From assembly GCF_018221685.1 (NCBI RefSeq), contig NZ_JAGJTM010000005.1, forward strand, positions 317,501 to 381,500: DNA of 64,000 nucleotides. Reading direction: 5' to 3'. This document shows, one piece after another, positions 1 through 64,000 of this stretch. The stretch is from Bombella apis (GTDB taxonomy: Bacteria; Pseudomonadota; Alphaproteobacteria; Acetobacterales; Acetobacteraceae). Within the stretch, counting starts at the first letter, position 1. Each line of letters begins with the position of its first letter. The notes beneath the pieces were generated by a model that worked only from the letters and a program-made list of their open reading frames with translations, searched no databases and had not been told where the DNA came from. A program made the translations under genes and the position numbers.

Positions 1-2
1 AC

Positions 3-89
3 CTGGCCAGAAACATCTTCTGGCTCTATCCGGGTCGTACACCTGCTGGAACGGTGTTCCGGTATCATGTTTCAACCGCTCTGCCGTGA
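3..89 (+). CDS. C-terminal end of an upstream protein (partial)
   Basis: An open frame enters from the left edge and ends at the TGA at 87-89. About 28 residues are visible, rich in aromatics and ending ..RYHVSTALP. The stop overlaps by one base an ATG at 89 that is in frame with the bactofilin gene, an arrangement typical of translational coupling. Bactofilin genes often sit beside M23 cell-wall endopeptidases, but nothing in this fragment proves that identity. It could also be a chance open frame. Confidence 0.35.
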   Translation: MARNIFWLYPGRTPAGTVFRYHVSTALP

Positions 90-124
90 TGCAGCCCACT
101 CCAACCACCCGACCAAAGGAAATC

Positions 125-625
125 ATGTCTCTTCCCACGCCTCCCTCCCCCATGCCCGGTTCTGCGCCCCGCCAACGGGCTTCCTCCAGCCGCTTCAGTG
201 GTCAGGACAAAGGCGGCTACACCGATAATGCCCGTACGCTGGTTGTCCATAATGGCATCACCATCCGTGGTACTGTCGAAAACATCGAACGCCTCATCAT
301 TGAAGGCACGCTTGAGGTAGACCACCTCACCGTCAAGGAGCTCGCCGTCGCCCCAGACGGCTGCTTCCGTGGCAAGGTCGAGGCAGGAAGTGCAGAAGTC
401 TCCGGTACGCTGGAGGGCGAACTGACCGTTCGCAACACGCTCACCATTCGGGCCAGCGGACGCCTGCTTGGTGATGCGGAATGCCGTCGCCTGCAGGTGG
501 AAGAAGGCGGGCAGATCACCGGCAAGCTGGGCATGATCACCGCACCACTGCCTGGCACGAAAGACCATCCCCACAACCACCCCCATGAAACGGCCGAGGC
601 CCCAGCAGGCAAGCTCAAGGGCTGA
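125..625 (+). CDS. Bactofilin (polymer-forming cytoskeletal protein)
   Basis: Bactofilins polymerise without nucleotide and scaffold cell-wall enzymes or shape determinants at the membrane. The central part (about residues 35-135) is a run of short beta-rich repeats, with turns such as VVHNGITIRGTVENIE, LEVDHLTVKELAV and GKVEAGSAEVSG, which is the right-handed beta-helix pattern of the family. It is flanked by a Pro/Ser-rich N-terminal tail and a His/Pro-rich C-terminal tail, both probably disordered. I chose the ATG at 125 because an AAAGGA stands just before it. An ATG at 89 and a GTG at 86 are in frame and overlap the preceding stop, so a 13-residue longer product is possible. A strong terminator follows. 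Confidence 0.88.
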   Translation: MSLPTPPSPMPGSAPRQRASSSRFSGQDKGGYTDNARTLVVHNGITIRGTVENIERLIIEGTLEVDHLTVKELAVAPDGCFRGKVEAGSAEVSGTLEGELTVRNTLTIRASGRLLGDAECRRLQVEEGGQITGKLGMITAPLPGTKDHPHNHPHETAEAPAGKLKG

Positions 626-653
626 CCTGCCCCCTCATCATCTGGAAACGGAA

Positions 654-689
654 AAGGCTGCCATTCCTGCACGGGATGGCAGCCTTTTT
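654..689. terminator. Bidirectional terminator between bactofilin and gcrA
   Basis: An 11-bp perfect stem (AAGGCTGCCAT paired with ATGGCAGCCTT) has a T-run on the plus side and an A-run before it, so it can end both the bactofilin transcript and the convergent gcrA transcript. Confidence 0.85.
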
Positions 690-719
690 CATGACAGCCC
701 GCAAGCCGCAGTCACGCTC

Positions 720-1406
720 TCAGTGACGACGATCCCGAATCTTCACATAAGCAATGGCGGCATGTTCCGCACAATAAGGCTTGCCGGGCAGTGGTGTGGC
801 ACCGCAGAAATGGAAATCTGGCGTGCCGGGATCTCCGAGAGGCCACTGGCATGTCGGCCCCTGCCGCAAGGTGCGATCGATCGTATCACGCACACGCCGC
901 GGCGGAGCCACCTTACGCTGGGCGACCGGCGCTGCTGGACGTGCCGCTGGCTCGGCTGCTTTGGGATTTTCAGCAGGAGCCGCTGCAGCTGCTTTCGGAG
1001 CTGATGCCTTGGCTGGCTTTTCGGCTCCGGCCGGTCTGTCCGCCTTGACACTGGCTGGTTTTGCCGGCTCCTCCGCAGCAGCAGGAGACACTTTCACCAC
1101 CTTGGGAGCCGCAGCCTTTTTCTTCTCCGCAGGCTTGGCAGGCGCTGCGGAGGCGGCCTTCTCCTCCACAGCCTCAGATGTGGCCTCGGCCTTGCGGGTC
1201 CGGGTACGTGCCGGTTTGGCAGAGCCCTCCGCTGCGGCCTTGTTACGGATGGGAGACGGACGAGGCGGCAACCCAAGGCGATGAGCCTTGCCGACGACCG
1301 CATTCTTCGTAATAGAAAGCTGACGGCCAATCTCAGCCGTTGAGAGACCCTGCTCCCAAAGCTCCTTGAGCCGCGCGATCAGCTCATCTGTCCATTCCAT
1401 AGCCAT
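720..1406 (-). CDS. gcrA: GcrA-like cell-cycle regulator
   Basis: GcrA is an alphaproteobacterial regulator that works with sigma70 RNA polymerase at promoters carrying CcrM-methylated GANTC sites. The N-terminal residues 1-50 (MAMEWTDELIARLKELW, then GLSTAEIGRQL and NAVVGKAHRLGL) match the GcrA helix-turn-helix. A long Ala/Lys/Pro-rich linker follows (about 55-180). The C-terminal block (about 183-228) contains CQWPLGDPG, FCGATPLPG and YCAEHAAIAY, the expected Cys/His pattern. The ATG at 1406 has a GGAG nine bases upstream; the MEWTDE start at 1400 is also possible. The linker makes it somewhat longer than the roughly 170-residue Caulobacter protein. Confidence 0.9.
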   Translation of the reverse strand: MAMEWTDELIARLKELWEQGLSTAEIGRQLSITKNAVVGKAHRLGLPPRPSPIRNKAAAEGSAKPARTRTRKAEATSEAVEEKAASAAPAKPAEKKKAAAPKVVKVSPAAAEEPAKPASVKADRPAGAEKPAKASAPKAAAAAPAENPKAAEPAARPAAPVAQRKVAPPRRVRDTIDRTLRQGPTCQWPLGDPGTPDFHFCGATPLPGKPYCAEHAAIAYVKIRDRRH

Positions 1407-1552
1407 CCACGTTTTCTCCACTCGTTCCCACAGCACACAGCCATGGCGGTCTCCCACCATGCTTAGCAGAAACCGGGCCAACCCAAAACCGGCCCCATCT
1501 CCTCACCTGCCGTGTGGCTCATCCACCAGCGCAGTTTCCGGGCAACAGGGCT

Positions 1553-2743
1553 TCATCCCCTGTCCACGACCTGCAACTGGCCTTTACTGACAAACAGAAC
1601 CTTCTCCCCCCGGAGCAGGGCCTGCGCCTCATGCCCGAACAGTTCGGCCCGCCATCCTTTGAGAACCGGCAGGTCCGTCTCCCCCTGCGCCAGACGCTCC
1701 AGCTCATCCGAGGAGGCAATCAGCCGGGCTGCCACGCGCCCTTCCTCACTCCGGGCCGTAAGAAGAACCTTGAGCAGAGCCAGCACACCGGAAGGCGCAC
1801 GGGGCCGCTCCGCCTTGCGTTTGTGCGGCAGTTCCGGCCGCTCGCTCTCCGGGCACTGCTCCCCCTGCTGTACGGCAGCCAGCAGATCACGCCCCAGATC
1901 ACTTCTGGCAAAATCAGCCGTGACACCACGGATCCGTGCCAACGTCCCGCTATCATGCGGACGGGCCACGGCAATCTCCAGCAGGCTTTCATCACGAATG
2001 ATTCGCTGGCGGGGCATATCCGCCTGCTGGGCCGCTTCTTCCCGCCATGCAGCCACCTCCCGCAGGACAGCCAGTACCTTCCTGTTGCCTGTGCGGGGTT
2101 TCAGCTTCATCCAGAGCCCTCTGGGATCCGGCCGGAAGAGGCTGACTTCCCCCAAAGCCGCAAGCTCATCCTTCACCCAGGGCAGGCGGCCCTGTTCCTC
2201 CAGCTGGCCCAACAGCTTTTCATAAATGACCCGCAGATGGGTCACATCCGCACTGGCGTAGGCGATCTGCGCCTTTGAAAGAGGCCGGGCTGCCCAGTCG
2301 CTGAAACGGTGTGACTTGTCGATGCCCTGGCCTGTCATGGCAGACACGAGATTGTCATACCCGACCTGCTCACCAAACCCGGCCACCATGGCCGCTACCT
2401 GCGTATCAAACACATTGACAGGCAGCTGGTCGAATAAATGGAGGAAAATCTCAAGGTCCTGCCGGGCAGCATGAAAAACCTTCACGCACGCAGGCTCTAC
2501 CAGAAGAGCCGCCAAGGGAGACAGGTCAATGCCCGGCACACAGGCATCAATCAGGGCAACATCCTCACAACCACCAAGCTGGACAAGGCACAGGCGGGGC
2601 CAGTAGGTTCTTTCCCGTACAAACTCCGTATCCACCGTCACGAACGGTTCGTGACGCAGCTTCTCACAGAGGGATGCTACCCCAGCCGAGGTAGTGATCA
2701 TGACAGGGGCAGGAAAATCGGGCTTTTTTGACATGGCGGACAT
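1553..2743 (-). CDS. rnd: Ribonuclease D
   Basis: A 3'-5' exoribonuclease that trims tRNA precursors in the cytoplasm. The DEDDy exonuclease domain occupies about residues 15-195. ExoI reads VDTEF (Asp38, Glu40), ExoII is in HAARQDLEIF, and ExoIII is YASADVTHL, with the Tyr and Asp of the DEDDy class. An HRDC-like helical region follows (about 215-290). At 396 residues the length is normal. No convincing Shine-Dalgarno precedes the first ATG; an ATG three codons further in is an alternative start. It stands alone between gcrA and trxA, all on the same strand. Confidence 0.93.
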   Translation of the reverse strand: MSAMSKKPDFPAPVMITTSAGVASLCEKLRHEPFVTVDTEFVRERTYWPRLCLVQLGGCEDVALIDACVPGIDLSPLAALLVEPACVKVFHAARQDLEIFLHLFDQLPVNVFDTQVAAMVAGFGEQVGYDNLVSAMTGQGIDKSHRFSDWAARPLSKAQIAYASADVTHLRVIYEKLLGQLEEQGRLPWVKDELAALGEVSLFRPDPRGLWMKLKPRTGNRKVLAVLREVAAWREEAAQQADMPRQRIIRDESLLEIAVARPHDSGTLARIRGVTADFARSDLGRDLLAAVQQGEQCPESERPELPHKRKAERPRAPSGVLALLKVLLTARSEEGRVAARLIASSDELERLAQGETDLPVLKGWRAELFGHEAQALLRGEKVLFVSKGQLQVVDRG

Positions 2744-2796
2744 TCTACACCGTCTGCCGGAAACTGACCATCTCCCTCATGCGCTCCCCCTTTATG

Positions 2797-2836
2797 AAAA
2801 CGGCCCGGCAGCAGGGTAACCCCTGCCATCCGGGCC
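2797..2836 (-). terminator. Terminator downstream of trxA
   Basis: On the minus strand GGCCCGG pairs with CCGGGCC, with an inner GCAGGG/CCCTGC stem, followed by GTTTTC. It lies between the trxA stop and the rnd start. Confidence 0.6.
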
Positions 2837-2864
2837 TCATGCCATCCGCCATGGCAAAACGGCA

Positions 2865-3194
2865 TCAATCGATATGGGCCTCCAGCCATGCCTTGAGCTG
2901 GCTCTTCGGCAGGGCGCCCATCTGCTGGGCAACCGGCTTGCCCGCCTTGAAGAGGATCATCGTCGGAATGCTGCGCACACCGAAGGTCGTCGGGGTCTCC
3001 GGGTTGGAGTCGATATCCACCTTTGCCACCGTGACACGGCCCTTGTAATCCCTGCCGATCTCATCCAGCGCCGGGGCAATCATACGGCAGGGGCCGCACC
3101 ATTCTGCCCAGAAATCCACCAGAACAAATCCCTCAGCCTTCAGGACATCCGCCTCAAAGCTCTGATCCGTCACAGCTACTGTATGCTCGCTCAT
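2865..3194 (-). CDS. trxA: Thioredoxin
   Basis: Small cytoplasmic dithiol carrier that reduces ribonucleotide reductase and other targets. It is 109 residues long with the canonical active site WCGPC (Cys33, Cys36) after VLVDFWAE, and the cis-proline in RSIPTMILFKAG. A GTG six codons upstream is in frame, but the ATG at 3194 has a clear GGAAGGA seven bases before it, so it is the start. In many alphaproteobacteria trxA directly follows addBA, and here it lies about 240 bp beyond addA on the same strand. It probably has its own promoter in that gap. Confidence 0.96.
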   Translation of the reverse strand: MSEHTVAVTDQSFEADVLKAEGFVLVDFWAEWCGPCRMIAPALDEIGRDYKGRVTVAKVDIDSNPETPTTFGVRSIPTMILFKAGKPVAQQMGALPKSQLKAWLEAHID

Positions 3195-3437
3195 GATATG
3201 ATCCTTCCCCACACAAACACGATCTCACCTGTAGTGTCTCTGCCATAGATCAGACGCAGTGACCAGCAGCACACCCCACCATGACCGGGGCCTCATATGC
3301 CCTCATGAAATCATGACTTCTCCGGTACTGTTACCTTCGCAGATGGACCATCTACTTGAGAAACAGGTATTGCCGTGCAGCGTAATATGTTTTCTCTATG
3401 ATAAACAGAGGGTAACAGACATCATGCCATGCCCCAG

Positions 3438-6400
3438 TCATCGGGGGAGGTTTTCCTGTGCATCCAGCAGAGACTCCGGCAGCTCCGTCACGGCAGGCCC
3501 ATCCACCCAGACAATGAAACACCGCACGGGACAATGGGGATACAGCCCCTGCATGACACGCCGGTAGCTGGCCATCTGCCCCAGATAGGCCGATGGTACA
3601 CGCTCCGGCCGGGATGGGGGGCGGCCCGTCTTGTAATCGCAGAGCCAGACCGTCTGTCCATCAAAGCGGAAGCGGTCCACCTGCCCCAGCACGACCCGAC
3701 CCGACCCGTCCCCCGGGCGGCCCAGCGTACCGGACACACCCTGCTCGGCCCGGCTCCCCGGCCCGAAAAGCGGCGCAAGAACATCCATCTCCACGACAGA
3801 AACCACATGCCCTGCCAGACTGGTCACGTCCTCCTCCGCCAACCCCGGCATGGTATGCCGCAGCCATGCTTCGGCCTTCAGCCGCCGCTCTGATGCGGGC
3901 AGGTCTGGCAGGAACTGGAGCAGCCTGTGGACCAGCGTCCCCCGCTCCATGGCATCCTGACGGCGACGGGCCGGCTGTGGAATTACCAGCCCCTCCCGCA
4001 TGATCTCCAAAGGGGACCGGGCCGCAGGCAATGGCCCATAGGCCGCCGCTTCCGGTCGGCTTGGGGCCAGCGGACGGGCCAGGGCATCCTCATGGGGGGC
4101 AGGGGTCACCTGCCAGTCCGGTGCCTGCCCCATCCAGGCAGGCAGAGCAGGCCGGACCGGCGCCGCATCGGGACGTATCCCCGCTACTGCCGAAGCCATG
4201 ACGGGCATCTCCAGCACAAGACTTTCCCCCTCCCAGTCTCCTGCGAAAGGTTCATCCTTCACCGTCAATCCCATCCGGAAGAGACTCTCCAGATCATCAT
4301 GCCCATCCCCGGACGAACCGACAGCCTCCTCTCCCAGTTGCTCTTTCAGACGGTTCATGCCAGCCAGACAATGATCATACCAACAGCTCTGACTGCTGTT
4401 CTTCTTGGGCTTCCAGCCACAGATGAGCAGCGCATCACTGGCACGTGTCAGAGCCACGTAGAGCAGACGGTTCTTCTCCTCCTTCTGGCGGGCCTGCTGG
4501 TGTGCCAGAAGCTCCCGTGTCCGCTCCGTCCCCATCTTGACCTGTGGTATCCAGAGCGGCCCATGTAACGCATCATCCGCAAGGCCACCCTCCGGCATAT
4601 CGGCATCCAGCTCTGTCCAGAGCAGAGGGTCAGGCCGGCCAGCCGTCCCTGTCATATCAGGCAGAATGACCAGACGGGCCTGCAACCCCTTGGACCGATG
4701 GACCGTCATGATGCGCACGGCATCAATCTCGGCCTCCACCTCACGCTTGCTCTCCACCGTACTGGCACGCAGCCAGTGCAGGAAACCCTGGAGGGATGGC
4801 GGATGCTGGGTTTCATATGTCAGGGCGACCGTCAACAGTTCATCCACCGGTTCGGCAGCTTCAGCACCAAGACGGGCCAGAAGGCGGGTCCGTCCCCCCT
4901 GCACACCCAGCGCCTGCATGAGAATCTCGTAGGGTGAATCATAATCCACACGTTTGTAGAGGGCCTGCAACCGCTCCCATGCCGCCCGCCATTCCGGCCG
5001 CTCCTCATGCCGCCGGGCCAGAAGACTCCAGAGCGGCATCCCGCCCCGCCCCAGCTCACGCCGCTGCCCATCCGCCGTGGCCAGGGCCATGAGAGACTCA
5101 TCACTCAACCCACCAAGGGGGGATGTCAGCACGCTGGCCAGACTGAGATCATCCTGCGGCAGAAGCAGCGCATCACAGAGGGTCATCAGGTCCTGCACGG
5201 CTGGCTGCTCCACCAGCCCGCTGCTGATGAAGCTGGCCACCGGCACATCCCGTGCCTTCAGGGCCCGAATCAGCGCCCGCAGGAAGGCGGAGCGCTTGGG
5301 CACCAGAATCATCACCTCTCCGGCCTTCAGCGGGGCCGTGTCCGACTGGAGCGGACGGCCGATCTGCGCCCGTATATGCGTGGCCAGCGCATCGGCCAGA
5401 CGCTGCTGGGTGCTACGCTGATCCTCGTTCTTCTCCGGCGCACGCCATGGATCAGGCACTTCTCCGACTGTCCCATCCACAGGTACCAGAGGCCACAGCT
5501 CCACACGCCCCCCACCGCCGGACCGGGCCGAACGGTGGATGAGCCTGCCATCTTCCCCCGGCTCCCGCAGGCCGTCCCGTGCAGCCTCTCCCGCAAAAAC
5601 GGCATCAACAAATTTCAGAACCGGCGAGAGGGACCGGAACGACACATTGAGCTGAGGTTCCTCCCAGAGAAGACCGGCATTCTTCACACGGCGAGCGAAT
5701 TCCTGCCGCCATTTGTGGAACTGTTCCGGCTCTGCGCCCTGGAAACTGTAGATGGACTGCTTGAAATCCCCCACCGCAAAGATGGTCCGGGGACGGGGCA
5801 TGTCCTCCCGCACGCCGGAACCAGAGAAAAAATCTGTCGTCAGGGCCCCGGCAATTTCCCATTGCAGGCCGGAATTGTCCTGCACCTCATCCAGCAGAAG
5901 ATGGTCGATACCGCCATCCAGCTTGTACAGCACCCATGCTGCCCCCGGCTCCCGCAGGACAGCCCTCGTCCGGGCGATCAGATCATTATAATCGACCGTG
6001 CCACGGTTTCTTTTCTCATCGGCAAAACGCCCCATGACCGGCAGGGCAAGGGACAGAAAAGCCGTGTTGATCTCCAGAAGCCGCTGGATACGGATACGCT
6101 CCTGCATCTCCTGCTGGCGTCTGGCTTCATCCAGAAGACGCTGTACCAAATCGGGGGCCGCCTTGCGGGCCTTGGCCCCCAGATGGCGGCTCATGTCCAT
6201 GACCCCGCCTTCCTTCGTGAACAGGAGCGACAGCAGGAAGGCATCATCCCGCTCGGCAGGATTGTCACACCCCAGCCATCTCAGGAACGTTTCGAACTTT
6301 TCCCTTTTGGAAGGCGCCAGCTGCGGCAAAGCTGCCTGAATGTCTGCCCGCCATGCCGCTTCATCTTCCAGCTGGCAGGCTTCGACCTTCAGAACCTCTG

Positions 6401-7151
6401 AAAACTCGCTCCCTACATCAAGAAGCCCCTGATAGGCCTCTTGCACCCGCTCCGGCCACATCTCCCAAAGCCGCAACAGGGGCTGAAGCAGACCTGACTG
6501 AGCATTGAACTGCCCAAGCAGGCCCATCAGCCTGTCAAAACCCGTCAGGCCTGCCAGAACCTGCACAGGGTCCTGATTCTGCGCCAGACTGTCCTCCAGC
6601 GCACGGCGAAGGGCCATCTGTCCGTCCGCCTCTTCCATCAGGACGAAATGCGGGTCCAGCTCTGCCTCCAGTGGGAAGCGCCGCAGAAGGGACTGGCAGA
6701 AGGCATGAATGGTTTCAATCTGCAAACCGCCCGGCGCATCCAGCACTTTCAGGAACAGCCCACGGGCACACTCCCGCGTAGCAGCCGTGTTGGGCACATC
6801 CAGTGCAGTCAGTGCCTCTCCCAGTCTTTCATCTGAAAGAGACACCCAGCGACCGAGATGGCTTTGCAGACGATGCGCCATCTCAGCGGCAGCGGCTTTC
6901 GTATAGGTCAGGCACAGGATGCGGGAAGGCTCCGACCCGTCCAGAAGGACAGGCTGCCCATCCTCACCAATCTGTTCCAGTGGCAGCATGAGACGTAACA
7001 GCCGGTCAATCAGCAGCTTTGTCTTCCCCGACCCTGCCGAGGCCGACACAAAGACGGAAGCCATGGGATTCGAGGCCTTTTTCTGTGCCGTATTGGCCTC
7101 TTTCAGGGCCCGCTGATGGTTATCCTGTCCCTGTGATGCAAGCTGGATCAT
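3438..7151 (-). CDS. addA: AddA, double-strand break repair helicase-nuclease
   Basis: Large subunit of the AddAB complex, the alphaproteobacterial replacement for RecBCD. It unwinds and trims DNA ends for RecA loading. The 1237-residue protein starts with a UvrD-type helicase: Walker A GSGKT near residue 41, Walker B LLLDEVQD, and a later HRSKGLQARLV plus LLYVALTRA motif. The last 110 residues are a RecB-family nuclease (GQVDRFRFDG, then LCDYKTGRPP, then LGQMASYRR). The ATG at 7151 overlaps the addB stop as ATGA, so the longer frame start at 7235 is not used and the two genes are translationally coupled. Confidence 0.96.
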   Translation of the reverse strand: MIQLASQGQDNHQRALKEANTAQKKASNPMASVFVSASAGSGKTKLLIDRLLRLMLPLEQIGEDGQPVLLDGSEPSRILCLTYTKAAAAEMAHRLQSHLGRWVSLSDERLGEALTALDVPNTAATRECARGLFLKVLDAPGGLQIETIHAFCQSLLRRFPLEAELDPHFVLMEEADGQMALRRALEDSLAQNQDPVQVLAGLTGFDRLMGLLGQFNAQSGLLQPLLRLWEMWPERVQEAYQGLLDVGSEFSEVLKVEACQLEDEAAWRADIQAALPQLAPSKREKFETFLRWLGCDNPAERDDAFLLSLLFTKEGGVMDMSRHLGAKARKAAPDLVQRLLDEARRQQEMQERIRIQRLLEINTAFLSLALPVMGRFADEKRNRGTVDYNDLIARTRAVLREPGAAWVLYKLDGGIDHLLLDEVQDNSGLQWEIAGALTTDFFSGSGVREDMPRPRTIFAVGDFKQSIYSFQGAEPEQFHKWRQEFARRVKNAGLLWEEPQLNVSFRSLSPVLKFVDAVFAGEAARDGLREPGEDGRLIHRSARSGGGGRVELWPLVPVDGTVGEVPDPWRAPEKNEDQRSTQQRLADALATHIRAQIGRPLQSDTAPLKAGEVMILVPKRSAFLRALIRALKARDVPVASFISSGLVEQPAVQDLMTLCDALLLPQDDLSLASVLTSPLGGLSDESLMALATADGQRRELGRGGMPLWSLLARRHEERPEWRAAWERLQALYKRVDYDSPYEILMQALGVQGGRTRLLARLGAEAAEPVDELLTVALTYETQHPPSLQGFLHWLRASTVESKREVEAEIDAVRIMTVHRSKGLQARLVILPDMTGTAGRPDPLLWTELDADMPEGGLADDALHGPLWIPQVKMGTERTRELLAHQQARQKEEKNRLLYVALTRASDALLICGWKPKKNSSQSCWYDHCLAGMNRLKEQLGEEAVGSSGDGHDDLESLFRMGLTVKDEPFAGDWEGESLVLEMPVMASAVAGIRPDAAPVRPALPAWMGQAPDWQVTPAPHEDALARPLAPSRPEAAAYGPLPAARSPLEIMREGLVIPQPARRRQDAMERGTLVHRLLQFLPDLPASERRLKAEAWLRHTMPGLAEEDVTSLAGHVVSVVEMDVLAPLFGPGSRAEQGVSGTLGRPGDGSGRVVLGQVDRFRFDGQTVWLCDYKTGRPPSRPERVPSAYLGQMASYRRVMQGLYPHCPVRCFIVWVDGPAVTELPESLLDAQENLPR

Positions 7152-10100
7152 TCTTCCTCGTCTCCTGCCAGACGCCATTCCGCCACACGGGCAAGCTGGG
7201 TGTAATCGCTGTAACGGTGCTCTTTCCCTGCCCATGGCTGAGACCGGTAAGGCCGGGATGGATCGTCATAATCCGTCAGAAGAGTCCGCAGCTGCTCAAG
7301 AGCCGGGCCAACCAGATCACCCAGCGTCACTTTTGCCTTCACGGAGGGAATGACCACTTCCTTGCCGGGTTCCTCTCCGCCGCTCAGTTTCCAATAGGCC
7401 AACGCGTCCGTTTCCACGGCAGGCAGGCCTTCGAAAGCACCCTCTTTCAGAAAGGCAGCCTCCAGCACCAGCTGGGATGACCAGCCTGCGATCACCTCGT
7501 TGCTTTCAGGGTGTGTTCCTGTCTTGTAATCAAAGATGCGCCCCGTGGTGTCCTCCTGCCCCGGCGTATTCCACAGATCAATCCGGTCGGCCCGTCCTGT
7601 AATATGGAAGTCACCACCCGGCAGGCCCCGTAGCGTATATGCCAGAGAGACCTCTGTATGAGACGTACAGTTCAGCCGCCCCACATGACGCCAGTGCTCC
7701 TGCGCCAGTACCCAGTCGGCAATACGATGCAGGCGAGGCCGCCACCAGCTGGCAAGAGCCGGATTCACCAGGGCCTCATCAAGGGCATCATCAAAATGAC
7801 GGTGCAGAATCTGTGCCGCATGGGCCGGCCACGTACCGGGATGCTCCCCGATCATGCGCTCCAGAGCCGTATGGACGATCTTCCCGTAATCGGCGTGTTC
7901 CGCCCCTTCTTCCAGCGGGGCCAGAACCTTCAGCCCCAGCACATGACGGGCATAGATGGTGTAGGGGTCCAGCTTGAGCGTATCCAGCTGGGTAATGCTC
8001 AGCCGCCGGGGGCGCAGAGACAGGGGAGGCCGTGGCTTGGGGGGAGCTACGGGCTTTGCCTCCCCGGCAGGCATGTCCAGCATGGTCTGCCACGCCAGTG
8101 CCGGGTGAACGGGAAGCGTGATCTGCCTCCCTTCCAGAAACGCTGAAAGGCGCATCAGCCACCGGGCCGGGACGGCGGGTGACCCTTCCCGCCGCTGGGC
8201 ATTGGACAGGATGACCTGCTCCGACGACAGGGCAGCAGATACAAAGTCATGCGCCTGTGCACCAATCCGCCGCTCCGGTGACGGCAGGCCGACACGCTGG
8301 CGCATCGGGCGGCTCATCCACGGGCCGGATTCCGCTGCGGGAGGCCAGCTGCCTTCATTCAGCCCTCCCAGAATGACGGTATCAAAAGCCAGCAGGCGGG
8401 CTTCCAGCACGCCATAGATGGAGATTCGGGGATGGGCGAGTTCCACACCCCCCTGGTAGCCCCGCAGCCCTGTCAAAGTCTTGCCCGCCATGCTGGCCGT
8501 CAGAAACCCCTCCAGTGCCCTCAGGGGCTGGGGTGGCAAGTCCCCCGTATGGCTCATCAGCTCCACGAAATGCCGGGACAGGGCCCCGCCATCTTCCCCC
8601 AGCCAGAGACGGGACCCAGGGCGGGGCTGGTCAGCCCCGTACCCCTCACCCTCCACCGCTGCGAGCTGTTCGGCTGTCTCCAGAAGGGCAGCCAGAAGCT
8701 CTGGCACACGGGCGGTTGACTCCAGCCCCAGCAGGGGCCTGAACGCTTCTTCCATCCTGTCCAGAAATATTGCGAGGCGTTCCGGGCTGTCTGGTGCATC
8801 AGCCTGATAGCCATTATCCGTCTGCTGCGCCTCCTGCAAAGCCTCAAGAGCATGGCGCAGTCCATCCATCCCCGGCTGGGGAGCCGGCCCCCGTAGCAGC
8901 CGCCTTTCCAGAAGGCGGGCACTGGCCCGGGCACGGCCGGGGCTCCCCCCCAGAGCTGCCAGCGGATGCTTGAGAACGGACAGCAATGCCACCGGGCTGA
9001 ACCGGGCCGTCACGGCCTGGGCGATCAGTCGCAGGAATACGGCCGCAGGAGTACGGACCAGCGGCTCTCCTGCACTATCATCCGCATGGATACCAAAACG
9101 CAGAAGCTCCGCCCGGACACGGTCGGCCAAACCACGATCCGGCGTCACAAGAGCACCGGAGCGCCCCGGCTGGCTGGCCACGTCCCGCAGGATCAGGGCA
9201 ATGGCCTGCGCTTCCTGCTGCGAATCCGCTGCTGGCAGCAGGCTGATGCCAGAAGGACGGACATCACCCACCGGCTGCCCCCAGCGGGCAATGCCTGCCT
9301 CTGGCAGCATGACATGCTGGAAAAGATTTTCCCGCTCCGGCCGCAGCGGATATCCCCATATGGCAATATCCGCCCGATTTATCCCGGCCCGGGACAGGAA
9401 TTCACGAAACAGGGCCTGTGGATGGGTGGGAGGAAGCTGGTTCCACCACTCATCCTCCATGCCGCAATCCAGCCCCTGAAAGACCACCATGCCTCGTGGC
9501 AGGGCCGCCACAGCCTCCAGCGCCGTGGCCACCCCGGCAGACCCATCCACAAAGCCTACGGCCCAGAGCGGATAATCCGGCGGCATATCCGCCCAGAGGC
9601 GGGCCTGCGCCTCAATCAGGGCGACCTGACGGGCCATGATGTTGCTACGCTCTTCCTCCCGTAGAATGGCAGGCCATGCTTCCGTGACGATCCGAAGGAA
9701 CTCCAGCGTCTTCTGCCAGTGTCCGGCAAAATCATCAGCCACGGCTTTCGGCAGGGCTTCATATAAGTCCACACCATTCCGCTCGGCATCATCCATCAGC
9801 TCTGCCAGAGCCTGCGCCAGCGGCCAGACCCGGTCGATCGTACCGCCGTCCCGGCCTGATACGGTCGTGAAAAAAGGTGCCGCCAGAATCAGCCGGGCCA
9901 GAATGGCCAGCCGGAAAACCGGCCCCACAGAAGGCGGAACAGTCTCATCAACCGTCATGGGAAACAGGCTCTGCTGCTCCACATCTCCCAGAGCCACGAT
10001 GGCAGGCAGCAGGGCCGGACGGCCATCCAGAACCCGCAGGAAGGCTTCCATCAAGGCACGGGCCACACGGCGGCCAGGCACCAGAATCGTGCCATTGTCA

Positions 10101-10225
10101 CCACCGCTGCGCCCGTCCGGGCCAGCCTCCACCCCCACACGCTCCAGCCAGTTCTGCACGACCGTATCCAGAAACGGACAGGATGCCGGAATGGTTGCAA
10201 TATTGAGCGGATGTGCCTGTCCCAT
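7148..10225 (-). CDS. addB: AddB, double-strand break repair subunit
   Basis: Second subunit of AddAB (1025 residues). The N-terminal helicase-like part is degenerate, as usual for AddB in this class. The C-terminal 250 residues carry a RecB-type nuclease: LEPF-like helix region, GRADRIDLW, then IFDYKTGTHP. It is preceded by tsaE with a one-base overlap (TGATG) and overlaps addA by four bases, so all three form one operon. In many alphaproteobacteria amgK and murU homologues lie between tsaE and addB; they are absent here. Confidence 0.93.
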   Translation of the reverse strand: MGQAHPLNIATIPASCPFLDTVVQNWLERVGVEAGPDGRSGGDNGTILVPGRRVARALMEAFLRVLDGRPALLPAIVALGDVEQQSLFPMTVDETVPPSVGPVFRLAILARLILAAPFFTTVSGRDGGTIDRVWPLAQALAELMDDAERNGVDLYEALPKAVADDFAGHWQKTLEFLRIVTEAWPAILREEERSNIMARQVALIEAQARLWADMPPDYPLWAVGFVDGSAGVATALEAVAALPRGMVVFQGLDCGMEDEWWNQLPPTHPQALFREFLSRAGINRADIAIWGYPLRPERENLFQHVMLPEAGIARWGQPVGDVRPSGISLLPAADSQQEAQAIALILRDVASQPGRSGALVTPDRGLADRVRAELLRFGIHADDSAGEPLVRTPAAVFLRLIAQAVTARFSPVALLSVLKHPLAALGGSPGRARASARLLERRLLRGPAPQPGMDGLRHALEALQEAQQTDNGYQADAPDSPERLAIFLDRMEEAFRPLLGLESTARVPELLAALLETAEQLAAVEGEGYGADQPRPGSRLWLGEDGGALSRHFVELMSHTGDLPPQPLRALEGFLTASMAGKTLTGLRGYQGGVELAHPRISIYGVLEARLLAFDTVILGGLNEGSWPPAAESGPWMSRPMRQRVGLPSPERRIGAQAHDFVSAALSSEQVILSNAQRREGSPAVPARWLMRLSAFLEGRQITLPVHPALAWQTMLDMPAGEAKPVAPPKPRPPLSLRPRRLSITQLDTLKLDPYTIYARHVLGLKVLAPLEEGAEHADYGKIVHTALERMIGEHPGTWPAHAAQILHRHFDDALDEALVNPALASWWRPRLHRIADWVLAQEHWRHVGRLNCTSHTEVSLAYTLRGLPGGDFHITGRADRIDLWNTPGQEDTTGRIFDYKTGTHPESNEVIAGWSSQLVLEAAFLKEGAFEGLPAVETDALAYWKLSGGEEPGKEVVIPSVKAKVTLGDLVGPALEQLRTLLTDYDDPSRPYRSQPWAGKEHRYSDYTQLARVAEWRLAGDEEE

Positions 10226-10695
10226 CAGCCTCTCCTCCCTTCAGAAAAAGAGGACAGGGCCTTCAACCGTTCCTCCGGCCAGCCATGCAGGGTCACGATG
10301 CGGGCCTCCTCGCCGGTCCCCTGCGCAAATGTCAGATGCAGGGCCCCGGCTGGCAGCATATCCTCAGCACGATCGGGCCACTCCACCAGCATGATGCTTT
10401 CACAGGCATCATCCCATGAGAGTTCATAAAGTTCATCCGGCCCGGAAAGTCGCCAGAGGTCATAATGGAACACCGTTCCGGCTTTCGTCTCGTAAGGCTG
10501 GACAAGCGCAAAGGTCGGGCTGGGGACCTCCAGAGCCTCATCACCAGCCATATGGCGGATCAGTGCCCGGGCAAACGTACTTTTGCCGGCTCCCATCTCA
10601 CCCTGAAGGGCCACACAGTCCCCCTGTCGCACCATGTCCGCAAGATGCCGTGCCAGAAGCACTGTCTGCTGCTGAGAAGAAAGATGCACGTCCAT
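10225..10695 (-). CDS. tsaE: tRNA t6A37 threonylcarbamoyladenosine synthesis ATPase TsaE
   Basis: TsaE is the P-loop ATPase that works with TsaB and TsaD to install t6A at position 37 of ANN-decoding tRNAs. The 156-residue protein has Walker A GEMGAGKST, then SPTFALV and the HYDLWRL motif, and a late LVEWPDRAED block, all diagnostic. I prefer the ATG at 10695; a TTG three codons upstream is possible. It is the first gene of the tsaE-addB-addA operon and is divergent from the ferredoxin-NADP reductase gene. Confidence 0.94.
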   Translation of the reverse strand: MDVHLSSQQQTVLLARHLADMVRQGDCVALQGEMGAGKSTFARALIRHMAGDEALEVPSPTFALVQPYETKAGTVFHYDLWRLSGPDELYELSWDDACESIMLVEWPDRAEDMLPAGALHLTFAQGTGEEARIVTLHGWPEERLKALSSFSEGRRG

Positions 10696-10867
10696 CAGAC
10701 ACAACGCCCCGTATCGCTACCCGTAACAGGCGCCAGCATTGCTGAAGCCTCCCCCGGACACAAGAGGGAGCCCCACAACCCCCGGCCGTTTCTCTCAGCA
10801 GAACCAGCCAATGGAGCCTGTTCCGGGCTAACATGGCCCAACAAACCTCTACTCGAGCGGCAAAAAA

Positions 10868-11914
10868 ATGCTTATGAATACCAGCATGACACATGCAGCT
10901 TCTTCCCACACGACAGATGTCGCCATCATTGGCGCAGGCCCCACGGCACTTTTTGCCGCCTTTGAATGCCGGATGTTACGCTTGGACTGCATCCTGACGG
11001 ATGTTCTGGACAGTGTGGGCGGGCAATGTGCGGCCCTGTACCCGGAAAAACCGATCTACGACATTCCGGCCCATCCCTCCATCACCGGAGGTGACCTGAT
11101 TGCCGCCCTTGAAGAGCAGATCGCTCCCTTCAACGTGCCCCGCCTTCTCGGCAGCCGGGTCAGCCATCTGGAAGGTGGGCCGGGGGCCTTCACCCTGAAG
11201 AATGAGCGTGGCGATACCATCCATGCCAAGGCCATCATCATCGCTGCCGGTGCTGGTGCCTTCGGGCCAAACCGCCCTCCGCTGGACGGGCTGGACGCTT
11301 ATGAGCGCAGCGGGGCCGTGCAGTATTATGTGAAAAAACGGGCCGACTTCACCGGCAAGCGCATCGTCGTGGCCGGGGGCGGAGATTCTGCGCTGGACTG
11401 GGCCCTCTCCCTCTCCGACATTGCCGAAAAGGTCTATCTCGTCCACCGGCGGGACCGCTTCCGTGGGGCACCGGAGACACTGGCGCAGATCGAGGCCAAG
11501 ATCACCGCCGGGGCCATCGAAAAAGCCGTTCCCTACCAGCTGCACGGCCTGAAGGGCGAAAACGGCCAGCTGACCCATGTGGACCTCATCGCCATGGATG
11601 ACACGGTCCGCTCTCTGGAAGCAGACGTGCTGCTGCCTTTCTACGGTCTCTCAACCGACCTTGGCCCGGTGGCCGCATGGGGGCTGGAGACACAGCGCAG
11701 CACCATCCCCGTGAATCCCGCCACCATGCAGACCAGTCTGGAAGGCATCTTCGCCATTGGCGACGTGGCCCAGTATCCCGGCAAGATGAAGCTGATCCTT
11801 CAGGGCTTCTCGGAGGGAGCCGTGGCCGCCCATGCGGCCCACCATGTCGCCCATCCTGACAAGGCCCTGCGCTTTGAACATTCCACAAGCCGGGGCCAGC
11901 CGGGCACGCCCTGA
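10868..11914 (+). CDS. TrxR-like ferredoxin/flavodoxin-NADP(+) reductase
   Basis: A homodimeric FAD/NAD(P)H enzyme that passes electrons from NADPH to ferredoxin or flavodoxin. It has an FAD-binding GAGPTALFAAFE near the N-terminus, an NADP-binding VAGGGDSALDWAL in the middle, and the late FAIGDVAQYPGKMKLI FAD signature. It lacks the CxxC pair of true thioredoxin reductases, which places it in the TrxR-like FNR group. The length (348 aa) fits. Starts at 10874 and 10886 are also possible. A perfect hairpin terminator follows. Confidence 0.9.
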   Translation: MLMNTSMTHAASSHTTDVAIIGAGPTALFAAFECRMLRLDCILTDVLDSVGGQCAALYPEKPIYDIPAHPSITGGDLIAALEEQIAPFNVPRLLGSRVSHLEGGPGAFTLKNERGDTIHAKAIIIAAGAGAFGPNRPPLDGLDAYERSGAVQYYVKKRADFTGKRIVVAGGGDSALDWALSLSDIAEKVYLVHRRDRFRGAPETLAQIEAKITAGAIEKAVPYQLHGLKGENGQLTHVDLIAMDDTVRSLEADVLLPFYGLSTDLGPVAAWGLETQRSTIPVNPATMQTSLEGIFAIGDVAQYPGKMKLILQGFSEGAVAAHAAHHVAHPDKALRFEHSTSRGQPGTP

Positions 11915-11944
11915 TACGGCTCCCCCACCCACCGCCCATGGAAA

Positions 11945-11980
11945 AAGCAGGTGCCCTATGACGGGACACCTGCTTTTTTT
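11945..11980. terminator. Terminator after the ferredoxin reductase gene
   Basis: GCAGGTGCCC and GGGACACCTGC form the stem, followed by seven Ts on the plus strand and preceded by five As, so it may also serve the convergent monooxygenase gene. Confidence 0.88.
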
Positions 11981-12001
11981 CGTCTGCCGGATGGTCCCCG
12001 T

Positions 12002-12295
12002 TCAGGCAACGCCCTTCAGGAACACGACCCTGGAGGCACCACCTTCAACAAGGGTTTCGATGGCCTTGTTGAACACACGGCCATGCTCGGTCCCCATATG
12101 GGCCTTGAAGGCCGCCTCATCCCGGTAGCTTTCCTCGACATGGAACAGGTCCGGCTCATCTTCCAGCGTGTACACCACGAACCGCACGCAACCCGGCTCG
12201 GCCCGCACGTTCTCGGCCAGAGCCGTCAGCAGGCTGGCCACCTTCTCCCGGTGGCCGGGCAGGGCTTTCATGGTCGCATAGAGACTCTTGGTCAT
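12002..12295 (-). CDS. Putative quinol/antibiotic-biosynthesis-type monooxygenase (ABM domain)
   Basis: A 97-residue protein covering the dimeric alpha/beta barrel of the ABM family: an N-terminal YATMKALPGHREKVASLL strand-helix, a central EPGCVRFVVYT strand, and FHVEESYRDEAAFKAHMGTEH with the conserved His. Family members such as YgiN oxidise quinols without a cofactor; others simply bind small hydrophobic molecules, so the substrate here is unknown. The ATG at 12295 is preceded by AAGGGA at good distance; the 25-codon longer frame lacks such a site. Confidence 0.8.
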   Translation of the reverse strand: MTKSLYATMKALPGHREKVASLLTALAENVRAEPGCVRFVVYTLEDEPDLFHVEESYRDEAAFKAHMGTEHGRVFNKAIETLVEGGASRVVFLKGVA

Positions 12296-12372
12296 GACAT
12301 TTTCCCTTCTTCCCTTGTGAAGCCCCGCCATCATGCCACAGAGGGGCAGACATCTGATACAGCCTGACATGG

Positions 12373-12405
12373 AAAAAGGCCGGAGCAGACGCCCCGGCCT
12401 TTTTC
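12373..12405 (-). terminator. Terminator downstream of typA
   Basis: AAAAAGGCCGG and CCGGCCTTTTT form a perfect stem around a short loop just past the typA stop. It is symmetric enough to work on both strands. Confidence 0.8.
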
Positions 12406-12430
12406 ATGACCCAAAACGGAAGTCCGGGCC

Positions 12431-14251
12431 TCAGCCCTTCGCACCACGGGCGGCACGCTTGCGCTCGTGCGGGTCCAGATAACGCTTGCGCAGACGGATG
12501 GCAGACGGCGTGACCTCCACCAGCTCGTCATCCTCGATGTAGGCAATGGCCTGCTCGAGGCTCATCTTGCGGGGCGGAACCAGCACAACGGCATCATCCT
12601 TGCCGGAGGCACGCATGTTCGTGAGCTTCTTCTCACGCACGGCGTTCACTTCCAGATCATTCTCACGGGAATGCTCACCGAGGATCATGCCGGTGTAGAT
12701 CTTCTCACCCGCATCCACGAAGAGCGTCCCACGATCCTGAAGGGAGAAAAGCGCATACGGAGTCGTCGCACCATCCTCGGCAGAGATCAGGGAGCCGTTG
12801 CGGCGGCCTTCAATCGCACCAGCATGCGGCTGGTAGGAGTGGAAGAGACGGTTCATCAGACCGGACCCGCGGGTATCGGTCAGGAACTCGCCGTGATAGC
12901 CGATCAGACCACGGGAGGGGATCATGAAGGTCAGGCGGACCTTGTCACCGCCAGACTGACGCATGTCCTGCATCACGCCCTTGCGCAGGGACATCTTCTC
13001 CACGACCACGCCGGAATAAGGCTCGTCCACATCGATGACGACTTCCTCGAACGGCTCTTCCTGCTCACCCGTTTCCGGATTCTCACGGAACAGCACACGG
13101 GGACGGCCGATGGTCAGCTCGAACCCCTCACGGCGCATGTTCTCGATCAGCACGCCCAGCTGCAGCTCACCACGGCCGGCAACCTCGAAAGCCTCGCTTT
13201 CCGGGCTGTCCGTCACCTTGATGGCCACGTTGCCTTCCGTCTCCTTGAAGAGACGGTCACGGATCTGGCGGGACGTCACCTTCTTGCCCTCACGACCACC
13301 CAGCGGACCATCATTGATGCGGAAGGTCATGGAAAGGGTCGGCGGGTCGATCGGTGTGGAGGGCAGCGGCTCCTCGATGGACGGCTCGGCCAGCGTGTCG
13401 GGAATGGTGGCCTCGGAGAGACCGGCAATGGCCACGATGTCACCCGCTTCGGCTTCCTCGACGGGCACACGGTCCAGACCACGGAAGGACAGCAGCTTGG
13501 TGATGCGGCCTGTCTCGACCACGCTGCCATCAGCCCGCAGGGCACGGATGGGCATGTTCACCTTCGCACGGCCCTGCTCGATGCGGCCTGTCAGGATACG
13601 GCCAAGGAAGTTGTCGCTCTCCAGAATGGTGGAGACCATGGCGAACGGCTTGTCCTTGTCCAGGCCCGGGCTGGGCACATGCTTCAGGACGAGGTCGAAC
13701 AGCGGGTGCAGGTTCTCACGGGGGCCTTCCAGCTCCGTATCCGCCCAGCCCTGGCGGCCGGACGCATACAGCATCGGGAAGTCCAGCTGCTCGTCATTGG
13801 CACCGAGGGCGGCGAAGAGGTCAAACACCTCGTCATGCACCTCGTCCGGGCGGGCGTCGCCACGGTCCACCTTGTTGACGACAACCATCGGGCGCAGACC
13901 ACGGGCCAGGGCCTTGCCCAGCACGAACTTGGTCTGCGGCAGGGCACCTTCGGCGGCATCCACCAGAATCACGGCCCCATCGACCATGCTCAGGATGCGC
14001 TCCACCTCACCACCGAAGTCGGCATGGCCCGGGGTGTCGATGATGTTGATACGGGTGTTCTTCCACACGACGGAAGTACATTTGGCCAGGATGGTGATCC
14101 CGCGCTCACGCTCGAGATCATTGCTGTCCATCGCACGCTCGGTGACGGCCTGATTCTCACGGAAGGTGCCGGACTGCTGGAGCAGCTGATCCACGAGTGT
14201 TGTTTTCCCATGATCGACATGGGCAATAATGGCAATGTTACGGATGTCCAT
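12431..14251 (-). CDS. typA: Translational GTPase TypA/BipA
   Basis: Ribosome-binding GTPase related to EF-G/LepA that helps 50S assembly and growth under stress. At 606 residues the length is normal. GTPase motifs are intact: G1 AHVDHGKTT (10-18), G3 DTPGHADFGGEVE, G4 NKVDRGDARPDEV. The C-terminal half has the EF-G III/V-like domains and the TypA-specific tail (LRKRYLDPHERKRAARG). A 601-codon frame on the opposite strand is only its shadow. It is a single-gene transcript with its own terminator. Confidence 0.97.
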   Translation of the reverse strand: MDIRNIAIIAHVDHGKTTLVDQLLQQSGTFRENQAVTERAMDSNDLERERGITILAKCTSVVWKNTRINIIDTPGHADFGGEVERILSMVDGAVILVDAAEGALPQTKFVLGKALARGLRPMVVVNKVDRGDARPDEVHDEVFDLFAALGANDEQLDFPMLYASGRQGWADTELEGPRENLHPLFDLVLKHVPSPGLDKDKPFAMVSTILESDNFLGRILTGRIEQGRAKVNMPIRALRADGSVVETGRITKLLSFRGLDRVPVEEAEAGDIVAIAGLSEATIPDTLAEPSIEEPLPSTPIDPPTLSMTFRINDGPLGGREGKKVTSRQIRDRLFKETEGNVAIKVTDSPESEAFEVAGRGELQLGVLIENMRREGFELTIGRPRVLFRENPETGEQEEPFEEVVIDVDEPYSGVVVEKMSLRKGVMQDMRQSGGDKVRLTFMIPSRGLIGYHGEFLTDTRGSGLMNRLFHSYQPHAGAIEGRRNGSLISAEDGATTPYALFSLQDRGTLFVDAGEKIYTGMILGEHSRENDLEVNAVREKKLTNMRASGKDDAVVLVPPRKMSLEQAIAYIEDDELVEVTPSAIRLRKRYLDPHERKRAARGAKG

Positions 14252-14404
14252 GGACGATCTTTCAGGAAGTGACAGATTGGGACAGAATGGTGCCCTTACT
14301 GCACCGAAACTGATTTTTTTGCAAATCCGAACCGTGTATCAAGCCATGCAGCATCGTATTTCATGCCTTCATCTTTCTCATTCCAGCAGAAAAGGAGCCG
14401 TTTC

Positions 14405-14893
14405 ATGACCACCCATCCCCCCAAAGGCCCCACCGCCCCCGGCACGGAAAGCCTCAGCCAGCTTGGCCGACAGACCGTACAGCCGGAGTCGCCTGAAACC
14501 GCCGAGCTGGAGCGTGTCCCGGCTCCCCATAAAGGGCGGCGTTATGTTGTCCGTTTCACCGCTCCGGAATTCACCTCCCTTTGCCCGGTGACGGGACAGC
14601 CGGACTTTGCCCATATCGTCATCGACTACATCCCACGGGACTGGATCGTGGAGAGCAAGTCCCTCAAGCTCTACCTCACCAGTTTCCGCAATCACGGAGC
14701 CTTCCATGAAGACTGCTCGGTAACCATCGCCACACGCCTTGTCGAATTGCTGGACCCGGAATGGCTGCGCATCGGGGCCTACTGGTACCCTCGTGGCGGG
14801 ATGCCGATCGACGTCTTCTGGCAGACAGGCCCCGCCCCGGACGATGTCTGGATTCCCGCACAGGATGTGCCCGGATACCGGGGGCGTGGCTGA
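14405..14893 (+). CDS. queF: NADPH-dependent preQ0 reductase QueF
   Basis: Reduces 7-cyano-7-deazaguanine to preQ1 in queuosine biosynthesis. The unimodular QueF pattern is visible: the catalytic Cys in [11 protein letters not shown], the NADPH motif [16 protein letters not shown], and [10 protein letters not shown] with the conserved Asp/Glu. At 162 aa it is slightly longer than short QueF because of a Pro/Ser-rich N-terminal 40 residues. The start at 14405 has AAGGAG seven bases ahead; an ATG 14 codons upstream has none. I looked for a preQ1 riboswitch upstream and saw none. Confidence 0.95.
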
Positions 14894-14902
14894 AATTCCC
14901 CC

Positions 14903-16252
14903 TCAGAAACCGAGCGTCACGTCTCCGCCAATCAGAATACGGTTCTGATGCCGGAAATCCGCAAAAGGCCGGGTGTTGTTCAACGAACGGTCAAACCGGA
15001 TTTCCGGACGGATCTGAAGCAGCTTGACATGATGGCCGATATTCGGCCGCCACACGGCATTGAAGGACAGGTCGCCATACGTCGTTGCCGGGGCGCTGTA
15101 GGTCCGGGCGGGCAGGCCGAGCAGTGACCGGCCATAGCCTGTGTCCTCCGGGTACTGCACGACAAACTGGCCCGTGCTGTCCCGATAGACTTCCGCCCGG
15201 GCATTGAAGGTCAGGGTGGATGTTGCCGCATAGGCTCCCCAGATGACGCCGCTCCATGTATTGGCATCCAGCCCCTCATCATGAACCTGCGTGGCCTCGG
15301 CTGTCAGGCTCCATTTGGGGTTGATCTGCCATGTGGCGTTGAGGTCGTTCCAGAAACGCTGCGCCTCATGCGCCCTGTGGCTGCCCAGCGCACGGCGGGG
15401 GTCTTCCGGCCCGACACGCAGCAGATAGGTCAGGGACAAGGCACCTCCTGCCAGCTGGCTGGCATTGAAGCCCACATAACCGGCCGGTTCGCCATTGTTG
15501 TTGCCCCGGCCAAATGATTTCTGGTTCCCGGCATCCATCCCGAACAGAACAGCGTAATACGAATTCAGGTGCCACTGCCCATAGAAGCCGACATGCTCGA
15601 ACGGATTGGAATACTGCGCCGTATAGGACATGGTGTAGAAGGCCCGCCCTGCCGGATTCAGCACCTCCACCCCCATGGGGGAGGACAGGATGCCCAGCTG
15701 CATGTCCAGCCCGTCTTTCGTCAGCCACGGCATATGCAGGGCGATGTTGGCCTGAATGGGGGTAAGCTGGTAGCGATGATGATCCAGCCAGCGGTCTGAA
15801 ATCCCCGTGATGACGTAAGCTCTGGCATCAGAACCATAAAGCATCTGGATGTTCGCCCCCAGCCCGTAACCGTCACCAATCGGGTCAACGGGTTTGGTGA
15901 TGGTCAGGGCGACCTGATTGAGCATCCCCGTATCACTGTGGGACTGGAGAAGCTGACCGAAATTCATGCCATTTCCAGGATGGCCGGTATTGGCCATGGC
16001 CCCGCCCTCAATCTGGAGACCGACATCAATGTCGGAAAACCAGCTCTTCCCGGCCGGTGCGGCAGGCTGGACGGCACTGGGGGCCGCCACCGGAGCAGGT
16101 GATGGAGCTGCCGGGACGGAAGAAGAGGACGTGCCGGCCAGCGTGGCCTGAACGGGCCCCCCCTGCTCGCTGGGAGCGGCCTGTGCGCCTTCCAACCATG
16201 ACACAGCTCCACCGCACACCCCGACCACCAGAAGATACTGCCAATACCGCAT
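14903..16252 (-). CDS. Outer-membrane beta-barrel protein (porin-like)
   Basis: A 449-residue secreted protein with a signal peptide (cleavage near AQA-APSE), a low-complexity Ala/Pro/Ser linker (about 27-68), and then a barrel of alternating amphipathic strands with many Gly/Asn turns. It ends in a terminal Phe (GGDVTLGF), the outer-membrane insertion signal. The layout (FSDIDVGLQIEGG, later FGQWHLNSYYAVLFGMD) resembles the beta-barrel porin-2/OmpL-like group. The substrate is unknown. It lies next to OprB but is separated from it by a terminator. Confidence 0.75.
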   Translation of the reverse strand: MRYWQYLLVVGVCGGAVSWLEGAQAAPSEQGGPVQATLAGTSSSSVPAAPSPAPVAAPSAVQPAAPAGKSWFSDIDVGLQIEGGAMANTGHPGNGMNFGQLLQSHSDTGMLNQVALTITKPVDPIGDGYGLGANIQMLYGSDARAYVITGISDRWLDHHRYQLTPIQANIALHMPWLTKDGLDMQLGILSSPMGVEVLNPAGRAFYTMSYTAQYSNPFEHVGFYGQWHLNSYYAVLFGMDAGNQKSFGRGNNNGEPAGYVGFNASQLAGGALSLTYLLRVGPEDPRRALGSHRAHEAQRFWNDLNATWQINPKWSLTAEATQVHDEGLDANTWSGVIWGAYAATSTLTFNARAEVYRDSTGQFVVQYPEDTGYGRSLLGLPARTYSAPATTYGDLSFNAVWRPNIGHHVKLLQIRPEIRFDRSLNNTRPFADFRHQNRILIGGDVTLGF

Positions 16253-16366
16253 TGAGCCACCCCACCTATTGTTCCGGTATCGTAAGTATATCCACCTTCT
16301 GAAAAGCGGGACAATATCCAGAACAGACAGAATGGGATGAAAAGTGATATTCTGCTGCCGAAAATG

Positions 16367-16395
16367 AAAAAAGGCCGTCCCAAAGACGACCTTTT
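16367..16395 (-). terminator. Terminator downstream of oprB
   Basis: On the minus strand AAAGGTCGTC pairs with GACGGCCTTT (one G-T pair) and is followed by a T-run. It separates oprB from the porin-like gene. Confidence 0.7.
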
Positions 16396-16420
16396 GTGAC
16401 CTGCAGCAGGCGGGATGACC

Positions 16421-18004
16421 TCAGAAAGAAATGGCTGATTCCAGATCAATCAGCATGGCATCCTTGTACCGTTTCAGAGCACCGGGACTCCAGAGATACT
16501 GCAAGCCGGGCCGCAGCAGCAGCCAGCGTGTGGGCCAGTATCCATAATTGAGTTCGATGGCTTCTTCCGAATGCGGAGCATACAGCCCGGCACCCCGGCC
16601 CGTGTGCTGGAGATGCTCGATCCAGTGTGTGACCTTCGGATTGGCCCAGAGGGCCTTCATGCCAAAACTGATTGTATCATTGGGGCGGCTGGCGAACGTT
16701 CCCTTCCGGGTAATACCCGCCGTCACAAAATAGGGCGCAATGGCCGTGCGGGGATCGCCCCATGTGAAGGAGGCAAAAAACGCCGTTCCCCGGTGCGGGT
16801 CCGCTCCATCCCGCTGCAACATGCGGTCAAACTGGAACCACCCACCAAACCGGCCCCTCACCTTGGAGACGGGCGCATCCTGCGCCGCAGAAGCCGGAAT
16901 GTAATATGTTCCCATCTGGCCATAGACGTTCTTGACCTCGGACGTGTCCCAATAACCGCCGATCTTCACGTTCGTCTGTAACGGGCCGCTATAATCATCC
17001 GTCCCGCCCCGATGCCAGCCCAGCTGGAACGGCAGATAGGTACCTGTCGCCCCGTGCAGGTTCATCTTCCAGCCATTCCGCACGCCGGTGATCGTCGGGT
17101 CCACACTGTAAGCCCCGAACTGCACCAGATAATGGTCATTCCCCGCCGGATAGAGCTTGATCCACGCACCGGGATGGGCCGTCGGATAGAAGCCGTAACC
17201 CGAATTCATGGCAATGGACTGCGGCATCCCGCAGATGCCGTTGTTCTGGAACTGGCAGTACAGGTTGGCCCCCCAATAGGTGGAAGACTGCTCGAAGTCA
17301 TTCTCCGTGTTGATCTCACCAACCTCGGTATGTACGTACTTGTTCCAGTGCATTTCCCAGCTGAGGCGGCCAAGGCGCATGGTCTCACCGGCCCCGTAAA
17401 TTTCCATCGGGCTGTCAACAGCCGGCAACGTGTTTCCCAGCCCGGCCCCCTGACGGGCCAGTGTCAGGAAGTGCAGTGTGCCCGCATTGAAGGCAACGCC
17501 CAGTAGCTTCTTCAGGTTGAAATCCAGAGACAGGGCCTCTTCATCCGCATAGCGGACCGCACGGGATTTCCCCCCGAACGGATTGCCTGCGGTGTCCTGA
17601 AAGTAACGCCCGCCGATCGTCACGCCATGGTCGGCCAGCCAGCTCCGTGCGCCCCAGGGGTCACCAAAAAACCCATCCTGATTGGCAAAATCGTGCCAGC
17701 TGTTGGGGAAAAGCCCCTTCTGCTTCTCTGGTGAAGCCTGCTCACTGGCCCCGCGGGAGAAGACGTCACCCGGGATCGGGAGAGGCACGGACCCGAAAGC
17801 ACGCTGCTCATCCCTTGCAGGCGCACCGTAATTCCGCTCCTTCAACAGCTCATCCCTCTGGGCCGTCGTGATCTCCCCACCTGCTGCCGCTTTCTCCTTC
17901 ACGGCAGCCGGCCCAGCAGCATCCTGCGCAAAAACGGCATGGCCTCCCAGCATCCAAGCGACACCTACTGCTGCTGTACCAGCCTTTTGCCACATTCCAC
18001 GCAT
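16421..18004 (-). CDS. oprB: Carbohydrate porin of the OprB family
   Basis: Outer-membrane channel for glucose and other sugars. It is 527 residues with a signal peptide (cleavage near VFA-QDAA), a charged region (30-95), and an OprB barrel carrying typical strings such as WEMHWNKYVHTEVGEINTEN and GYGFYPTAHPGAWIKL. It ends in Phe. The start at 18004 has AAGG seven bases upstream. OprB is frequent and multi-copy in acetic acid bacteria and agrees with the sugar porters at 46-49 kb, although it is not linked to them here. Confidence 0.9.
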   Translation of the reverse strand: MRGMWQKAGTAAVGVAWMLGGHAVFAQDAAGPAAVKEKAAAGGEITTAQRDELLKERNYGAPARDEQRAFGSVPLPIPGDVFSRGASEQASPEKQKGLFPNSWHDFANQDGFFGDPWGARSWLADHGVTIGGRYFQDTAGNPFGGKSRAVRYADEEALSLDFNLKKLLGVAFNAGTLHFLTLARQGAGLGNTLPAVDSPMEIYGAGETMRLGRLSWEMHWNKYVHTEVGEINTENDFEQSSTYWGANLYCQFQNNGICGMPQSIAMNSGYGFYPTAHPGAWIKLYPAGNDHYLVQFGAYSVDPTITGVRNGWKMNLHGATGTYLPFQLGWHRGGTDDYSGPLQTNVKIGGYWDTSEVKNVYGQMGTYYIPASAAQDAPVSKVRGRFGGWFQFDRMLQRDGADPHRGTAFFASFTWGDPRTAIAPYFVTAGITRKGTFASRPNDTISFGMKALWANPKVTHWIEHLQHTGRGAGLYAPHSEEAIELNYGYWPTRWLLLRPGLQYLWSPGALKRYKDAMLIDLESAISF

Positions 18005-18205
18005 AGATTAGCCTTCATAGCCGTTGATCAGGACAGGAACCTGAAGGCCAGATGCGCCATGGCAGCCTTCAGCACGACAATGCCAGACAGGCCACAAGCG
18101 GCACTGCGGCAAAGGATGACACCGTCCCTTTATATAAATTTTATCGCTGACTTCCAGTGGTGAAATCTGTCTATACCAGATCAGTCGTCATCCACCTCTT
18201 CAAGT

Positions 18206-19771
18206 TCATGTGACCGTTGCCGGTTTATTTACCGTCCAGCTACGATGCTGTTGCCCGAGGCGGCGGGTCAGCGGCAGAAGCAGGGCCAGCACAACACACA
18301 GCCCCACACACCCCAGAAACAGTTCCCGGAACAGGGCAGCATAACCCGCCAGGCTGCCCCCACCATCGGCCGGAACACTGGCGAGATCAGCCACCAGGCT
18401 CCCCAGATACATGCCGACCCCCCAGAGCAGGAACAGGGCCCCCATCAGCACTGCGCTGACACGGGCCGGGGCATAACGGGCCACAATGGCCAACCCAAGA
18501 CCGATGGTCAGCAGCTCCCCGAGGGACATGGTGCCATACCCGGCCACCATGACCCACGGCGAAACAAGCCCCGTGCTATGGCCAGCGGCCAACCACCAGA
18601 TGCAAAAAGCCAGAGCGACCAAGCCATAACCGAGCAGTATCTTGATGGCGGGTGAAGCATCCTGCCCCCTACCCGCATGACGACGGTACAACCATGCCAG
18701 CAGCGGGCTGAACAGCATGACAGCGATCGGATTGAGCGCCTGGAACTGGCCTGCCGACATGGTGAACAGCCGCCATGACCCCAGCTGGTACACGCCAGAG
18801 ACATCCCGCATGGCAAACAGTGTCAGGGAGGTCTGCATCTGCTGGTAGAAGATCTGGTAGGCCATTGTCTGAGCACAGAGGATGTAGGTCAGCAGCAGAC
18901 CGGGCCGTTCACCGTCCTTCGCCCGCACATAAAGCCAGACCCAGAGCAGAAGAAGCCCCACCCCTGCCAGAATGATGCAGAGCTGGACCAGCGCCGGGCT
19001 GTACAGCACCCATGTGCAAAATCCCCAGACCACCAGCAGGGCCAGCAGGATTCCAGCGCCCAGCGCCCCTTTCAGCACGGGAGTGGAAAGACGCTCCACC
19101 AGAGGAACAGGCATGGAGGATGGCCCATGCCGCCGGACTGCCTCAACCGCCCGTGCGGCAAGAAACCTCCGCATACGCCCGGCCCGCACTGCATAATAGC
19201 CAAGCCCGACCAGCAGCCCCCCGGCACAGGCCAGAAAGGCCACAGCCGCCCCATAGCGCTGCTGGAGCCACGGCATCAGCAGCATGGAGACGGTCGACCC
19301 AACATTGATGGCCATATAGTAGAGTGTGAAAGCGGCATCCAGTGCCGTGCCATCCCCGGCGTAAATGCGCCGAACGAGCGTCCCCGCATTGGGTTTGAAC
19401 AACCCGTTGGAGAGGGCAATCAGTGTCAGGGCCGGAAGGAAAACAGCCTGACTGCCAAGAGACATGGCCAGAAGACCATATCCGGCTGTCAGCCCGAAGG
19501 CCCCCACCAGCATGGTGGGTCTTGTCCCGAGGCACTGATCCCCCAGAAGCCCCCCCAAAACAGGAAGACTGTAGATGAAAAATCCCAGTCCCCCCTGCAT
19601 GAGGTTAACGTCATGATCCCGCATGTGCAGCTGGGTGACCATGAAAACGGTCAGGACAGCCTGCATGCCGTAATAACCGAAACGCTCCCACAGCTCGATG
19701 GCCATGACGACAGCAAAAGCCTGCCGCCGTGCGACAAAAAAGGACGCCGCAGAATGTTGCTGATCGGTCAT
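18206..19771 (-). CDS. POT-family proton-dependent oligopeptide transporter
   Basis: A 521-residue inner-membrane protein with about 14 hydrophobic segments. The POT signature ELWERFGYYGMQ (ExxERFxYYG) lies in helix 1, followed by LGGLLGDQCLG and NGLFKPNAGTLVRRIY, which place it among the DtpA-like di/tripeptide:H+ symporters. The Shine-Dalgarno is weak (a GGAG 13 bases upstream). It is on the same strand as the small ORF and the dnaJ-like gene upstream, but with gaps, so it is probably transcribed separately. Confidence 0.92.
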   Translation of the reverse strand: MTDQQHSAASFFVARRQAFAVVMAIELWERFGYYGMQAVLTVFMVTQLHMRDHDVNLMQGGLGFFIYSLPVLGGLLGDQCLGTRPTMLVGAFGLTAGYGLLAMSLGSQAVFLPALTLIALSNGLFKPNAGTLVRRIYAGDGTALDAAFTLYYMAINVGSTVSMLLMPWLQQRYGAAVAFLACAGGLLVGLGYYAVRAGRMRRFLAARAVEAVRRHGPSSMPVPLVERLSTPVLKGALGAGILLALLVVWGFCTWVLYSPALVQLCIILAGVGLLLLWVWLYVRAKDGERPGLLLTYILCAQTMAYQIFYQQMQTSLTLFAMRDVSGVYQLGSWRLFTMSAGQFQALNPIAVMLFSPLLAWLYRRHAGRGQDASPAIKILLGYGLVALAFCIWWLAAGHSTGLVSPWVMVAGYGTMSLGELLTIGLGLAIVARYAPARVSAVLMGALFLLWGVGMYLGSLVADLASVPADGGGSLAGYAALFRELFLGCVGLCVVLALLLPLTRRLGQQHRSWTVNKPATVT

Positions 19772-19829
19772 GAGGGCACGCTACTCCGTTACGGGAAGGA
19801 CACTGGCTCCCTCCTCACTAGCGCAAAAA

Positions 19830-19976
19830 TCAGCCCCCTGCGAGGTGGAACCCATCCACGTGGGCAATCCCCACCAGGCCCAGCACACACAGGGCCACAA
19901 CAAACACGATGGCCACCAATGCTCCCAGAACGCTGGACTGTCTGACACGCAGCCAGAAAGACATCCCCCAGACCAT
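19830..19976 (-). CDS. Small single-pass membrane protein (48 aa)
   Basis: A short frame runs from an ATG at 19976 to a TGA at 19830. The product begins MVWGMSFWLRVRQSS, then has an unbroken hydrophobic stretch (LGALVAIVFVVALCVLGLVG) and a short polar tail (HVDGFHLAGG). The positive charge before the helix predicts N-in topology. An AAAGGA lies about 10 bases before the start. It fills the gap between the POT transporter and the dnaJ-like gene on the same strand. No family is recognised. The clean transmembrane profile argues for a real gene; the short length keeps confidence moderate. Confidence 0.5.
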   Translation of the reverse strand: MVWGMSFWLRVRQSSVLGALVAIVFVVALCVLGLVGIAHVDGFHLAGG

Positions 19977-20037
19977 GGCTAACCCGTCCTTTCCCCGCCA
20001 CTCCCAACCCCTTGCAGGGCCATTACCAACACACCAG

Positions 20038-20080
20038 AGGCAGGCCCTTCACATCCCAAAGCGGGACAGAGGGCCTGCCT
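20038..20080. terminator. Inverted repeat, probable terminator after the dnaJ-like gene
   Basis: Perfect 11-bp arms (AGGCAGGCCCT and AGGGCCTGCCT) flank a 21-base loop with a further TCCC/GGGA pair. The T-rich tail is on the plus side (TCCTTTT), so as a minus-strand terminator it lacks a good U-tract. It may act as a hairpin protecting or ending the dnaJ transcript. Confidence 0.45.
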
Positions 20081-20129
20081 TCCTTTTCCACCACCCTGCC
20101 ACACACCACACTCCAGCAGGGACTGGCCC

Positions 20130-21059
20130 TCAGCTCTCCGTTTTCTCCTCGGCTTCACGCCGCACGAGGGCTTCCAGCTCCGGCGAAATGGTCCCCAGCA
20201 CAACACGCAGGGTCACCAGCAGATTTCCCGCCTCATGCCGTTTATCCGCCGCAATACCACGACCAGTCAAACGCAGGACCGTGCCACTGTCAGAATGTGG
20301 CTTGACCTTCAGCGCCACCGTTCCACCCGGGGTACGGACATGCACCTTGCCACCCAGAATGGCCGTATGGAGGTCAACATCCTGCGTGACACGCAAATTC
20401 CGCCCCTCACGCCTGTAATGGGGGTCTTCCGCCACATGAATCTTCAGCAGCACATCCCCGGCAGGGCCGGGCCGACCATCCATGCCGGGCTGCCCCGGCT
20501 GACCTTTCCCCCTCAGACGAAGCGTCTTGCCATCCTCGATGCCCGCAGGAATGGTGACGGACACCTCACGCCCTCCACCAAGGCTGACATCACGCCGGGT
20601 ACCAAGAGCACATTCCTCCATGCTGATACGCAGCTCGCCATGCAGGTCCTCGCCCCGCCGGGGACGGGCAGACCGGAAACCACCGCCCCCGCCACCAAAG
20701 GCACCGAAAATGTCCCCCAGATCCTCCGGATTGAAACCACCGCCCGAGAAACCGCCAAATCCGCCAAAGCCACCACCTGGGCCACCGGCCCCGGCACCGC
20801 CACCAAAACCACCCCCGCCAAAGGGACCCCTCATCTGGCCATCCGCATCGATCTCGCCACGATCGAACTGGGCACGCTTCTCCTCGTCACCGACAATCTC
20901 GTACGCCTTGCCAATCTCCTTGAAGCGCTCCTCCGCCTTGGTATCACCGGGGTTGCGGTCGGGGTGATACTGTTTGACCAGCCGACGGTAGGCGCTGCGG
21001 ATTTCCTTCTCCGACGCTGTACTGCTTACGCCAAAAACCTTATATGGGTCAGTCGCCAT
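20130..21059 (-). CDS. DnaJ/CbpA-like co-chaperone without zinc finger
   Basis: A 309-residue class II J-protein that stimulates DnaK ATPase activity. The J domain (1-70) has HPD at 32-34. A long Gly/Phe region follows (about 78-130, rich in FGGGG repeats), then the C-terminal substrate-binding domains (ISMEECALGTRRDVSL, VTIPAGIEDGKTLRLRGKG). The four CxxCxGxG zinc motifs of DnaJ are absent. Its ATG shares a base with the TAA of the 52-codon gene immediately upstream (TAATG), so translation is probably coupled. DnaK and the full DnaJ are not in this window. Confidence 0.92.
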   Translation of the reverse strand: MATDPYKVFGVSSTASEKEIRSAYRRLVKQYHPDRNPGDTKAEERFKEIGKAYEIVGDEEKRAQFDRGEIDADGQMRGPFGGGGFGGGAGAGGPGGGFGGFGGFSGGGFNPEDLGDIFGAFGGGGGGFRSARPRRGEDLHGELRISMEECALGTRRDVSLGGGREVSVTIPAGIEDGKTLRLRGKGQPGQPGMDGRPGPAGDVLLKIHVAEDPHYRREGRNLRVTQDVDLHTAILGGKVHVRTPGGTVALKVKPHSDSGTVLRLTGRGIAADKRHEAGNLLVTLRVVLGTISPELEALVRREAEEKTES

Positions 21060-21217
21060 TACTGTCCTGTATCCTCCAGATCCGTATCATCCAGCAGGTC
21101 GATCAGCACGGCCAGAACCCTGCTTCTGGAATAGCCAGCAGCTTCCGCCTCCCTGATGAGGGTCTGCACCCGGGGGCGCAGGAAATCGGCGGCTGACTGT
21201 ACTGGTGTGCCTGTCAT
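21059..21217 (-). CDS. Small conserved-looking protein coupled to the dnaJ-like gene (52 aa)
   Basis: A short frame runs from an ATG at 21217 to a TAA ending at 21059. The product starts MTGTPVQSAADFLRPRVQ and continues TLIREAEAAGYSRSRVLAVLIDLLDD, which looks like two helices with an acidic tail (TDLEDTGQ). AAAGG is eight bases before the start, and the stop overlaps the dnaJ start by one base. This coupling and the good ribosome site make a real gene likely. It has no recognised family; a small helical protein acting with the J-protein is only an inference. Confidence 0.72.
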   Translation of the reverse strand: MTGTPVQSAADFLRPRVQTLIREAEAAGYSRSRVLAVLIDLLDDTDLEDTGQ

Positions 21218-21336
21218 GGAAAAAACCTTTCTTTCCCAAAGAAGTGGTGTGCCTGTAAGGTAAGGTCAATAGAGAATGAATTTTTGCCCGTGCATTTCCC
21301 GACACTTTCCCAGACCTTGCCGAAAGACAGTTCTTC

Positions 21337-22299
21337 ATGCTGCATGCTGACAGCCCCTCCCCTGCCAACCTTTCCCGCCGCCTCATCATTACAGGCAGCG
21401 ACAGCCGTTATTTTCCCCTGCTTCAGGAGCTGGTCGCTTCCATCCGCCGCTTCCCGGAGCTGGCCGGGCTGCCGGTCGCCTGCATTGATGGCGGGCTGAA
21501 GCGGAAACAGGTCACATGGCTGGAGCAGAATGGCATCACTGTCCGTACCCCGAGAGCCTTTCCTCATGTCTCACGATGGGCCATGCGCAGGCGTCCCAAT
21601 CTGGCCATCGAACTCTCCAAGATGTGGCTGGACCAGCTCTTCCCGGAGCATGACACGCTGGTATGGATCGATGCAGATGCCTGGGTGCAGGACTGTCAGG
21701 CCGTGGAGCTTCTCTTCCAGGCCGCCGAGCAGACGCCGCACGCTCTGGCCATCACGCCGGAACTCTTCCTGCACAAGCCGCTGTTCCGGCTGCGCTGGCT
21801 GCCCTTCGGCCTCGTGCAGCTCCGCACCATCCTGTACAAGAATTCCCGTCTGGCCCGGCTGCCCCGGGCGATATGCCGTCATATCGGCGTGCGCCCCACC
21901 CTCAATGCCGGTGTTTTCGCCCTCTCCCGCACGGCTCCGCACTGGCCCCGGCTCCGCCACTGGCAGGAAGAAGCCCTGCGGCACGGCAAGATATTCAGCT
22001 CCGGCCAGCTCGCCATGGCCCTGACAAGCTATCACGATGGCTACGCCACCGCCCTGATGCCTGCCGGATGCAACTATCTGGGACCGTGGCAGATCGACTC
22101 ACGAACGGGCCTGCTCTGCGAGGTCACTTTTCCGCACCGCCCTGTCGGCATCGTCCATCTCGCCGGGCACGACGCCATGCGGCTGGACCCGACCGTGACG
22201 ATGGACGTGCCCGACCGGGCAGGAGGAACACAGGCCCTCAATCTGCGGTTCGGCACGATGCAGGCTTACCGGGACACCCGCCAGCCAGATATGACCTAA
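21337..22299 (+). CDS. Putative GT-A-fold glycosyltransferase-like protein
   Basis: A 320-residue soluble protein. RRLIITGSDSRYFPLLQELVASIRR near the N-terminus resembles the first strand-helix of nucleotide-sugar transferases. WIDADAW (near residue 110) supplies a DxD-type metal motif, and NAGVFALSR with a late HLAGHDAM fits the second half of a GT8-like fold. No specific substrate can be named. The ribosome site is weak. Its stop overlaps by two bases the stop of the convergent efflux gene, so the two genes end on each other with no terminator between. Confidence 0.6.
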   Translation: MLHADSPSPANLSRRLIITGSDSRYFPLLQELVASIRRFPELAGLPVACIDGGLKRKQVTWLEQNGITVRTPRAFPHVSRWAMRRRPNLAIELSKMWLDQLFPEHDTLVWIDADAWVQDCQAVELLFQAAEQTPHALAITPELFLHKPLFRLRWLPFGLVQLRTILYKNSRLARLPRAICRHIGVRPTLNAGVFALSRTAPHWPRLRHWQEEALRHGKIFSSGQLAMALTSYHDGYATALMPAGCNYLGPWQIDSRTGLLCEVTFPHRPVGIVHLAGHDAMRLDPTVTMDVPDRAGGTQALNLRFGTMQAYRDTRQPDMT

Positions 22300-23804
22300 C
22301 GGCTGAAGGCCCGCAGGATCATGTCCTTGCTCTCATGCTGTTCCACCTTCAGAGTGGTGTTGGAAAGTTCCCGCCCCTGCCAACCGGCACCGAAAGCAAT
22401 GTAGAGCGAGATGGCATCATCCATGCGCTTGCCGGTAGCCGACACGGCGGCCACCCGGCGGGACAGGTAGGTCTGCTGGGAGTTGAGAACATCCAGATAG
22501 CCCGTCAACCCGGCGGCATAGAGCTTGCGGGCACGGGACAGGGCCAGACCGGCCTGCGTGGCGGCCTCCCGTTCTTCCCGCACCAGCTCGCTGTCCTGAT
22601 GCCAGTCATCGAGGCTGTCTTCCACTTCCCGAAAAGCATTCAGAACGGTCTGACGATATTGCAGGCGACTGGCCTCCGCCTCACTTCTGGCCTGGGCGAT
22701 CTGGGCGCTGTATTTACCCCCATGCAGGATGGGCAGGGAGGCCATCATCATGACATTCCAGCTCATCCCTCCAATCTGGAACGCCTGATAGGCGGCAGAG
22801 GCATTGGGATTGAAGGTCAGCGGGATGCTGAAATTGGGATACAGATTGGAAATCGTGATTCCGATGCGGGAGACGCTCGCCGCATAGCGCCGCTCGGCCG
22901 AACGGATGTCGGGCCGGTTGGTCAGCACGGTGGAAGGCAGCATGGCCGGGAACGGGGGCAGGGTCGGGATGGGCCGCCGCTCTTCAAGATCAGGCTGTTC
23001 CTTACCGGGCATCTCACCCATCAGCACGTTGATGGCATGGATGAGCTGCTCCTGCCGCGCCCGCAGGGGGGGCAGACGAGCCAGCTCGGCATGTTCTTCC
23101 GTCCGGGACTGGGCAATGGCCAGCGTATTGCCGACGCCATTATTGAAGAGCCTCTCCACCAGCTGGGTACTGTCCCGAGCCGTGCGGATGGAATCCTCTG
23201 TCACGCTCATGCGGGTCTGGATGGTCCGCAGCTCAACATAGTCTGTCACCAGCTGGCTCAGCAGAGAGAGCAGCAGCCCCCGCCGCTCCTCGATGCTGAC
23301 TTCCACCAGCCTCTTACGCTCCTGCACCTGCCGGGAGATATGGCCAAAAACATCAATCTCCCAGCTTGCCCGGGCACCATAGGTCAGCACAGACGCATGG
23401 GGGTGATTGTTCGGGTTGCCCGGGCGCAGGGGCCAGTTGTCAACATTGATGGAGTAGCGGTTGTCTCCCCCACCCGCATTGGCATCCAGCTGGGGATACC
23501 AGTTGGCCTGTGCCTGCCGCCGGACAGACTGCTCGGCCAAAACATGCTGGGTGGCCACCTGAAGGTCGTAATTCCCTCTGATGGTCTGCTCCACCAGTCT
23601 GTCCAGAACAGGATCGTGAAACTGCGCCCACCAGTCCCGGAGGTTGGCTTCCGTCTCGGCAATTTCCTCCCTGGTGGCGGGGTGGGGCTCACTGGCAAAA
23701 TGGCCCGGCACTTTCATCCTGTCCGGCCTGTATTCCGGTCCGACCATGCAGGACGTCAAGAAAAGACAGCTGCTGACAACAAGGGGAACAAACCGCATCT
23801 TCAT
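22296..23804 (-). CDS. Outer-membrane efflux lipoprotein (NodT/OprM family)
   Basis: TolC-like channel subunit of a tripartite efflux pump. It is 502 residues with a lipoprotein signal peptide (lipobox LTSC, Cys19, then MVGPEY, which is typical of NodT proteins). Two outer-membrane efflux repeats follow (about 60-260 and 290-470) with long helical hairpins and the turn sequences YPNFSIPL and LNSQQTYLSRR. It starts one base after the hlyD stop, so it is co-transcribed with the membrane-fusion protein upstream. Confidence 0.93.
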   Translation of the reverse strand: MKMRFVPLVVSSCLFLTSCMVGPEYRPDRMKVPGHFASEPHPATREEIAETEANLRDWWAQFHDPVLDRLVEQTIRGNYDLQVATQHVLAEQSVRRQAQANWYPQLDANAGGGDNRYSINVDNWPLRPGNPNNHPHASVLTYGARASWEIDVFGHISRQVQERKRLVEVSIEERRGLLLSLLSQLVTDYVELRTIQTRMSVTEDSIRTARDSTQLVERLFNNGVGNTLAIAQSRTEEHAELARLPPLRARQEQLIHAINVLMGEMPGKEQPDLEERRPIPTLPPFPAMLPSTVLTNRPDIRSAERRYAASVSRIGITISNLYPNFSIPLTFNPNASAAYQAFQIGGMSWNVMMMASLPILHGGKYSAQIAQARSEAEASRLQYRQTVLNAFREVEDSLDDWHQDSELVREEREAATQAGLALSRARKLYAAGLTGYLDVLNSQQTYLSRRVAAVSATGKRMDDAISLYIAFGAGWQGRELSNTTLKVEQHESKDMILRAFSR

Positions 23805-23805
23805 C

Positions 23806-24717
23806 TCACAGGTGATCCTGCAGCCATGTCGTCAACAGCCCCCTGCCTCCGGCTTTTGCCTTCCCCACCGCCACGGTGGCTGTCATGCCTGCAGACAGAA
23901 TGACCTCTGGCGGCATCTCATCAATTTCAATACGCACGGGAATACGCTGAGCCAGCCTTACCCATGTGAAGATCGGATTCACATCTGGCAGGCCGAGCCT
24001 GTCCGACATGCCGTTTGCATCATTGATGCCTCGGCCAATACTGACGACATGCCCCCGCAGGACATGACGATATCCCATGAGCTTGATACGGGCCTCATCA
24101 CCAACATGCACACCATGCATCTTGGTTTCTTCAAAATAACCATAGACCCAATAGCTGTTCGCATCGATCACGGCCATGCGGGACTGTCCAGCCGTCACAT
24201 AATCACCGACACGCAGATTGAGATTGGTCACGTAGCCATCCACGGCAGAATAGACCGTGGAACGCTGAAGATTGAGCAGGGCCGTATCGAGGGCAGACCG
24301 GGCTTCTTCCAGCCGTGCCCGGCGTACTTCCATCTCGGAGTCGAACACATCCTGTTCCTCACGGGACACAACGCCACCAAGCCCGCGCCGCCTCTTCGCA
24401 TTCATGACGCTCAGCTTGTAATCTTCCGTCACACCCGCCAGACGGGCCCGTGCCTCATCGATCCTGAGCCTGAAACGCAGTGGATCCACCGTGAAAAGCG
24501 GATCCCCCTTATGAACGAACTGGTTGTCCACAACCGGAACAGACACGACCGTTCCCGACACTTCAGGCGTGGCCGTAACGACGTAAACACGGACACGACC
24601 ATCACGTGTCCAGGGATCAAGGACATAAAGGTCCCACACGACATACCCCAGACCAATAGCCAGAGCGATGATGATCAGTGTCAGCAATGGACGTACAAGA
24701 CGCCGAAACCAGTTCAT
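23806..24717 (-). CDS. HlyD/EmrA-type membrane-fusion protein
   Basis: Periplasmic adaptor (303 aa) linking an inner-membrane pump to the NodT channel. One N-terminal transmembrane helix (about 8-30, LLTLIIIALAIGLGYVVW) is followed by the split biotinyl-lipoyl motif (VSGTVVSVPVVDNQFVHKGD and the returning RSTVYSAVDGYVTNLNLRVGDYV) around a coiled-coil hairpin. The beta-barrel part contains YWVYGYFEET, which is typical of adaptors paired with FUSC/AaeB pumps. The ATG at 24717 has a GGAG seven bases upstream; the frame extends 37 codons further but overlaps the DUF1656 gene. Confidence 0.92.
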   Translation of the reverse strand: MNWFRRLVRPLLTLIIIALAIGLGYVVWDLYVLDPWTRDGRVRVYVVTATPEVSGTVVSVPVVDNQFVHKGDPLFTVDPLRFRLRIDEARARLAGVTEDYKLSVMNAKRRRGLGGVVSREEQDVFDSEMEVRRARLEEARSALDTALLNLQRSTVYSAVDGYVTNLNLRVGDYVTAGQSRMAVIDANSYWVYGYFEETKMHGVHVGDEARIKLMGYRHVLRGHVVSIGRGINDANGMSDRLGLPDVNPIFTWVRLAQRIPVRIEIDEMPPEVILSAGMTATVAVGKAKAGGRGLLTTWLQDHL

Positions 24718-24731
24718 ACCCCCGCTCCACC

Positions 24732-24929
24732 TCAGACGAAAATAACCAGAAGACAGAGAACACAGACATACAGGGCAATCTCGAACAGGGCGACATGCCA
24801 GAACCAGCCCAATGCTCCGAGACGCCACAACACATAGCGCAGGGCCAGAGTCACCAGCACTGCGCAGACAGCATAAACAGCTATTGGAGAAACGAACACT
24901 CCGCAGAGGCTGACTTCCGAAAGCATCAT
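24732..24929 (-). CDS. DUF1656 small membrane protein
   Basis: A 65-residue protein with an N-terminal MMLSEVSLCGVFVSP and two transmembrane helices (about 12-32 and 42-62), matching the DUF1656/AaeX-like proteins found beside HlyD adaptors of aromatic-acid efflux systems. It ends 14 bp before hlyD and is clearly co-transcribed with it. The start could be either of two adjacent ATGs (24929 or 24926). The inner-membrane FUSC pump that usually precedes this gene is not present. Confidence 0.8.
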   Translation of the reverse strand: MMLSEVSLCGVFVSPIAVYAVCAVLVTLALRYVLWRLGALGWFWHVALFEIALYVCVLCLLVIFV

Positions 24930-24968
24930 GCGCCGCAATCCCCGAAAGAACGGGACCGTGCGGGTGAT

Positions 24969-25160
24969 ATGTCTGATGCTTTGCTCACGTTGTTCCCTAT
25001 CGCACCTGCAAAAGGCCCGGTGTCCGTCCAGACGGGCCGGACTCTGCTTCCTCCCGAAGGTACCATGCCGGGTATCCATCCAGAGGACGACACGGCACCA
25101 CCGCCAGGCCATCTTCCCGTTTCAACCACAGAGGCAGAAGCAGCTCTTACCACTTCTTAA
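24969..25160 (+). CDS. Possible small ORF (63 aa)
   Basis: An ATG at 24969 opens a frame encoding MSDALLTLFPIAPAKG followed by a Pro/Thr-rich acidic tail, ending in TAA. A weak GGGTG precedes it, and a plus-strand terminator-like hairpin lies 58 bp downstream, which would suit a short transcript. There is no recognised domain, and third-position GC looks lower than in neighbours. It may be a chance frame. Confidence 0.25.
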   Translation: MSDALLTLFPIAPAKGPVSVQTGRTLLPPEGTMPGIHPEDDTAPPPGHLPVSTTEAEAALTTS

Positions 25161-25217
25161 CGTCAATTACAGGCGTCTGACCAGATGGAACCCACCTGGA
25201 AACAGAAAGCCCATAGC

Positions 25218-25246
25218 AGAAGCGGCCCCTGAAGGCCGCTTCTTTT
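25218..25246 (+). terminator. Terminator-like hairpin without an obvious upstream gene
   Basis: AGAAGCGGCC and GGCCGCTTCT form a 10-bp stem with a six-base loop, followed by TTTTG on the plus strand. On the minus strand it lies just past the stop of the holin-like gene, but with a poorer T-tract. Confidence 0.55.
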
Positions 25247-25274
25247 GTCTCATATGCCTATGGAACCGACAAAA

Positions 25275-25718
25275 TCACTTTTTCCGGCGTGTGAAGACAC
25301 CTTTGGCCATACGCCATGCCTGCCCACCCGCATAACGGCCCACCGGACCACTGGCGAGACCAAGCAGGGACGTCAACGCAAAGCTCTGCTTCAGCTCATG
25401 CATCTTCCTGTCCCGCTCCATGCGGGCGCGGGCCTCTGCCAGGCCGGAATGACCGGCACGCACCGCCAGAAGCAGGAAAATGATGAAGAACAGCAGGTCT
25501 ATCCCCAGTACACAGGCAGCAGACAGCAGAAGACCCAGATGGCAGATCTGCCTGAAAAAGGCCCAGAACACTCCGTGCAGGGTAATGGCTGCAAAGCCGA
25601 GAAACACGAGAGCCACGACAAGGAAGCACAGCCGGATACCGTGCCGTTTTGCACATTCCCTGAAAATTTTTCCCTGGGCAGCGAGCACTGCCTGACCAAG
25701 TTCCAGTAGACCATTCAT
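25275..25718 (-). CDS. Two-helix membrane protein, holin-superfamily-III-like
   Basis: A 147-residue protein. An amphipathic N-terminus (about 1-30) precedes two long hydrophobic segments (about 32-57 and 62-90) and then a charged helix (ARARMERDRKMHELKQSF) with a basic tail (GVFTRRKK). This plan matches the small membrane proteins annotated as phage-holin family (Phage_holin_3_6) in proteobacterial chromosomes; nothing else here suggests a prophage. The start at 25718 has no strong ribosome site. Confidence 0.6.
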   Translation of the reverse strand: MNGLLELGQAVLAAQGKIFRECAKRHGIRLCFLVVALVFLGFAAITLHGVFWAFFRQICHLGLLLSAACVLGIDLLFFIIFLLLAVRAGHSGLAEARARMERDRKMHELKQSFALTSLLGLASGPVGRYAGGQAWRMAKGVFTRRKK

Positions 25719-26070
25719 GATACGACTGCTGCCCCTTCCAGATTCATGAAAAACACCAAGGCCCTTGCCAGAGGGAGGACAGAACACACCCCTCCGCCGA
25801 CCATTCCCTCACCTATAGCACTGCACGGGAAAAAGCCAAAGCACCTCACGAAGCAGCGCTACCCACCCCCATTAAAGGTTGAATGGAAAATAACTCTTAA
25901 TTTTATCAATAAAAAAAGGCATAAAGATGTTCTGATTTTTTTTCTTCTCCCCTCTGTAACGAAGTTTCAAGACTCATCATGTAATATCCTTTCATCTCAA
26001 CCACTTCCATGCATTTATCCTGTCCATTGAATCCCACCGCCACCTCAAGTCCGTACGGTGCCGCTACGTC
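25719..26070. other. 352-bp intergenic region with an AT-rich patch
   Basis: No gene is visible. The segment 25870-25960 is markedly AT-rich compared with the surroundings, with runs of A and T, and probably holds the divergent promoters of the holin-like gene (left) and the binding-protein gene (right). I cannot assign -35/-10 boxes with confidence. Confidence 0.5.
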
Positions 26071-27189
26071 ATGAAAACAGTCCGCCCCCGGAGCTACCAG
26101 AAACACCCCTCACTGCCCCACACGGGGCACCGTCTGTTCCGTTCCATCATGCGGGCGGTTTGTCCTGTCAGGCAGTTCCTGGACAAAATTCATCCATCCA
26201 TCGGGCGTTTGCCTGCACTCTGTCTGGCCCTCACAGCCATGGCTGGCGCAGCCCCTGTCTCCGCCATGGCGGATGCGGCCAGCACACAGACCGACCCTGC
26301 CCCACAGGACAGGACCTATTACTGGGCCATTCCAGAGCATGATCTCATCGGCCCGATACTGCGTGATTCCACCTCCATGAATCTTGCTTTCCTGAGCCGT
26401 GAAGGACGTGGACTGGACGAAATAGAACAGCAGGCCCTTGCCTATCCACAGACCGTACAGGCCATCATGCTGGACAGCACGGAATCGGCCATCGCCTGTG
26501 CACGAGCCTGGTTGCAGCCCCTCCATGCCCTGGGCCGTTGTGGTCGGTCGGCCGGTTTTTTCCGCAATGTTCTCTTCTGGGATACATCCCGCATCACCAC
26601 CCCACCACATTGGCCAACATTGTGGGATGTTGCCCGCTATCCCGGACAGCGAGCCTTCTTCCAGGGCCCCCGCATGACGCTGGAGATTGCCCTGCTGGCT
26701 GATGGCGTCCCCCCCAACCAGGTCTACGCCCAGCTCTCCACCCCGGCAGGGATCGACCGGGCCTTCCACAAGCTCAACCAGCTGCGGCCCTATATAATCT
26801 GGTGGCGCTCTCCCTCCGAGGCCTACCATATCCTCCAGAAACAGGCCGTGCTGATGGGAATCACCCCCGGCGCCATCATTCTCTCTCCCAAGGCAAGAAA
26901 CACACTGGTGCGACCTTATCAGGCAGAGATGGGCAACGTTCTGTACAGTCCCGCCATGTGGGCAATTCCGGCGACACTGCCCACTGAGCAGGCCAACGAA
27001 ATCCGCACCCTCCTGCTGAAGAACCCTCCACACCTGCCCTATCCTCCTTCCCCCATTCCTGCCGAATCACTTGAAATCAGCGACGGTTTCTGGGCAACAC
27101 ATGAGCTGCTGCTGAGTGAGCGCTTTAACGCATGGCTCACCCACACTCCTCTTTCCAGGCCCCTGACGACAGAACAGACCACACGATGA
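26071..27189 (+). CDS. Putative periplasmic binding protein, PotD/PotF-like
   Basis: A 372-residue exported protein. After a long N-region there is a hydrophobic core and a signal cleavage site near PVSA-MADA (about residue 67). The middle resembles spermidine/putrescine-binding proteins: [48 protein letters not shown] and the late [12 protein letters not shown]. No ABC permease or ATPase lies nearby, so the protein is an orphan and may have another role. An ATG at 26149 would give a more usual signal-peptide length. Its stop overlaps the next start as ATGA. Confidence 0.6.
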
Positions 27190-27680
27190 CAGATCACCTT
27201 CCCTTCTGGCGGACCACTTCCCTTCAGGACATGACAGCCAGCCAATGGGAATCTCTCTGTGACGGCTGTGGCCGCTGTTGCCTGAACAAGCTGCGGGACG
27301 AAGACACCGATGAGATCATCTGGACGGACGTTTCCTGCCGTCTCCTTGATACCCAGACATGCCGCTGCACCGACTATGAGCGACGCCAGAAAAAAATTCC
27401 GGACTGCATCTCCCTGACCCCGGCCCTGCTGGACGACATCGACTGGCTGCCCCCGAGCTGCGCCTATCGCCTCCTGCGGGACGGGTTCGACCTGCCGGAA
27501 TGGCATCCCCTTCGCAGTGGAACGGACGACACCGTGCTGAAGGCCGGCGCCTCGGCCAGTGGCCGCTGCATCAGCGAACGCCGGGCCGGCCTGCTGGAAA
27601 ACCACATCGCCGACTGGCCCGGTACCTGGCCGGAGGGCGCCCCACCCTGCGTTGCGCTCCGTCAGAATGGTAACAGCTGA
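27186..27680 (+). CDS. YcgN/UPF0260-family cysteine-cluster protein
   Basis: A 164-residue protein with the conserved cluster [12 protein letters not shown] near residue 26 and further Cys in [14 protein letters not shown] and DCISL, matching the UPF0260/CxxCxxCC zinc- or iron-binding family of unknown function. The ATG at 27186 overlaps the preceding stop (ATGA), and I prefer it over an ATG 18 codons upstream. It overlaps the YgjP-like gene by 14 bases, so three dissimilar genes are read as one unit. Confidence 0.88.
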
Positions 27681-28359
27681 CACTCCCGTGCTTCTTCCAC
27701 CCGTTCTCTGGCGTATGTCCTCCCGGGCCCGGCGGATCATTCTCCGTCTGGACCTCCGCCGACGGGCCATTGTCATCACCCTCCCTGCTGGAGCCACCCG
27801 CCAACAGGGGCTGCGCTTCCTCCAGAGCCAGTCACAATGGCTGGCACAGGCCATGGCAGACCTCCCTCCTCCGGCAGTCGATCAGGGCCAGATATGGCTG
27901 GAGGGGCAGGCCATTCCCATCCTCCCCACCATAATACTGGATGGCCGTACACGCCTGACAGACAAAGGGCTGCATGTGGGCCACCCTCCCGAAGAACATG
28001 CCCGCCATCTGCTCTCCTTTCTGAAGCGCCGTGCCGAAAGCCTGTTCCCGCCCCTCTTCCGGCAACAGAGCCTCCGTATGGAGGCCTCACCAGCAAAATT
28101 CAGCCTGCGGGATGTCAAAAGCCGCTGGGGCAGCTGCACAAGGCAAGGGCGCATCATGCTCAGCTGGCGGCTCATCATGGCTCCGCCGGACATCTACACC
28201 TACGTGATGGTGCATGAGCTCGCCCATCTGCGCCATTTCAACCATGGGCCGGCCTTCTGGGCGCTTGTGGACCAATACGCCCCGGGCGGACAGCCGGGGC
28301 GCAAAAAAGCTGAAAAATGGCTTTCACAGAATGGTGCTCATCTGCTGGCCATGATATAA
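27667..28359 (+). CDS. YgjP-family zinc metallopeptidase-like protein (M48/SprT-like)
   Basis: A 230-residue protein of the YgjP/DUF45 family. The C-terminal half has [20 protein letters not shown] and the zinc motif [16 protein letters not shown], where HExxH and a following His bind the metal. The substrate is unknown; relatives are regarded as putative metal-dependent hydrolases. The start at 27667 lies inside the end of the YcgN gene; a start at 27715 is possible. The stop is 17 bp before tRNA-Leu. Confidence 0.9.
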
Positions 28360-28375
28360 AACGCCCGCTTCCTCT

Positions 28376-28462
28376 GCGCGCTTGGCGGAATGGTAGACGC
28401 ACGAGACTTAAAATCTCGAGTTCGGTCAGAACGTGCGGGTTCAAGTCCCGCAGCGCGCACCA
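28376..28462 (+). tRNA. tRNA-Leu (TAA)
   Basis: An 87-base cloverleaf with acceptor GCGCGCT/AGCGCGC, anticodon stem CGAGA/TCTCG, loop CTTAAAA (anticodon TAA at 28409-28411), a long variable arm as expected for Leu, T-arm GGTTCAAGTCCC, and an encoded CCA end. It reads UUA codons and, by wobble, UUG. Confidence 0.97.
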
Positions 28463-28580
28463 GAGGCGCCTTTTCTGCCCGGTACCATTGCCTTTCCATG
28501 CAGCCCGGCTCTATCTTCCTGCAAAAGATTATCAGTTTGATCCCAAGGCTTGGCACCCGTCCAGCAAAGTAAGGAACGCC

Positions 28581-29336
28581 ATGGTGTTCGCCCGATTCCG
28601 TCGCTTTTTCAGCCGTTCTTCCGCCCATCCGCAAGAGCCCGACCTGCCGGACAATCTTGCAGAAATCTACCAGAAGGCACGGAACGGCCATGTACTGGAG
28701 CAGGTTCTCTGGGGGAAAGCCCTGCTGGACAGCGAGTATGTCCCCCGGGATGTGGACAAAGCACGGGAGTGGTTCACCATTGCGGCTTCTGCCAGTTATG
28801 GCCCGGCCCACAACATGCTGGGCCGCTGTTCACAGTTCGGCTGGGGGTGCCCGCTGGATCTGACAGAAGCTGTCCGCCATTACAGCCGGGCTGCGCAGCT
28901 GGATGACCTGTGGGGCATCTACAATCTCGGCATCTGCCACATGCGGGGCCTGGGAGTGCAGGCAGACCGGCGAACCGCCTTCCTTCTCTTCCGTCGGGCA
29001 GCTCTGCGAGGCCATGCGAAGTCCATGAACCTGCTGGCCCGTTTCATTGAGGAGGGATGGGAGACCCCCGCCAATCCCCTTGCCGCTCTGGAATGGTATC
29101 AGCGCTCTGCTGACGGAGGCGATTACCGGGGGCAGCATAATTATGCTACCGCCTTGATGGGTATGGGGCAGCCGGAAGATGCTCTGCGCTACTGGCGCAT
29201 GGCCGTAAAGGACGCCACGCCAGATATTCTTCAGGCCATGCAGCGGGAACTGGAAAGGCCCGGAGCCCCACAGGACCCGGACCTCATGGAAACACTCAGG
29301 CAGCGGCTGAAAACAGTCCTGCCGGGCGATGACTGA
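28581..29336 (+). CDS. Sel1-like repeat protein
   Basis: A 251-residue protein with four to five Sel1/TPR-like repeats between about residues 40 and 215 (DVDKAREWFTIAASASYGPA, DLTEAVRHYSRAAQLDD, DRRTAFLLFRRAALRGHAKS, NPLAALEWYQRSADGGDYRG). Such solenoids bind partner proteins in signalling or envelope assembly. It has no signal peptide, although the N-terminus is basic and aromatic (MVFARFRRFFSRS). The ATG at 28581 has AAGGA five bases upstream, which rules out the longer frame that would run through the tRNA. Confidence 0.85.
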   Translation: MVFARFRRFFSRSSAHPQEPDLPDNLAEIYQKARNGHVLEQVLWGKALLDSEYVPRDVDKAREWFTIAASASYGPAHNMLGRCSQFGWGCPLDLTEAVRHYSRAAQLDDLWGIYNLGICHMRGLGVQADRRTAFLLFRRAALRGHAKSMNLLARFIEEGWETPANPLAALEWYQRSADGGDYRGQHNYATALMGMGQPEDALRYWRMAVKDATPDILQAMQRELERPGAPQDPDLMETLRQRLKTVLPGDD

Positions 29337-29360
29337 CAACACCCGGCCTGCGCTCTTCCC

Positions 29361-30446
29361 TCACAGGGAAACGGTATGAACCCAGCCGAACGGGTCCGCT
29401 TCCTCACCACGCTGGAGGGCGCACAGGGCGTTGCGCAGCTTCATGGTGACCGGACCAGCCGTTTTTCCATCACCAAACGCCACGGAGCCAGCATCCCGGC
29501 GGAATTCACCAATCGGTGAAATGACTGCCGCCGTGCCGCAGGCAAAGGCCTCCGTGATCTCACCAGCAGCGGCAGCCCTGAAGACATCATCTATGGCCAG
29601 AGGCTCCTCAACCATGGTCAGGCCCATCCTGCGGCCCAGCTTGAGGATGCTGTCCCTCGTGATGCCTCGCAGAATCGTCCCACCAAGCGGTGGTGTGACC
29701 ACACTGCCATCCTTGCGGACGAACATGACGTTCATGCCGCCCATTTCATCAATGAAGCGACGTTCCTTCGCATCAAGGAACAGCACCTGGCTACAGCCAT
29801 GGTCCGCCGCCTCCTGCTGGGGCAGCAGACTGGCTGCGTAATTGCCCCCACATTTGGCCTCACCCGTGCCACCGGGAGCCGCCCGTGTATACTGCTCCGA
29901 CACCCAGACCGGGATGCTGCCATTACCACTGAAATACCCCCCTACAGGGCTGGCCAGCACGACGAACAGATATTCATTGGCCCGTTTCACGCCAAGAAAC
30001 ACTTCATTGGAGATCATGAACGGCCGCAGATAGAGGCTCTGCTCCGGATTGGTGGGCACCCAGTCATGATCCACCTTCAGCAGGGCCTTGATGGACCCGA
30101 GGAAGAGCTCCTCCGGCAGCTCGGCCATGGAAAGGCGGCGGGCTGACGCCGCAAACCGGGCAGCATTGGCCTCCGGCCGGAACAGCGTAACAGCCCCCCC
30201 CTTGCCACGATAGGCTTTCAGCCCCTCGAAAATCTCCTGCCCATAATGCAGGACGGTCGATGCCGGGTCGATCTGCAAAGGCTGACGAGGAATAATTCTG
30301 GCGTCATGCCAGCCCTTTTCATCCGTATAACGGATGACGGCCATATGGTCCGTAAAGACACGCCCGAACTTTGGGTCCACCATCAGGGCCTGCCGCTGCT
30401 CGGCTGATGTAGGGGTCTCTGTCCGTTCAATGCTGAACTCTGCCAT
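29361..30446 (-). CDS. ilvE: Branched-chain amino acid aminotransferase (class IV)
   Basis: PLP enzyme catalysing the last step of Leu, Ile and Val synthesis. At 361 residues it belongs to the longer, eukaryote-like BCAT2 subtype: LHYGQEIFEGLKAYRG in the N-terminal domain, FMISNEVFLGV, the catalytic Lys in GEAKCGGNYAASL, and DEMGGMNVMFV with GTAAVISPIGEF at the cofactor site. It is monocistronic and converges on the Sel1 gene with only 24 bp between stops. Confidence 0.95.
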   Translation of the reverse strand: MAEFSIERTETPTSAEQRQALMVDPKFGRVFTDHMAVIRYTDEKGWHDARIIPRQPLQIDPASTVLHYGQEIFEGLKAYRGKGGAVTLFRPEANAARFAASARRLSMAELPEELFLGSIKALLKVDHDWVPTNPEQSLYLRPFMISNEVFLGVKRANEYLFVVLASPVGGYFSGNGSIPVWVSEQYTRAAPGGTGEAKCGGNYAASLLPQQEAADHGCSQVLFLDAKERRFIDEMGGMNVMFVRKDGSVVTPPLGGTILRGITRDSILKLGRRMGLTMVEEPLAIDDVFRAAAAGEITEAFACGTAAVISPIGEFRRDAGSVAFGDGKTAGPVTMKLRNALCALQRGEEADPFGWVHTVSL

Positions 30447-30592
30447 GATGCTTCCTGCCTTCCCGGTCGGTTCAAAGATGTCACATTTCGGAATTTATGT
30501 GCTGTTCCGTCAAGAGACTAATATATGGAATACTATGTCTTTCAAGACCATATTTTTGAAACTTTATTTCATGAATGCCAGACATGCACCAT

Positions 30593-30627
30593 AAAAAAAA
30601 CCCCCACCCGGCAGGGTGAGGGTTTTT
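30593..30627 (-). terminator. Terminator of the rplM-rpsI operon
   Basis: On the minus strand ACCCTCACCC pairs with GGGTGGGGGT around a TGCC loop and is followed by eight Ts: a textbook intrinsic terminator after rpsI. Confidence 0.92.
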
Positions 30628-30661
30628 CCGGCGCAGGCCAGTTTTCCGTATGGCTGAAAGA

Positions 30662-31165
30662 TCAGCGCTTGGAGAACTGGAAGGAACGGCGGGCCTTGGC
30701 CTTACCGTACTTCTTACGCTCGACGACACGGCTGTCACGCGTCAGGAAGCCAGCCATCTTCAGCACACCACGCAGCTCCGGCTCGTAGTGGGTCAGGGCA
30801 CGGGAGATACCGTGACGGACCGCACCAGCCTGACCGGAAAGACCACCGCCAGTGACCGTGCAATACACGTCAAACTGGTTGTAGCGATCTGTCAGCAGGA
30901 AGGGCTGGGTGATCAGCATGCGCAGCACGGGGCGTGCGAAATAGTTCGTGACCGGGCGGCCGTTGACGGTGATCTCACCCTTGCCAGGCTTGATCCACAC
31001 ACGGGCGACGGCGTCCTTACGGCGGCCCGTTGCGTAGGAACGGCCCTGCGCATCACGCTTGGCTTCATAGACGGGAGCTGCATTGGCAACAGCAGGAGCC
31101 GCATTGGCCAGGTCCTGCAAAGTGCCGGTAAGCTCGGCGGCGGGGCGCTCTTGAGTTTCTGACAT
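30662..31165 (-). CDS. rpsI: 30S ribosomal protein S9
   Basis: S9 binds the 3' domain of 16S rRNA and reaches the P-site tRNA with its C-terminal tail. The core is intact ([39 protein letters not shown], and the tail [16 protein letters not shown]). The 167-residue length includes an Ala-rich N-terminal extension of about 38 residues, as is common in alphaproteobacteria. It starts 11 bp after rplM. Confidence 0.98.
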
Positions 31166-31176
31166 GATGACAGGCC

Positions 31177-31647
31177 TTACTGACGTTTCAGGGTATTCTT
31201 GCGGTTCAGGGAAGCAACGTCCAGCTTGACGGGCTTCTGACCCTCATGCGGGTGCTCCGTGCCGGCATAGACGTACAGGTGCTTCATCTGGGCGCGCTGG
31301 AGCGGACCACGGGTGATCATGCGCTCGACAGCCTTCTCCACGACCTGACCGGGGTTCTTGCCCTCGAGACGCTGAGTGATGGTGCGCTCCTTGATGCCAC
31401 CCGGATGGCCGGTGTGGTAATGGAAGAGCTTCTGGCCGACCTTGTTGCCTGTCAGGGCGATCTTCTCGGCGTTGATGACGACAACCGCATCACCGCAATC
31501 AACATGCGGGGTGTACTGCGGCTTGTGCTTGCCGCGCAGACGGTTGGCAATGATGGTGGCGAGACGGCCCAGAACCAGCCCTTCGGCATCGATCAGGATC
31601 CAGTTTCTCGTCACCTCCGCGGGTTTCAGCGAAAGTGTGGTCTTCAT
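31177..31647 (-). CDS. rplM: 50S ribosomal protein L13
   Basis: An early assembly protein of the large subunit. The 156 residues have the L13 signature [25 protein letters not shown] and the late [25 protein letters not shown]. The AGGCC-type N-terminus [16 protein letters not shown] is also typical. It is first in the two-gene operon with rpsI, with a candidate promoter about 125 bp upstream. Confidence 0.98.
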
Positions 31648-32002
31648 GACGTATCATTTCCAGTTTGAGATGCCACGGACAATGCGGCATCAGGAAAAGG
31701 ACTGCCCCGACGATGCCGGCTCCGTAAGAGGCCAGACACCCTGAAAGCCGGAAACAGATTCAGGATGTGGGCGTTATTGCGGGAGACGGGAAAAAGGTCA
31801 AGCCCTTTAATTCTGGACCATTGCGCCACAAGCGGCAGAGAACAGCCATTTTTTATGATGTGGTATTAAAATACCGCAAAATAATCCCTTCTTTCTGCCT
31901 CCTTCCGGCAGCAGACAGCTCCATCCCCATTTGCTCATGCCTCTGCCAAAGGGTATTGTGCCGGTTCGCATATCAAGAGTGCCCAAGTGAGGTAAGTGCA
32001 GC
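31648..32002. other. 355-bp divergent intergenic region upstream of rplM
   Basis: It separates rplM (left) from the unknown membrane-anchored protein (right). It contains the candidate rplM promoter at 31773-31801 and about 125 bases of rplM leader. I see no small gene or known leader RNA structure in it. Confidence 0.5.
31773..31801 (-). promoter_or_regulatory. Candidate sigma70 promoter for rplM-rpsI
   Basis: On the minus strand a -35 TTGACC is followed by a 17-base spacer and a -10 AATAAC (four of six consensus bases). The spacing is ideal and the direction points at rplM. Confidence 0.5.
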
Positions 32003-33658
32003 ATGCAACGGTTACGGCTTCCCCTCTGTCTGGCCCTCCTCATCCTGATTCTGGGGGGACTGGGCATCTACCGCGAGGCCGGAATCCGTCTTTCCCACGC
32101 ACTGGACCGGTTCCGGGCTGCCCTGCCTGCCGGGGCGGACTTTCATTACAGCGAGGTCCGGCCCGCATTCCTGCTTGGCGGGGTGACCCTGTATGATGTG
32201 TCGTTCCATTATCAGGCGACAGATTTCCACGCCCGGCGTGTCCGTTTCGGCTACCCCAAGCTGCTTTCCAGCGGAACCCTGAGACTGGCCAGCCTCCTGC
32301 TGGATTCACCCAGCTATACCGACCAGACACATCACATCACGGCAGACGAAGCGTCGTTCCATCACCTCCATATCCCCTCCTCGGCAGAAACGCTGCATGA
32401 AGGTCATGGCGAAGCGGACAGCATGCGCTCCCTGGCAGCCATCATGTCGTTTGAACCGGAAGACGTGACAGCCCTGCGCTTTGAACAGATGCAGCTGACA
32501 AAACTGCGTGTCTCACCATCAGAAAACGCCCCGCCCATTGCGGCTGGCTCCGCAGTTGCACGCCCGTTCACCATAAAAACACTGTCGGCTGACAACCTGA
32601 TCGTTGAAGGCTACGGGCAGGGACTCCGTGTCCATACACTCATGAACGGCCTGTCCCTCTCCGTTTCCCTCCCCGGCGGCAAAAACAGCCTCTTCCCGCC
32701 AGTATTGCAGCAGATCCTCCTGCCCGGGAACACGGACGCCACTCCCGGGGCCAAATCTCCCATGGAACTGAATCTGGCCCTCCAGCATCTGGAAGCCAGA
32801 GAAGGTTACATCCAGTGGCTGAAGCGCCCCTTCCAGCATGCAGGCAACCCGGCAGAAACATTCTGGCAGGACCCGGCAGCAACCCTGTGGGAAAAGCCTG
32901 GCAAACTGGAAATCAACGGCCTGTCCCTTCTCTTCAGCCGGACAGACCTGCGACGGACCCTCATCCTCACCCATCTGGCAGGTGAGCGGCGGGCCGGAGA
33001 GAATGATGATCTCCGCACGGAGGGAGACCTGTCCGGCCTGACGACCCGGCTCTCGCCCCCCCCCTCACTGCTGGCCTCTCCCGTGGCTCTGCCGACGGAT
33101 TACCACATCATTGCCACCTCCCGGAAAAGGATGGGGGAATGGGACGAGACCCTCCAGCTCCGTACCCTTTTTGGCAAGGACAGCCCCGCCCTGATGTCCG
33201 TGGTCTTCAGTCTGCCTGACATCAATCCGTTCCATCTGGGCGATGACAGCGTGTCACGCTTCCTCCAAGCTGGGCAATGCCTGGGGACAGAGCTGACCGT
33301 GCAGGGGCTGGACATCTTCTCCTATTACGGCATCCTGACCCACCAGGCTGAAGCCTCCTCCGAAACGGACAAACCAGCCGATGGAACGGGCGCCGCCAAA
33401 CCCACACTGGAGTCTCCAAAAGGCTCCATGATGGCCGAACAGGGGTATGTCGTTACACCCCGCTTCAATGTTCTGGCCCTCCAGAAACCCATTCTGGCCC
33501 CTGTACTGGATTTCCTGCTGGCACCCGAACGGCGGACCCTCACCTTCAAGACCGGGCCGCTCTCTCTGGAGGAACTGGCCCATATCCCGAGCGACAGCAG
33601 CGACACGGCCAAATTCGACCGGCTGCATGTACTGAGTGTCACAACGCAGGACCAGTAA
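32003..33658 (+). CDS. Unknown membrane-anchored periplasmic protein (551 aa)
   Basis: I do not recognise this gene. One N-terminal hydrophobic helix (about 5-25, LCLALLILILGGLGIYREAG) is followed by a large, strand-rich hydrophilic part with repeated phrases of the type VTLYDVSFHY, GTLRLASLLLDSPSY and LSADNLIVEGYG. That alternating pattern resembles AsmA-like or DUF945/DUF2125-type periplasmic proteins, but no motif settles it. A GAGG precedes the ATG by 10 bases. It is followed by tRNA-His on the other strand and has no obvious operon partner. Confidence 0.75.
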   Translation: MQRLRLPLCLALLILILGGLGIYREAGIRLSHALDRFRAALPAGADFHYSEVRPAFLLGGVTLYDVSFHYQATDFHARRVRFGYPKLLSSGTLRLASLLLDSPSYTDQTHHITADEASFHHLHIPSSAETLHEGHGEADSMRSLAAIMSFEPEDVTALRFEQMQLTKLRVSPSENAPPIAAGSAVARPFTIKTLSADNLIVEGYGQGLRVHTLMNGLSLSVSLPGGKNSLFPPVLQQILLPGNTDATPGAKSPMELNLALQHLEAREGYIQWLKRPFQHAGNPAETFWQDPAATLWEKPGKLEINGLSLLFSRTDLRRTLILTHLAGERRAGENDDLRTEGDLSGLTTRLSPPPSLLASPVALPTDYHIIATSRKRMGEWDETLQLRTLFGKDSPALMSVVFSLPDINPFHLGDDSVSRFLQAGQCLGTELTVQGLDIFSYYGILTHQAEASSETDKPADGTGAAKPTLESPKGSMMAEQGYVVTPRFNVLALQKPILAPVLDFLLAPERRTLTFKTGPLSLEELAHIPSDSSDTAKFDRLHVLSVTTQDQ

Positions 33659-33711
33659 AGGCTCAGGAGAGCCTGCCTGCGTCACTCTACATCACCTTTC
33701 AGGGGAAATGC

Positions 33712-33788
33712 TGGGGCGAATGACGGGATTCGAACCCGCGACCACCGGTACCACAAACCGGCGCTCTACCAACTGAGCTACATCCGCC
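33712..33788 (-). tRNA. tRNA-His (GTG)
   Basis: A cloverleaf on the minus strand: acceptor GCGGATG/CATTCGC, D-arm GCTCAGTTGGTAGAGC, anticodon loop TTGTGGT (anticodon GTG), T-arm with TTCGAAT, and encoded CCA. A G at position -1 (33788) faces C73 (33715), the classical His identity pair. Some alphaproteobacterial groups have lost that pair, so its presence here is informative. Confidence 0.96.
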
Positions 33789-34061
33789 ACACAGCGACCT
33801 GACATTTATTAAATCCTGCTTCTGCCGTCCAGCCCTCAAAAGCATTTTTGTCATATTTTTTTAGGACGTACCCCCTCCGGGCCGAAAAACCCGCCATCAT
33901 GGGCCGATATCCGGTACGACATGGCCACAATGCTTCACAGCCTCCCGGCAGCCGCCTATAGTTGCCGCACAATTGGCCGCACCGGGCCGCCAGTACGGTG
34001 ACCATGGCAGAACCTTGTATCTGCCCCACAGCCTCAACAGAGAGAAGGACCAGCCGCATTC

Positions 34062-35516
34062 ATGGCCAGTGATTCCTACATCCAGCAATGGACCCAAAGA
34101 CCCGTCAGGGAAATATTGGCAGGCATGGTGGGCACGTTCGCCCTCATTCCTGAAGTCATCGCCTTTTCCTACATTGCTGGCGTGTCACCGGCCGTCTCGC
34201 TGTTCGCTTCCTTCGTCATCTCCGTCTCCATCGCCATCTTCGGAGGCAGGCCGGGCATGATCTCCGGGGCCGCCGGGTCTGTTGCCCTGGTGCTGGCACC
34301 GCTCGTCCATGCCCATGGCCTCCAGTACATGCTGCTGGCCACCCTGATGGCCGGGGGCCTGCAGGTCATCTTCGGGCTGCTGCGCCTCCACTCCCTGATG
34401 CGATTCGTCTCCAGCGAGGTCCGTACCGGCTTCGTCAACGCCCTGGCCATTCTCATCTTTTCCGCACAGGTCCCGCAGATGCTGGGAGTGAGCTGGCAGA
34501 CCCATCTGCTCATCATCATCGGGCTGGTCATCATCTATCTTCTGCCCCGGCTCTCCAAGGCCATTCCCTCACCGCTCATCTGCATCATCGTACTGACGGC
34601 CATCACCATCATCCATCCGATGCCGGTCCGTACCATTGCGGACCTCGGGGCCCTGCCGACAGGCCTGCCGCAGTTCACCCTGCCACAGCTTCCCCTGAAT
34701 GCTGAAACGCTCACCATCACCTTTCCGTATGCCCTGGCCGTGGCGGCTGTCGGACTGCTGGAATCCCTGATGACTGCCAGTGTGGTGGATGACCTGACGG
34801 ACACGCATGGCACACCACAGAGAGAATGTACCGGGCTGGGAATCTCCAACATTTTCGTCGGCCTGTTCGGCGGGATTGCCGGATGCGGCATGATCGGCCA
34901 GACCGTCGGCAACCTGCGCTATGGCGGGCGTGGGCGGCTCTCCACCTTCACGGCCGGGGCCTTCCTCCTGCTGCTGATGGTCGTGCTGCACCCATGGGTG
35001 GCCCGGGTGCCGGTCGCCGCCCTCGTGGCCATCATGATCATGGTATCCGTCAGCACCTTCGCCTGGGGCAGCCTGAAAGACCTCTTCCACCACCCCAAGC
35101 TGACCAGCCTCGTGATGCTCGTCACCGTCGGCGTGGTCGTGCTGACCCACAATCTGGCGGCTGGCGTGCTCGTGGGCGTCCTGCTCTCCGGCTTGTTCTT
35201 TGCATGGCATACGGCCCGGCTGGTGCAGGTCCGCTCCACGGAAGAACATGACATACTGACCTACCACATACAGGGTCAGATCTTCTTTGCTTCAGCAGAC
35301 CTGATGGCCGAGGCCATGACCTACACCACCCATGCCCACCGGGTGACGCTGGACCTCTCCCACGCGCGCTTCTGGGACATCACGGCCGTGCAGGCCCTCG
35401 AGAAGATTGTCGAGAAATTCCGCAAGCACGGCAAGGAGGTGACCGTCTGCGGGCTGGATCATGCCCAGCATGGCATCCTCACCGAGCAGTCCGACGAAAA
35501 GGCTTTCACCATCTGA
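34062..35516 (+). CDS. SulP-family anion transporter with STAS domain
   Basis: A 484-residue inner-membrane protein. About 11-12 hydrophobic segments cover residues 15-400, starting with LAGMVGTFALIPEVIAFSYIAGVSP, the SulP/SLC26 signature region. A C-terminal STAS domain follows (about 405-480: HIQGQIFFASADLM, RVTLDLSHARFWDITAVQALEKI). Bacterial members carry sulfate, bicarbonate or dicarboxylates; no carbonic anhydrase or sulfur gene is adjacent to decide. The AAGGA 12 bases upstream of the ATG is somewhat distant. Confidence 0.92.
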   Translation: MASDSYIQQWTQRPVREILAGMVGTFALIPEVIAFSYIAGVSPAVSLFASFVISVSIAIFGGRPGMISGAAGSVALVLAPLVHAHGLQYMLLATLMAGGLQVIFGLLRLHSLMRFVSSEVRTGFVNALAILIFSAQVPQMLGVSWQTHLLIIIGLVIIYLLPRLSKAIPSPLICIIVLTAITIIHPMPVRTIADLGALPTGLPQFTLPQLPLNAETLTITFPYALAVAAVGLLESLMTASVVDDLTDTHGTPQRECTGLGISNIFVGLFGGIAGCGMIGQTVGNLRYGGRGRLSTFTAGAFLLLLMVVLHPWVARVPVAALVAIMIMVSVSTFAWGSLKDLFHHPKLTSLVMLVTVGVVVLTHNLAAGVLVGVLLSGLFFAWHTARLVQVRSTEEHDILTYHIQGQIFFASADLMAEAMTYTTHAHRVTLDLSHARFWDITAVQALEKIVEKFRKHGKEVTVCGLDHAQHGILTEQSDEKAFTI

Positions 35517-35546
35517 AGGAGGCCCGACCTCGGCCTCCGGATACGG

Positions 35547-35580
35547 AAAACCCCGGCAGGATGACCTCGCCGGGGTTTTT
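35547..35580. terminator. Bidirectional terminator between sulP and hflX
   Basis: AAAACCCCGGC and GCCGGGGTTTTT form an 11-bp stem flanked by As and Ts, positioned between two convergent stops. Confidence 0.9.
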
Positions 35581-35585
35581 CATGA

Positions 35586-36908
35586 TCAGCCCTCCTGTTC
35601 CAGCATGAGGGGCAAGGCTGGAAACTGCCGGACAAAACGCTGCTGATCCGCCGGGAACAGACGGACCCGGAGATGCAGTCTCTCCTCATCATCCAGCCGT
35701 TCCATCACCTCCCCATGCTCATGAAGCCATGCCAGTGCGGCACCATCCGTGACAGGAATCTGCACCGAAAACTGCTTCATGGACCGTGTCATGAAGGCAT
35801 CCAGAGCCTCCATGAGGTCCGGCAGCCCTTCCCCCGTCAGAGCGGACACGGCCACGCTGCCCTCACGGCGGGGCACGGCCTCCGTACCGCCCAGAAGATC
35901 AGCCTTGTTCAGCACCTCGATCGTCCGTTCCGGCCACGCCTCATCCAGCATCCCGTCGGCTGTCATGTCACCCAGAACGGACAGCACGTCCTCCCGCTGG
36001 GAGGCACTGTCCGGATGGGCGACATCACGCACATGCAGGATGATGTCTGCCTCCGCCACCTCTTCCAGCGTCGCCCGGAAGGCGGCGATCAGCTCGGTCG
36101 GCAGGTCGCTGATGAATCCCACCGTGTCGGACAGGATGACCCGACGGCCTGAAGGCAGGGTCAGGTTCCGCATGGTCGGGTCCAACGTGGCGAAGAGCTG
36201 GTCCTGTGCGTGGACACCCGCCCCGGTGATCCGGTTGAACAGGGTGGACTTTCCCGCATTGGTATACCCCACCAGAGCCACGACCGGGAACGGAACCTTG
36301 CGACGGGCATGACGGTGCAGACCACGGGTCCGACGGACCTGCTCCAGCTCCTTCCGCAGCTTGACCAGACGTTCATCCAGCATCCGCCTGTCCGCCTCGA
36401 TCTGCGTTTCACCCGGGCCACCAAGGAAGCCGAACCCACCACGCTGCCGCTCCAGATGCGTCCAGAGCCGGACAAGGCGGGACCGCTGATATTCCAGATG
36501 CGCCAGCTCCACCTGCAACACACCCTCCCGTGTCGCAGCTCTGGCTCCGAAAATATCCAGAATCAGGCCGGTCCGGTCCACCACCTTGCAGCCCATCTCT
36601 TTTTCCAGGTTGCGCTGCTGGGCAGGCGAAAGACGGGCATCGACCACCACCACGCCCACGGACTCCGCCTTGACGATCTCTGTCAGCTCCTCCAGCTGCC
36701 CCGCACCGAGGAGGGTCGCCGGGCGCTTCGTCCGCAGCGGATAAATGGCCGTATGGACGATCTCCAACCCAATGGAGGCCGCGAGCCCCACCGCCTCCTC
36801 CAGCCGGGCTTCTGCGGCTCGGCCTTCAGCGAAGGCCTGCTTCTCCGCAGGGAGAATGACGGCGGCGAGGGTGGGCTTGCGGGCGGTTTCCTTGGGCTGA
36901 CGTCTCAA
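35586..36908 (-). CDS. hflX: GTPase HflX (ribosome rescue/splitting)
   Basis: HflX binds the 50S subunit and splits stalled ribosomes under stress. The 440-residue protein has the N-terminal HflX domain (LGAGQLEEL, VVVVDARLSPAQQRNLE, ERQRGGFGFLGGPGETQIE) and an Era-like G domain (G1 GYTNAGKST, G3 DTVGFISDLP, G4 NKADLL). The only workable start is TTG at 36908: an in-frame TAA lies 21 bases upstream and there is no ATG or GTG in the first 30 codons. An AGGA lies 10 bases before it. It is last in the dusB-ntr-hfq cluster, 107 bp after hfq. Confidence 0.95.
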   Translation of the reverse strand: MRRQPKETARKPTLAAVILPAEKQAFAEGRAAEARLEEAVGLAASIGLEIVHTAIYPLRTKRPATLLGAGQLEELTEIVKAESVGVVVVDARLSPAQQRNLEKEMGCKVVDRTGLILDIFGARAATREGVLQVELAHLEYQRSRLVRLWTHLERQRGGFGFLGGPGETQIEADRRMLDERLVKLRKELEQVRRTRGLHRHARRKVPFPVVALVGYTNAGKSTLFNRITGAGVHAQDQLFATLDPTMRNLTLPSGRRVILSDTVGFISDLPTELIAAFRATLEEVAEADIILHVRDVAHPDSASQREDVLSVLGDMTADGMLDEAWPERTIEVLNKADLLGGTEAVPRREGSVAVSALTGEGLPDLMEALDAFMTRSMKQFSVQIPVTDGAALAWLHEHGEVMERLDDEERLHLRVRLFPADQQRFVRQFPALPLMLEQEG

Positions 36909-37015
36909 ATCCGGAACATCCTGTCTTTAAAATCCTGTATCGGCCTTTTTCAGGCCCGCCTCATATGGGAGGGAGCCCTGCCAGACACAAGCACCCCCCG
37001 GAAGAGAGGCACCAG

Positions 37016-37243
37016 TCAGGGCAGGTCCGAAAGAGCCGCCACGGGCATGATGGTGCTGATCGCATGTTTGTAGACGAGCTGCACATGCCCGTCCCGGCGG
37101 AGCAGCACACTGCGACCATCAAACCGTGTGATGACCCCCTGAAGCTTGACACCATTGACCAGAAAAACCGTCACCGGTTCTTCCCGCTGCTGCACATGGG
37201 CCAGAAACTGCTCCTGCACGTCGCCTGTTCTCTGTTCTGACAT
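37016..37243 (-). CDS. hfq: RNA chaperone Hfq
   Basis: A hexameric Sm-like protein that pairs small RNAs with mRNAs. The 75 residues have the Sm1 motif [14 protein letters not shown] and the Sm2 motif [11 protein letters not shown]. The ATG at 37243 follows AAGGA and gives the family's normal N-terminus ([14 protein letters not shown]). An upstream ATG at 37258 overlaps the ntrX stop (ATGA) and would add five residues. Either way hfq is translationally linked to ntrX, and hflX follows, as in many proteobacteria. Confidence 0.97.
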
Positions 37244-37254
37244 GGATTCCTTCA

Positions 37255-38682
37255 TCATTTCCCACCCTGCCCGTCACGTTCGGACGGGGCAGCAGACCGA
37301 TCTTCCTGTGTTACACCAAGCTGCTTGAGTTTGCGGTGCAGTGCGCTCCGCTCCATGCAGACAAAATTGGCCGTCCGGCTGATATTGCCACCAAAACGCA
37401 TCAGCTGGACCTGCAGATACTGTGTCTCGAACTGGTCCCGAGCCTCCCGCAAAGGCAGGCTCATCACATCAGCACCAGCTGTCAGGCAGGTCATGGAAGG
37501 AGCCCCCTCCCGGACTGCCTCTGGCAGCATGTCTGCCCGTATGATGTGCGGGGTGTCACCATCCCCACCGGGGGCCAGAATGAGCATCCGTTCCATCAGG
37601 TTCCGCAGCTCACGCACATTCCCCGGCCATTCGTAAGTCTGGAGACAGGCCAGAGCATCCACGGCAAGTGTCCGGACCGGCAGGCCGGAAGACCGGGCAC
37701 AACGTTCCAGAAAATGCTGCGCCATGACCGGAATATCTTCTGGTCGCTCCGAAAGAGCCGGAACCTGAAGGGGCACGACGGCCAGCCGATAATACAGGTC
37801 CTCCCGGAAACGGCGCCGGACAATTTCAGCCTGAAGGTCCCGGCTGGTGGTCGCCAGCACCCGGACATCCACCTTCACGCTGTGATTGCCACCCAGACGC
37901 TCGAACGTATTGACCTGAAGCGCCCGCACGATCTTGCCCTGTGTCTCCAGCGGCATGTCGGCCACTTCATCCAACAGCAGGGTGCCCCGATGGGCACGCT
38001 CCAGCAGGCCCGGACGGCCCGGCCTGTCACCGGCTCCCTCAACCCCGAAAAGTTCTTCCTCCAGATGCTCCGGGGCCAAAGCGGCACAGTTCAGCACCAC
38101 GAAAGGGCCCTCCGCCCTTTTGGATTCAGCGTGGATGAGCCGAGCCACCACCTCCTTGCCCGCACCGGCAGGGCCGGTGATAAGAACACGGGAGTTGGTA
38201 GGGGCCACACGGCTGATCTGCCCCCGCAGCGCATTGACGAGCGCACTGTTGCCCATGAGCGTGCTCTGCTCTCCGGCTCTCAGGCGCAGCTCGGCATTTT
38301 CCTTGCGCAGCCGGGCTGCCTCCAGCGCCCGACGGACAATGACCAGAAGACGGTCCGACTGGAAGGGCTTCTCCAGAAAATCATAAGCCCCCTGATGCAG
38401 GCTGGAGACGGCCGTCTCGATCGTTCCGTGCCCGGAAATCATGATGACAGGCACATCCGGCTGCTCCTCCCGGAACAGACGCAGCAGGGCCATGCCGTCC
38501 AGACGAGAGTTCTGGAGCCAGATGTCCAGTATCACCAGCGAGGGCCGATTCTCCCGGAAAACCCGGATGGCCTCATCAGCCTCCGCAGCTCCACAGGTCA
38601 CGTAGCCATCATCCTCCAGAATCCCGGCAAGCAGGAGGCGGATATCCGGCTCGTCATCAACGATCAGAATTTCATGCTCCAT
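37255..38682 (-). CDS. ntrX: NtrX response regulator (NtrC family)
   Basis: A 475-residue regulator partnered with NtrY in nitrogen and redox/envelope responses. The receiver domain (1-120) has Asp9, Asp10 and phospho-acceptor Asp53. The AAA+ domain has Walker A GPAGAGKE and Walker [13 protein letters not shown]. The GAFTGA loop that contacts sigma54 is replaced ([16 protein letters not shown]), as is usual for alphaproteobacterial NtrX. A Fis-type HTH closes the protein ([21 protein letters not shown]). It begins nine bases after ntrY. Confidence 0.93.
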
Positions 38683-38691
38683 GGGATACCT

Positions 38692-41049
38692 TCATGCTTT
38701 GCTCACGCCCTCTGCTGCAAGCCCCTTGCCCACCAGCGGGAGGATGAGTGCCACCAGGGTGCCAGCCGTTCCCACATCTCCGGTACCGGCAAGCACCCGG
38801 CGCTCTTCCTCTGTCAGGGACCGCAGGTGCAGCCGCCCCTTATGGGCCTCCATCGCCCGGTGAACAATGGCCAGCCCCAGCCCGGTCCCCTTCTCCTTGT
38901 GGGTCACGTAAGGCTCTGTCAGACGCTGATGCTCCCCAGCGGGCAGCCCCACGCCGTTATCAGCCACACCAATGATTGCCGCTTCATCCTCAAGCGTCAA
39001 GCGGAGGACAATCCAGCCCAGCACGGGCTGGTCCACCCCCAGGCGCCGCCCTGTCATCAGGATGGCATCTGCTGCATTCTGTAGCAGGTTGATAAGAGAT
39101 TGACCAATCAGGCGATGGTCACACCGCACCATGACCGGCCCACCAGCCGGGACATCCAGCCGATACGCTATCTCCGGATGGGCATTCTGCTGGAGGAACA
39201 GCGCCTCACGACACAGGCGGACAAGGTCATGCTCGGCCATCTCTGGCTGGGGCATACGGGCAAAGGATGAGAACTCATCCACCATGCGCCCGATATCCCC
39301 TACCTGCCGCACGATCGTGCTGATGAGCTGATCGTAGATTTCCGGATCGCTGGTAATCTCCCTGTAAAAACGCCGTCTCAGCCTCTCAGCCGCCAGCTGG
39401 ATAGGAGTCAGTGGATTCTTGATTTCATGGGCGATGCGACGGGCCACATCGGCCCAGGCGGCCTTGCGCTGGGCTACCTGAAGGAGGGTGATGTCATCAA
39501 AGGTGACAACATATCCCCCCCGGCCTTCATGCCCGTTCTGCTCCGCCACGGCAGAGACGAGCAGGGTCCGTCCGGCTCCGGCACCACCCCCGCCTCCTGG
39601 CCCACCCGGCGCCCGGGCACTTTCAGTATCGATCTGGATTTCAGCCCCATGCTCCTTCTCGGGATGCTCTTTCACAGCCTGAAGCAGAGTGGCGAATTCG
39701 GGCACATGATCGACCAGAGGGCACCCCTTGGCCTGTTCCAGGTCCCGCTGAAGAATGGAGGAGGCAGCCCGATTGGGAAGTTCGACAGTCTGGTCATGGT
39801 CCAGCCCGATCACACCGGCAGACACACCAGCAAGAACGGTCTCCGTGAAACGCCGCCGTTCGTCAATCTGGTCATAAGCCTGCATCAGCTCAGAACGCTG
39901 GCTGGCCAACTGGCTGGCCATCAGGTTGAAGGCACGGGAGAGGGCCACCAGCTCATCCTCACGAAGGCCACGGCTTTCCACAGGGACCCGTGCCGTCAGA
40001 TCCCCCCGGGAAATGCGACGGGCTGCCCGGATCAGAAGGCTGAGGGGCCGAGTGATCCTGTTGGCCTGGGACAGGCCGCTGAGCATTCCCACCGCCAGCA
40101 CCAGCAGACCCATCAGCGCCAGAATCACGATGAGTGTCAGCTGGGTCTTGCCACGATTGTTGAGCATCCGCTGATAATCCTGCACCAGCGTGTCTGTCCG
40201 TGTCATATGGTGGAGGATGTCCGGGTCCACTGGCCGGGTAATGACCAGCATGAGACCAGAATTGCCCCCCAGCGAGACAACCCCCCGCACCAGCTGCGCC
40301 TCTGGCTGGTCCAGAAGCACGACTTCTCCTGTTCTGGCCATGGCCGCCACAGACCGGGGCGGCAGCTCCTTTTCCGGGTCCCCCGCCCGGATGGCCATGA
40401 GCCCCCCCGTAGCGATGATCCTGTAGGTGATCGGATTGAAAATGATCGCATCATTCAGTCCCCGTTCCGTCACCTCATCTTCCAGCAGGGCCTGAAGGCG
40501 TGGCTGGTCGTGGAACAGGTCCGTCCCGTGGGCGAACATCTCGTCATTCTGGACTGTCAGAAGCGTGTTGGCCAGGGCAAAGGCCTCTGTCCTCGTATTC
40601 TCATTATGCTCCCGCAGATATCCTGCCGCTACGGAACGGGCCTCGCTCAGGGCCGTGTTGACCCGGTTTGAAAACCAGATCTCCACACCATAATGGAAGA
40701 ACAGGGCCGAAAGGGCACCGACCATCAGTGTAGGCGCCACGGCCACCACGCCAAACAGCATGACAAGCTGGCTGTGCAGCCGGGCCCCGGCCTGCCCCAT
40801 GCGCCGTGCGGCCAGCATCCGGCCGATCTGCCGTACCCCGGCAGCACCGATGAGCATGAGCGTGATGAAATCCAGCAGGAAAAGCAGGGCCTGCGCCCGT
40901 GGTACCCGGGCCAGTGAAACACCACCCGCAAGGACGATGAATGTCACGAACGTGAGGACCAGCGCCACGACCGTCAGCACCACCACGCCATCAGGGCTGG
41001 TCAGACGCCCGAGAGAGGCCCGCATCCTGCTGGCAAGACGTCTGATCAT
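38692..41049 (-). CDS. ntrY: NtrY sensor histidine kinase
   Basis: Membrane kinase of the NtrY/NtrX pair (785 aa). Four or so N-terminal transmembrane helices enclose a periplasmic segment. A HAMP domain (ARRISRGDLTARVPV), a PAS domain (about 390-500), a DHp with HEIKNPLTPIQLAAERL and an HATPase with NLLQNAADAIL and DNGVGLP follow. A Gly-rich insertion (GGPGGGGGAGAG) splits the PAS part. The start is ATG 41049; a GTG at 41052 and a TTG at 41070, which overlaps the upstream stop as TTGA, are alternatives. Confidence 0.93.
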   Translation of the reverse strand: MIRRLASRMRASLGRLTSPDGVVVLTVVALVLTFVTFIVLAGGVSLARVPRAQALLFLLDFITLMLIGAAGVRQIGRMLAARRMGQAGARLHSQLVMLFGVVAVAPTLMVGALSALFFHYGVEIWFSNRVNTALSEARSVAAGYLREHNENTRTEAFALANTLLTVQNDEMFAHGTDLFHDQPRLQALLEDEVTERGLNDAIIFNPITYRIIATGGLMAIRAGDPEKELPPRSVAAMARTGEVVLLDQPEAQLVRGVVSLGGNSGLMLVITRPVDPDILHHMTRTDTLVQDYQRMLNNRGKTQLTLIVILALMGLLVLAVGMLSGLSQANRITRPLSLLIRAARRISRGDLTARVPVESRGLREDELVALSRAFNLMASQLASQRSELMQAYDQIDERRRFTETVLAGVSAGVIGLDHDQTVELPNRAASSILQRDLEQAKGCPLVDHVPEFATLLQAVKEHPEKEHGAEIQIDTESARAPGGPGGGGGAGAGRTLLVSAVAEQNGHEGRGGYVVTFDDITLLQVAQRKAAWADVARRIAHEIKNPLTPIQLAAERLRRRFYREITSDPEIYDQLISTIVRQVGDIGRMVDEFSSFARMPQPEMAEHDLVRLCREALFLQQNAHPEIAYRLDVPAGGPVMVRCDHRLIGQSLINLLQNAADAILMTGRRLGVDQPVLGWIVLRLTLEDEAAIIGVADNGVGLPAGEHQRLTEPYVTHKEKGTGLGLAIVHRAMEAHKGRLHLRSLTEEERRVLAGTGDVGTAGTLVALILPLVGKGLAAEGVSKA

Positions 41050-41066
41050 CACGGTATCTTTCCTGC

Positions 41067-41807
41067 TCAACGGTCCCCCGGCTTCGCTCCGGGCCGGGGG
41101 ACAACGATATGAAGTTCCCTGATGCGCTTGCGCAGGGTGTTGCGGTTCAACCCCAGCAGAGCAGCGGCACGGAGCTGATTCCCACCCGTATGCTGGAGGG
41201 CCATGGTGATGAGGGGACGTTCCACTGCTCCCACCACGCTGCCATGCAGGTTGCAGCTGCCCGCCTCCAGCCCTGCCCGTACATAACTGCGCATGACCGG
41301 CTCGAACATCGCTGCCAGCCCCCCGCTCCGGTCACCGGAAAGAGCCCGCACGGCCCGCAGACGTTCCGGCCCGAGGCACTGCTCCATCGGCAGGGAAGCC
41401 AGCCAGTGCCGCAGGCCATCCTCCAGCCCTCCGTGACGCAACAGGGTCGCCTGGTCATGCCGGCTGGCCACCACGATACGCACGGCCTCCTCCCGCCGTG
41501 CCGGCGGCCTGTGGGCCAGAACAGCCGCAAAACGCTTCTGGAGTGTCGGGCACAGGCAATCCAGCTCATCCAGAAGAAGCGTGCCGCCACGGGCCTGCTC
41601 CAGCCAGCCATTGCCTGCCGTACCAAACAGCCGCTCCTCCCGCAGGGCACGGGGAACAGCCGTCAGCCCCGCAACAACAAAAACTCCGCCTGCACAGGAA
41701 CTGTGGGCGTGAATCCTCTGGGCCACGTCCAGACGCTCCTGCGAGCTGGCACCATGCAGGAACAACGGGCGCAGCGCACGGACTGCCCGGGCCGTCGGCT
41801 CACCCAT
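41067..41807 (-). CDS. Degenerate NtrC-like regulator without receiver domain
   Basis: The gene sits exactly where ntrC lies in related genomes (after dusB, before ntrY) but encodes only 246 residues against about 480. There is no receiver domain. The AAA+ part is eroded: Walker A is reduced to LFLHGASSQERLD, the Walker B region GTLLLDELDCLCP is recognisable, and no GAFTGA loop is present. The Fis-type DNA-binding domain at the end is intact (MALQHTGGNQLRAAALLGLN, then NTLRKRIRELHI). The ntrB kinase gene is absent. It starts with a one-base overlap with dusB (a GTG one codon earlier is possible). It probably still binds DNA but cannot act as a classical sigma54 activator. Confidence 0.82.
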   Translation of the reverse strand: MGEPTARAVRALRPLFLHGASSQERLDVAQRIHAHSSCAGGVFVVAGLTAVPRALREERLFGTAGNGWLEQARGGTLLLDELDCLCPTLQKRFAAVLAHRPPARREEAVRIVVASRHDQATLLRHGGLEDGLRHWLASLPMEQCLGPERLRAVRALSGDRSGGLAAMFEPVMRSYVRAGLEAGSCNLHGSVVGAVERPLITMALQHTGGNQLRAAALLGLNRNTLRKRIRELHIVVPRPGAKPGDR

Positions 41808-42856
41808 CACGCCACATGCCGGGCAAGAGCCCCTTCCCGATCACGCACGATGCCAGCCGCGATGGCGTCATCATAGAACCGCTCCAGCAGAGCAATGACA
41901 GCAGGAGCGGAATCCAGCCGGTTCACCTCCGCCCGGAATGCCGCCGACCCCGGAAGACCGGCGGAATACCAGGAGACATGCTTGCGGGCGAGGCGCAGGC
42001 CCGGTCGCTCCCCAAAATGGTCCATCATCATGTGATAATGTTTCAGGACAATCTCTTTCTCCGTTGCGAGATCGGGGTCTGGCACGTCCACGCCGCTCCG
42101 CAGGGACTGGGTCAGCTGGGCGAGGAACCAGGGCCGCCCATAGCAGCCCCGCCCCACCATGACGCCGTCCGCCCCCGAATCCGCCAGGGCCTGACGGGCC
42201 GAGGCCATGCTCACGATGTCACCATTGACGATCACCGGAAGCCTCACCGCCTCCTTGACCCTGCGGACAAACTTCCAGTCCGCCCGGCCATTGTAGAACA
42301 TCTGGCGGGTCCGCCCGTGCACCGTGATCATGCGGATGCCGACATCCTCGGCAATACGGGCCAGGGCAGGAGCATTGAGATGCTCATGGTCCCACCCCAT
42401 CCGCATCTTCAGCGTCACGGGGACATCCACCGCCTTCACTGTCGCCTCCAGCAGGCGGGCGGCGAGAGCTTCATCCCGCATGAGGGACGATCCGGCCATC
42501 TGGCCGATGGCCACCTTCTTGACCGGACAGCCGAAATTGATGTCCACGACATCCGCACCACCCGCCACGGCGATCTTTGCTGCCTCTCCCATGGCCTGCG
42601 GGTCACACCCCGCCAACTGTACGGCATTGACACCACCAGCCCCGGCGCTGCGGGCCATGCTCAGGGTCCGCTCATTCTCCCGTACCATCGCCCATGAAGC
42701 GATCATCTCCGAAATGACAAGCCCCGCTCCCAGCTCTCTGGTCAGCCTGCGAAACGGCAGGTCCGTGACGCCGGACATGGGAGCGAGGATGACGGGGTCA
42801 TCAATCACGCAGCCCGTCCCCAGAGTGATGGGCGGCAGAGGAATCGGCATTGGCAT
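41807..42856 (-). CDS. dusB: tRNA-dihydrouridine synthase DusB (NifR3)
   Basis: FMN enzyme reducing uridines in tRNA D-loops. The 349-residue TIM barrel has [14 protein letters not shown], the catalytic-Cys motif [33 protein letters not shown] and [12 protein letters not shown]. The start at MPMPIPLPP (42856) is chosen because the extra 25 codons upstream are atypical; the ribosome site is weak. It is the first gene of the ntr operon, in the classical nifR3-ntr order. Confidence 0.94.
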
Positions 42857-42943
42857 GGATACGGGATACCTGTCAGGTTTTCGTGGAGCAGACCGGGGCG
42901 GGATTTTACAGTTACGGCCTTCAAAGCGCAAATGGCGGCTGCC

Positions 42944-43225
42944 TTACCCCTGCCTGCGCCGCCGGGCCCGCCTCATGGAAAGAATCTCCCGGTCATGACG
43001 CTGTTCCCCAGCCGGCGTGACCTCAAAACGTCCGTCATCCCTCTGCCGGGCCAGCCCCATGCCAGCCAGCCGCAGCAGGCAGGACCGGTCCTTGAGAGGG
43101 GCCCGGAAATCGGGCATCCGCCCTTCCGGCGGGGGGCCGACCGGGCGGCCCGTTTCACCGCTCAGCACAAGCCGGTGCAGGGCCGAACGGCAGCAGGTTT
43201 CCAGGTACAGGTCATCCCAGCTCAT
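42944..43225 (-). CDS. Small uncharacterised protein (93 aa)
   Basis: It starts MSWDDLYLETCCRSALHRLV and has a middle region (LKDRSCLLRLAGMGLARQRDD, then GRFEVTPAGEQRH) that reads like a winged-helix recognition helix plus wing, and a very basic C-terminus (RRARRRRQG). A DNA- or RNA-binding role is therefore possible but not shown. The ATG at 43225 has GGGAG eight bases upstream. It lies between dusB and the divergent pyrD. Confidence 0.65.
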   Translation of the reverse strand: MSWDDLYLETCCRSALHRLVLSGETGRPVGPPPEGRMPDFRAPLKDRSCLLRLAGMGLARQRDDGRFEVTPAGEQRHDREILSMRRARRRRQG

Positions 43226-43306
43226 GGCTCCGGCTCCCGTTTCATCGACATGGCGCAACTCCCTCTCTGCAAAGCCACACAACAGTCATCAATACCGCAA
43301 ATTGTC

Positions 43307-43340
43307 TTGACAAGAACGACCATGCGTTCTGAAAGGTTCT
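43307..43340 (+). promoter_or_regulatory. Candidate pyrD promoter with inverted and direct GTTCT repeats
   Basis: A perfect -35 TTGACA (43307-43312) is followed at once by the inverted repeat AGAACG-N6-CGTTCT (43313-43330), and a second GTTCT occurs 10 bp further on. No good -10 sits at 17 bp. The repeat looks like an operator; GTTC repeats recall alphaproteobacterial LexA sites, but the spacing here is six rather than seven bases. Confidence 0.35.
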
Positions 43341-43364
43341 TAACTGTCAGTAAGGGAAGAGTGA

Positions 43365-44423
43365 ATGCTCGATATCGGAAAAACAGCCACGTGGCTTCTG
43401 CGCCGTCTCAACCCTGAAACTGCACATGAGCTTGCCATCCACAGCATTGCCCACGGCCTCACCGGTCGCGGCAAACCCGATCATTCGGCCCTCCGGACGG
43501 AAGCTCTGGGGCTTTCCTTCCCCAACCCGATCGGCCTTGCAGCAGGGTTCGACAAGAATGCCCGGGCCGTGCGGGGGCTGGCCAGACTCGGCTTCGGCTT
43601 TGTGGAGACCGGCACGGTCACACCCCGGCCCCAGCCGGGCAATCCCCGGCCCCGCCTGTTCCGTCTGGTCGATGACCACGCCATCATCAACCGCATGGGC
43701 TTCAACAGCTGTGGGATTGACCGGTTCTGCCAGAACCTGACACCCCTTTTCCGCCCGGACGGGAATGGCACCGTAAAAGCCGCCGGTGTTCCGCTGGGAA
43801 TCAATCTGGGCATCAACAAGACAGGGGCAGACCCGCTTGTGGACTACCCCGCCCTGGTAGGCCGGACGAAATCCTACGCCGATTATATCACCATCAACCT
43901 CTCCTCCCCCAACACCCCCGGCCTGCGGGACCTTCAGGCTACCGACATGCTGGCCCGCCTGCTGGATGCCATACAGACCGCCCATCCCGACCGCCCCCCT
44001 TTGCTGGTGAAGCTTGCCCCTGATCTTGAAAATGACGCCTATGGCCCCATCCTCCAGACGGCACTGGACGGTGGCGCTGATGGTCTCATTCTCACCAACA
44101 CCACGCTGGCCCGTCCCGCCAGCCTGACGGACCCTCACCGTGAGGAGGCCGGAGGCCTCTCCGGTGCGCCACTGGCCGAACGGGCCCGCCATGTGCTCCA
44201 GCTCGTGAGCGACCTGAACAATGGCCGCCTCTGCCTCGTTTCTTCCGGCGGCATCGAAACCGGAAAAGACATTCTCGAGCGTCTGAAAATGGGGGCGGAC
44301 CTCGTACAGGTCTACACGGCCTTCATCTACGAAGGGCCCGCCGTCCTCACCCGGCTGAAGCAGGAGCTGCTGCACGAGATGAGCCGCTCCGGCATCCGCA
44401 CCCTCGCCTCTCTCCGGCGCTGA
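43365..44423 (+). CDS. pyrD: Dihydroorotate dehydrogenase (quinone, class 2)
   Basis: A membrane-associated FMN enzyme oxidising dihydroorotate in pyrimidine synthesis and feeding electrons to quinone. The 352 residues start with the class-2 amphipathic N-terminal helices (LDIGKTATWLLRRLNPETAHELAIH). NPIGLAAGFDKNA, ETGTVTPRPQPGNPRPRLFR, ITINLSSPNTPGLR with the catalytic Ser, and GADLVQVYTAFIYEGP follow. GGGAAG precedes the ATG. The glycosyltransferase gene begins 30 bp downstream and is probably co-transcribed. Confidence 0.96.
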   Translation: MLDIGKTATWLLRRLNPETAHELAIHSIAHGLTGRGKPDHSALRTEALGLSFPNPIGLAAGFDKNARAVRGLARLGFGFVETGTVTPRPQPGNPRPRLFRLVDDHAIINRMGFNSCGIDRFCQNLTPLFRPDGNGTVKAAGVPLGINLGINKTGADPLVDYPALVGRTKSYADYITINLSSPNTPGLRDLQATDMLARLLDAIQTAHPDRPPLLVKLAPDLENDAYGPILQTALDGGADGLILTNTTLARPASLTDPHREEAGGLSGAPLAERARHVLQLVSDLNNGRLCLVSSGGIETGKDILERLKMGADLVQVYTAFIYEGPAVLTRLKQELLHEMSRSGIRTLASLRR

Positions 44424-44453
44424 ATCACCGTAACGCAGGGGCCACGTAGCACC

Positions 44454-45980
44454 ATGAAGACTGCTCTGGTCGGCATCGTCAAAAACGAAGCACACGACAT
44501 ACTGTACTGGCTGGCCTGGCATGCCCTCCTCGGTGTGGACAGTTTCATCCTGTTTGATGATGATTCAGATGATGGCACGAGGGATCTCGTCACGGCCGCC
44601 AGCCTGCACTGGGATGTGCGCCTTTTCCATATCCGTGAGCACAGCCTTGACCTGTCCAGCCAGGACCATGCAGAGCGCCAGAGACAGGTCTATCTCGATG
44701 CCCTGTCGGCCATTGCCATGGATGAACAGTCTTACGACTGGGTGGGTTTTCTGGATACGGACGAATATGTCAGGCTGTACGCCCACGAAACCCTGCCGGA
44801 ATTTCTGGAATCATTGCCTGCCGATGCCGGTGCAGTAGCCCTGCACTGGCAGGTTTATGGCCATGACAACCACATCACGACACCCAGCCTGCCGCCTTTC
44901 CACAGTTTCAGCCGCCACAGCACGGCGGGAGAGGCCATCAACCGGCATGTAAAGAGCTTCATCCGCCCTCATTGCTGGAAGAAAGGCAAATGGGTCAATG
45001 TCCATTATTTTGCGCTGGCTGAAGGGCGTTATGTCACCTCATCCGGTGCGCCTGTTGCCTGGTCTGCCGTACCCGGCATTACGGTGGGGTATCCTGACTG
45101 GGCTGTTGCCAGCCTGATGCATTTCCAGCGGCGCAGTCTGGAACAGTTCGTCAAACGGGTCCTCAACCGCAAAGACCTCCAGCTCACCCTTTCAGACCAC
45201 CAGCTGGCCCAATGGAACGACATTGAAGACACGGTCCCCCGTGAAAAGACGTCGGACGTTCTGCGCTGGGTCAGGCCGGTCATCACGGCAGGGGCCATGA
45301 CCGCGCTGGAAGAGATGCGGCGTCAGCACCCTCCCATCCCCGGCCTGACTCCCCCCTCAACCCGGCAGAATCCGGCTGGCTTCCGGGTCTTTTCCCTGCA
45401 TCCGAAGGATGCCCGCCATCCCGGTCTCGTCAATGATCTGCTCCAGGACCTTGGCAGTGCCGAGCAGCAGGGGGGTGAGTTCCAGCTTTTCCTGATCCAG
45501 AGCCTGATCCATCCCGAAGCCGCCTTTCTGTTCGGCCTGGATGAAAAGGACAGGATACGGGACTTCTTCATCCTGCATGATGGCCGCCTCACCGGCCTGC
45601 CCCGCTACGACATCCTGCCTGTCATCGAACAGACAGCCATTGCCCTGAGGCAGCATGGGGGCCAGAAACGTTTTCTCTGCTCTCCTCCCACGGAACCAAT
45701 GGCGCCTGACAGGCAGGCCGTCAGCCTTTGGGAATGTTTCATCACCATTCCTCAGGAGACCACACCCTCAGGGGCCTCCTGGTTGAGCCTGTCGCCCTTC
45801 AACCTGCTGGAGATGGCTCTGGGCGCTCCAACCTTCACGCTGGACACCATTTCCACCCTGACAGCCATCGACCGGGAAACCACCGTATGGCTTCTCCCTC
45901 TTCTGGCCCTCCATTTACAGGCGCCACAATACAGGGAACTGCACAGCCATCTGGGCGCCCTGGCCCCCTTCATCCTGTAA
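44454..45980 (+). CDS. Glycosyltransferase family 2/92-like protein
   Basis: A 508-residue protein. The N-terminal GT-A domain opens with ALVGIVKNEAHDILYWLAWH, then LFDDDSDDGT and the metal motif FLDTDEYV (near residue 100), the layout of Glyco_tranf_2_4/GT92 proteins. HWQVYGHDNH and CWKKGKWVNVHYF lie in the acceptor region. The C-terminal 200 residues match nothing I know. It may decorate cell-surface polysaccharide; no sugar-synthesis genes are adjacent. Confidence 0.8.
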   Translation: MKTALVGIVKNEAHDILYWLAWHALLGVDSFILFDDDSDDGTRDLVTAASLHWDVRLFHIREHSLDLSSQDHAERQRQVYLDALSAIAMDEQSYDWVGFLDTDEYVRLYAHETLPEFLESLPADAGAVALHWQVYGHDNHITTPSLPPFHSFSRHSTAGEAINRHVKSFIRPHCWKKGKWVNVHYFALAEGRYVTSSGAPVAWSAVPGITVGYPDWAVASLMHFQRRSLEQFVKRVLNRKDLQLTLSDHQLAQWNDIEDTVPREKTSDVLRWVRPVITAGAMTALEEMRRQHPPIPGLTPPSTRQNPAGFRVFSLHPKDARHPGLVNDLLQDLGSAEQQGGEFQLFLIQSLIHPEAAFLFGLDEKDRIRDFFILHDGRLTGLPRYDILPVIEQTAIALRQHGGQKRFLCSPPTEPMAPDRQAVSLWECFITIPQETTPSGASWLSLSPFNLLEMALGAPTFTLDTISTLTAIDRETTVWLLPLLALHLQAPQYRELHSHLGALAPFIL

Positions 45981-46011
45981 GAACAGGGGAGCAGGCCCAT
46001 TCCCTTCATTG

Positions 46012-46046
46012 AAAAAGGCTCACCAGAGGACTGGTGAGCCTTTTTT
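46012..46046. terminator. Bidirectional terminator
   Basis: AAAAAGGCTCACCAG and CTGGTGAGCCTTTTTT form a perfect 15-bp stem with a four-base loop, between the glycosyltransferase and the convergent sugar porter. Confidence 0.95.
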
Positions 46047-46078
46047 CTCTTCGTGCCAGACAGGCTGACCGCCATGGC

Positions 46079-47509
46079 TCAGCGCCCAAGTTTGCGCAGC
46101 TTCACACCACTCATCAGCCGTTCTTCAATCTTGGCCAGAGACATGCCTTTGGTCTCCGGCACGTACAGATATGTCAGACCAATGAAAATGAAGTTCAGAA
46201 CGGCCAGAAGCCAGAACGTGCCAGAGGCCCCAAAGGCCTCCATCAGCGGCAGAAAGCTGACACTCACGCCCATATTGGCCAGCCAGTTCATCAGAGTAGA
46301 AGCGGACATGCCGAAATTGCGCCCCTGAATGGGCTGGATCTCTGCACACAGCACCCACATGAGCGGCCCCGCCGACATGGCATGACCAGCGCAGAAAACC
46401 ATCAGCACGAACACGGCGATCATCTGGGAAGCCTGCTCCGCCATACCCTCATGCAACAGGGCTGCAAGAGCCCCCATTGTCAGCGCCATGACGGCAAAAC
46501 CGACATAAAGAATGGGCTTGCGGCCCCAGCGGTCCACCAGACCAACCGCCACGAACGTGGCCAGCATGTTCACCAGCCCGATGATGGCCGTACACCAGAC
46601 CTGCGCATGTGTATCAAAATGGGCAGCCTGAAGAATCTTCGGAGCATAAAACATGACGATATTGATGCCCGCCAGCTGCTGCATGGCCTGAAGGCCAATA
46701 CCCAGCAGCACGGAACGACGGAAATTGCTGTTGCGCTTCAGCAGTGCCCACCCTTCCTGCTTCGTTTCCAGCTGCTGGCGGATGGCCTGAATCTCCTTGG
46801 CGGCCTCCAGCGGGTCATCCCGCAGGTCCAGCAGGATTCTCCGCGCCTCCTTGTGGCGGCCTTTCATCACCAGCCAGTGCGGACTGTAAGGCAGGAACAG
46901 AACCCCGATAAGAAACAGCGTTGCCGGGAAGGCTGCAAAAGCAAACATGCTCCGCCAGCTGCCACGATAGGAAAAATAGGCATCAGCCAGAAAAGCCACG
47001 AATATGCCGATCGTCAGCATAAGCTGGTAGGTGGAGATCATCGCACCACGGGTATCTTCACTGGCAATTTCAGAAAGATAGAGCGGCGCCGTAAAGGCGG
47101 ACAGCCCGATGGCATAGCCCATCACAACCCGGAAGGAGATCATGGAGACGACAGACCAGCTCAGGAAGCAGCCCAGTGCCCCAATCACGAACACTGCGGC
47201 CCCGCAGATCAACGCCCGCTTGCGCCCGACCTTCTGGGCCAGCTTGCTGGCACTCACCGAGCCAAGGGCCGCACCGGCCATCATGGCACTGACAACCCAT
47301 GAGAGCGCCAGTGTGGAAGGATGAAACTCCCGGGAAAACAGATCCAGCGCACCGGAAACCACGCCGATATCAATACCAGACATCAGCCCCGCAAGGGCCG
47401 CAACACCACCAATGACAAGAATCTTGAATTTCGTGGGATCGAAAAATGACGCATCGTCATCATCGCCTGTCCCTGGGGATACAGAACGGGGATCAACTTC
47501 ATCTACCAT
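46079..47509 (-). CDS. MFS sugar:H+ symporter (sugar porter family), copy 1
   Basis: A 476-residue, 12-helix transporter of the GalP/XylE type. Signatures are LAGLMSGIDIGVVSGAL in helix 1, GRKRALICGA in loop 2-3, RVVMGYAIGLSAFTAPLYLSEIA, LQAMQQLAGINIVMFYAP in helix 7 and the C-terminal YVPETKGMSLAKIEERLM. It is a tandem paralogue of the next gene, sharing the unusual end RLMSGVKLR. The ATG at 47509 is preferred over a 32-codon longer frame; GGGAGG lies 13 bases upstream. Confidence 0.93.
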   Translation of the reverse strand: MVDEVDPRSVSPGTGDDDDASFFDPTKFKILVIGGVAALAGLMSGIDIGVVSGALDLFSREFHPSTLALSWVVSAMMAGAALGSVSASKLAQKVGRKRALICGAAVFVIGALGCFLSWSVVSMISFRVVMGYAIGLSAFTAPLYLSEIASEDTRGAMISTYQLMLTIGIFVAFLADAYFSYRGSWRSMFAFAAFPATLFLIGVLFLPYSPHWLVMKGRHKEARRILLDLRDDPLEAAKEIQAIRQQLETKQEGWALLKRNSNFRRSVLLGIGLQAMQQLAGINIVMFYAPKILQAAHFDTHAQVWCTAIIGLVNMLATFVAVGLVDRWGRKPILYVGFAVMALTMGALAALLHEGMAEQASQMIAVFVLMVFCAGHAMSAGPLMWVLCAEIQPIQGRNFGMSASTLMNWLANMGVSVSFLPLMEAFGASGTFWLLAVLNFIFIGLTYLYVPETKGMSLAKIEERLMSGVKLRKLGR

Positions 47510-47624
47510 GTAAAGGGCGCAACCTCCCTGATGCAGACCAGCCCCACCAGCCAGACACGAAACCGGGCAGAAGAGACGGACTGTCCCTCCTGCCCGGCAG
47601 TGCATGAACAGGGCTGATCTTCAA

Positions 47625-49025
47625 TCAACTACCAAGATCACGCAATTTTACACCACTCATGAGGCGCTTCTCAATAGTTTCCAGCGAAACATCCTTTGTT
47701 TCTGGAACGAAGAGATAAAGTAACACGACACAGATGGCGTTGAATCCGGCAAACAGCCAGAAAGTATTGGGGCCGCCAATCAGCTCCAGCACACTGAGGA
47801 ATGTCGTGCCGATAAGAAGGTTGCTCAGCATGTTTGTCCCGGTAGAGATGGAGATGCCAAGGCTGCGCCCTGCGGCAGGCTGGATCTCCGAGCAGATGAC
47901 CCACATGAGCGGCCCGGCGGACATGGCGAACCCACCCACGAAGATGATGATCATGCCAAGAGCCAGAAGCTGAAGAGCAAGGGTCGTCGTCCCGTACCAC
48001 AGCAGGAAGGCAAGAATGGCCATGCTGGCTGCCATGCTGGCATACCCGGCATAGAGGATCGGCTTGCGGCCCCAGCGGTCGGAATAACCAACGGCCACAA
48101 ATGTCATCAGCACGTTCACAAGGCCGATCAGCGCCGTACACCACATCTGGGCCTCAAGGCTGAAATGGGCTGTCTCCAGAATACGCGGGGCGTAGTACAT
48201 GATGATGTTGATGCCAGCGAACTGCTGCATGACCATCAGCAACATGCCCAGTCCGAGGGAACGGCGGTAGTTGCTGTTGGTCCGCAGCAGCTTCCAGCCC
48301 TCTTCCTTGGTCTGCAACTGCTCGCCAATGGCCTTCAGCTCCTGCCGGGCCTGGGACGGCGCATCACGCAGCTTTGTCATCGTCTCCAGAGCCTCTTCCT
48401 CACGGCCCTTGAGCATCAGCCAGCGTGGGCTCTGCGGCAGGCAGAGGAAAATCACCAGAAACACGACAGCCGGCACGGCCTCTACCACCATCATGGAGCG
48501 CCATGCACCGGAGGGGGCGAACCAGCTGTTGGAGAAGAAGGCCAGGAAAATACCGATCGTCTTGAGCAGCTGGTACAGCGAGACCATGGCACCACGCTGT
48601 TCCGTCCGGGCTACCTCGGAAAGATAAAGTGGCGTGCAGAAGTCGGAAAGGCCCATGCCCATGCCCACCAGCACACGGCAGATGATCATCATGGTGATGG
48701 ACTGGGAAGCCGCACAGCCAGCCGCCCCTATGGAGAAGAAAGCCGCAGCGGTCGTCAGCGTGTATTTGCGGCCCAGACGCTGGGTCAGCTGTCCCCCTGT
48801 CAGGGCGCCAATCGTGGCGCCGACAAGCATACCCCCAACAATCCACTCCAGCGCCACGGTGGAGGCATGGAACTCGATACCAAACGGCCTCAGCACACCG
48901 GAAATTACCCCGATGTCCATACCGCACATCAGCCCCGCCAAAGAGGCAAGAATGCAGATGAAAAGCACTCTCCGCCTAGCAGCGGGATCCACAGCAGACC
49001 GTGGAGATTCAGCTGTCCCGTTCAT
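47625..49025 (-). CDS. MFS sugar:H+ symporter (sugar porter family), copy 2
   Basis: A 466-residue paralogue of copy 1, lying upstream on the same strand with a 115-bp gap. It shows LAGLMCGMDIGVISGVL, GRKYTLTTAA, MVMQQFAGINIIMYYAP and YLFVPETKDVSLETIEKRLM. The stretch after helix 6 (EEGWKLLRTNSNYRRSLGLG) is nearly the same in both, which shows a tandem duplication followed by divergence, probably in substrate range or affinity. There is no adjacent sugar-metabolism gene. Confidence 0.93.
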   Translation of the reverse strand: MNGTAESPRSAVDPAARRRVLFICILASLAGLMCGMDIGVISGVLRPFGIEFHASTVALEWIVGGMLVGATIGALTGGQLTQRLGRKYTLTTAAAFFSIGAAGCAASQSITMMIICRVLVGMGMGLSDFCTPLYLSEVARTEQRGAMVSLYQLLKTIGIFLAFFSNSWFAPSGAWRSMMVVEAVPAVVFLVIFLCLPQSPRWLMLKGREEEALETMTKLRDAPSQARQELKAIGEQLQTKEEGWKLLRTNSNYRRSLGLGMLLMVMQQFAGINIIMYYAPRILETAHFSLEAQMWCTALIGLVNVLMTFVAVGYSDRWGRKPILYAGYASMAASMAILAFLLWYGTTTLALQLLALGMIIIFVGGFAMSAGPLMWVICSEIQPAAGRSLGISISTGTNMLSNLLIGTTFLSVLELIGGPNTFWLFAGFNAICVVLLYLFVPETKDVSLETIEKRLMSGVKLRDLGS

Positions 49026-49216
49026 AACAATCGGACCTTTATTACTGGAGGGAAAACTCCCTGAAGAGAATCTTCCATATCATAAAAAACAATTTAACCT
49101 ACGCACCATGACTGACCACAGGATCACAGTTCTGAGAGGTCGCATAACTCCCTGATCTACCTGATCTTTCAGAAAGACAAACCATATGTCTGCATGGCAG
49201 GAAAACAGGGCAGGCC

Positions 49217-49760
49217 TTAATTTTCCCTTACCTTCCTTTCTCCGGCGCAACGGGCACAGACTCCCTCAATCTCCACCGTGGCGGCCTCAGCCCGAAACCC
49301 CTGCCCCCGGGCAGACTGCAACAGCACCGCCGCCACAACATCCTGCTCCAGCTCCTGCACCTGACCACAGCTCCGACAGATCAGGAACTGGGCCCTATGG
49401 GCACCCCACGCACCATGGGACGTGCAATGCTCTTCACAGTCCAGCCGGTGATGACAGCCCACAAAGGCGCTCTATCCGGTGGATCAGCCCCTGCTCCAGC
49501 AGAAAATCCAGAGCCCGATAGACGGTCGGCGGCACGGCCCTCGGCTGATAGGCCCGCAAAAGGGAAAGAATATCGTAAGCGCCCAGCGGTCTGGTTTCCG
49601 AAAGAACAAGTCCCAGAACCAGGCGGCGGACCGGGGTCAGTTTCTGCCCGTGATGTCGGCACCAGTGAGTGGCCTCTTCCAGCCGGGCCATGACATCCCG
49701 GCTGAACGCCGGCCCGCCCGGTTCCTCCATCCTGTCCGGCTTCCCATGCGCCGCCTTCAT
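49217..49760 (-). pseudogene. zur: Zur/Fur-family regulator interrupted by a frameshift
   Basis: Two adjacent frames together make a complete Zur-like zinc regulator. Frame 1 (from ATG 49760) gives the winged helix: HHGQKLTPVRRLVLGLVL, PLGAYDILSLLRAY, TVYRALDFLLEQGLIHRIER, then runs into a stop at 49434. The next frame continues with FVGCHHRLDCEEHC, FLICRSCGQVQEL and CARCAGE, the dimerisation domain with both CxxC zinc sites. The shift is at about 49466 in GAGCGCCTTTGTG; family members have two to three extra residues here (R-L-x-A-F). The start overlaps the rapZ stop (ATGA). It is either a real pseudogene, a recoded gene or a sequencing error. Confidence 0.8.
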
Positions 49761-50695
49761 GCCGTACCATCCAATGGTGGCACGGCCCAGCGGCATGAGG
49801 CCAGTCCGTTGCGGGCCAGCTCCCGATGCAACACCATCACCGGGGCCCGAAGCTCCCCGATCATCGGGTCGGCTGCCAGGTCCTGTGCCAACGCCTCCAC
49901 GACCGTGACGGAACGATGCCGCCCCCCGCTACAGCCAACAGCAATGGTGACGTATTTTTTCCCTTCCTGCGCAAAACGGGGCAACACGGTCTGCACCAGC
50001 CCCAATACATGGCTGTAAAAAGGCTGGTAGAACGGATCCGCCTTCACATACTTCGCCACGCTGGCCTCCAGCCCCGTATGGGGCCGCAGCTCCTCATCAT
50101 AATGCGGATTTCTCAGGAAACGGGCATCCAGCACGATATCTGCCTCCCGCGGCAGACCTGCCGGATAGGCAAAAGACATGAGTGCCACGGACAGCATGGT
50201 CCCAACCCCGGCACTGAAACGGGCCTCGATCATCTGGCGCAGGTCCGGCAGGGGCAGGTCACTGGTATCTATCACGAAATCAGCCACGGCCCGCAGCGGT
50301 TCCAGCAGTCCGGCCTCCTGCTCCAGCGCAGGGCGCAGGCCACCTTCCCCGGCGAGAGGATGGCGCCGCCTTGTGGCGGTGAACCGGCGCAGCAGGACAT
50401 CATAATCCGCCGTGGCAAAAACCAGCTGAGCCGAGCAGTCTGGTTCACGACGGGCCAGTGTCAGAAAATCCACGATCCGATGGGCATCAAACCCCCGGCT
50501 GCGCACGTCCACCCCGATGGCCAGACGGGACCCTGTCCGGGTAATCAGCGCCTCAAACAGGTCCAGCGGCGGATTGTCCACCACCTCGTAATCAAGGTCT
50601 TCCAGCATATGAAGGATGGAGGCCTTCCCGGCGCCGGAAAGACCCGTCACCAGAACAATACCCCGTGAAGACCGGCCCTGCATCCTCATACCCAT
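49757..50695 (-). CDS. rapZ: RNase adapter / nucleotide-binding protein RapZ
   Basis: A 312-residue P-loop protein; in enterobacteria it controls GlmS through small RNAs and RNase E. The family pattern is present: VLVTGLSGAGKASILHMLEDLDYE, VDNPPLDLFEALI, GVDVRSRGFD, FATADYDVLLRRFTATRRRHPL, and the C-terminal VAVGCSGGRHRSV. In the P-loop the usual Ser/Thr after Lys is Ala (GKA). It follows chvG after 90 bp with no hprK between, and it couples to the broken zur downstream. Confidence 0.93.
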   Translation of the reverse strand: MGMRMQGRSSRGIVLVTGLSGAGKASILHMLEDLDYEVVDNPPLDLFEALITRTGSRLAIGVDVRSRGFDAHRIVDFLTLARREPDCSAQLVFATADYDVLLRRFTATRRRHPLAGEGGLRPALEQEAGLLEPLRAVADFVIDTSDLPLPDLRQMIEARFSAGVGTMLSVALMSFAYPAGLPREADIVLDARFLRNPHYDEELRPHTGLEASVAKYVKADPFYQPFYSHVLGLVQTVLPRFAQEGKKYVTIAVGCSGGRHRSVTVVEALAQDLAADPMIGELRAPVMVLHRELARNGLASCRWAVPPLDGTA

Positions 50696-50785
50696 GACCT
50701 GTTTCCCTGCATCACGCTGGCGGAACTGCCAGCGCAGTGGAGCATATCACAGTCTCCAACCCACAAGAAACAGACCCCCGCCTGC

Positions 50786-52534
50786 CTACTCCGGAACAGG
50801 CGGAAGTGCCGCAGCCGTAAAGCGGGGCAAACGGATGACAAAGCGGGCCCCACAGATGCGGCTCTGCTGGGTTTCCGGATCCAGCTCTTCCCGGTTCTCT
50901 GCGTGCAGGGTTCCCTCGAAGGCCAGAATGATCTGCCGGCTGATAGCCAGCCCCAGGCCGGAATGCTTCCCGAAATTCTCCCCGGGGGGACGTTCCGAGT
51001 AAAAGCGCTCAAATATGCTGTCCAGCTTTGCAGGCGGTATGCCAGGCCCGTCATCCTCCACGGCAATCTCTATGGTCGGGCCACCGGGGTAGATGGTGCC
51101 ATCTTCGGCCAGCTTCGGCGGCCCCTTCATGACACGGACAGCAAGCCGGATGATACCATCCGGCGGGGAAAAGGACTTCGCATTGCCGATCAGATTATGC
51201 AGGACCTGGACAAGCCCATCCCGCCCGACCATCACATTGAGGGGTTCTTCCCCTTCCGGAATGGACAGCACCAGCCTGGCAGCATGCTCCTTGCGGGTGG
51301 CCTGGTTCACCTCGACAAACAGCTCCAGCAGCGCCACGACATCAACCACCACACGCCCGCCCCGCTTGAGCTCTCCCTCAACCCGGCTGGCAAAGGAAAT
51401 GTCCGCTATCAGCCGTTCCAGCCGCTGGACATCCCGCCCAAGGATACCAAGCAGCCGGTCCCGGGCCTGAACATCCGCAATGCGGGGCAGGGTATCCAGA
51501 GCCGAGCGGATGGAAGACAGAGGATTCTTCAGCTCATGGCTGACTTCCGATGCAAAACGTTCCACATCATCCATTCTGGCCCACAGGGCCAGTGCACTCT
51601 CACGCAGGGTCCGGGCGAGTTCACCAATCTCATCCCGGCGGCTGAGCAGAGCATAGGGCAGACCATCCACCCGCCCCTGCCCGGGCTCACGCATCTCCCG
51701 TGACCGCACGACAAGGCGACGCAAGGGCCGGGACAGTGTCATCGCAAAATACCACGACAGCAGGACGGCAGCTCCCATGCTCATCAGCATCATGATGACG
51801 ATGACCCATCGCACCTTGATGATGGCCCGATCGATATCCGCATTGTGACGGGTCAGCTGAAGGACGCCGACCGTCTCCCCATTCACCACGACAGGCGCCA
51901 CAACGGTCATGACCAGCTCATGCTGGGAAGTCTGCCGAATATAGGGTGGCAGGTCCTCCCGGGCACTGAGATGGACATCCTCACCCGTATCCTGCCCGAA
52001 ATTCTGTGATGTCGTCGAATTGTCCAGAGGGACATCCCCCTCTCTGGTCCTGAGAGGAATCAGGGACAGGACCCAGCCATAAATACGGTCAACCACATTG
52101 ACATTCGGCTGCCAGCGGGTGCCGGATGCCGACAGACCGCCGCCCACGGCGCTTTCTGTCAACAAGGACCCGTTGGGCGCATAAAGCCGAATTTGCGCAT
52201 TGCGGCTGAAACGGATCATGTCATCCAGAAAAAGGTGGGCCACCTTCGTATCCAGCTCGACCTCCCCGCTTTCAGGATCGACCTTCTGCGCCTGCTGGAG
52301 AACAGAGGCATAAATGCGGGCCTGCTCCCGCAGGCTATCCACACTGTCATTCAGCAGCGTGTTGCGTACCTCATTGATGGAAAGAAGCAGCCCCCCCATG
52401 AACAGCAGCGGCAGAAAATTGACCAGCAGAAGCCGGCTCGTCAGCGGCGAAACCCAGCGCCGCAGCCGCACGGCACGCAGATACTCCCAGGTGCTCCGCA
52501 GGGGGCTTATCAGCTCGTCATGCCCGGTAATCAT
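50786..52534 (-). CDS. chvG: ChvG/ExoS-type sensor histidine kinase
   Basis: A 582-residue kinase sensing acid or envelope stress together with ChvI. Two transmembrane helices (about 33-53 and 245-265) bracket a periplasmic sensor domain. HAMP and a DHp with ASEVSHELKNPLSSIRSAL (His in the H box), then N-box NLIGNAKSFSPP, G1 DDGPGIPP, F FERFYSERP and G2 GLGLAISRQI follow. Its start is about 59 bp after chvI. Confidence 0.94.
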   Translation of the reverse strand: MITGHDELISPLRSTWEYLRAVRLRRWVSPLTSRLLLVNFLPLLFMGGLLLSINEVRNTLLNDSVDSLREQARIYASVLQQAQKVDPESGEVELDTKVAHLFLDDMIRFSRNAQIRLYAPNGSLLTESAVGGGLSASGTRWQPNVNVVDRIYGWVLSLIPLRTREGDVPLDNSTTSQNFGQDTGEDVHLSAREDLPPYIRQTSQHELVMTVVAPVVVNGETVGVLQLTRHNADIDRAIIKVRWVIVIMMLMSMGAAVLLSWYFAMTLSRPLRRLVVRSREMREPGQGRVDGLPYALLSRRDEIGELARTLRESALALWARMDDVERFASEVSHELKNPLSSIRSALDTLPRIADVQARDRLLGILGRDVQRLERLIADISFASRVEGELKRGGRVVVDVVALLELFVEVNQATRKEHAARLVLSIPEGEEPLNVMVGRDGLVQVLHNLIGNAKSFSPPDGIIRLAVRVMKGPPKLAEDGTIYPGGPTIEIAVEDDGPGIPPAKLDSIFERFYSERPPGENFGKHSGLGLAISRQIILAFEGTLHAENREELDPETQQSRICGARFVIRLPRFTAAALPPVPE

Positions 52535-52593
52535 GACGGAACCCTGCCAGTGCCGACAGACATGATCTCTCCAGGGCAGGCCATAGGATCACC

Positions 52594-53370
52594 TCACTCC
52601 CGATAGCGGTACCCGACACCGTAAAGGGTCTCGATATGATTGAAACATTCATCCACCCGACGGAACTTCTTGCGGACCCGTTTGATGTGACTGTCGATCG
52701 TACGGTCATCAACATAAATGCTGTCCCCATAAGCCGCATCAATCAGCTGGTCGCGGGATTTCACCAGCCCCGGACGCACGACAAGTGCCTTGACGAGCAG
52801 AAACTCGGTAACTGTCAGCGCCACCTCCTGACCATCCCAGAGGCACTGGTGCCGGGCTTCATCCAGCGCCAGCGCACCGCGGACCAGGATGCTGCTGCTT
52901 GCCCCAGCCTCCCCCGTGATTTCCGCCTGACTGACCTCATGCCGGCGCAGCAGGGCACGGATCCGCTCCACCAGCAGGCGAACAGAAAAAGGCTTGGTAA
53001 TATAATCATCCGCCCCCAGGCGCAGCCCCATGAGCTGGTCCATCTCTTCATCCTTGGAGGTCAGGAAAATGACAGGCAGGCTGCTCGAACGCATGCGCAG
53101 CCGACGCAGAAGCTCCATCCCGTCCATGCGGGGCATCTTGACATCCAGCACCGCCAGGGATGTCGAGCGGGACAGGATACCCTGCAGGGCACTTTCCCCA
53201 TCCGTATAGACATGAACCGTGAAACCCTCGGCCTCCAGCGTCATCTGAACAGATGTCAGAATGTTCCGGTCATCATCCACTAGGGCAATGACCGGAACCT
53301 GCTGGGCCTTGGAACCATGTTTCTCTTCCGTGTGAGACGGAACCACGGGAGGGAAAGTGGTCTTCTTCAT
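52594..53370 (-). CDS. chvI: ChvI-type response regulator (OmpR family)
   Basis: A 258-residue DNA-binding regulator paired with ChvG. The receiver has the acidic pair in VDDDRN, phospho-acceptor Asp76 (AVLDVKMP), Thr in FLTSKD and Lys in YITKPF. The winged-helix domain (about 155-255) ends [16 protein letters not shown] and [12 protein letters not shown]. There is an N-terminal extension of about 25 residues. The ATG at 53370 has CAGGAG five bases upstream, so the longer frame is not used. Confidence 0.95.
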
Positions 53371-53737
53371 GCAAACTCCTGTGCCTTGCAACATAACAAG
53401 CAACAAAAAAATCTCAACACAAAGTTAAGACTGTTTACAGCAAATATTAACAGGAAGACGACTGCCAACACATGCCACTATTCTGACAACATTATACATT
53501 GAATCCCGGTAATTCCGCCAGCCCATTATGTAAATTGTGTTTTTTTACGCTACCATCCAAAATTCAGCGCCACCCTTCCCCAGCACTACCTCCCCCCTTG
53601 CTTTTGCCGCATGGGACACTATCTCCTAGAGGCACGAAAGGAGCGCATCCTGCCGCTGCAATCACGAAAACCCGAAAGGGCATAGTGAGTCGAGTCCGCA
53701 GGAAATGTGCTCACGAAGACGGAAACAGGGTCACGAT
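53371..53737. other. 367-bp divergent region between chvI and grpE
   Basis: No gene is visible. The chvI side (53371-53530) is AT-rich and must hold the chvI promoter; the grpE side contains the heat-shock-like promoter at 53596-53624 and a roughly 105-base leader. Confidence 0.5.
53596..53624 (+). promoter_or_regulatory. Candidate heat-shock (sigma32/RpoH) promoter for grpE
   Basis: CCTTGC, a 17-base spacer, then CTATCT. This fits the alphaproteobacterial RpoH pattern (CTTG at -35, a C/T-rich CTAT-type -10) better than sigma70, and the downstream gene is a heat-shock gene. Confidence 0.5.
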
Positions 53738-54376
53738 ATGACAGAACAGACTTCTCATACCGACATGCCACAGACCGATACCACACAGCACGAAGCCCAG
53801 CCGCACAACACGGCATCCCAGGCCGAGGCGCATGAGGCTCACGCTACGGAAGAACAGGCCGGGACCGGCACTGCCGAGGAGCGCATTGCCGCCCTTGAAG
53901 AGAAACTGGCTGAGATGGAAGACCGCTGGAAGCGCTCCGAAGCGGACAACCAGAATCTCCGTGCCCGCCACAAGCGCGAGATTGAAGACACCCGCCATTA
54001 CGCCGTTCAGAAATTCGCCCGTGATGTCGTCGAAGCCGCCGAGAACCTGCACCGTGGCCTGTCCGCCCTGCCCCCGCATGAAGAGGGCGAGGATGCCCTG
54101 ATCACCCGCCTGCGGGAAGGATTCGAAGGGACAGAGCGCTCCTTCCTCTCCATTCTGGAACGGAATGGCATCACCAGACTGGACCCGACACACGGACCAT
54201 TTGATGCCAACCTGCATCAGGCCATGCAGGAGCAGGAAGTCGACCACCTTCCGCCCAACCATGTCGTGCAGGCATGGACGCCAACATGGATGCTGAAAGA
54301 CCGCCTGCTGAAGCCAGCCATGGTCATCGTCTCCAACGCTTCCTCAACGGGTCAGCCTCCCGAAAAGAAGGACTGA
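53738..54376 (+). CDS. grpE: GrpE, nucleotide exchange factor of DnaK
   Basis: A 212-residue dimeric co-chaperone. An acidic, His/Gln/Thr-rich N-terminal tail (1-45) leads into a long coiled coil (ERIAALEEKLAEMEDRWKRSEADN and on), then the four-helix and beta-wing part with the GrpE signature (GITRLDPTHGPFDANLHQAMQE, and VVQAWTPTWMLKDRLLKPAMVIVS). The start at 53738 follows an AGGG; an ATG 11 codons upstream lacks one. dnaK and hrcA are not adjacent. Confidence 0.96.
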   Translation: MTEQTSHTDMPQTDTTQHEAQPHNTASQAEAHEAHATEEQAGTGTAEERIAALEEKLAEMEDRWKRSEADNQNLRARHKREIEDTRHYAVQKFARDVVEAAENLHRGLSALPPHEEGEDALITRLREGFEGTERSFLSILERNGITRLDPTHGPFDANLHQAMQEQEVDHLPPNHVVQAWTPTWMLKDRLLKPAMVIVSNASSTGQPPEKKD

Positions 54377-54402
54377 TTCCCGGAACGATCACCCGGAGCC
54401 TC

Positions 54403-55362
54403 ATGCCGCAGAAGATACTGATCATCCGTCATGGTGCTCTGGGAGATCTCTTTCAGGCGTTTGGAGCCTTTGCCTCCATCCGTCATGCTTTCCCCCACGA
54501 CCATGTCACTCTCCTGACAGCCAGTCCCTATCATGATCTGGCCTCGTGCTGCCCGTGGTTCGATGCCATCGCCACAGATGACCGGCCTCCCTTCACCAAT
54601 CTGCGCCACTGGCTGAAAATCCGCCACATCCTGCGACAGATGGACATGGTGTTTGACCTCCAGAATTCCGGCCGGACAGCCCGCTATTTCCATCTTGTCC
54701 GCCCCGGCACTGTTTGGTCCGGCCAGAACAGGCGGGCCAGCCTGCCCCACCTCAATCCACAAGCCCGCCAGATGCACACGCTCGTGCGGCAGGCCGATCA
54801 GCTCCGGGCGGCTGGACTCCCTTCCCTGCCCCGTACCGTCCCGGAATTTCTCAAGAACCGAGGCCCATACCTGCCCGCCCCCTATGCCGTGCTCGTGCCC
54901 GGGGCCGCACCACACCGCCCGGCGAAACGCTGGCCTGCCCTCCATTTTGCCACGCTGGCACAGGCTCTCGACACGTGGGGCTGCCAGCCCGTCATCATCG
55001 GCAGTACGGCGGACCGCCCACTGGCAGACATCATCCGCTCCCGGGTTCCGCAGGCACTGGACCTGACAGGACGGACGGACCTTCCCGCTCTGGCCGGGCT
55101 GCTCCACCGTGCCCTGCTCTGCATAGGCAATGACACCGGCCCGCTGCACATGGCCGCCACGATGGACTGCCCAACCCTGACCCTCTTTTCCGCCGACAGT
55201 GACCCGAGACGCTGTGCCCCCCTCAGCATCACGCCCGGGCAGAGCCGGGTACTGGACTGCCCCGACCTCTCCACCCTGCACCCGGAACGGGTTCTCAGAC
55301 TGCTGGAAGACTGGGGCCGACCCCTCATGCAGGCCCGCCTGACGCTTCAGAGGCATGGTTGA
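54403..55362 (+). CDS. Heptosyltransferase-like glycosyltransferase (GT9)
   Basis: A 319-residue GT-B protein. The N-terminal MPQKILIIRHGALGDLFQAF is the ADP-heptose transferase signature, and the C-terminal LLCIGNDTGPLHMAATMDCPTL is the donor-site motif with the typical NDTGP. It probably adds a heptose or related sugar to the LPS core. The start at 54403 has GGAG four bases upstream and lies 26 bp after grpE, so it may be read through from grpE. Confidence 0.88.
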   Translation: MPQKILIIRHGALGDLFQAFGAFASIRHAFPHDHVTLLTASPYHDLASCCPWFDAIATDDRPPFTNLRHWLKIRHILRQMDMVFDLQNSGRTARYFHLVRPGTVWSGQNRRASLPHLNPQARQMHTLVRQADQLRAAGLPSLPRTVPEFLKNRGPYLPAPYAVLVPGAAPHRPAKRWPALHFATLAQALDTWGCQPVIIGSTADRPLADIIRSRVPQALDLTGRTDLPALAGLLHRALLCIGNDTGPLHMAATMDCPTLTLFSADSDPRRCAPLSITPGQSRVLDCPDLSTLHPERVLRLLEDWGRPLMQARLTLQRHG

Positions 55363-55563
55363 TCGACAAAACGTGACCAGCCGACCCTGCCCCGAAAACT
55401 GGCAGGAACCGGCAAAAAACCGCCCTTCCTCCATCTGGCTGCATATTAGGGCTTGCAGGACAGCGCCATAAAAGGCCATTTTCGCCCCCATCTCTGTCTG
55501 CTGCGCCTTTCCTTTCATACAAGGGCAGCATCCTCTTCTGACCAACAACCAAGGAGTTCCTCC

Positions 55564-57510
55564 ATGCCCGCCATTACCCTGCCCGATGGAAGCATTCGCA
55601 CCTTCGATGGGGCAGTGACCGGGACAACCATCGCCGAAGCCATCGGGCCGGGTCTCGCCCGTGCCGCCATGGCCATGGAAGTTGATGGCAAAGCCGTGGA
55701 CCTTGGTTTCACGATCAGCAAAGACAGCACCGTCCGCTTCATCACCCGCAAGGATGATGACGTGCTGGAGATGATCCGCCACGATGCCGCCCATGTCATG
55801 GCCGAGGCCGTGCAGGAGCTCTGGCCGGGAACGCAGGTCACCATCGGCCCGAGCATCAAGGATGGTTTCTATTACGACTTCTTCCGGGACAAACCCTTCA
55901 CACCAGCCGACTTTGAAGCCATCGAAGCCAAGATGGCCGAGATCATCACACGGGGCGATGCCTTCACCCGTGAGGTGTGGGACCGGGACGAGGCCATTGC
56001 CTTCTTCGAGAAACGTGGTGAAAAGTTCAAGGCCGAGCTGATCCGGGACCTGCCGGAAAGTGAGGAAATCTCCATCTACCGTCAGGGCGAATGGCTGGAC
56101 CTCTGCCGTGGGCCACACCTCCGCAGCACGGCGGATGTCGGCAACGCCTTCAAGCTGATGCGGGTGGCCGGGGCCTACTGGCGTGGTGACCACCGCAACC
56201 CCATGCTGACCCGCATCTACGGCACGGCATGGCGGGACAAGAAGGAACTGAAGGCCTATCTCCTGCGGCTTGAGGAAGCCGAAAAGCGGGACCATCGCCG
56301 CATCGGCCGGGACATGGACCTCTTCCACATTCAGGAAGAGGCGGTCGGCCAGATTTTCTGGCACCAGAAGGGCTGGCGCCTCTACACGGCGGTGCAGGAT
56401 TACATGCGCCGTGCCCAGAACCGGAATGACTATCAGGAAGTCCGCACCCCGCAGCTGGTGGACCGGACCCTCTGGGAAGCCTCCGGCCACTGGGACAAGT
56501 ACCGTGAGCACATGTTCATCGCCACGGTGGAGGATGAGGACAAAACCCTCGCCCTCAAGCCGATGAACTGCCCCTGCCATGTGCAGATTTTCCGTCACGG
56601 CCTGCGCTCCTACCGTGAACTGCCACTGCGCATGGCGGAATTCGGCGCCTGCCACCGGTACGAACCGTCCGGCTCCCTGCATGGCATCATGCGGGTGCGG
56701 GGCTTCACGCAGGATGACGCCCACATTTTCTGCACGGATGACCAGATCGCCGAAGAAACGGCCCGTTTCGTCACCATGCTGGGCGAGGTCTACAGGGATT
56801 TCGGCTTCGAGAGTTTCCGTGTGAAATTCTCCGACCGTCCCGAAACCCGTGCCGGGTCTGACGAGGTGTGGAACCGGGCCGAGGGGGCCCTCAAGCGGGC
56901 CTGCGAAATGGTCGGCGTGGAGTATGAGCTGAATCCCGGTGAAGGGGCCTTCTATGGTCCGAAACTGGAATTTGTCCTGACCGATGCCATCGGGCGTGAC
57001 TGGCAGTGTGGCACGCTCCAGGTGGACTACGTCCTGCCGGAACGGCTGGATGCCTCCTACATCGGCGAGGACAGTGCCCGCCACCGCCCTGCCATGCTGC
57101 ACCGTGCCATCCTTGGCAGCTTCGAACGCTTCCTGGGTATCCTGATCGAACAGTATGCAGGCAAGTTCCCGCTCTGGCTGGCCCCGACGCAGGTTGTGGT
57201 AGCCAGCATCGTCACCGATGCCGCCGATTATGCGCTGGAAGTCACCGAACGTCTACGCAAGGCCGGTCTTCATGCCGAGGCGGATGTCCGCAATGAGAAG
57301 ATCAACGCCAAGGTGCGTGAGCACAGTCTGGCCCGGGTGCCGGTCATGCTCGTGGTCGGCCGCCGGGAAGCGGAAGAAGGCACTGTCAGCGTCCGCCGTC
57401 TTGGTGAACAGGCACAGAATGTGATGGCTGCCGATGAGATCATCGCCGCACTGGTGGAGGAAGCCACACCGCCGGATATCCTGCGGGCTGCCTCCCGGAA
57501 AACGGCCTGA
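55564..57510 (+). CDS. thrS: Threonyl-tRNA synthetase
   Basis: A 648-residue class II synthetase. The TGS domain (1-60), the editing domain with [10 protein letters not shown] and YYDFF (zinc-type HxxxH), and the catalytic core with [10 protein letters not shown] (zinc Cys), [18 protein letters not shown] (motif 2) and a late [11 protein letters not shown] (motif 3) are present, as is the anticodon-binding domain (about 545-640). The ATG at 55564 has AAGGAG seven bases ahead; the frame extends 37 codons upstream without a ribosome site. infC follows after 120 bp, the usual thrS-infC order. Confidence 0.97.
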
Positions 57511-57630
57511 TCTCTCCTGCGTCTGCCCCCTTGCACCATACCGGTGCGGGGGGTATGAATCTGAACAGGTAGTTTGAGTCCCGTTGCTCTTTCATCAGTG
57601 ATGGGGCCGCAGCATCAACAGGAGATGACC

Positions 57631-58185
57631 ATAGCTAGACCGCCGTTTCACGCCGCCCCGAACCGCGATGGGCCACGTGTCAATGAAGAGATCCGGGTGC
57701 CGCAGGTACGTGTTATCGACGCCGAAGGCGAAATGATCGGCATCATGCCGACGCGTGAGGCTCTTTCCCGTGCTTTTTCTGAAGGACTGGACCTGCTGGA
57801 AATCAGCCCGACGGCGGAGCCCCCGGTTGCGAAGATCCTCGATTACGGCAAGTTCAAGTACGAACAGCAGAAGAAACGTAACGAAGCCCGCAAGAAGCAG
57901 AAGGTCATCGAGATCAAGGAAGTGAAGGTCCGCCCGGGTACGGGTGAGCACGACTTCCAGACCAAGGCCAAGGCCGTCCGCTCCTTCCTGGAGGAGGGTG
58001 ACAAGGTCAAGGTTTCCCTGCGCTTCAAAGGGCGTGAAGTGGCCCATCAGGACCTCGGTGCCAAGATGATGCATCGCATCCGTGAGTCCGTGGAAGATAT
58101 TGCCAAGGCCGAACAGATGCCTCGCCTTGAGAATCGCCAGATGATCATGATTCTGGCCCCGAGCAAGCAGCGGGACACCAAATGA
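57631..58185 (+). CDS. infC: Translation initiation factor IF-3, probable ATA start
   Basis: A 184-residue factor that monitors start-codon pairing and prevents subunit joining. Both domains are complete (VNEEIRVPQVRVIDAEGE, DLLEISPTAEPPVAKILDYGKFKYE, then EIKEVKVRPGTGEHD and VSLRFKGREVAHQDLG). The best Shine-Dalgarno (CAGGAG) ends directly at an ATG at 57625, which leaves no spacer. The ATA at 57631 is six bases further on and gives the N-terminus ARPPFH. infC genes often use rare AUU/AUA/AUC starts for self-regulation. ATGs at 57601 and 57625 are in frame but badly placed. Confidence 0.9.
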   Translation: MARPPFHAAPNRDGPRVNEEIRVPQVRVIDAEGEMIGIMPTREALSRAFSEGLDLLEISPTAEPPVAKILDYGKFKYEQQKKRNEARKKQKVIEIKEVKVRPGTGEHDFQTKAKAVRSFLEEGDKVKVSLRFKGREVAHQDLGAKMMHRIRESVEDIAKAEQMPRLENRQMIMILAPSKQRDTK

Positions 58186-58232
58186 TGTTTCCGGCCACCC
58201 TGTCCTGAAGGTGGCTTGAAACATGCTCCATG

Positions 58233-58270
58233 AAAACCCCCGGTCCTGCATGGCAGAGCCGGGGGTTTTT
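58233..58270. terminator. Terminator downstream of infC
   Basis: AAAACCCCCGG and CCGGGGGTTTTT form the stem around a 15-base loop. It ends thrS-infC and may also serve metF from the other side. Confidence 0.88.
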
Positions 58271-58336
58271 ACCTTCATGACCCCACGTTGCAGCGCCCCT
58301 CCGGTGAAGAAGGAGCGCATGAGTACGGGAACACCC

Positions 58337-59215
58337 TCAGGCCACGTTCTCCACCAGAGCATGGCAGCGCTGGCGGCCCAGCAACGTGCAGAGAGTTGAC
58401 GTGGGTGCGCTCTGATTGAGCGTGTAGAAATGGAAATGCTCCACCCCTTCATCTCTCAGACGCTGGCAGATGCGGTCTGTCACCACGGCACTCAGGCGGG
58501 AGCGGATCGGAGCCAGATCATCCACCCCCTCAAACAGAGCTTTGAGTTCCTCCGGCACGGAGGCACCGCACATCCGGGCAAAGCGCCATGCCTGCGACGC
58601 CCGACCTATGGGCAGGATGCCCGGCACGATGGGCCTGGTGATTCCTGCCTTCACGGCACGATCCCGAAAACGCAGAAAACTCTCGGGGTTGAAAAAAAAC
58701 TGCGTGATGGCCCTGTCTGCCCCGGCATCAAACTTCTCCTTGAGATGATCGATGTCTGACTGGGACGACTCCGCTTCCGGATGAGTCTCCGGATAAGCTG
58801 CGACAGAAATCTCGAAAGGAGCAACCTTCTTCAACCCCGCCACGAGGTCTGCTGCATAGCGGTAGCCCTGCGGGTGTGGCACGTAGGGCGTTGCCGCCGC
58901 CCCTTTTGCCACCGGCGGATCCCCCCGCAAAGCTACGATATGCTTCACTCCATTGTCCCAATAGGCTCTGGCCACATCGTCCACCTCTCCCCGGGACGCA
59001 TTGACGCAGGTCAGATGCCCCGCAAGAGGAGTCGATACCCTGGCCGACATCTGCCGCAAGGTCTCCAGAGTCCGTTCCCGTGAGGAACCGCCTGCCCCAT
59101 AGGTGACAGACATGAAGCGGGGCTCATAAGCCGTGAGCCGCTGGGCGACACGCAGCAGAGCTGCGGATTTTTCATCCGTTTTCGCCGGGAAGAATTCAAA
59201 TGAGACCTCAGGCAT
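58337..59215 (-). CDS. metF: Methylenetetrahydrofolate reductase
   Basis: A FAD enzyme making 5-methyl-THF, the methyl donor for methionine synthesis. The 292-residue barrel has VSFEFFPAKTD, PRFMSVTYGAGGSSRERT, GHLTCVNASRGEVDDVARAY, HIVALRGDPP and ITQFFFNPESFLRFRDRA, all diagnostic. The ATG at 59215 follows AAAGGA by nine bases; the longer frame runs into the regulator gene. It lies 26 bp after the regulator and is co-transcribed with it, and it supplies the substrate of the divergent MetE. Confidence 0.95.
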   Translation of the reverse strand: MPEVSFEFFPAKTDEKSAALLRVAQRLTAYEPRFMSVTYGAGGSSRERTLETLRQMSARVSTPLAGHLTCVNASRGEVDDVARAYWDNGVKHIVALRGDPPVAKGAAATPYVPHPQGYRYAADLVAGLKKVAPFEISVAAYPETHPEAESSQSDIDHLKEKFDAGADRAITQFFFNPESFLRFRDRAVKAGITRPIVPGILPIGRASQAWRFARMCGASVPEELKALFEGVDDLAPIRSRLSAVVTDRICQRLRDEGVEHFHFYTLNQSAPTSTLCTLLGRQRCHALVENVA

Positions 59216-59241
59216 GATGCCAGTTCCTTTTACATACGGTT

Positions 59242-60210
59242 CTACGTAACCCTTGATTGCTGATCCAACGGCAAGCGGCCCATCCAGAGCTTCACCGTCA
59301 ATTCTCCATCGAGAGAGACAGGGGGGTCTGCTTCCAGCCCTGCCGCCTCGAACCATTGTTTCATGCGGTCATCACTGAAGCCGAGATACATGTGGGCATC
59401 CCGTGTGCGGAGTTCCTCACGGTCATGCAGGGCAAAATCCACCACCAGAAGACGCCCGCCGGGGCTGAGAATCCGGGCCGACTCGGCAATGACGGCGGCC
59501 GGGTGCTGCGCATAACGCAGCGCCTGATGCAGAATGGTCAGATCAGCCGAGCCTGCAGCCAGTGGCAGGGCATAGAAATTGCCCTGCCGCAGCTTGATCT
59601 CTTCTCCATCCGCCGTCCGGTTCTCTTCCAGCTTGACCCGGGCCAACCTCAACATGGAGGGGCTGCGGTCAAACCCGATGGCGCTTTCACACTGCGGGGC
59701 CAGAAGCTCGAGCATGCGCCCTGTCCCCGTCCCGATATCCACAACACGCCCGAGCGGTCCATCACCCACCAGTTTCACGATGGCCGACTCGACAGATTCT
59801 TCCGAAACATGCAGGGAGCGAATCGCATCCCACTCCGCTGCATGAACCTCAAACCAGTCCTCGGCCTCACCCATGCGGACATTCCGCACGGCCTGGAGGC
59901 GTTGCCGGTCCGCCCGGCCCATCTCGTCATCATCCTCCTCGTGATAACGCCGCCAATGGTCCAACGCTGCAAAAATGGGCTCCAGGTCATTCTCGTCCCC
60001 AAGGGCAAGAAAAACCCAGCTTCCTTCTTTGCGGCGCTCCACCAGTTCGGCCTCCGCCAGCACCTTCACATGCCGGGAAACCCGCGGCTGGCTCTGGCCC
60101 AGAACCTGGGCCAGTTCGCCAACTGACAACTCCATTTCGCGCAGCAGGCGCAAAATTCTCAGACGCGTCGGCTCTGCAAGAGCCTGAAAGATTATAAGAG
60201 CACGATCCAT
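59242..60210 (-). CDS. ArsR-family regulator fused to a SAM-dependent methyltransferase
   Basis: A 322-residue two-domain protein. Residues 1-95 are an ArsR winged helix (FQALAEPTRLRILRLLREM, ELAQVLGQSQPRVSRHVKVL). Residues 135-310 are a class I methyltransferase fold with motif I VVDIGTGTGRMLELL, the acidic FDRSPSML and the later LVVDFALHDREELR. The N-domain lacks the CxC metal sites of metal sensors. Its location between metF and metE suggests it senses SAM or S-adenosylhomocysteine, like the SahR regulators of methionine metabolism. The start at 60210 lacks a Shine-Dalgarno, and the palindrome lies just upstream. Confidence 0.88.
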   Translation of the reverse strand: MDRALIIFQALAEPTRLRILRLLREMELSVGELAQVLGQSQPRVSRHVKVLAEAELVERRKEGSWVFLALGDENDLEPIFAALDHWRRYHEEDDDEMGRADRQRLQAVRNVRMGEAEDWFEVHAAEWDAIRSLHVSEESVESAIVKLVGDGPLGRVVDIGTGTGRMLELLAPQCESAIGFDRSPSMLRLARVKLEENRTADGEEIKLRQGNFYALPLAAGSADLTILHQALRYAQHPAAVIAESARILSPGGRLLVVDFALHDREELRTRDAHMYLGFSDDRMKQWFEAAGLEADPPVSLDGELTVKLWMGRLPLDQQSRVT

Positions 60211-60217
60211 GCAGACT

Positions 60218-60241
60218 ATATATAATGACTTCATTATATAT
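60218..60241. promoter_or_regulatory. 24-bp palindromic operator in the regulator-metF / metE divergent region
   Basis: ATATATAATGA, a CT centre, then TCATTATATAT: 11-bp perfect arms. A TATAAT hexamer lies in each arm, one on each strand (60221-60226 plus, 60238-60233 minus), so a dimer bound here would cover -10 elements facing both ways. It begins eight bases upstream of the regulator start. This is the probable binding site of the ArsR-type protein. Confidence 0.75.
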
Positions 60242-60487
60242 GCAATATCTGTTGACACATTTAAAAAGCCCTGTCACTTCTGGTTCCCGAAGCACAGCCC
60301 GGCCTGTCTCCCCACCCCGTGCAGGAGATGGACCGGACGCTTTTCCCGGCTGCCTCCCGGAGGCAGTCCCGATCTCATCGGTGGGGCAGATACCGCCCGC
60401 CCGTTTGCCTTTCTCCCCCGGCGGCACATCCCGCAGGGTGGTGGAAGGCAAATGGAACGGTGCCCACCCAACGCCAGGAGGCATGTC
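60242..60487 (+). other. Leader region of metE
   Basis: About 245 bases separate the palindrome from metE. It contains a TTGACA at 60252-60257 without a matching -10, and a near-perfect hairpin (CTGCCTCC then GGAGGCAG, about 60349-60365). I could not match it to a cobalamin, SAM, SAH or T-box leader. A transcript starting in the palindrome would have a long, possibly regulatory, 5' region. Confidence 0.4.
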
Positions 60488-62818
60488 ATGACCGTACGCG
60501 TCGCAACACTGGGCTTTCCCCGTATCGGTGGTCGCCGTGAACTGAAAAAGGCTCTGGAAAGTTTCTGGGCCGGCAACAGCAGCGAGGCCGAGCTGCTCCA
60601 GACCGCCGCCAGCCTCCGCAAGGAGAACTGGACCCGCCAGAAGGAGCAGGGAGCGGACATCATCCCCTCCAACGATTTCTCCCTCTATGACCATGTGCTG
60701 GATACCAGCGCCCTGGTCGGAGCCGTGCCGGATATCTATGGCCACAAGGGTGGCAAGGTGGACCTCACCACTTATTTTGCCATCGCCCGTGGCCGTCAGG
60801 TCGCCGGTGGGGAAGAGGCCGGGGACCATGCCCACGACTGTTCCTGTCATCACCATGCCGCCACCGATGTTCCCGCTGCGGAAATGACGAAGTGGTTCGA
60901 CACGAACTATCACTACCTCGTGCCGGAATTCAAAGAAGGGCAGAGCTTCAGCCTCTCCTCCACCAAGATCATTGACGAATACAGGGAAGCCAAGGCTCAG
61001 GGCATCGAGACACGCCCTGTCCTGCTGGGGCCGGTAAGCTTCCTGCTGCTGGGCAAGGCCCACGGTGCAGCCTTCAACAAGCTGGACCTGCTGCCGGGGC
61101 TGCTCTCCGTCTATACCGAGGTGCTGCGTGAGCTGCGTCAGGCTGGGGCCGAATGGGTCCAGATTGATGAGCCGACCCTGGTGCTGGACCTTGATGATGC
61201 CACCCGCAAGGCTTTTGCCCTGGCCTATCAGAGCCTCACCAGTGCCGTTCCTGACATCAGGCTGCTGCTGACGACCTATTTCGGCGGGCTGGCTGACAAT
61301 CTGGAGACAGCCCTGTCCCTGCCGGTTCATGGCCTGCATGTCGATCTGGTCCGTGCCCCGCACCAGCTGGAGGACGTCGTTGCCAAGGCACGCCCGGACC
61401 TGCTGCTCTCCCTCGGCGTGATTGATGGCCGGAACATCTGGAAGGCCGACCTTTCCAGAATTCTGAAGCACATCGCTCCGGTTGCCGCCAAGCGTGACAT
61501 CATCGTGGCCCCGTCCTGCTCCCTGCTGCACACGCCGATTGATCTGGAGCGTGAAACGCAGCTGGATGCCGAGGTGAAGAACTGGCTGGCCTTCGCCGTG
61601 CAGAAGATTGCCGAACTCGCCACCATCGCCAAGGCCCTCAATGAAGGCCATGAGAGCGTGAAGGCCGTTCTGGACGCCTCCGATGCTGCTGCCGAGAGCC
61701 GCCGCACCTCCACACGCATCCATAATCAGGATGTGAAGAAGCGTGCCGCCCAGAAGGATGCCAAGCTGACACAGCGTCAGTCCGCCTTCCCCGTCCGCCA
61801 GAAGGCGCAGGAAGAGGCTCTGAGGCTGCCGCTCTTCCCCACCACCACCATCGGCTCCTTCCCGCAGACGAAGGAAGTGCGTCAGGCCCGTGCCCGCCAC
61901 GCCAAGAAGGAACTCTCCACGCAGGATTACGTGGCCTTCCTCCAGAAGGAGACGGCATCCGCCATCAAGTGGCAGGAAGAAGTCGGGCTGGACGTCCTCG
62001 TGCATGGCGAGTTCGAGCGCAACGACATGGTGCAGTATTTTGGTGAGAAGCTTTCAGGCTTCGTCTTCACCAAACATGCCTGGGTGCAGTCCTACGGTTC
62101 CCGCTATGTCCGCCCGCCCATCATCTTTGGTGATGTCTCCCGCCCGGCAGCCATGACGCTCGACTGGTGGCAGTATGCACAGTCCTGCTCCAGGAAGCCG
62201 GTCAAGGGGATGCTGACAGGCCCGGTCACGATCCTGAACTGGTCCTTCGTCCGTGACGATCAGCCACGCTCGGAGACATGCCGCCAGATCGCCTTCGCCA
62301 TCCGTGACGAAGTGCAGGACCTGGAGAAGGCTGGCTGCCCCGTCATCCAGATTGACGAAGCCGCCCTGCGTGAGGGTCTCCCCCTGCGCCGCAAGGACTG
62401 GCAGCATTATCTGGACTGGGCCGTGGAAAGCTTCCGTGTCACGGCCAGCGGCGTGCAGGACAAGACGCAGATCCACACCCACATGTGCTACTCCGAGTTC
62501 AACGACATCATCCAGGCCATCGCCGACATGGATGCTGACGTGATCTCCATCGAGACGGCACGCTCCAAGATGGAACTGCTGGAAGCCTTCACCGATCACA
62601 AATACCCTGCCGAAATCGGCCCGGGCGTGTATGACATCCACTCCCCCCGTGTTCCGTCCGTCGAGGAAATGGTCGAGCTGCTGCGTGCGGCAGAGAAGAA
62701 GGTTGCCCGCCGCCAGCTCTGGGTGAACCCGGATTGCGGCCTGAAGACCCGCAACTGGAAGGAAGTCCGCCCGGCCATCACCAACATGGTCAAGGCTGCC
62801 GAGATCCTGCGTGGCTGA
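60488..62818 (+). CDS. metE: Cobalamin-independent methionine synthase
   Basis: A 776-residue zinc enzyme transferring methyl from 5-methyl-THF-triglutamate to homocysteine. The N-terminal GFPRIGGRRELKKALE and the C-terminal catalytic barrel are intact, with zinc ligands in HTHMCYSEF (His, Cys), the Glu in VISIETARS and the Cys in NPDCGLKTR. Unusual is an insertion at residues 111-125 containing HAHDCSCHHH, between AIARGRQ and DVPAAEMTKWFDTNYHY, where homologues are shorter. The ATG has AGGAGG six bases upstream. Confidence 0.97.
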   Translation: MTVRVATLGFPRIGGRRELKKALESFWAGNSSEAELLQTAASLRKENWTRQKEQGADIIPSNDFSLYDHVLDTSALVGAVPDIYGHKGGKVDLTTYFAIARGRQVAGGEEAGDHAHDCSCHHHAATDVPAAEMTKWFDTNYHYLVPEFKEGQSFSLSSTKIIDEYREAKAQGIETRPVLLGPVSFLLLGKAHGAAFNKLDLLPGLLSVYTEVLRELRQAGAEWVQIDEPTLVLDLDDATRKAFALAYQSLTSAVPDIRLLLTTYFGGLADNLETALSLPVHGLHVDLVRAPHQLEDVVAKARPDLLLSLGVIDGRNIWKADLSRILKHIAPVAAKRDIIVAPSCSLLHTPIDLERETQLDAEVKNWLAFAVQKIAELATIAKALNEGHESVKAVLDASDAAAESRRTSTRIHNQDVKKRAAQKDAKLTQRQSAFPVRQKAQEEALRLPLFPTTTIGSFPQTKEVRQARARHAKKELSTQDYVAFLQKETASAIKWQEEVGLDVLVHGEFERNDMVQYFGEKLSGFVFTKHAWVQSYGSRYVRPPIIFGDVSRPAAMTLDWWQYAQSCSRKPVKGMLTGPVTILNWSFVRDDQPRSETCRQIAFAIRDEVQDLEKAGCPVIQIDEAALREGLPLRRKDWQHYLDWAVESFRVTASGVQDKTQIHTHMCYSEFNDIIQAIADMDADVISIETARSKMELLEAFTDHKYPAEIGPGVYDIHSPRVPSVEEMVELLRAAEKKVARRQLWVNPDCGLKTRNWKEVRPAITNMVKAAEILRG

Positions 62819-62829
62819 AGGCTGAAAGA

Positions 62830-62885
62830 GATGGAACCCGGCTTCGTTACCTAGCACGATCCATCCAATGAAGCCGGGTTCCGGG
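62830..62885. repeat. 16-bp inverted repeat after metE
   Basis: GGAACCCGGCTTC and GAAGCCGGGTTCC are perfect complements; pairing extends to 16 bp with one G-U. The loop is 21-24 bases. No T-run follows, so it is not a standard terminator; it may stabilise the metE mRNA 3' end. Confidence 0.6.
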
Positions 62886-62915
62886 GGGCGATTTAAAACA
62901 GTCTCCCCCACATGG

Positions 62916-62945
62916 AAAGGGCTCCCTCTCTGGGGAGCCCTTTTC
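62916..62945. terminator. Terminator between metE and the MliC-like gene
   Basis: AAAGGGCTCCC and GGGGAGCCCTTTT form a strong stem with a five-base loop and T-run; it can end both the metE and the convergent transcript. Confidence 0.9.
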
Positions 62946-62986
62946 TGTATTTCCGCTTCCATTGCTGCAGGGCATCTGCCCCATGC

Positions 62987-63541
62987 TCAATGATCAGCCG
63001 TTTTCCCACCGGAAGGGACGACATGGCAGGAAAAGAACACATCATCCTTCCCCTCACGGGCAAACGTGACCTCATCACCCTTCGACCACCAGCTATAGCT
63101 GCCTGCCACATATTTGGCACCATCAGCCGCCACGACATTGGAAAACACCAGCACACGACCATCCACGGGCAGAATGGCCAATGCCATGATATCTGCTGTC
63201 AGATAGGTCACCGTGAAACGGCCAGCAGGCAGGGAAGTCCGCAGGGACCGGACATCATCACCCGCCTTCTTCTCATCCAGGCTGCATGTGTAATCGACAT
63301 CCTGCCGCCCCACGACCTCATCGGCCGGCAGGGGAATCAGGAGATGATTCTCGGCCTTCCGGGCTGGGACGGCCTTTTTGCGGGGTGATGGACTAGGCTT
63401 TCTGTCCTGTACCGGTGCGACAGACTGAGCCTGGAGAGACGCAGCCGTTTCATCACCTGCCACGGCCTCATGCCCCCCAGTCCAGACCACGCCCAGCAGC
63501 AGCCCACACAGGGAGGCTACCTTCATCCGGTCATATGCCAT
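62987..63541 (-). CDS. Putative MliC-family lysozyme inhibitor
   Basis: A 184-residue exported protein. The signal peptide is near 6-28 (cleavage about AVAG-DET), then a Pro/Lys-rich linker (30-66). The C-terminal 110 residues resemble MliC: VDYTCSLDEKK, RFTVTYLTADIMALAIL, GAKYVAGSYSWWSKGDEVTF and a closing VFFSCHV, with two Cys able to form the family's disulfide. MliC blocks host c-type lysozyme in the periplasm. The ATG at 63541 has GAGGAG nine bases upstream and overlaps the previous gene by 11 bases. Confidence 0.7.
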   Translation of the reverse strand: MAYDRMKVASLCGLLLGVVWTGGHEAVAGDETAASLQAQSVAPVQDRKPSPSPRKKAVPARKAENHLLIPLPADEVVGRQDVDYTCSLDEKKAGDDVRSLRTSLPAGRFTVTYLTADIMALAILPVDGRVLVFSNVVAADGAKYVAGSYSWWSKGDEVTFAREGKDDVFFSCHVVPSGGKTADH

Positions 63542-63977
63542 CAGTCACGACTCCTCTCAGTTCGACACGACGTCTTGCGGCCCTGCGTTCTTCCTCCGGC
63601 GGACGGGGCTGGCAGGCCATGAAATACAGACCCGTCACAAACGCCAGCTGCGACAGCAGGCCCAGACGGTTCCACAACCATGTGGCCGGAGAAGACGGAG
63701 CCATGAAAACGGATATGGTCTCATAAACCAGAAAGGCCAGACAGATCAGCCGCAGGCTGCGCATCAGCGGGCGCAGGGGATTGAGCGTGTTCGGCCTCAC
63801 CAATGGGCGGAACCGCTGGAAGCCGACAAACAGCACGATACTGCACAGAAGTACCAGAACGGACTGGACACTCTCGCTGATGGAGGCCCCGTACATCAGC
63901 AACGGTGCCAGAAGGCAGGCAAACTGGAGAACGACGGACCCAAGCTCAAAATTGATGCCGATGCTCCAGGCAGACAT
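63531..63977 (-). CDS. Multi-pass membrane protein of unknown function, possibly 5'-incomplete
   Basis: At least 148 residues with about four hydrophobic helices (around 15-32, 38-55, 72-92 and 100-120) and a basic tail (ERRAARRRVELRG). No family is recognised. The frame stays open to the right edge (preceding residues ADRLPGA), so the true start may lie outside the window; the ATG at 63977 has only a weak GGGT before it. It overlaps the MliC-like gene by 11 bases and is co-transcribed with it. Confidence 0.6.
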   Translation of the reverse strand: MSAWSIGINFELGSVVLQFACLLAPLLMYGASISESVQSVLVLLCSIVLFVGFQRFRPLVRPNTLNPLRPLMRSLRLICLAFLVYETISVFMAPSSPATWLWNRLGLLSQLAFVTGLYFMACQPRPPEEERRAARRRVELRGVVTDGI

Positions 63978-64000
63978 GGCACCCGGCAGACGGTCCGCAA

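Follow-up and report, generated by a model that had tools for sequence, protein, structure and literature searches.

Why does a perfect palindrome lie a few bases before a regulator gene, between that gene and metE, in Bombella apis? The genus Bombella lives with bees, and the genome considered here comprises 2.04 Mb in 6 contigs; the window is a stretch of 64,000 nucleotides from it. As listed in Table 1, the leftward sahR-metF unit and the rightward metE gene flank the palindrome. Domain searches and gene positions confirmed the arrangement described in the first-pass annotation, namely an ArsR/methyltransferase fusion followed by metF, with metE divergent. The palindrome is also as described, with two 11-bp arms and a 2-nt centre (ATATATAATGA-CT-TCATTATATAT), while its spacing from the sahR ATG, given there as eight bases, is actually seven (60211-60217). 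In summary, I explain the locus as a SahR-type repressor-operator module, with a probability of roughly 85%.

Table 1. Features of the sahR-metE region and related sites. Positions are those of the window unless a locus is named.
Feature	Position	Strand	Remarks
metF, methylenetetrahydrofolate reductase	58337-59215	-	PF02219 and TIGR00676 above cut-off
sahR, protein with ArsR-type HTH and class I SAM-dependent methyltransferase fold	59242-60210	-	322 aa
Proposed sahR -10, TATATA	60217-60222	-	Putative; 17 bp from -35, 6 nt before ATG
24-bp perfect palindrome	60218-60241	both	Arms 60218-60228 and 60231-60241
SahR-type operator core, 20 bp	60220-60239		ATATAA-N8-TTATAT, inside the 24-bp palindrome
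TATAAT, one per arm	60221-60226; 60238-60233	+; -	Opposite strands
Proposed sahR -35, TTGCAT	60240-60245	-	Putative, from conservation; 3 of 6 to consensus
Conserved TTGACA, proposed metE -35	60252-60257	+	Putative; 12 bp from operator core
Strong predicted hairpin, metE leader	60380-60468 (approximate ends)	+	Folding prediction; before Shine-Dalgarno
metE, cobalamin-independent methionine synthase	60488-62818	+	Pfam and NCBIfam models above cut-off
Homocysteine S-methyltransferase sites	L003 1404-1423 and 1500-1519 (G000 C4:396534-396649)		Two exact SahR-type sites
One-mismatch site, score 21.4	L042 1501-1520 (G000 C4:117059-117078)		98 bp before cysH-like gene

What kind of regulator is it? 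The ATG at 60210 was taken as the sahR start because aligned orthologues begin there; the open reading frame list has an upstream GTG at 60258, giving 338 residues. HTH_5 covers residues 14-58 and Methyltransf_11 covers residues 157-256. The N-terminal part is an ArsR-type winged helix-turn-helix (PF01022, 52.8 bits against a cut-off of 22; NF033788, 86.9 bits against a cut-off of 55), and it matches ArsR-family chains by sequence. The protein is about 99% identical to SahR of Bombella favorum and B. intestini. A SAM-binding motif, DxGTGTGR, is invariant across 13 aligned SahR rows that are 43-97% identical to the window protein. In a wider alignment of 20 rows, the D, the first and second G, the second T, and the third G are invariant and the first T is nearly so, and the R is absent from the conserved list. 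A structure model built with 20 sequences (mean pLDDT 83.6, pTM 0.61) has a helical N-terminal domain, a long helix at residues 95-132, and a class I methyltransferase domain.

SahR is known as an ArsR-family regulator that responds to S-adenosylhomocysteine (SAH) and has a palindromic operator of 20 bp (Leyn et al. 2014, PMC4239095). According to the sections of that study used here, SahR occurs in 7 of 9 Rhodospirillales and in 7 of 7 Sphingomonadales studied, its core targets are sahR, ahcY, metH, metF, and metK, with metE and bhmT added in some genomes, and its regulons are proposed to have co-evolved with ahcY. SAH dependence has been reported for the Desulfovibrio SahR (PMC8877191, PMC4239095), and SahR motifs are described as varying by taxon (PMC5343134). 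Like the SahR of alpha- and deltaproteobacteria, the window protein is an ArsR-type regulator beside methionine-cycle genes with a 20-bp palindrome, a site at its own gene, and metF, metE, and homocysteine methyltransferase as predicted targets (as outlined in PMC4239095). For SahR of Ensifer aridi, evidence of autoregulation and predicted operators at methyl-cycle genes are described; the targets given there are sahR, ahcY, metH, bhmT, and metK, whereas the predicted ones here are sahR-metF, metE, and homocysteine methyltransferase (as far as described in PMC8877191). Two other systems come close. SamR of Xanthomonadales is a SahR-like regulator with metE and metF in its regulon, but its motif as given in PMC4239095 spans 24 bp and has the core ATC-10 nt-GAT, absent from the window 24-mer. 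MetR often forms a divergon with metE, as the regulator does here; however, MetR is described as LysR-type with the motif ATGAA-N5-TTCAT (PMC4239095), while the window regulator is ArsR-type with another motif. Since domains, operator length, position, and targets fit the published description of SahR by Leyn et al. (2014), the regulator and its operator are apparently of this known kind, as the first-pass annotation had proposed.

Could the palindrome be a matter of chance? Dinucleotide shuffling of the intergenic region gave perfect arms of at least 11 nt in 2 of 2000 trials, and shuffling of its AT-rich part gave them in 1 of 2000. The palindrome is thus real and beyond chance, and conservation is the stronger evidence for an operator. 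A matrix was trained on 16 distinct sites from loci L011-L037, and sites were sought from 250 bp upstream to 60 bp into each gene with a score threshold of 21. Across Alphaproteobacteria, the best site scored at least 21 in 81 of 91 orthologue loci, a count that includes three repeat genomes (L130, L131, and L138 repeat L009, L010, and L013). Outside the training block, the same was true of 53 of 61 rows (28 of 32 in L126-L157 and 25 of 29 in L159-L187); L158 gave no usable match. The commonest class-wide forms are ATATAAAGATATCTTTATAT and ACATAAAGATATGTTTATAT; read on the sahR strand, the centre of the window palindrome is TGAAGTCA, in contrast to AGATATCT or AGATATGT in the commonest class form. 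In acetic acid bacteria, 4-15 nt separate the operator from the start codon, apart from the higher-scoring of the two operators at L019; some class-level rows, for which the choice of start is uncertain, have distances of up to about 100 nt. Family and class comparisons thus upheld the claim of a conserved operator between metE and sahR-metF.

Ten loci scored below 21 (L016, L020, L151, L154, L155, L156, L160, L169, L181, and L185). The site of L016 is degenerate (16.0) and in the right place, and L020 is near a contig end. L151, L154, L155, and L156, which belong to a subclade of Sphingomonadales, have no usual operator and instead carry CTATAT-N12/14-ATATAG (or ATATAC) repeats, with a TTGAC box beside them in three of the four. 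These repeats are perhaps a changed operator.

Does the operator recur elsewhere in the genome? The pattern AYATAA-N8-TTATRT, which is also found as 20-mers upstream of orthologues within Acetobacteraceae, matches exactly at three places in the 2.04-Mb genome. When the pattern was read backwards as a control, 7 of 11 relatives had one exact match each; about one exact match per genome can therefore be chance, so that position and conservation carry the case for an operator. With up to two mismatches, 60 genome matches were obtained versus 64 for the control, and thus the weak matches are noise. Besides the window operator, there are two exact sites, both ahead of one homocysteine S-methyltransferase gene (PF02574, 186.7 bits), at distances of 101 and 197 bp, so all three exact sites adjoin genes for converting homocysteine to methionine. 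Two other genomes of the genus were searched (G032 and G118), and each has one exact site before the orthologous gene. The homocysteine S-methyltransferase sites are unlikely to be chance because of this neighbourhood and recurrence.

Three further places in the genome have one mismatch, scoring 17.4, 21.4, and 14.1 (the last is L043). No recognisable methionine gene stands beside the 17.4 place. The 21.4 site is followed by a putative cysH-like gene and then by a cysD-like gene; it might link sulfate assimilation to the regulon. In relatives, other exact sites were found at L066, L067, L068, and L072 and at four further places outside the extracted loci. The four named loci have no match to the SahR, MetF, MetE, or homocysteine methyltransferase queries, and none of the genes of L072 belongs to methionine metabolism. 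With the control matching once in 7 of 11 genomes, these extra sites were set aside as probable chance.

How would one operator act on two divergent units? On the sahR side, the TTG of the proposed -35 is kept in every one of the 12 aligned acetic acid bacteria, of which three belong to one genus, and is followed by 17 bp, TATANN or TATGNN, 6-8 nt, and the start codon. This suggests a -10 at TATATA, with the operator core filling the spacer and overlapping the -10. Since the match to consensus is poor (3 of 6 for the -35 and 4 of 6 for the -10) and a consensus promoter scan of 60100-60500 on both strands found no promoter, the call rests on conservation. In many sphingomonad orthologues, a TTGAC box is located at nearly the same spot as the proposed -35. 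In the window, GTCTGC separates the proposed -10 from the ATG; if the promoter is real, the ATG would be the transcription start and the mRNA would have no leader.

On the metE side, no recognisable -10 follows the conserved TTGACA. All 23 distinct loci of acetic acid bacteria and Acidocella-like bacteria in which the divergent gene is metE (22) or metF (one, L142) have a TGTCAA or AGTCAA box 11-15 bp from an operator; 13 of the 23 are from Bombella or near relatives. In contrast, none of the three loci without a divergent met gene (L014, L139, and L141) has the box within 40 bp of the operator, although L139 has a near match, ATTCAA. L019 of G001 has two operators (1429-1448 and 1469-1488) between sahR and metE, so placed that each proposed promoter has one close to it, and one of them is 11 bp from the metE-side box.

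Is metE then under separate control? The operator might govern only sahR-metF, with metE having its own promoter further on and another control, such as a leader RNA. The operator core stops 12 bp short of the metE -35-like box, a cobalamin riboswitch lies in the metE leader of five scanned relatives in which metE is divergent (L015-L018 and L140), and the Bombella metE leader has the strong predicted hairpin of Table 1. However, the restriction of the box to loci with a divergent met gene and the paired operators of L019 argue against such a separation, and I regard it as unlikely. Under the SahR module, one dimer could plausibly block both units. The block would be direct at sahR-metF; at metE it is less certain, because the operator lies upstream of the proposed metE -35.

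The leader of metE has features of its own. The hairpin is kept with a changed sequence in L135 and is mostly deleted in L132-L134; a search of the window for copies of the hairpin arm found the arm at its own place and nowhere else. An Rfam scan of 58000-62900 with E values up to 5 gave four matches to unrelated families, all far below the cut-offs, and a known RNA family in the window metE leader was rejected accordingly. In relatives, cobalamin riboswitches lie between the operator and metE in L015, L016, L017, L018, and L140, the last having both metE and the riboswitch. Among the scanned genomes with a divergent metE, all four that have MetH (G042, G135, G030, and G037) have a riboswitch in the metE leader (123-133 bits), and none of the six without MetH does (B. 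apis G000, G118, G101, G136, G061, and G001). MetH (PF02965) was not found in the B. apis genome. G123 has MetH, no adjacent metE, and no riboswitch at the sahR locus, and G032 is without MetH. At the Gluconobacter locus L139, a weak match to the riboswitch (36.7 bits) lies next to sahR although no metE was found nearby, which the rule that the riboswitch follows MetH does not explain. Thus, a two-layer control of metE that follows the presence of MetH seems to exist, as judged from these genomes. Among the titles listed by a literature search on cobalamin riboswitches, none dealt with metE in acetic acid bacteria.

The proposed mechanism would be as follows. A SahR dimer would bind the palindrome and cover the spacer and the -10 of the sahR promoter, with a transcription start at or next to the ATG, and sahR-metF would be repressed. 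From the same site, the dimer would hinder the metE promoter, whose -35-like box is close by. Accumulated SAH would occupy the methyltransferase-fold domain and release the repressor. MetF, MetE, and the homocysteine methyltransferase would then increase and return homocysteine to methionine.

Is the methyltransferase domain a sensor or an enzyme? The SAM/SAH-type fold pointed out by the first-pass annotation is intact, judging from the motif, the model, and the structural neighbours. The top neighbour of the model is 1vl5 (Z 24.3, 1.5 A over 171 residues), and the nearest solved folds are methyltransferases, largely enzymes and several of them with SAH bound. Fold and motif fit binding of SAM or SAH in the model, and they do not separate a sensor from an enzyme. 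An active domain, which would make the protein both an enzyme and a regulator instead of a sensor of SAH only, is compatible with the intact motif and the enzymatic neighbours; it is nevertheless improbable, since the class-wide link to one kind of operator and the published SAH response of SahR (as reported in PMC4239095) favour sensing. A sensor role is plausible for the domain of SahR.

The first-pass annotation regarded TATAAT in both directions as the key feature of the palindrome. The two hexamers are present, one per arm on opposite strands. Both arms have TATAAT only in the window and six Bombella relatives, L126-L131 (the genomes of L130 and L131 also appear as L009 and L010), and L132-L135, whose SahR is 91-94% identical, have it in one arm. 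Among 24 exact sites upstream of orthologues, three have it in both arms, all from the genus of the window, three in one arm, and 18 in neither. That the two TATAATs are -10 boxes of overlapping divergent promoters is very improbable despite their presence in these Bombella loci, since the consensus promoter scan found no promoter using either of them and the ATATAA/TTATAT ends of the operator stay across relatives where TATAAT is lost, the next letter varying. The pair was thus rejected as a functional element on conservation and on the scan, and the double TATAAT seems to be incidental to the operator sequence.

Which genes may the regulon have lost? Unlike the SahR regulons outlined in PMC4239095, the one found here has no site at ahcY or metK, and the genome has no MetH. 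Both ahcY and metK are present, and in loci extending about 1.5 kb beyond the match the best scores are -3.7 for ahcY and 0.5 for metK, compared with 21-34 for accepted own and training sites. Thus, the first-pass proposal to search relatives for the operator succeeded beside orthologues of the regulator and failed at metK and ahcY here. In a comparison of 24 chosen genomes, a site of at least 21 was found in 0 of 12 ahcY loci of acetic acid bacteria versus 5 of 11 in other Acetobacteraceae having the locus (a sixth scores 17.4, and G105 has no ahcY match). For metK, the counts are 0 of 12 versus 2 of 12. A cut-off at 21 would exclude the degenerate L016 site as well, and the label "acetic acid bacteria" was assigned by closeness to the Bombella, Saccharibacter, Gluconobacter, and Acetobacter rows. 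G136 has weak sites upstream of ahcY (15.2, L087 2085-2104) and metK (18.3, L110 1336-1355); they count against a regulon without ahcY and metK in acetic acid bacteria and could be either remnants or chance matches in AT-rich DNA. The metK locus of G101 contains a site scoring 17.8 at a long distance from the gene.

Where did this SahR come from? In a draw of genomes from the family, 149 of 150 match SahR at an E value of 0.001; among the matches listed, 114 of 150 are below 1e-40, and the other 36 are weak one-domain matches or none. Loci were taken from the best 30 of these matches. At 1e-30, the class draw gave matches in 30 of 58 genomes. A tree of 74 rows was made, 17 of the 91 being left out as near copies, contig fragments, or one with a stop. 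Sixteen acetic-acid-bacteria rows, including one Acidocella bin and one unplaced bin, group with every one of the 12 sphingomonad rows and with a single class-level row (100/100) on a branch 0.85 long; the 16 are not one clade. Eighteen other Acetobacteraceae rows stand apart from them (100/100). No second full-length SahR copy was seen in acetic acid bacteria genomes among the matches listed. The sphingomonad grouping suggests gene transfer or the loss of an old duplicate.

What does the locus mean for acetic acid bacteria? None of the papers listed by a loosely matching literature search for Bombella and metE regulation mentions Bombella, which is weak evidence of nothing in print. The regulator and its operator are ordinary, being of a known kind, and the local variation is what could matter. 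The local twists, namely the contracted regulon, the sphingomonad-type SahR, the riboswitch following MetH, and the leaderless start, are modest. Tentatively, and at somewhat less than even odds, the SahR of the family may, in acetic acid bacteria, have given way to a sphingomonad-type sahR-metF unit rewired as a switch for homocysteine methylation, for the most part no longer coupled to SAH recycling or SAM synthesis, with a B12 riboswitch on the metE arm where MetH exists and none in MetH-less lineages such as Bombella. One such variation that could matter is the metE arm, with its B12 riboswitch seen where MetH is present. The other is ahcY, which is seemingly out of the regulon in acetic acid bacteria and bears on the co-evolution proposal as put forward in PMC4239095.
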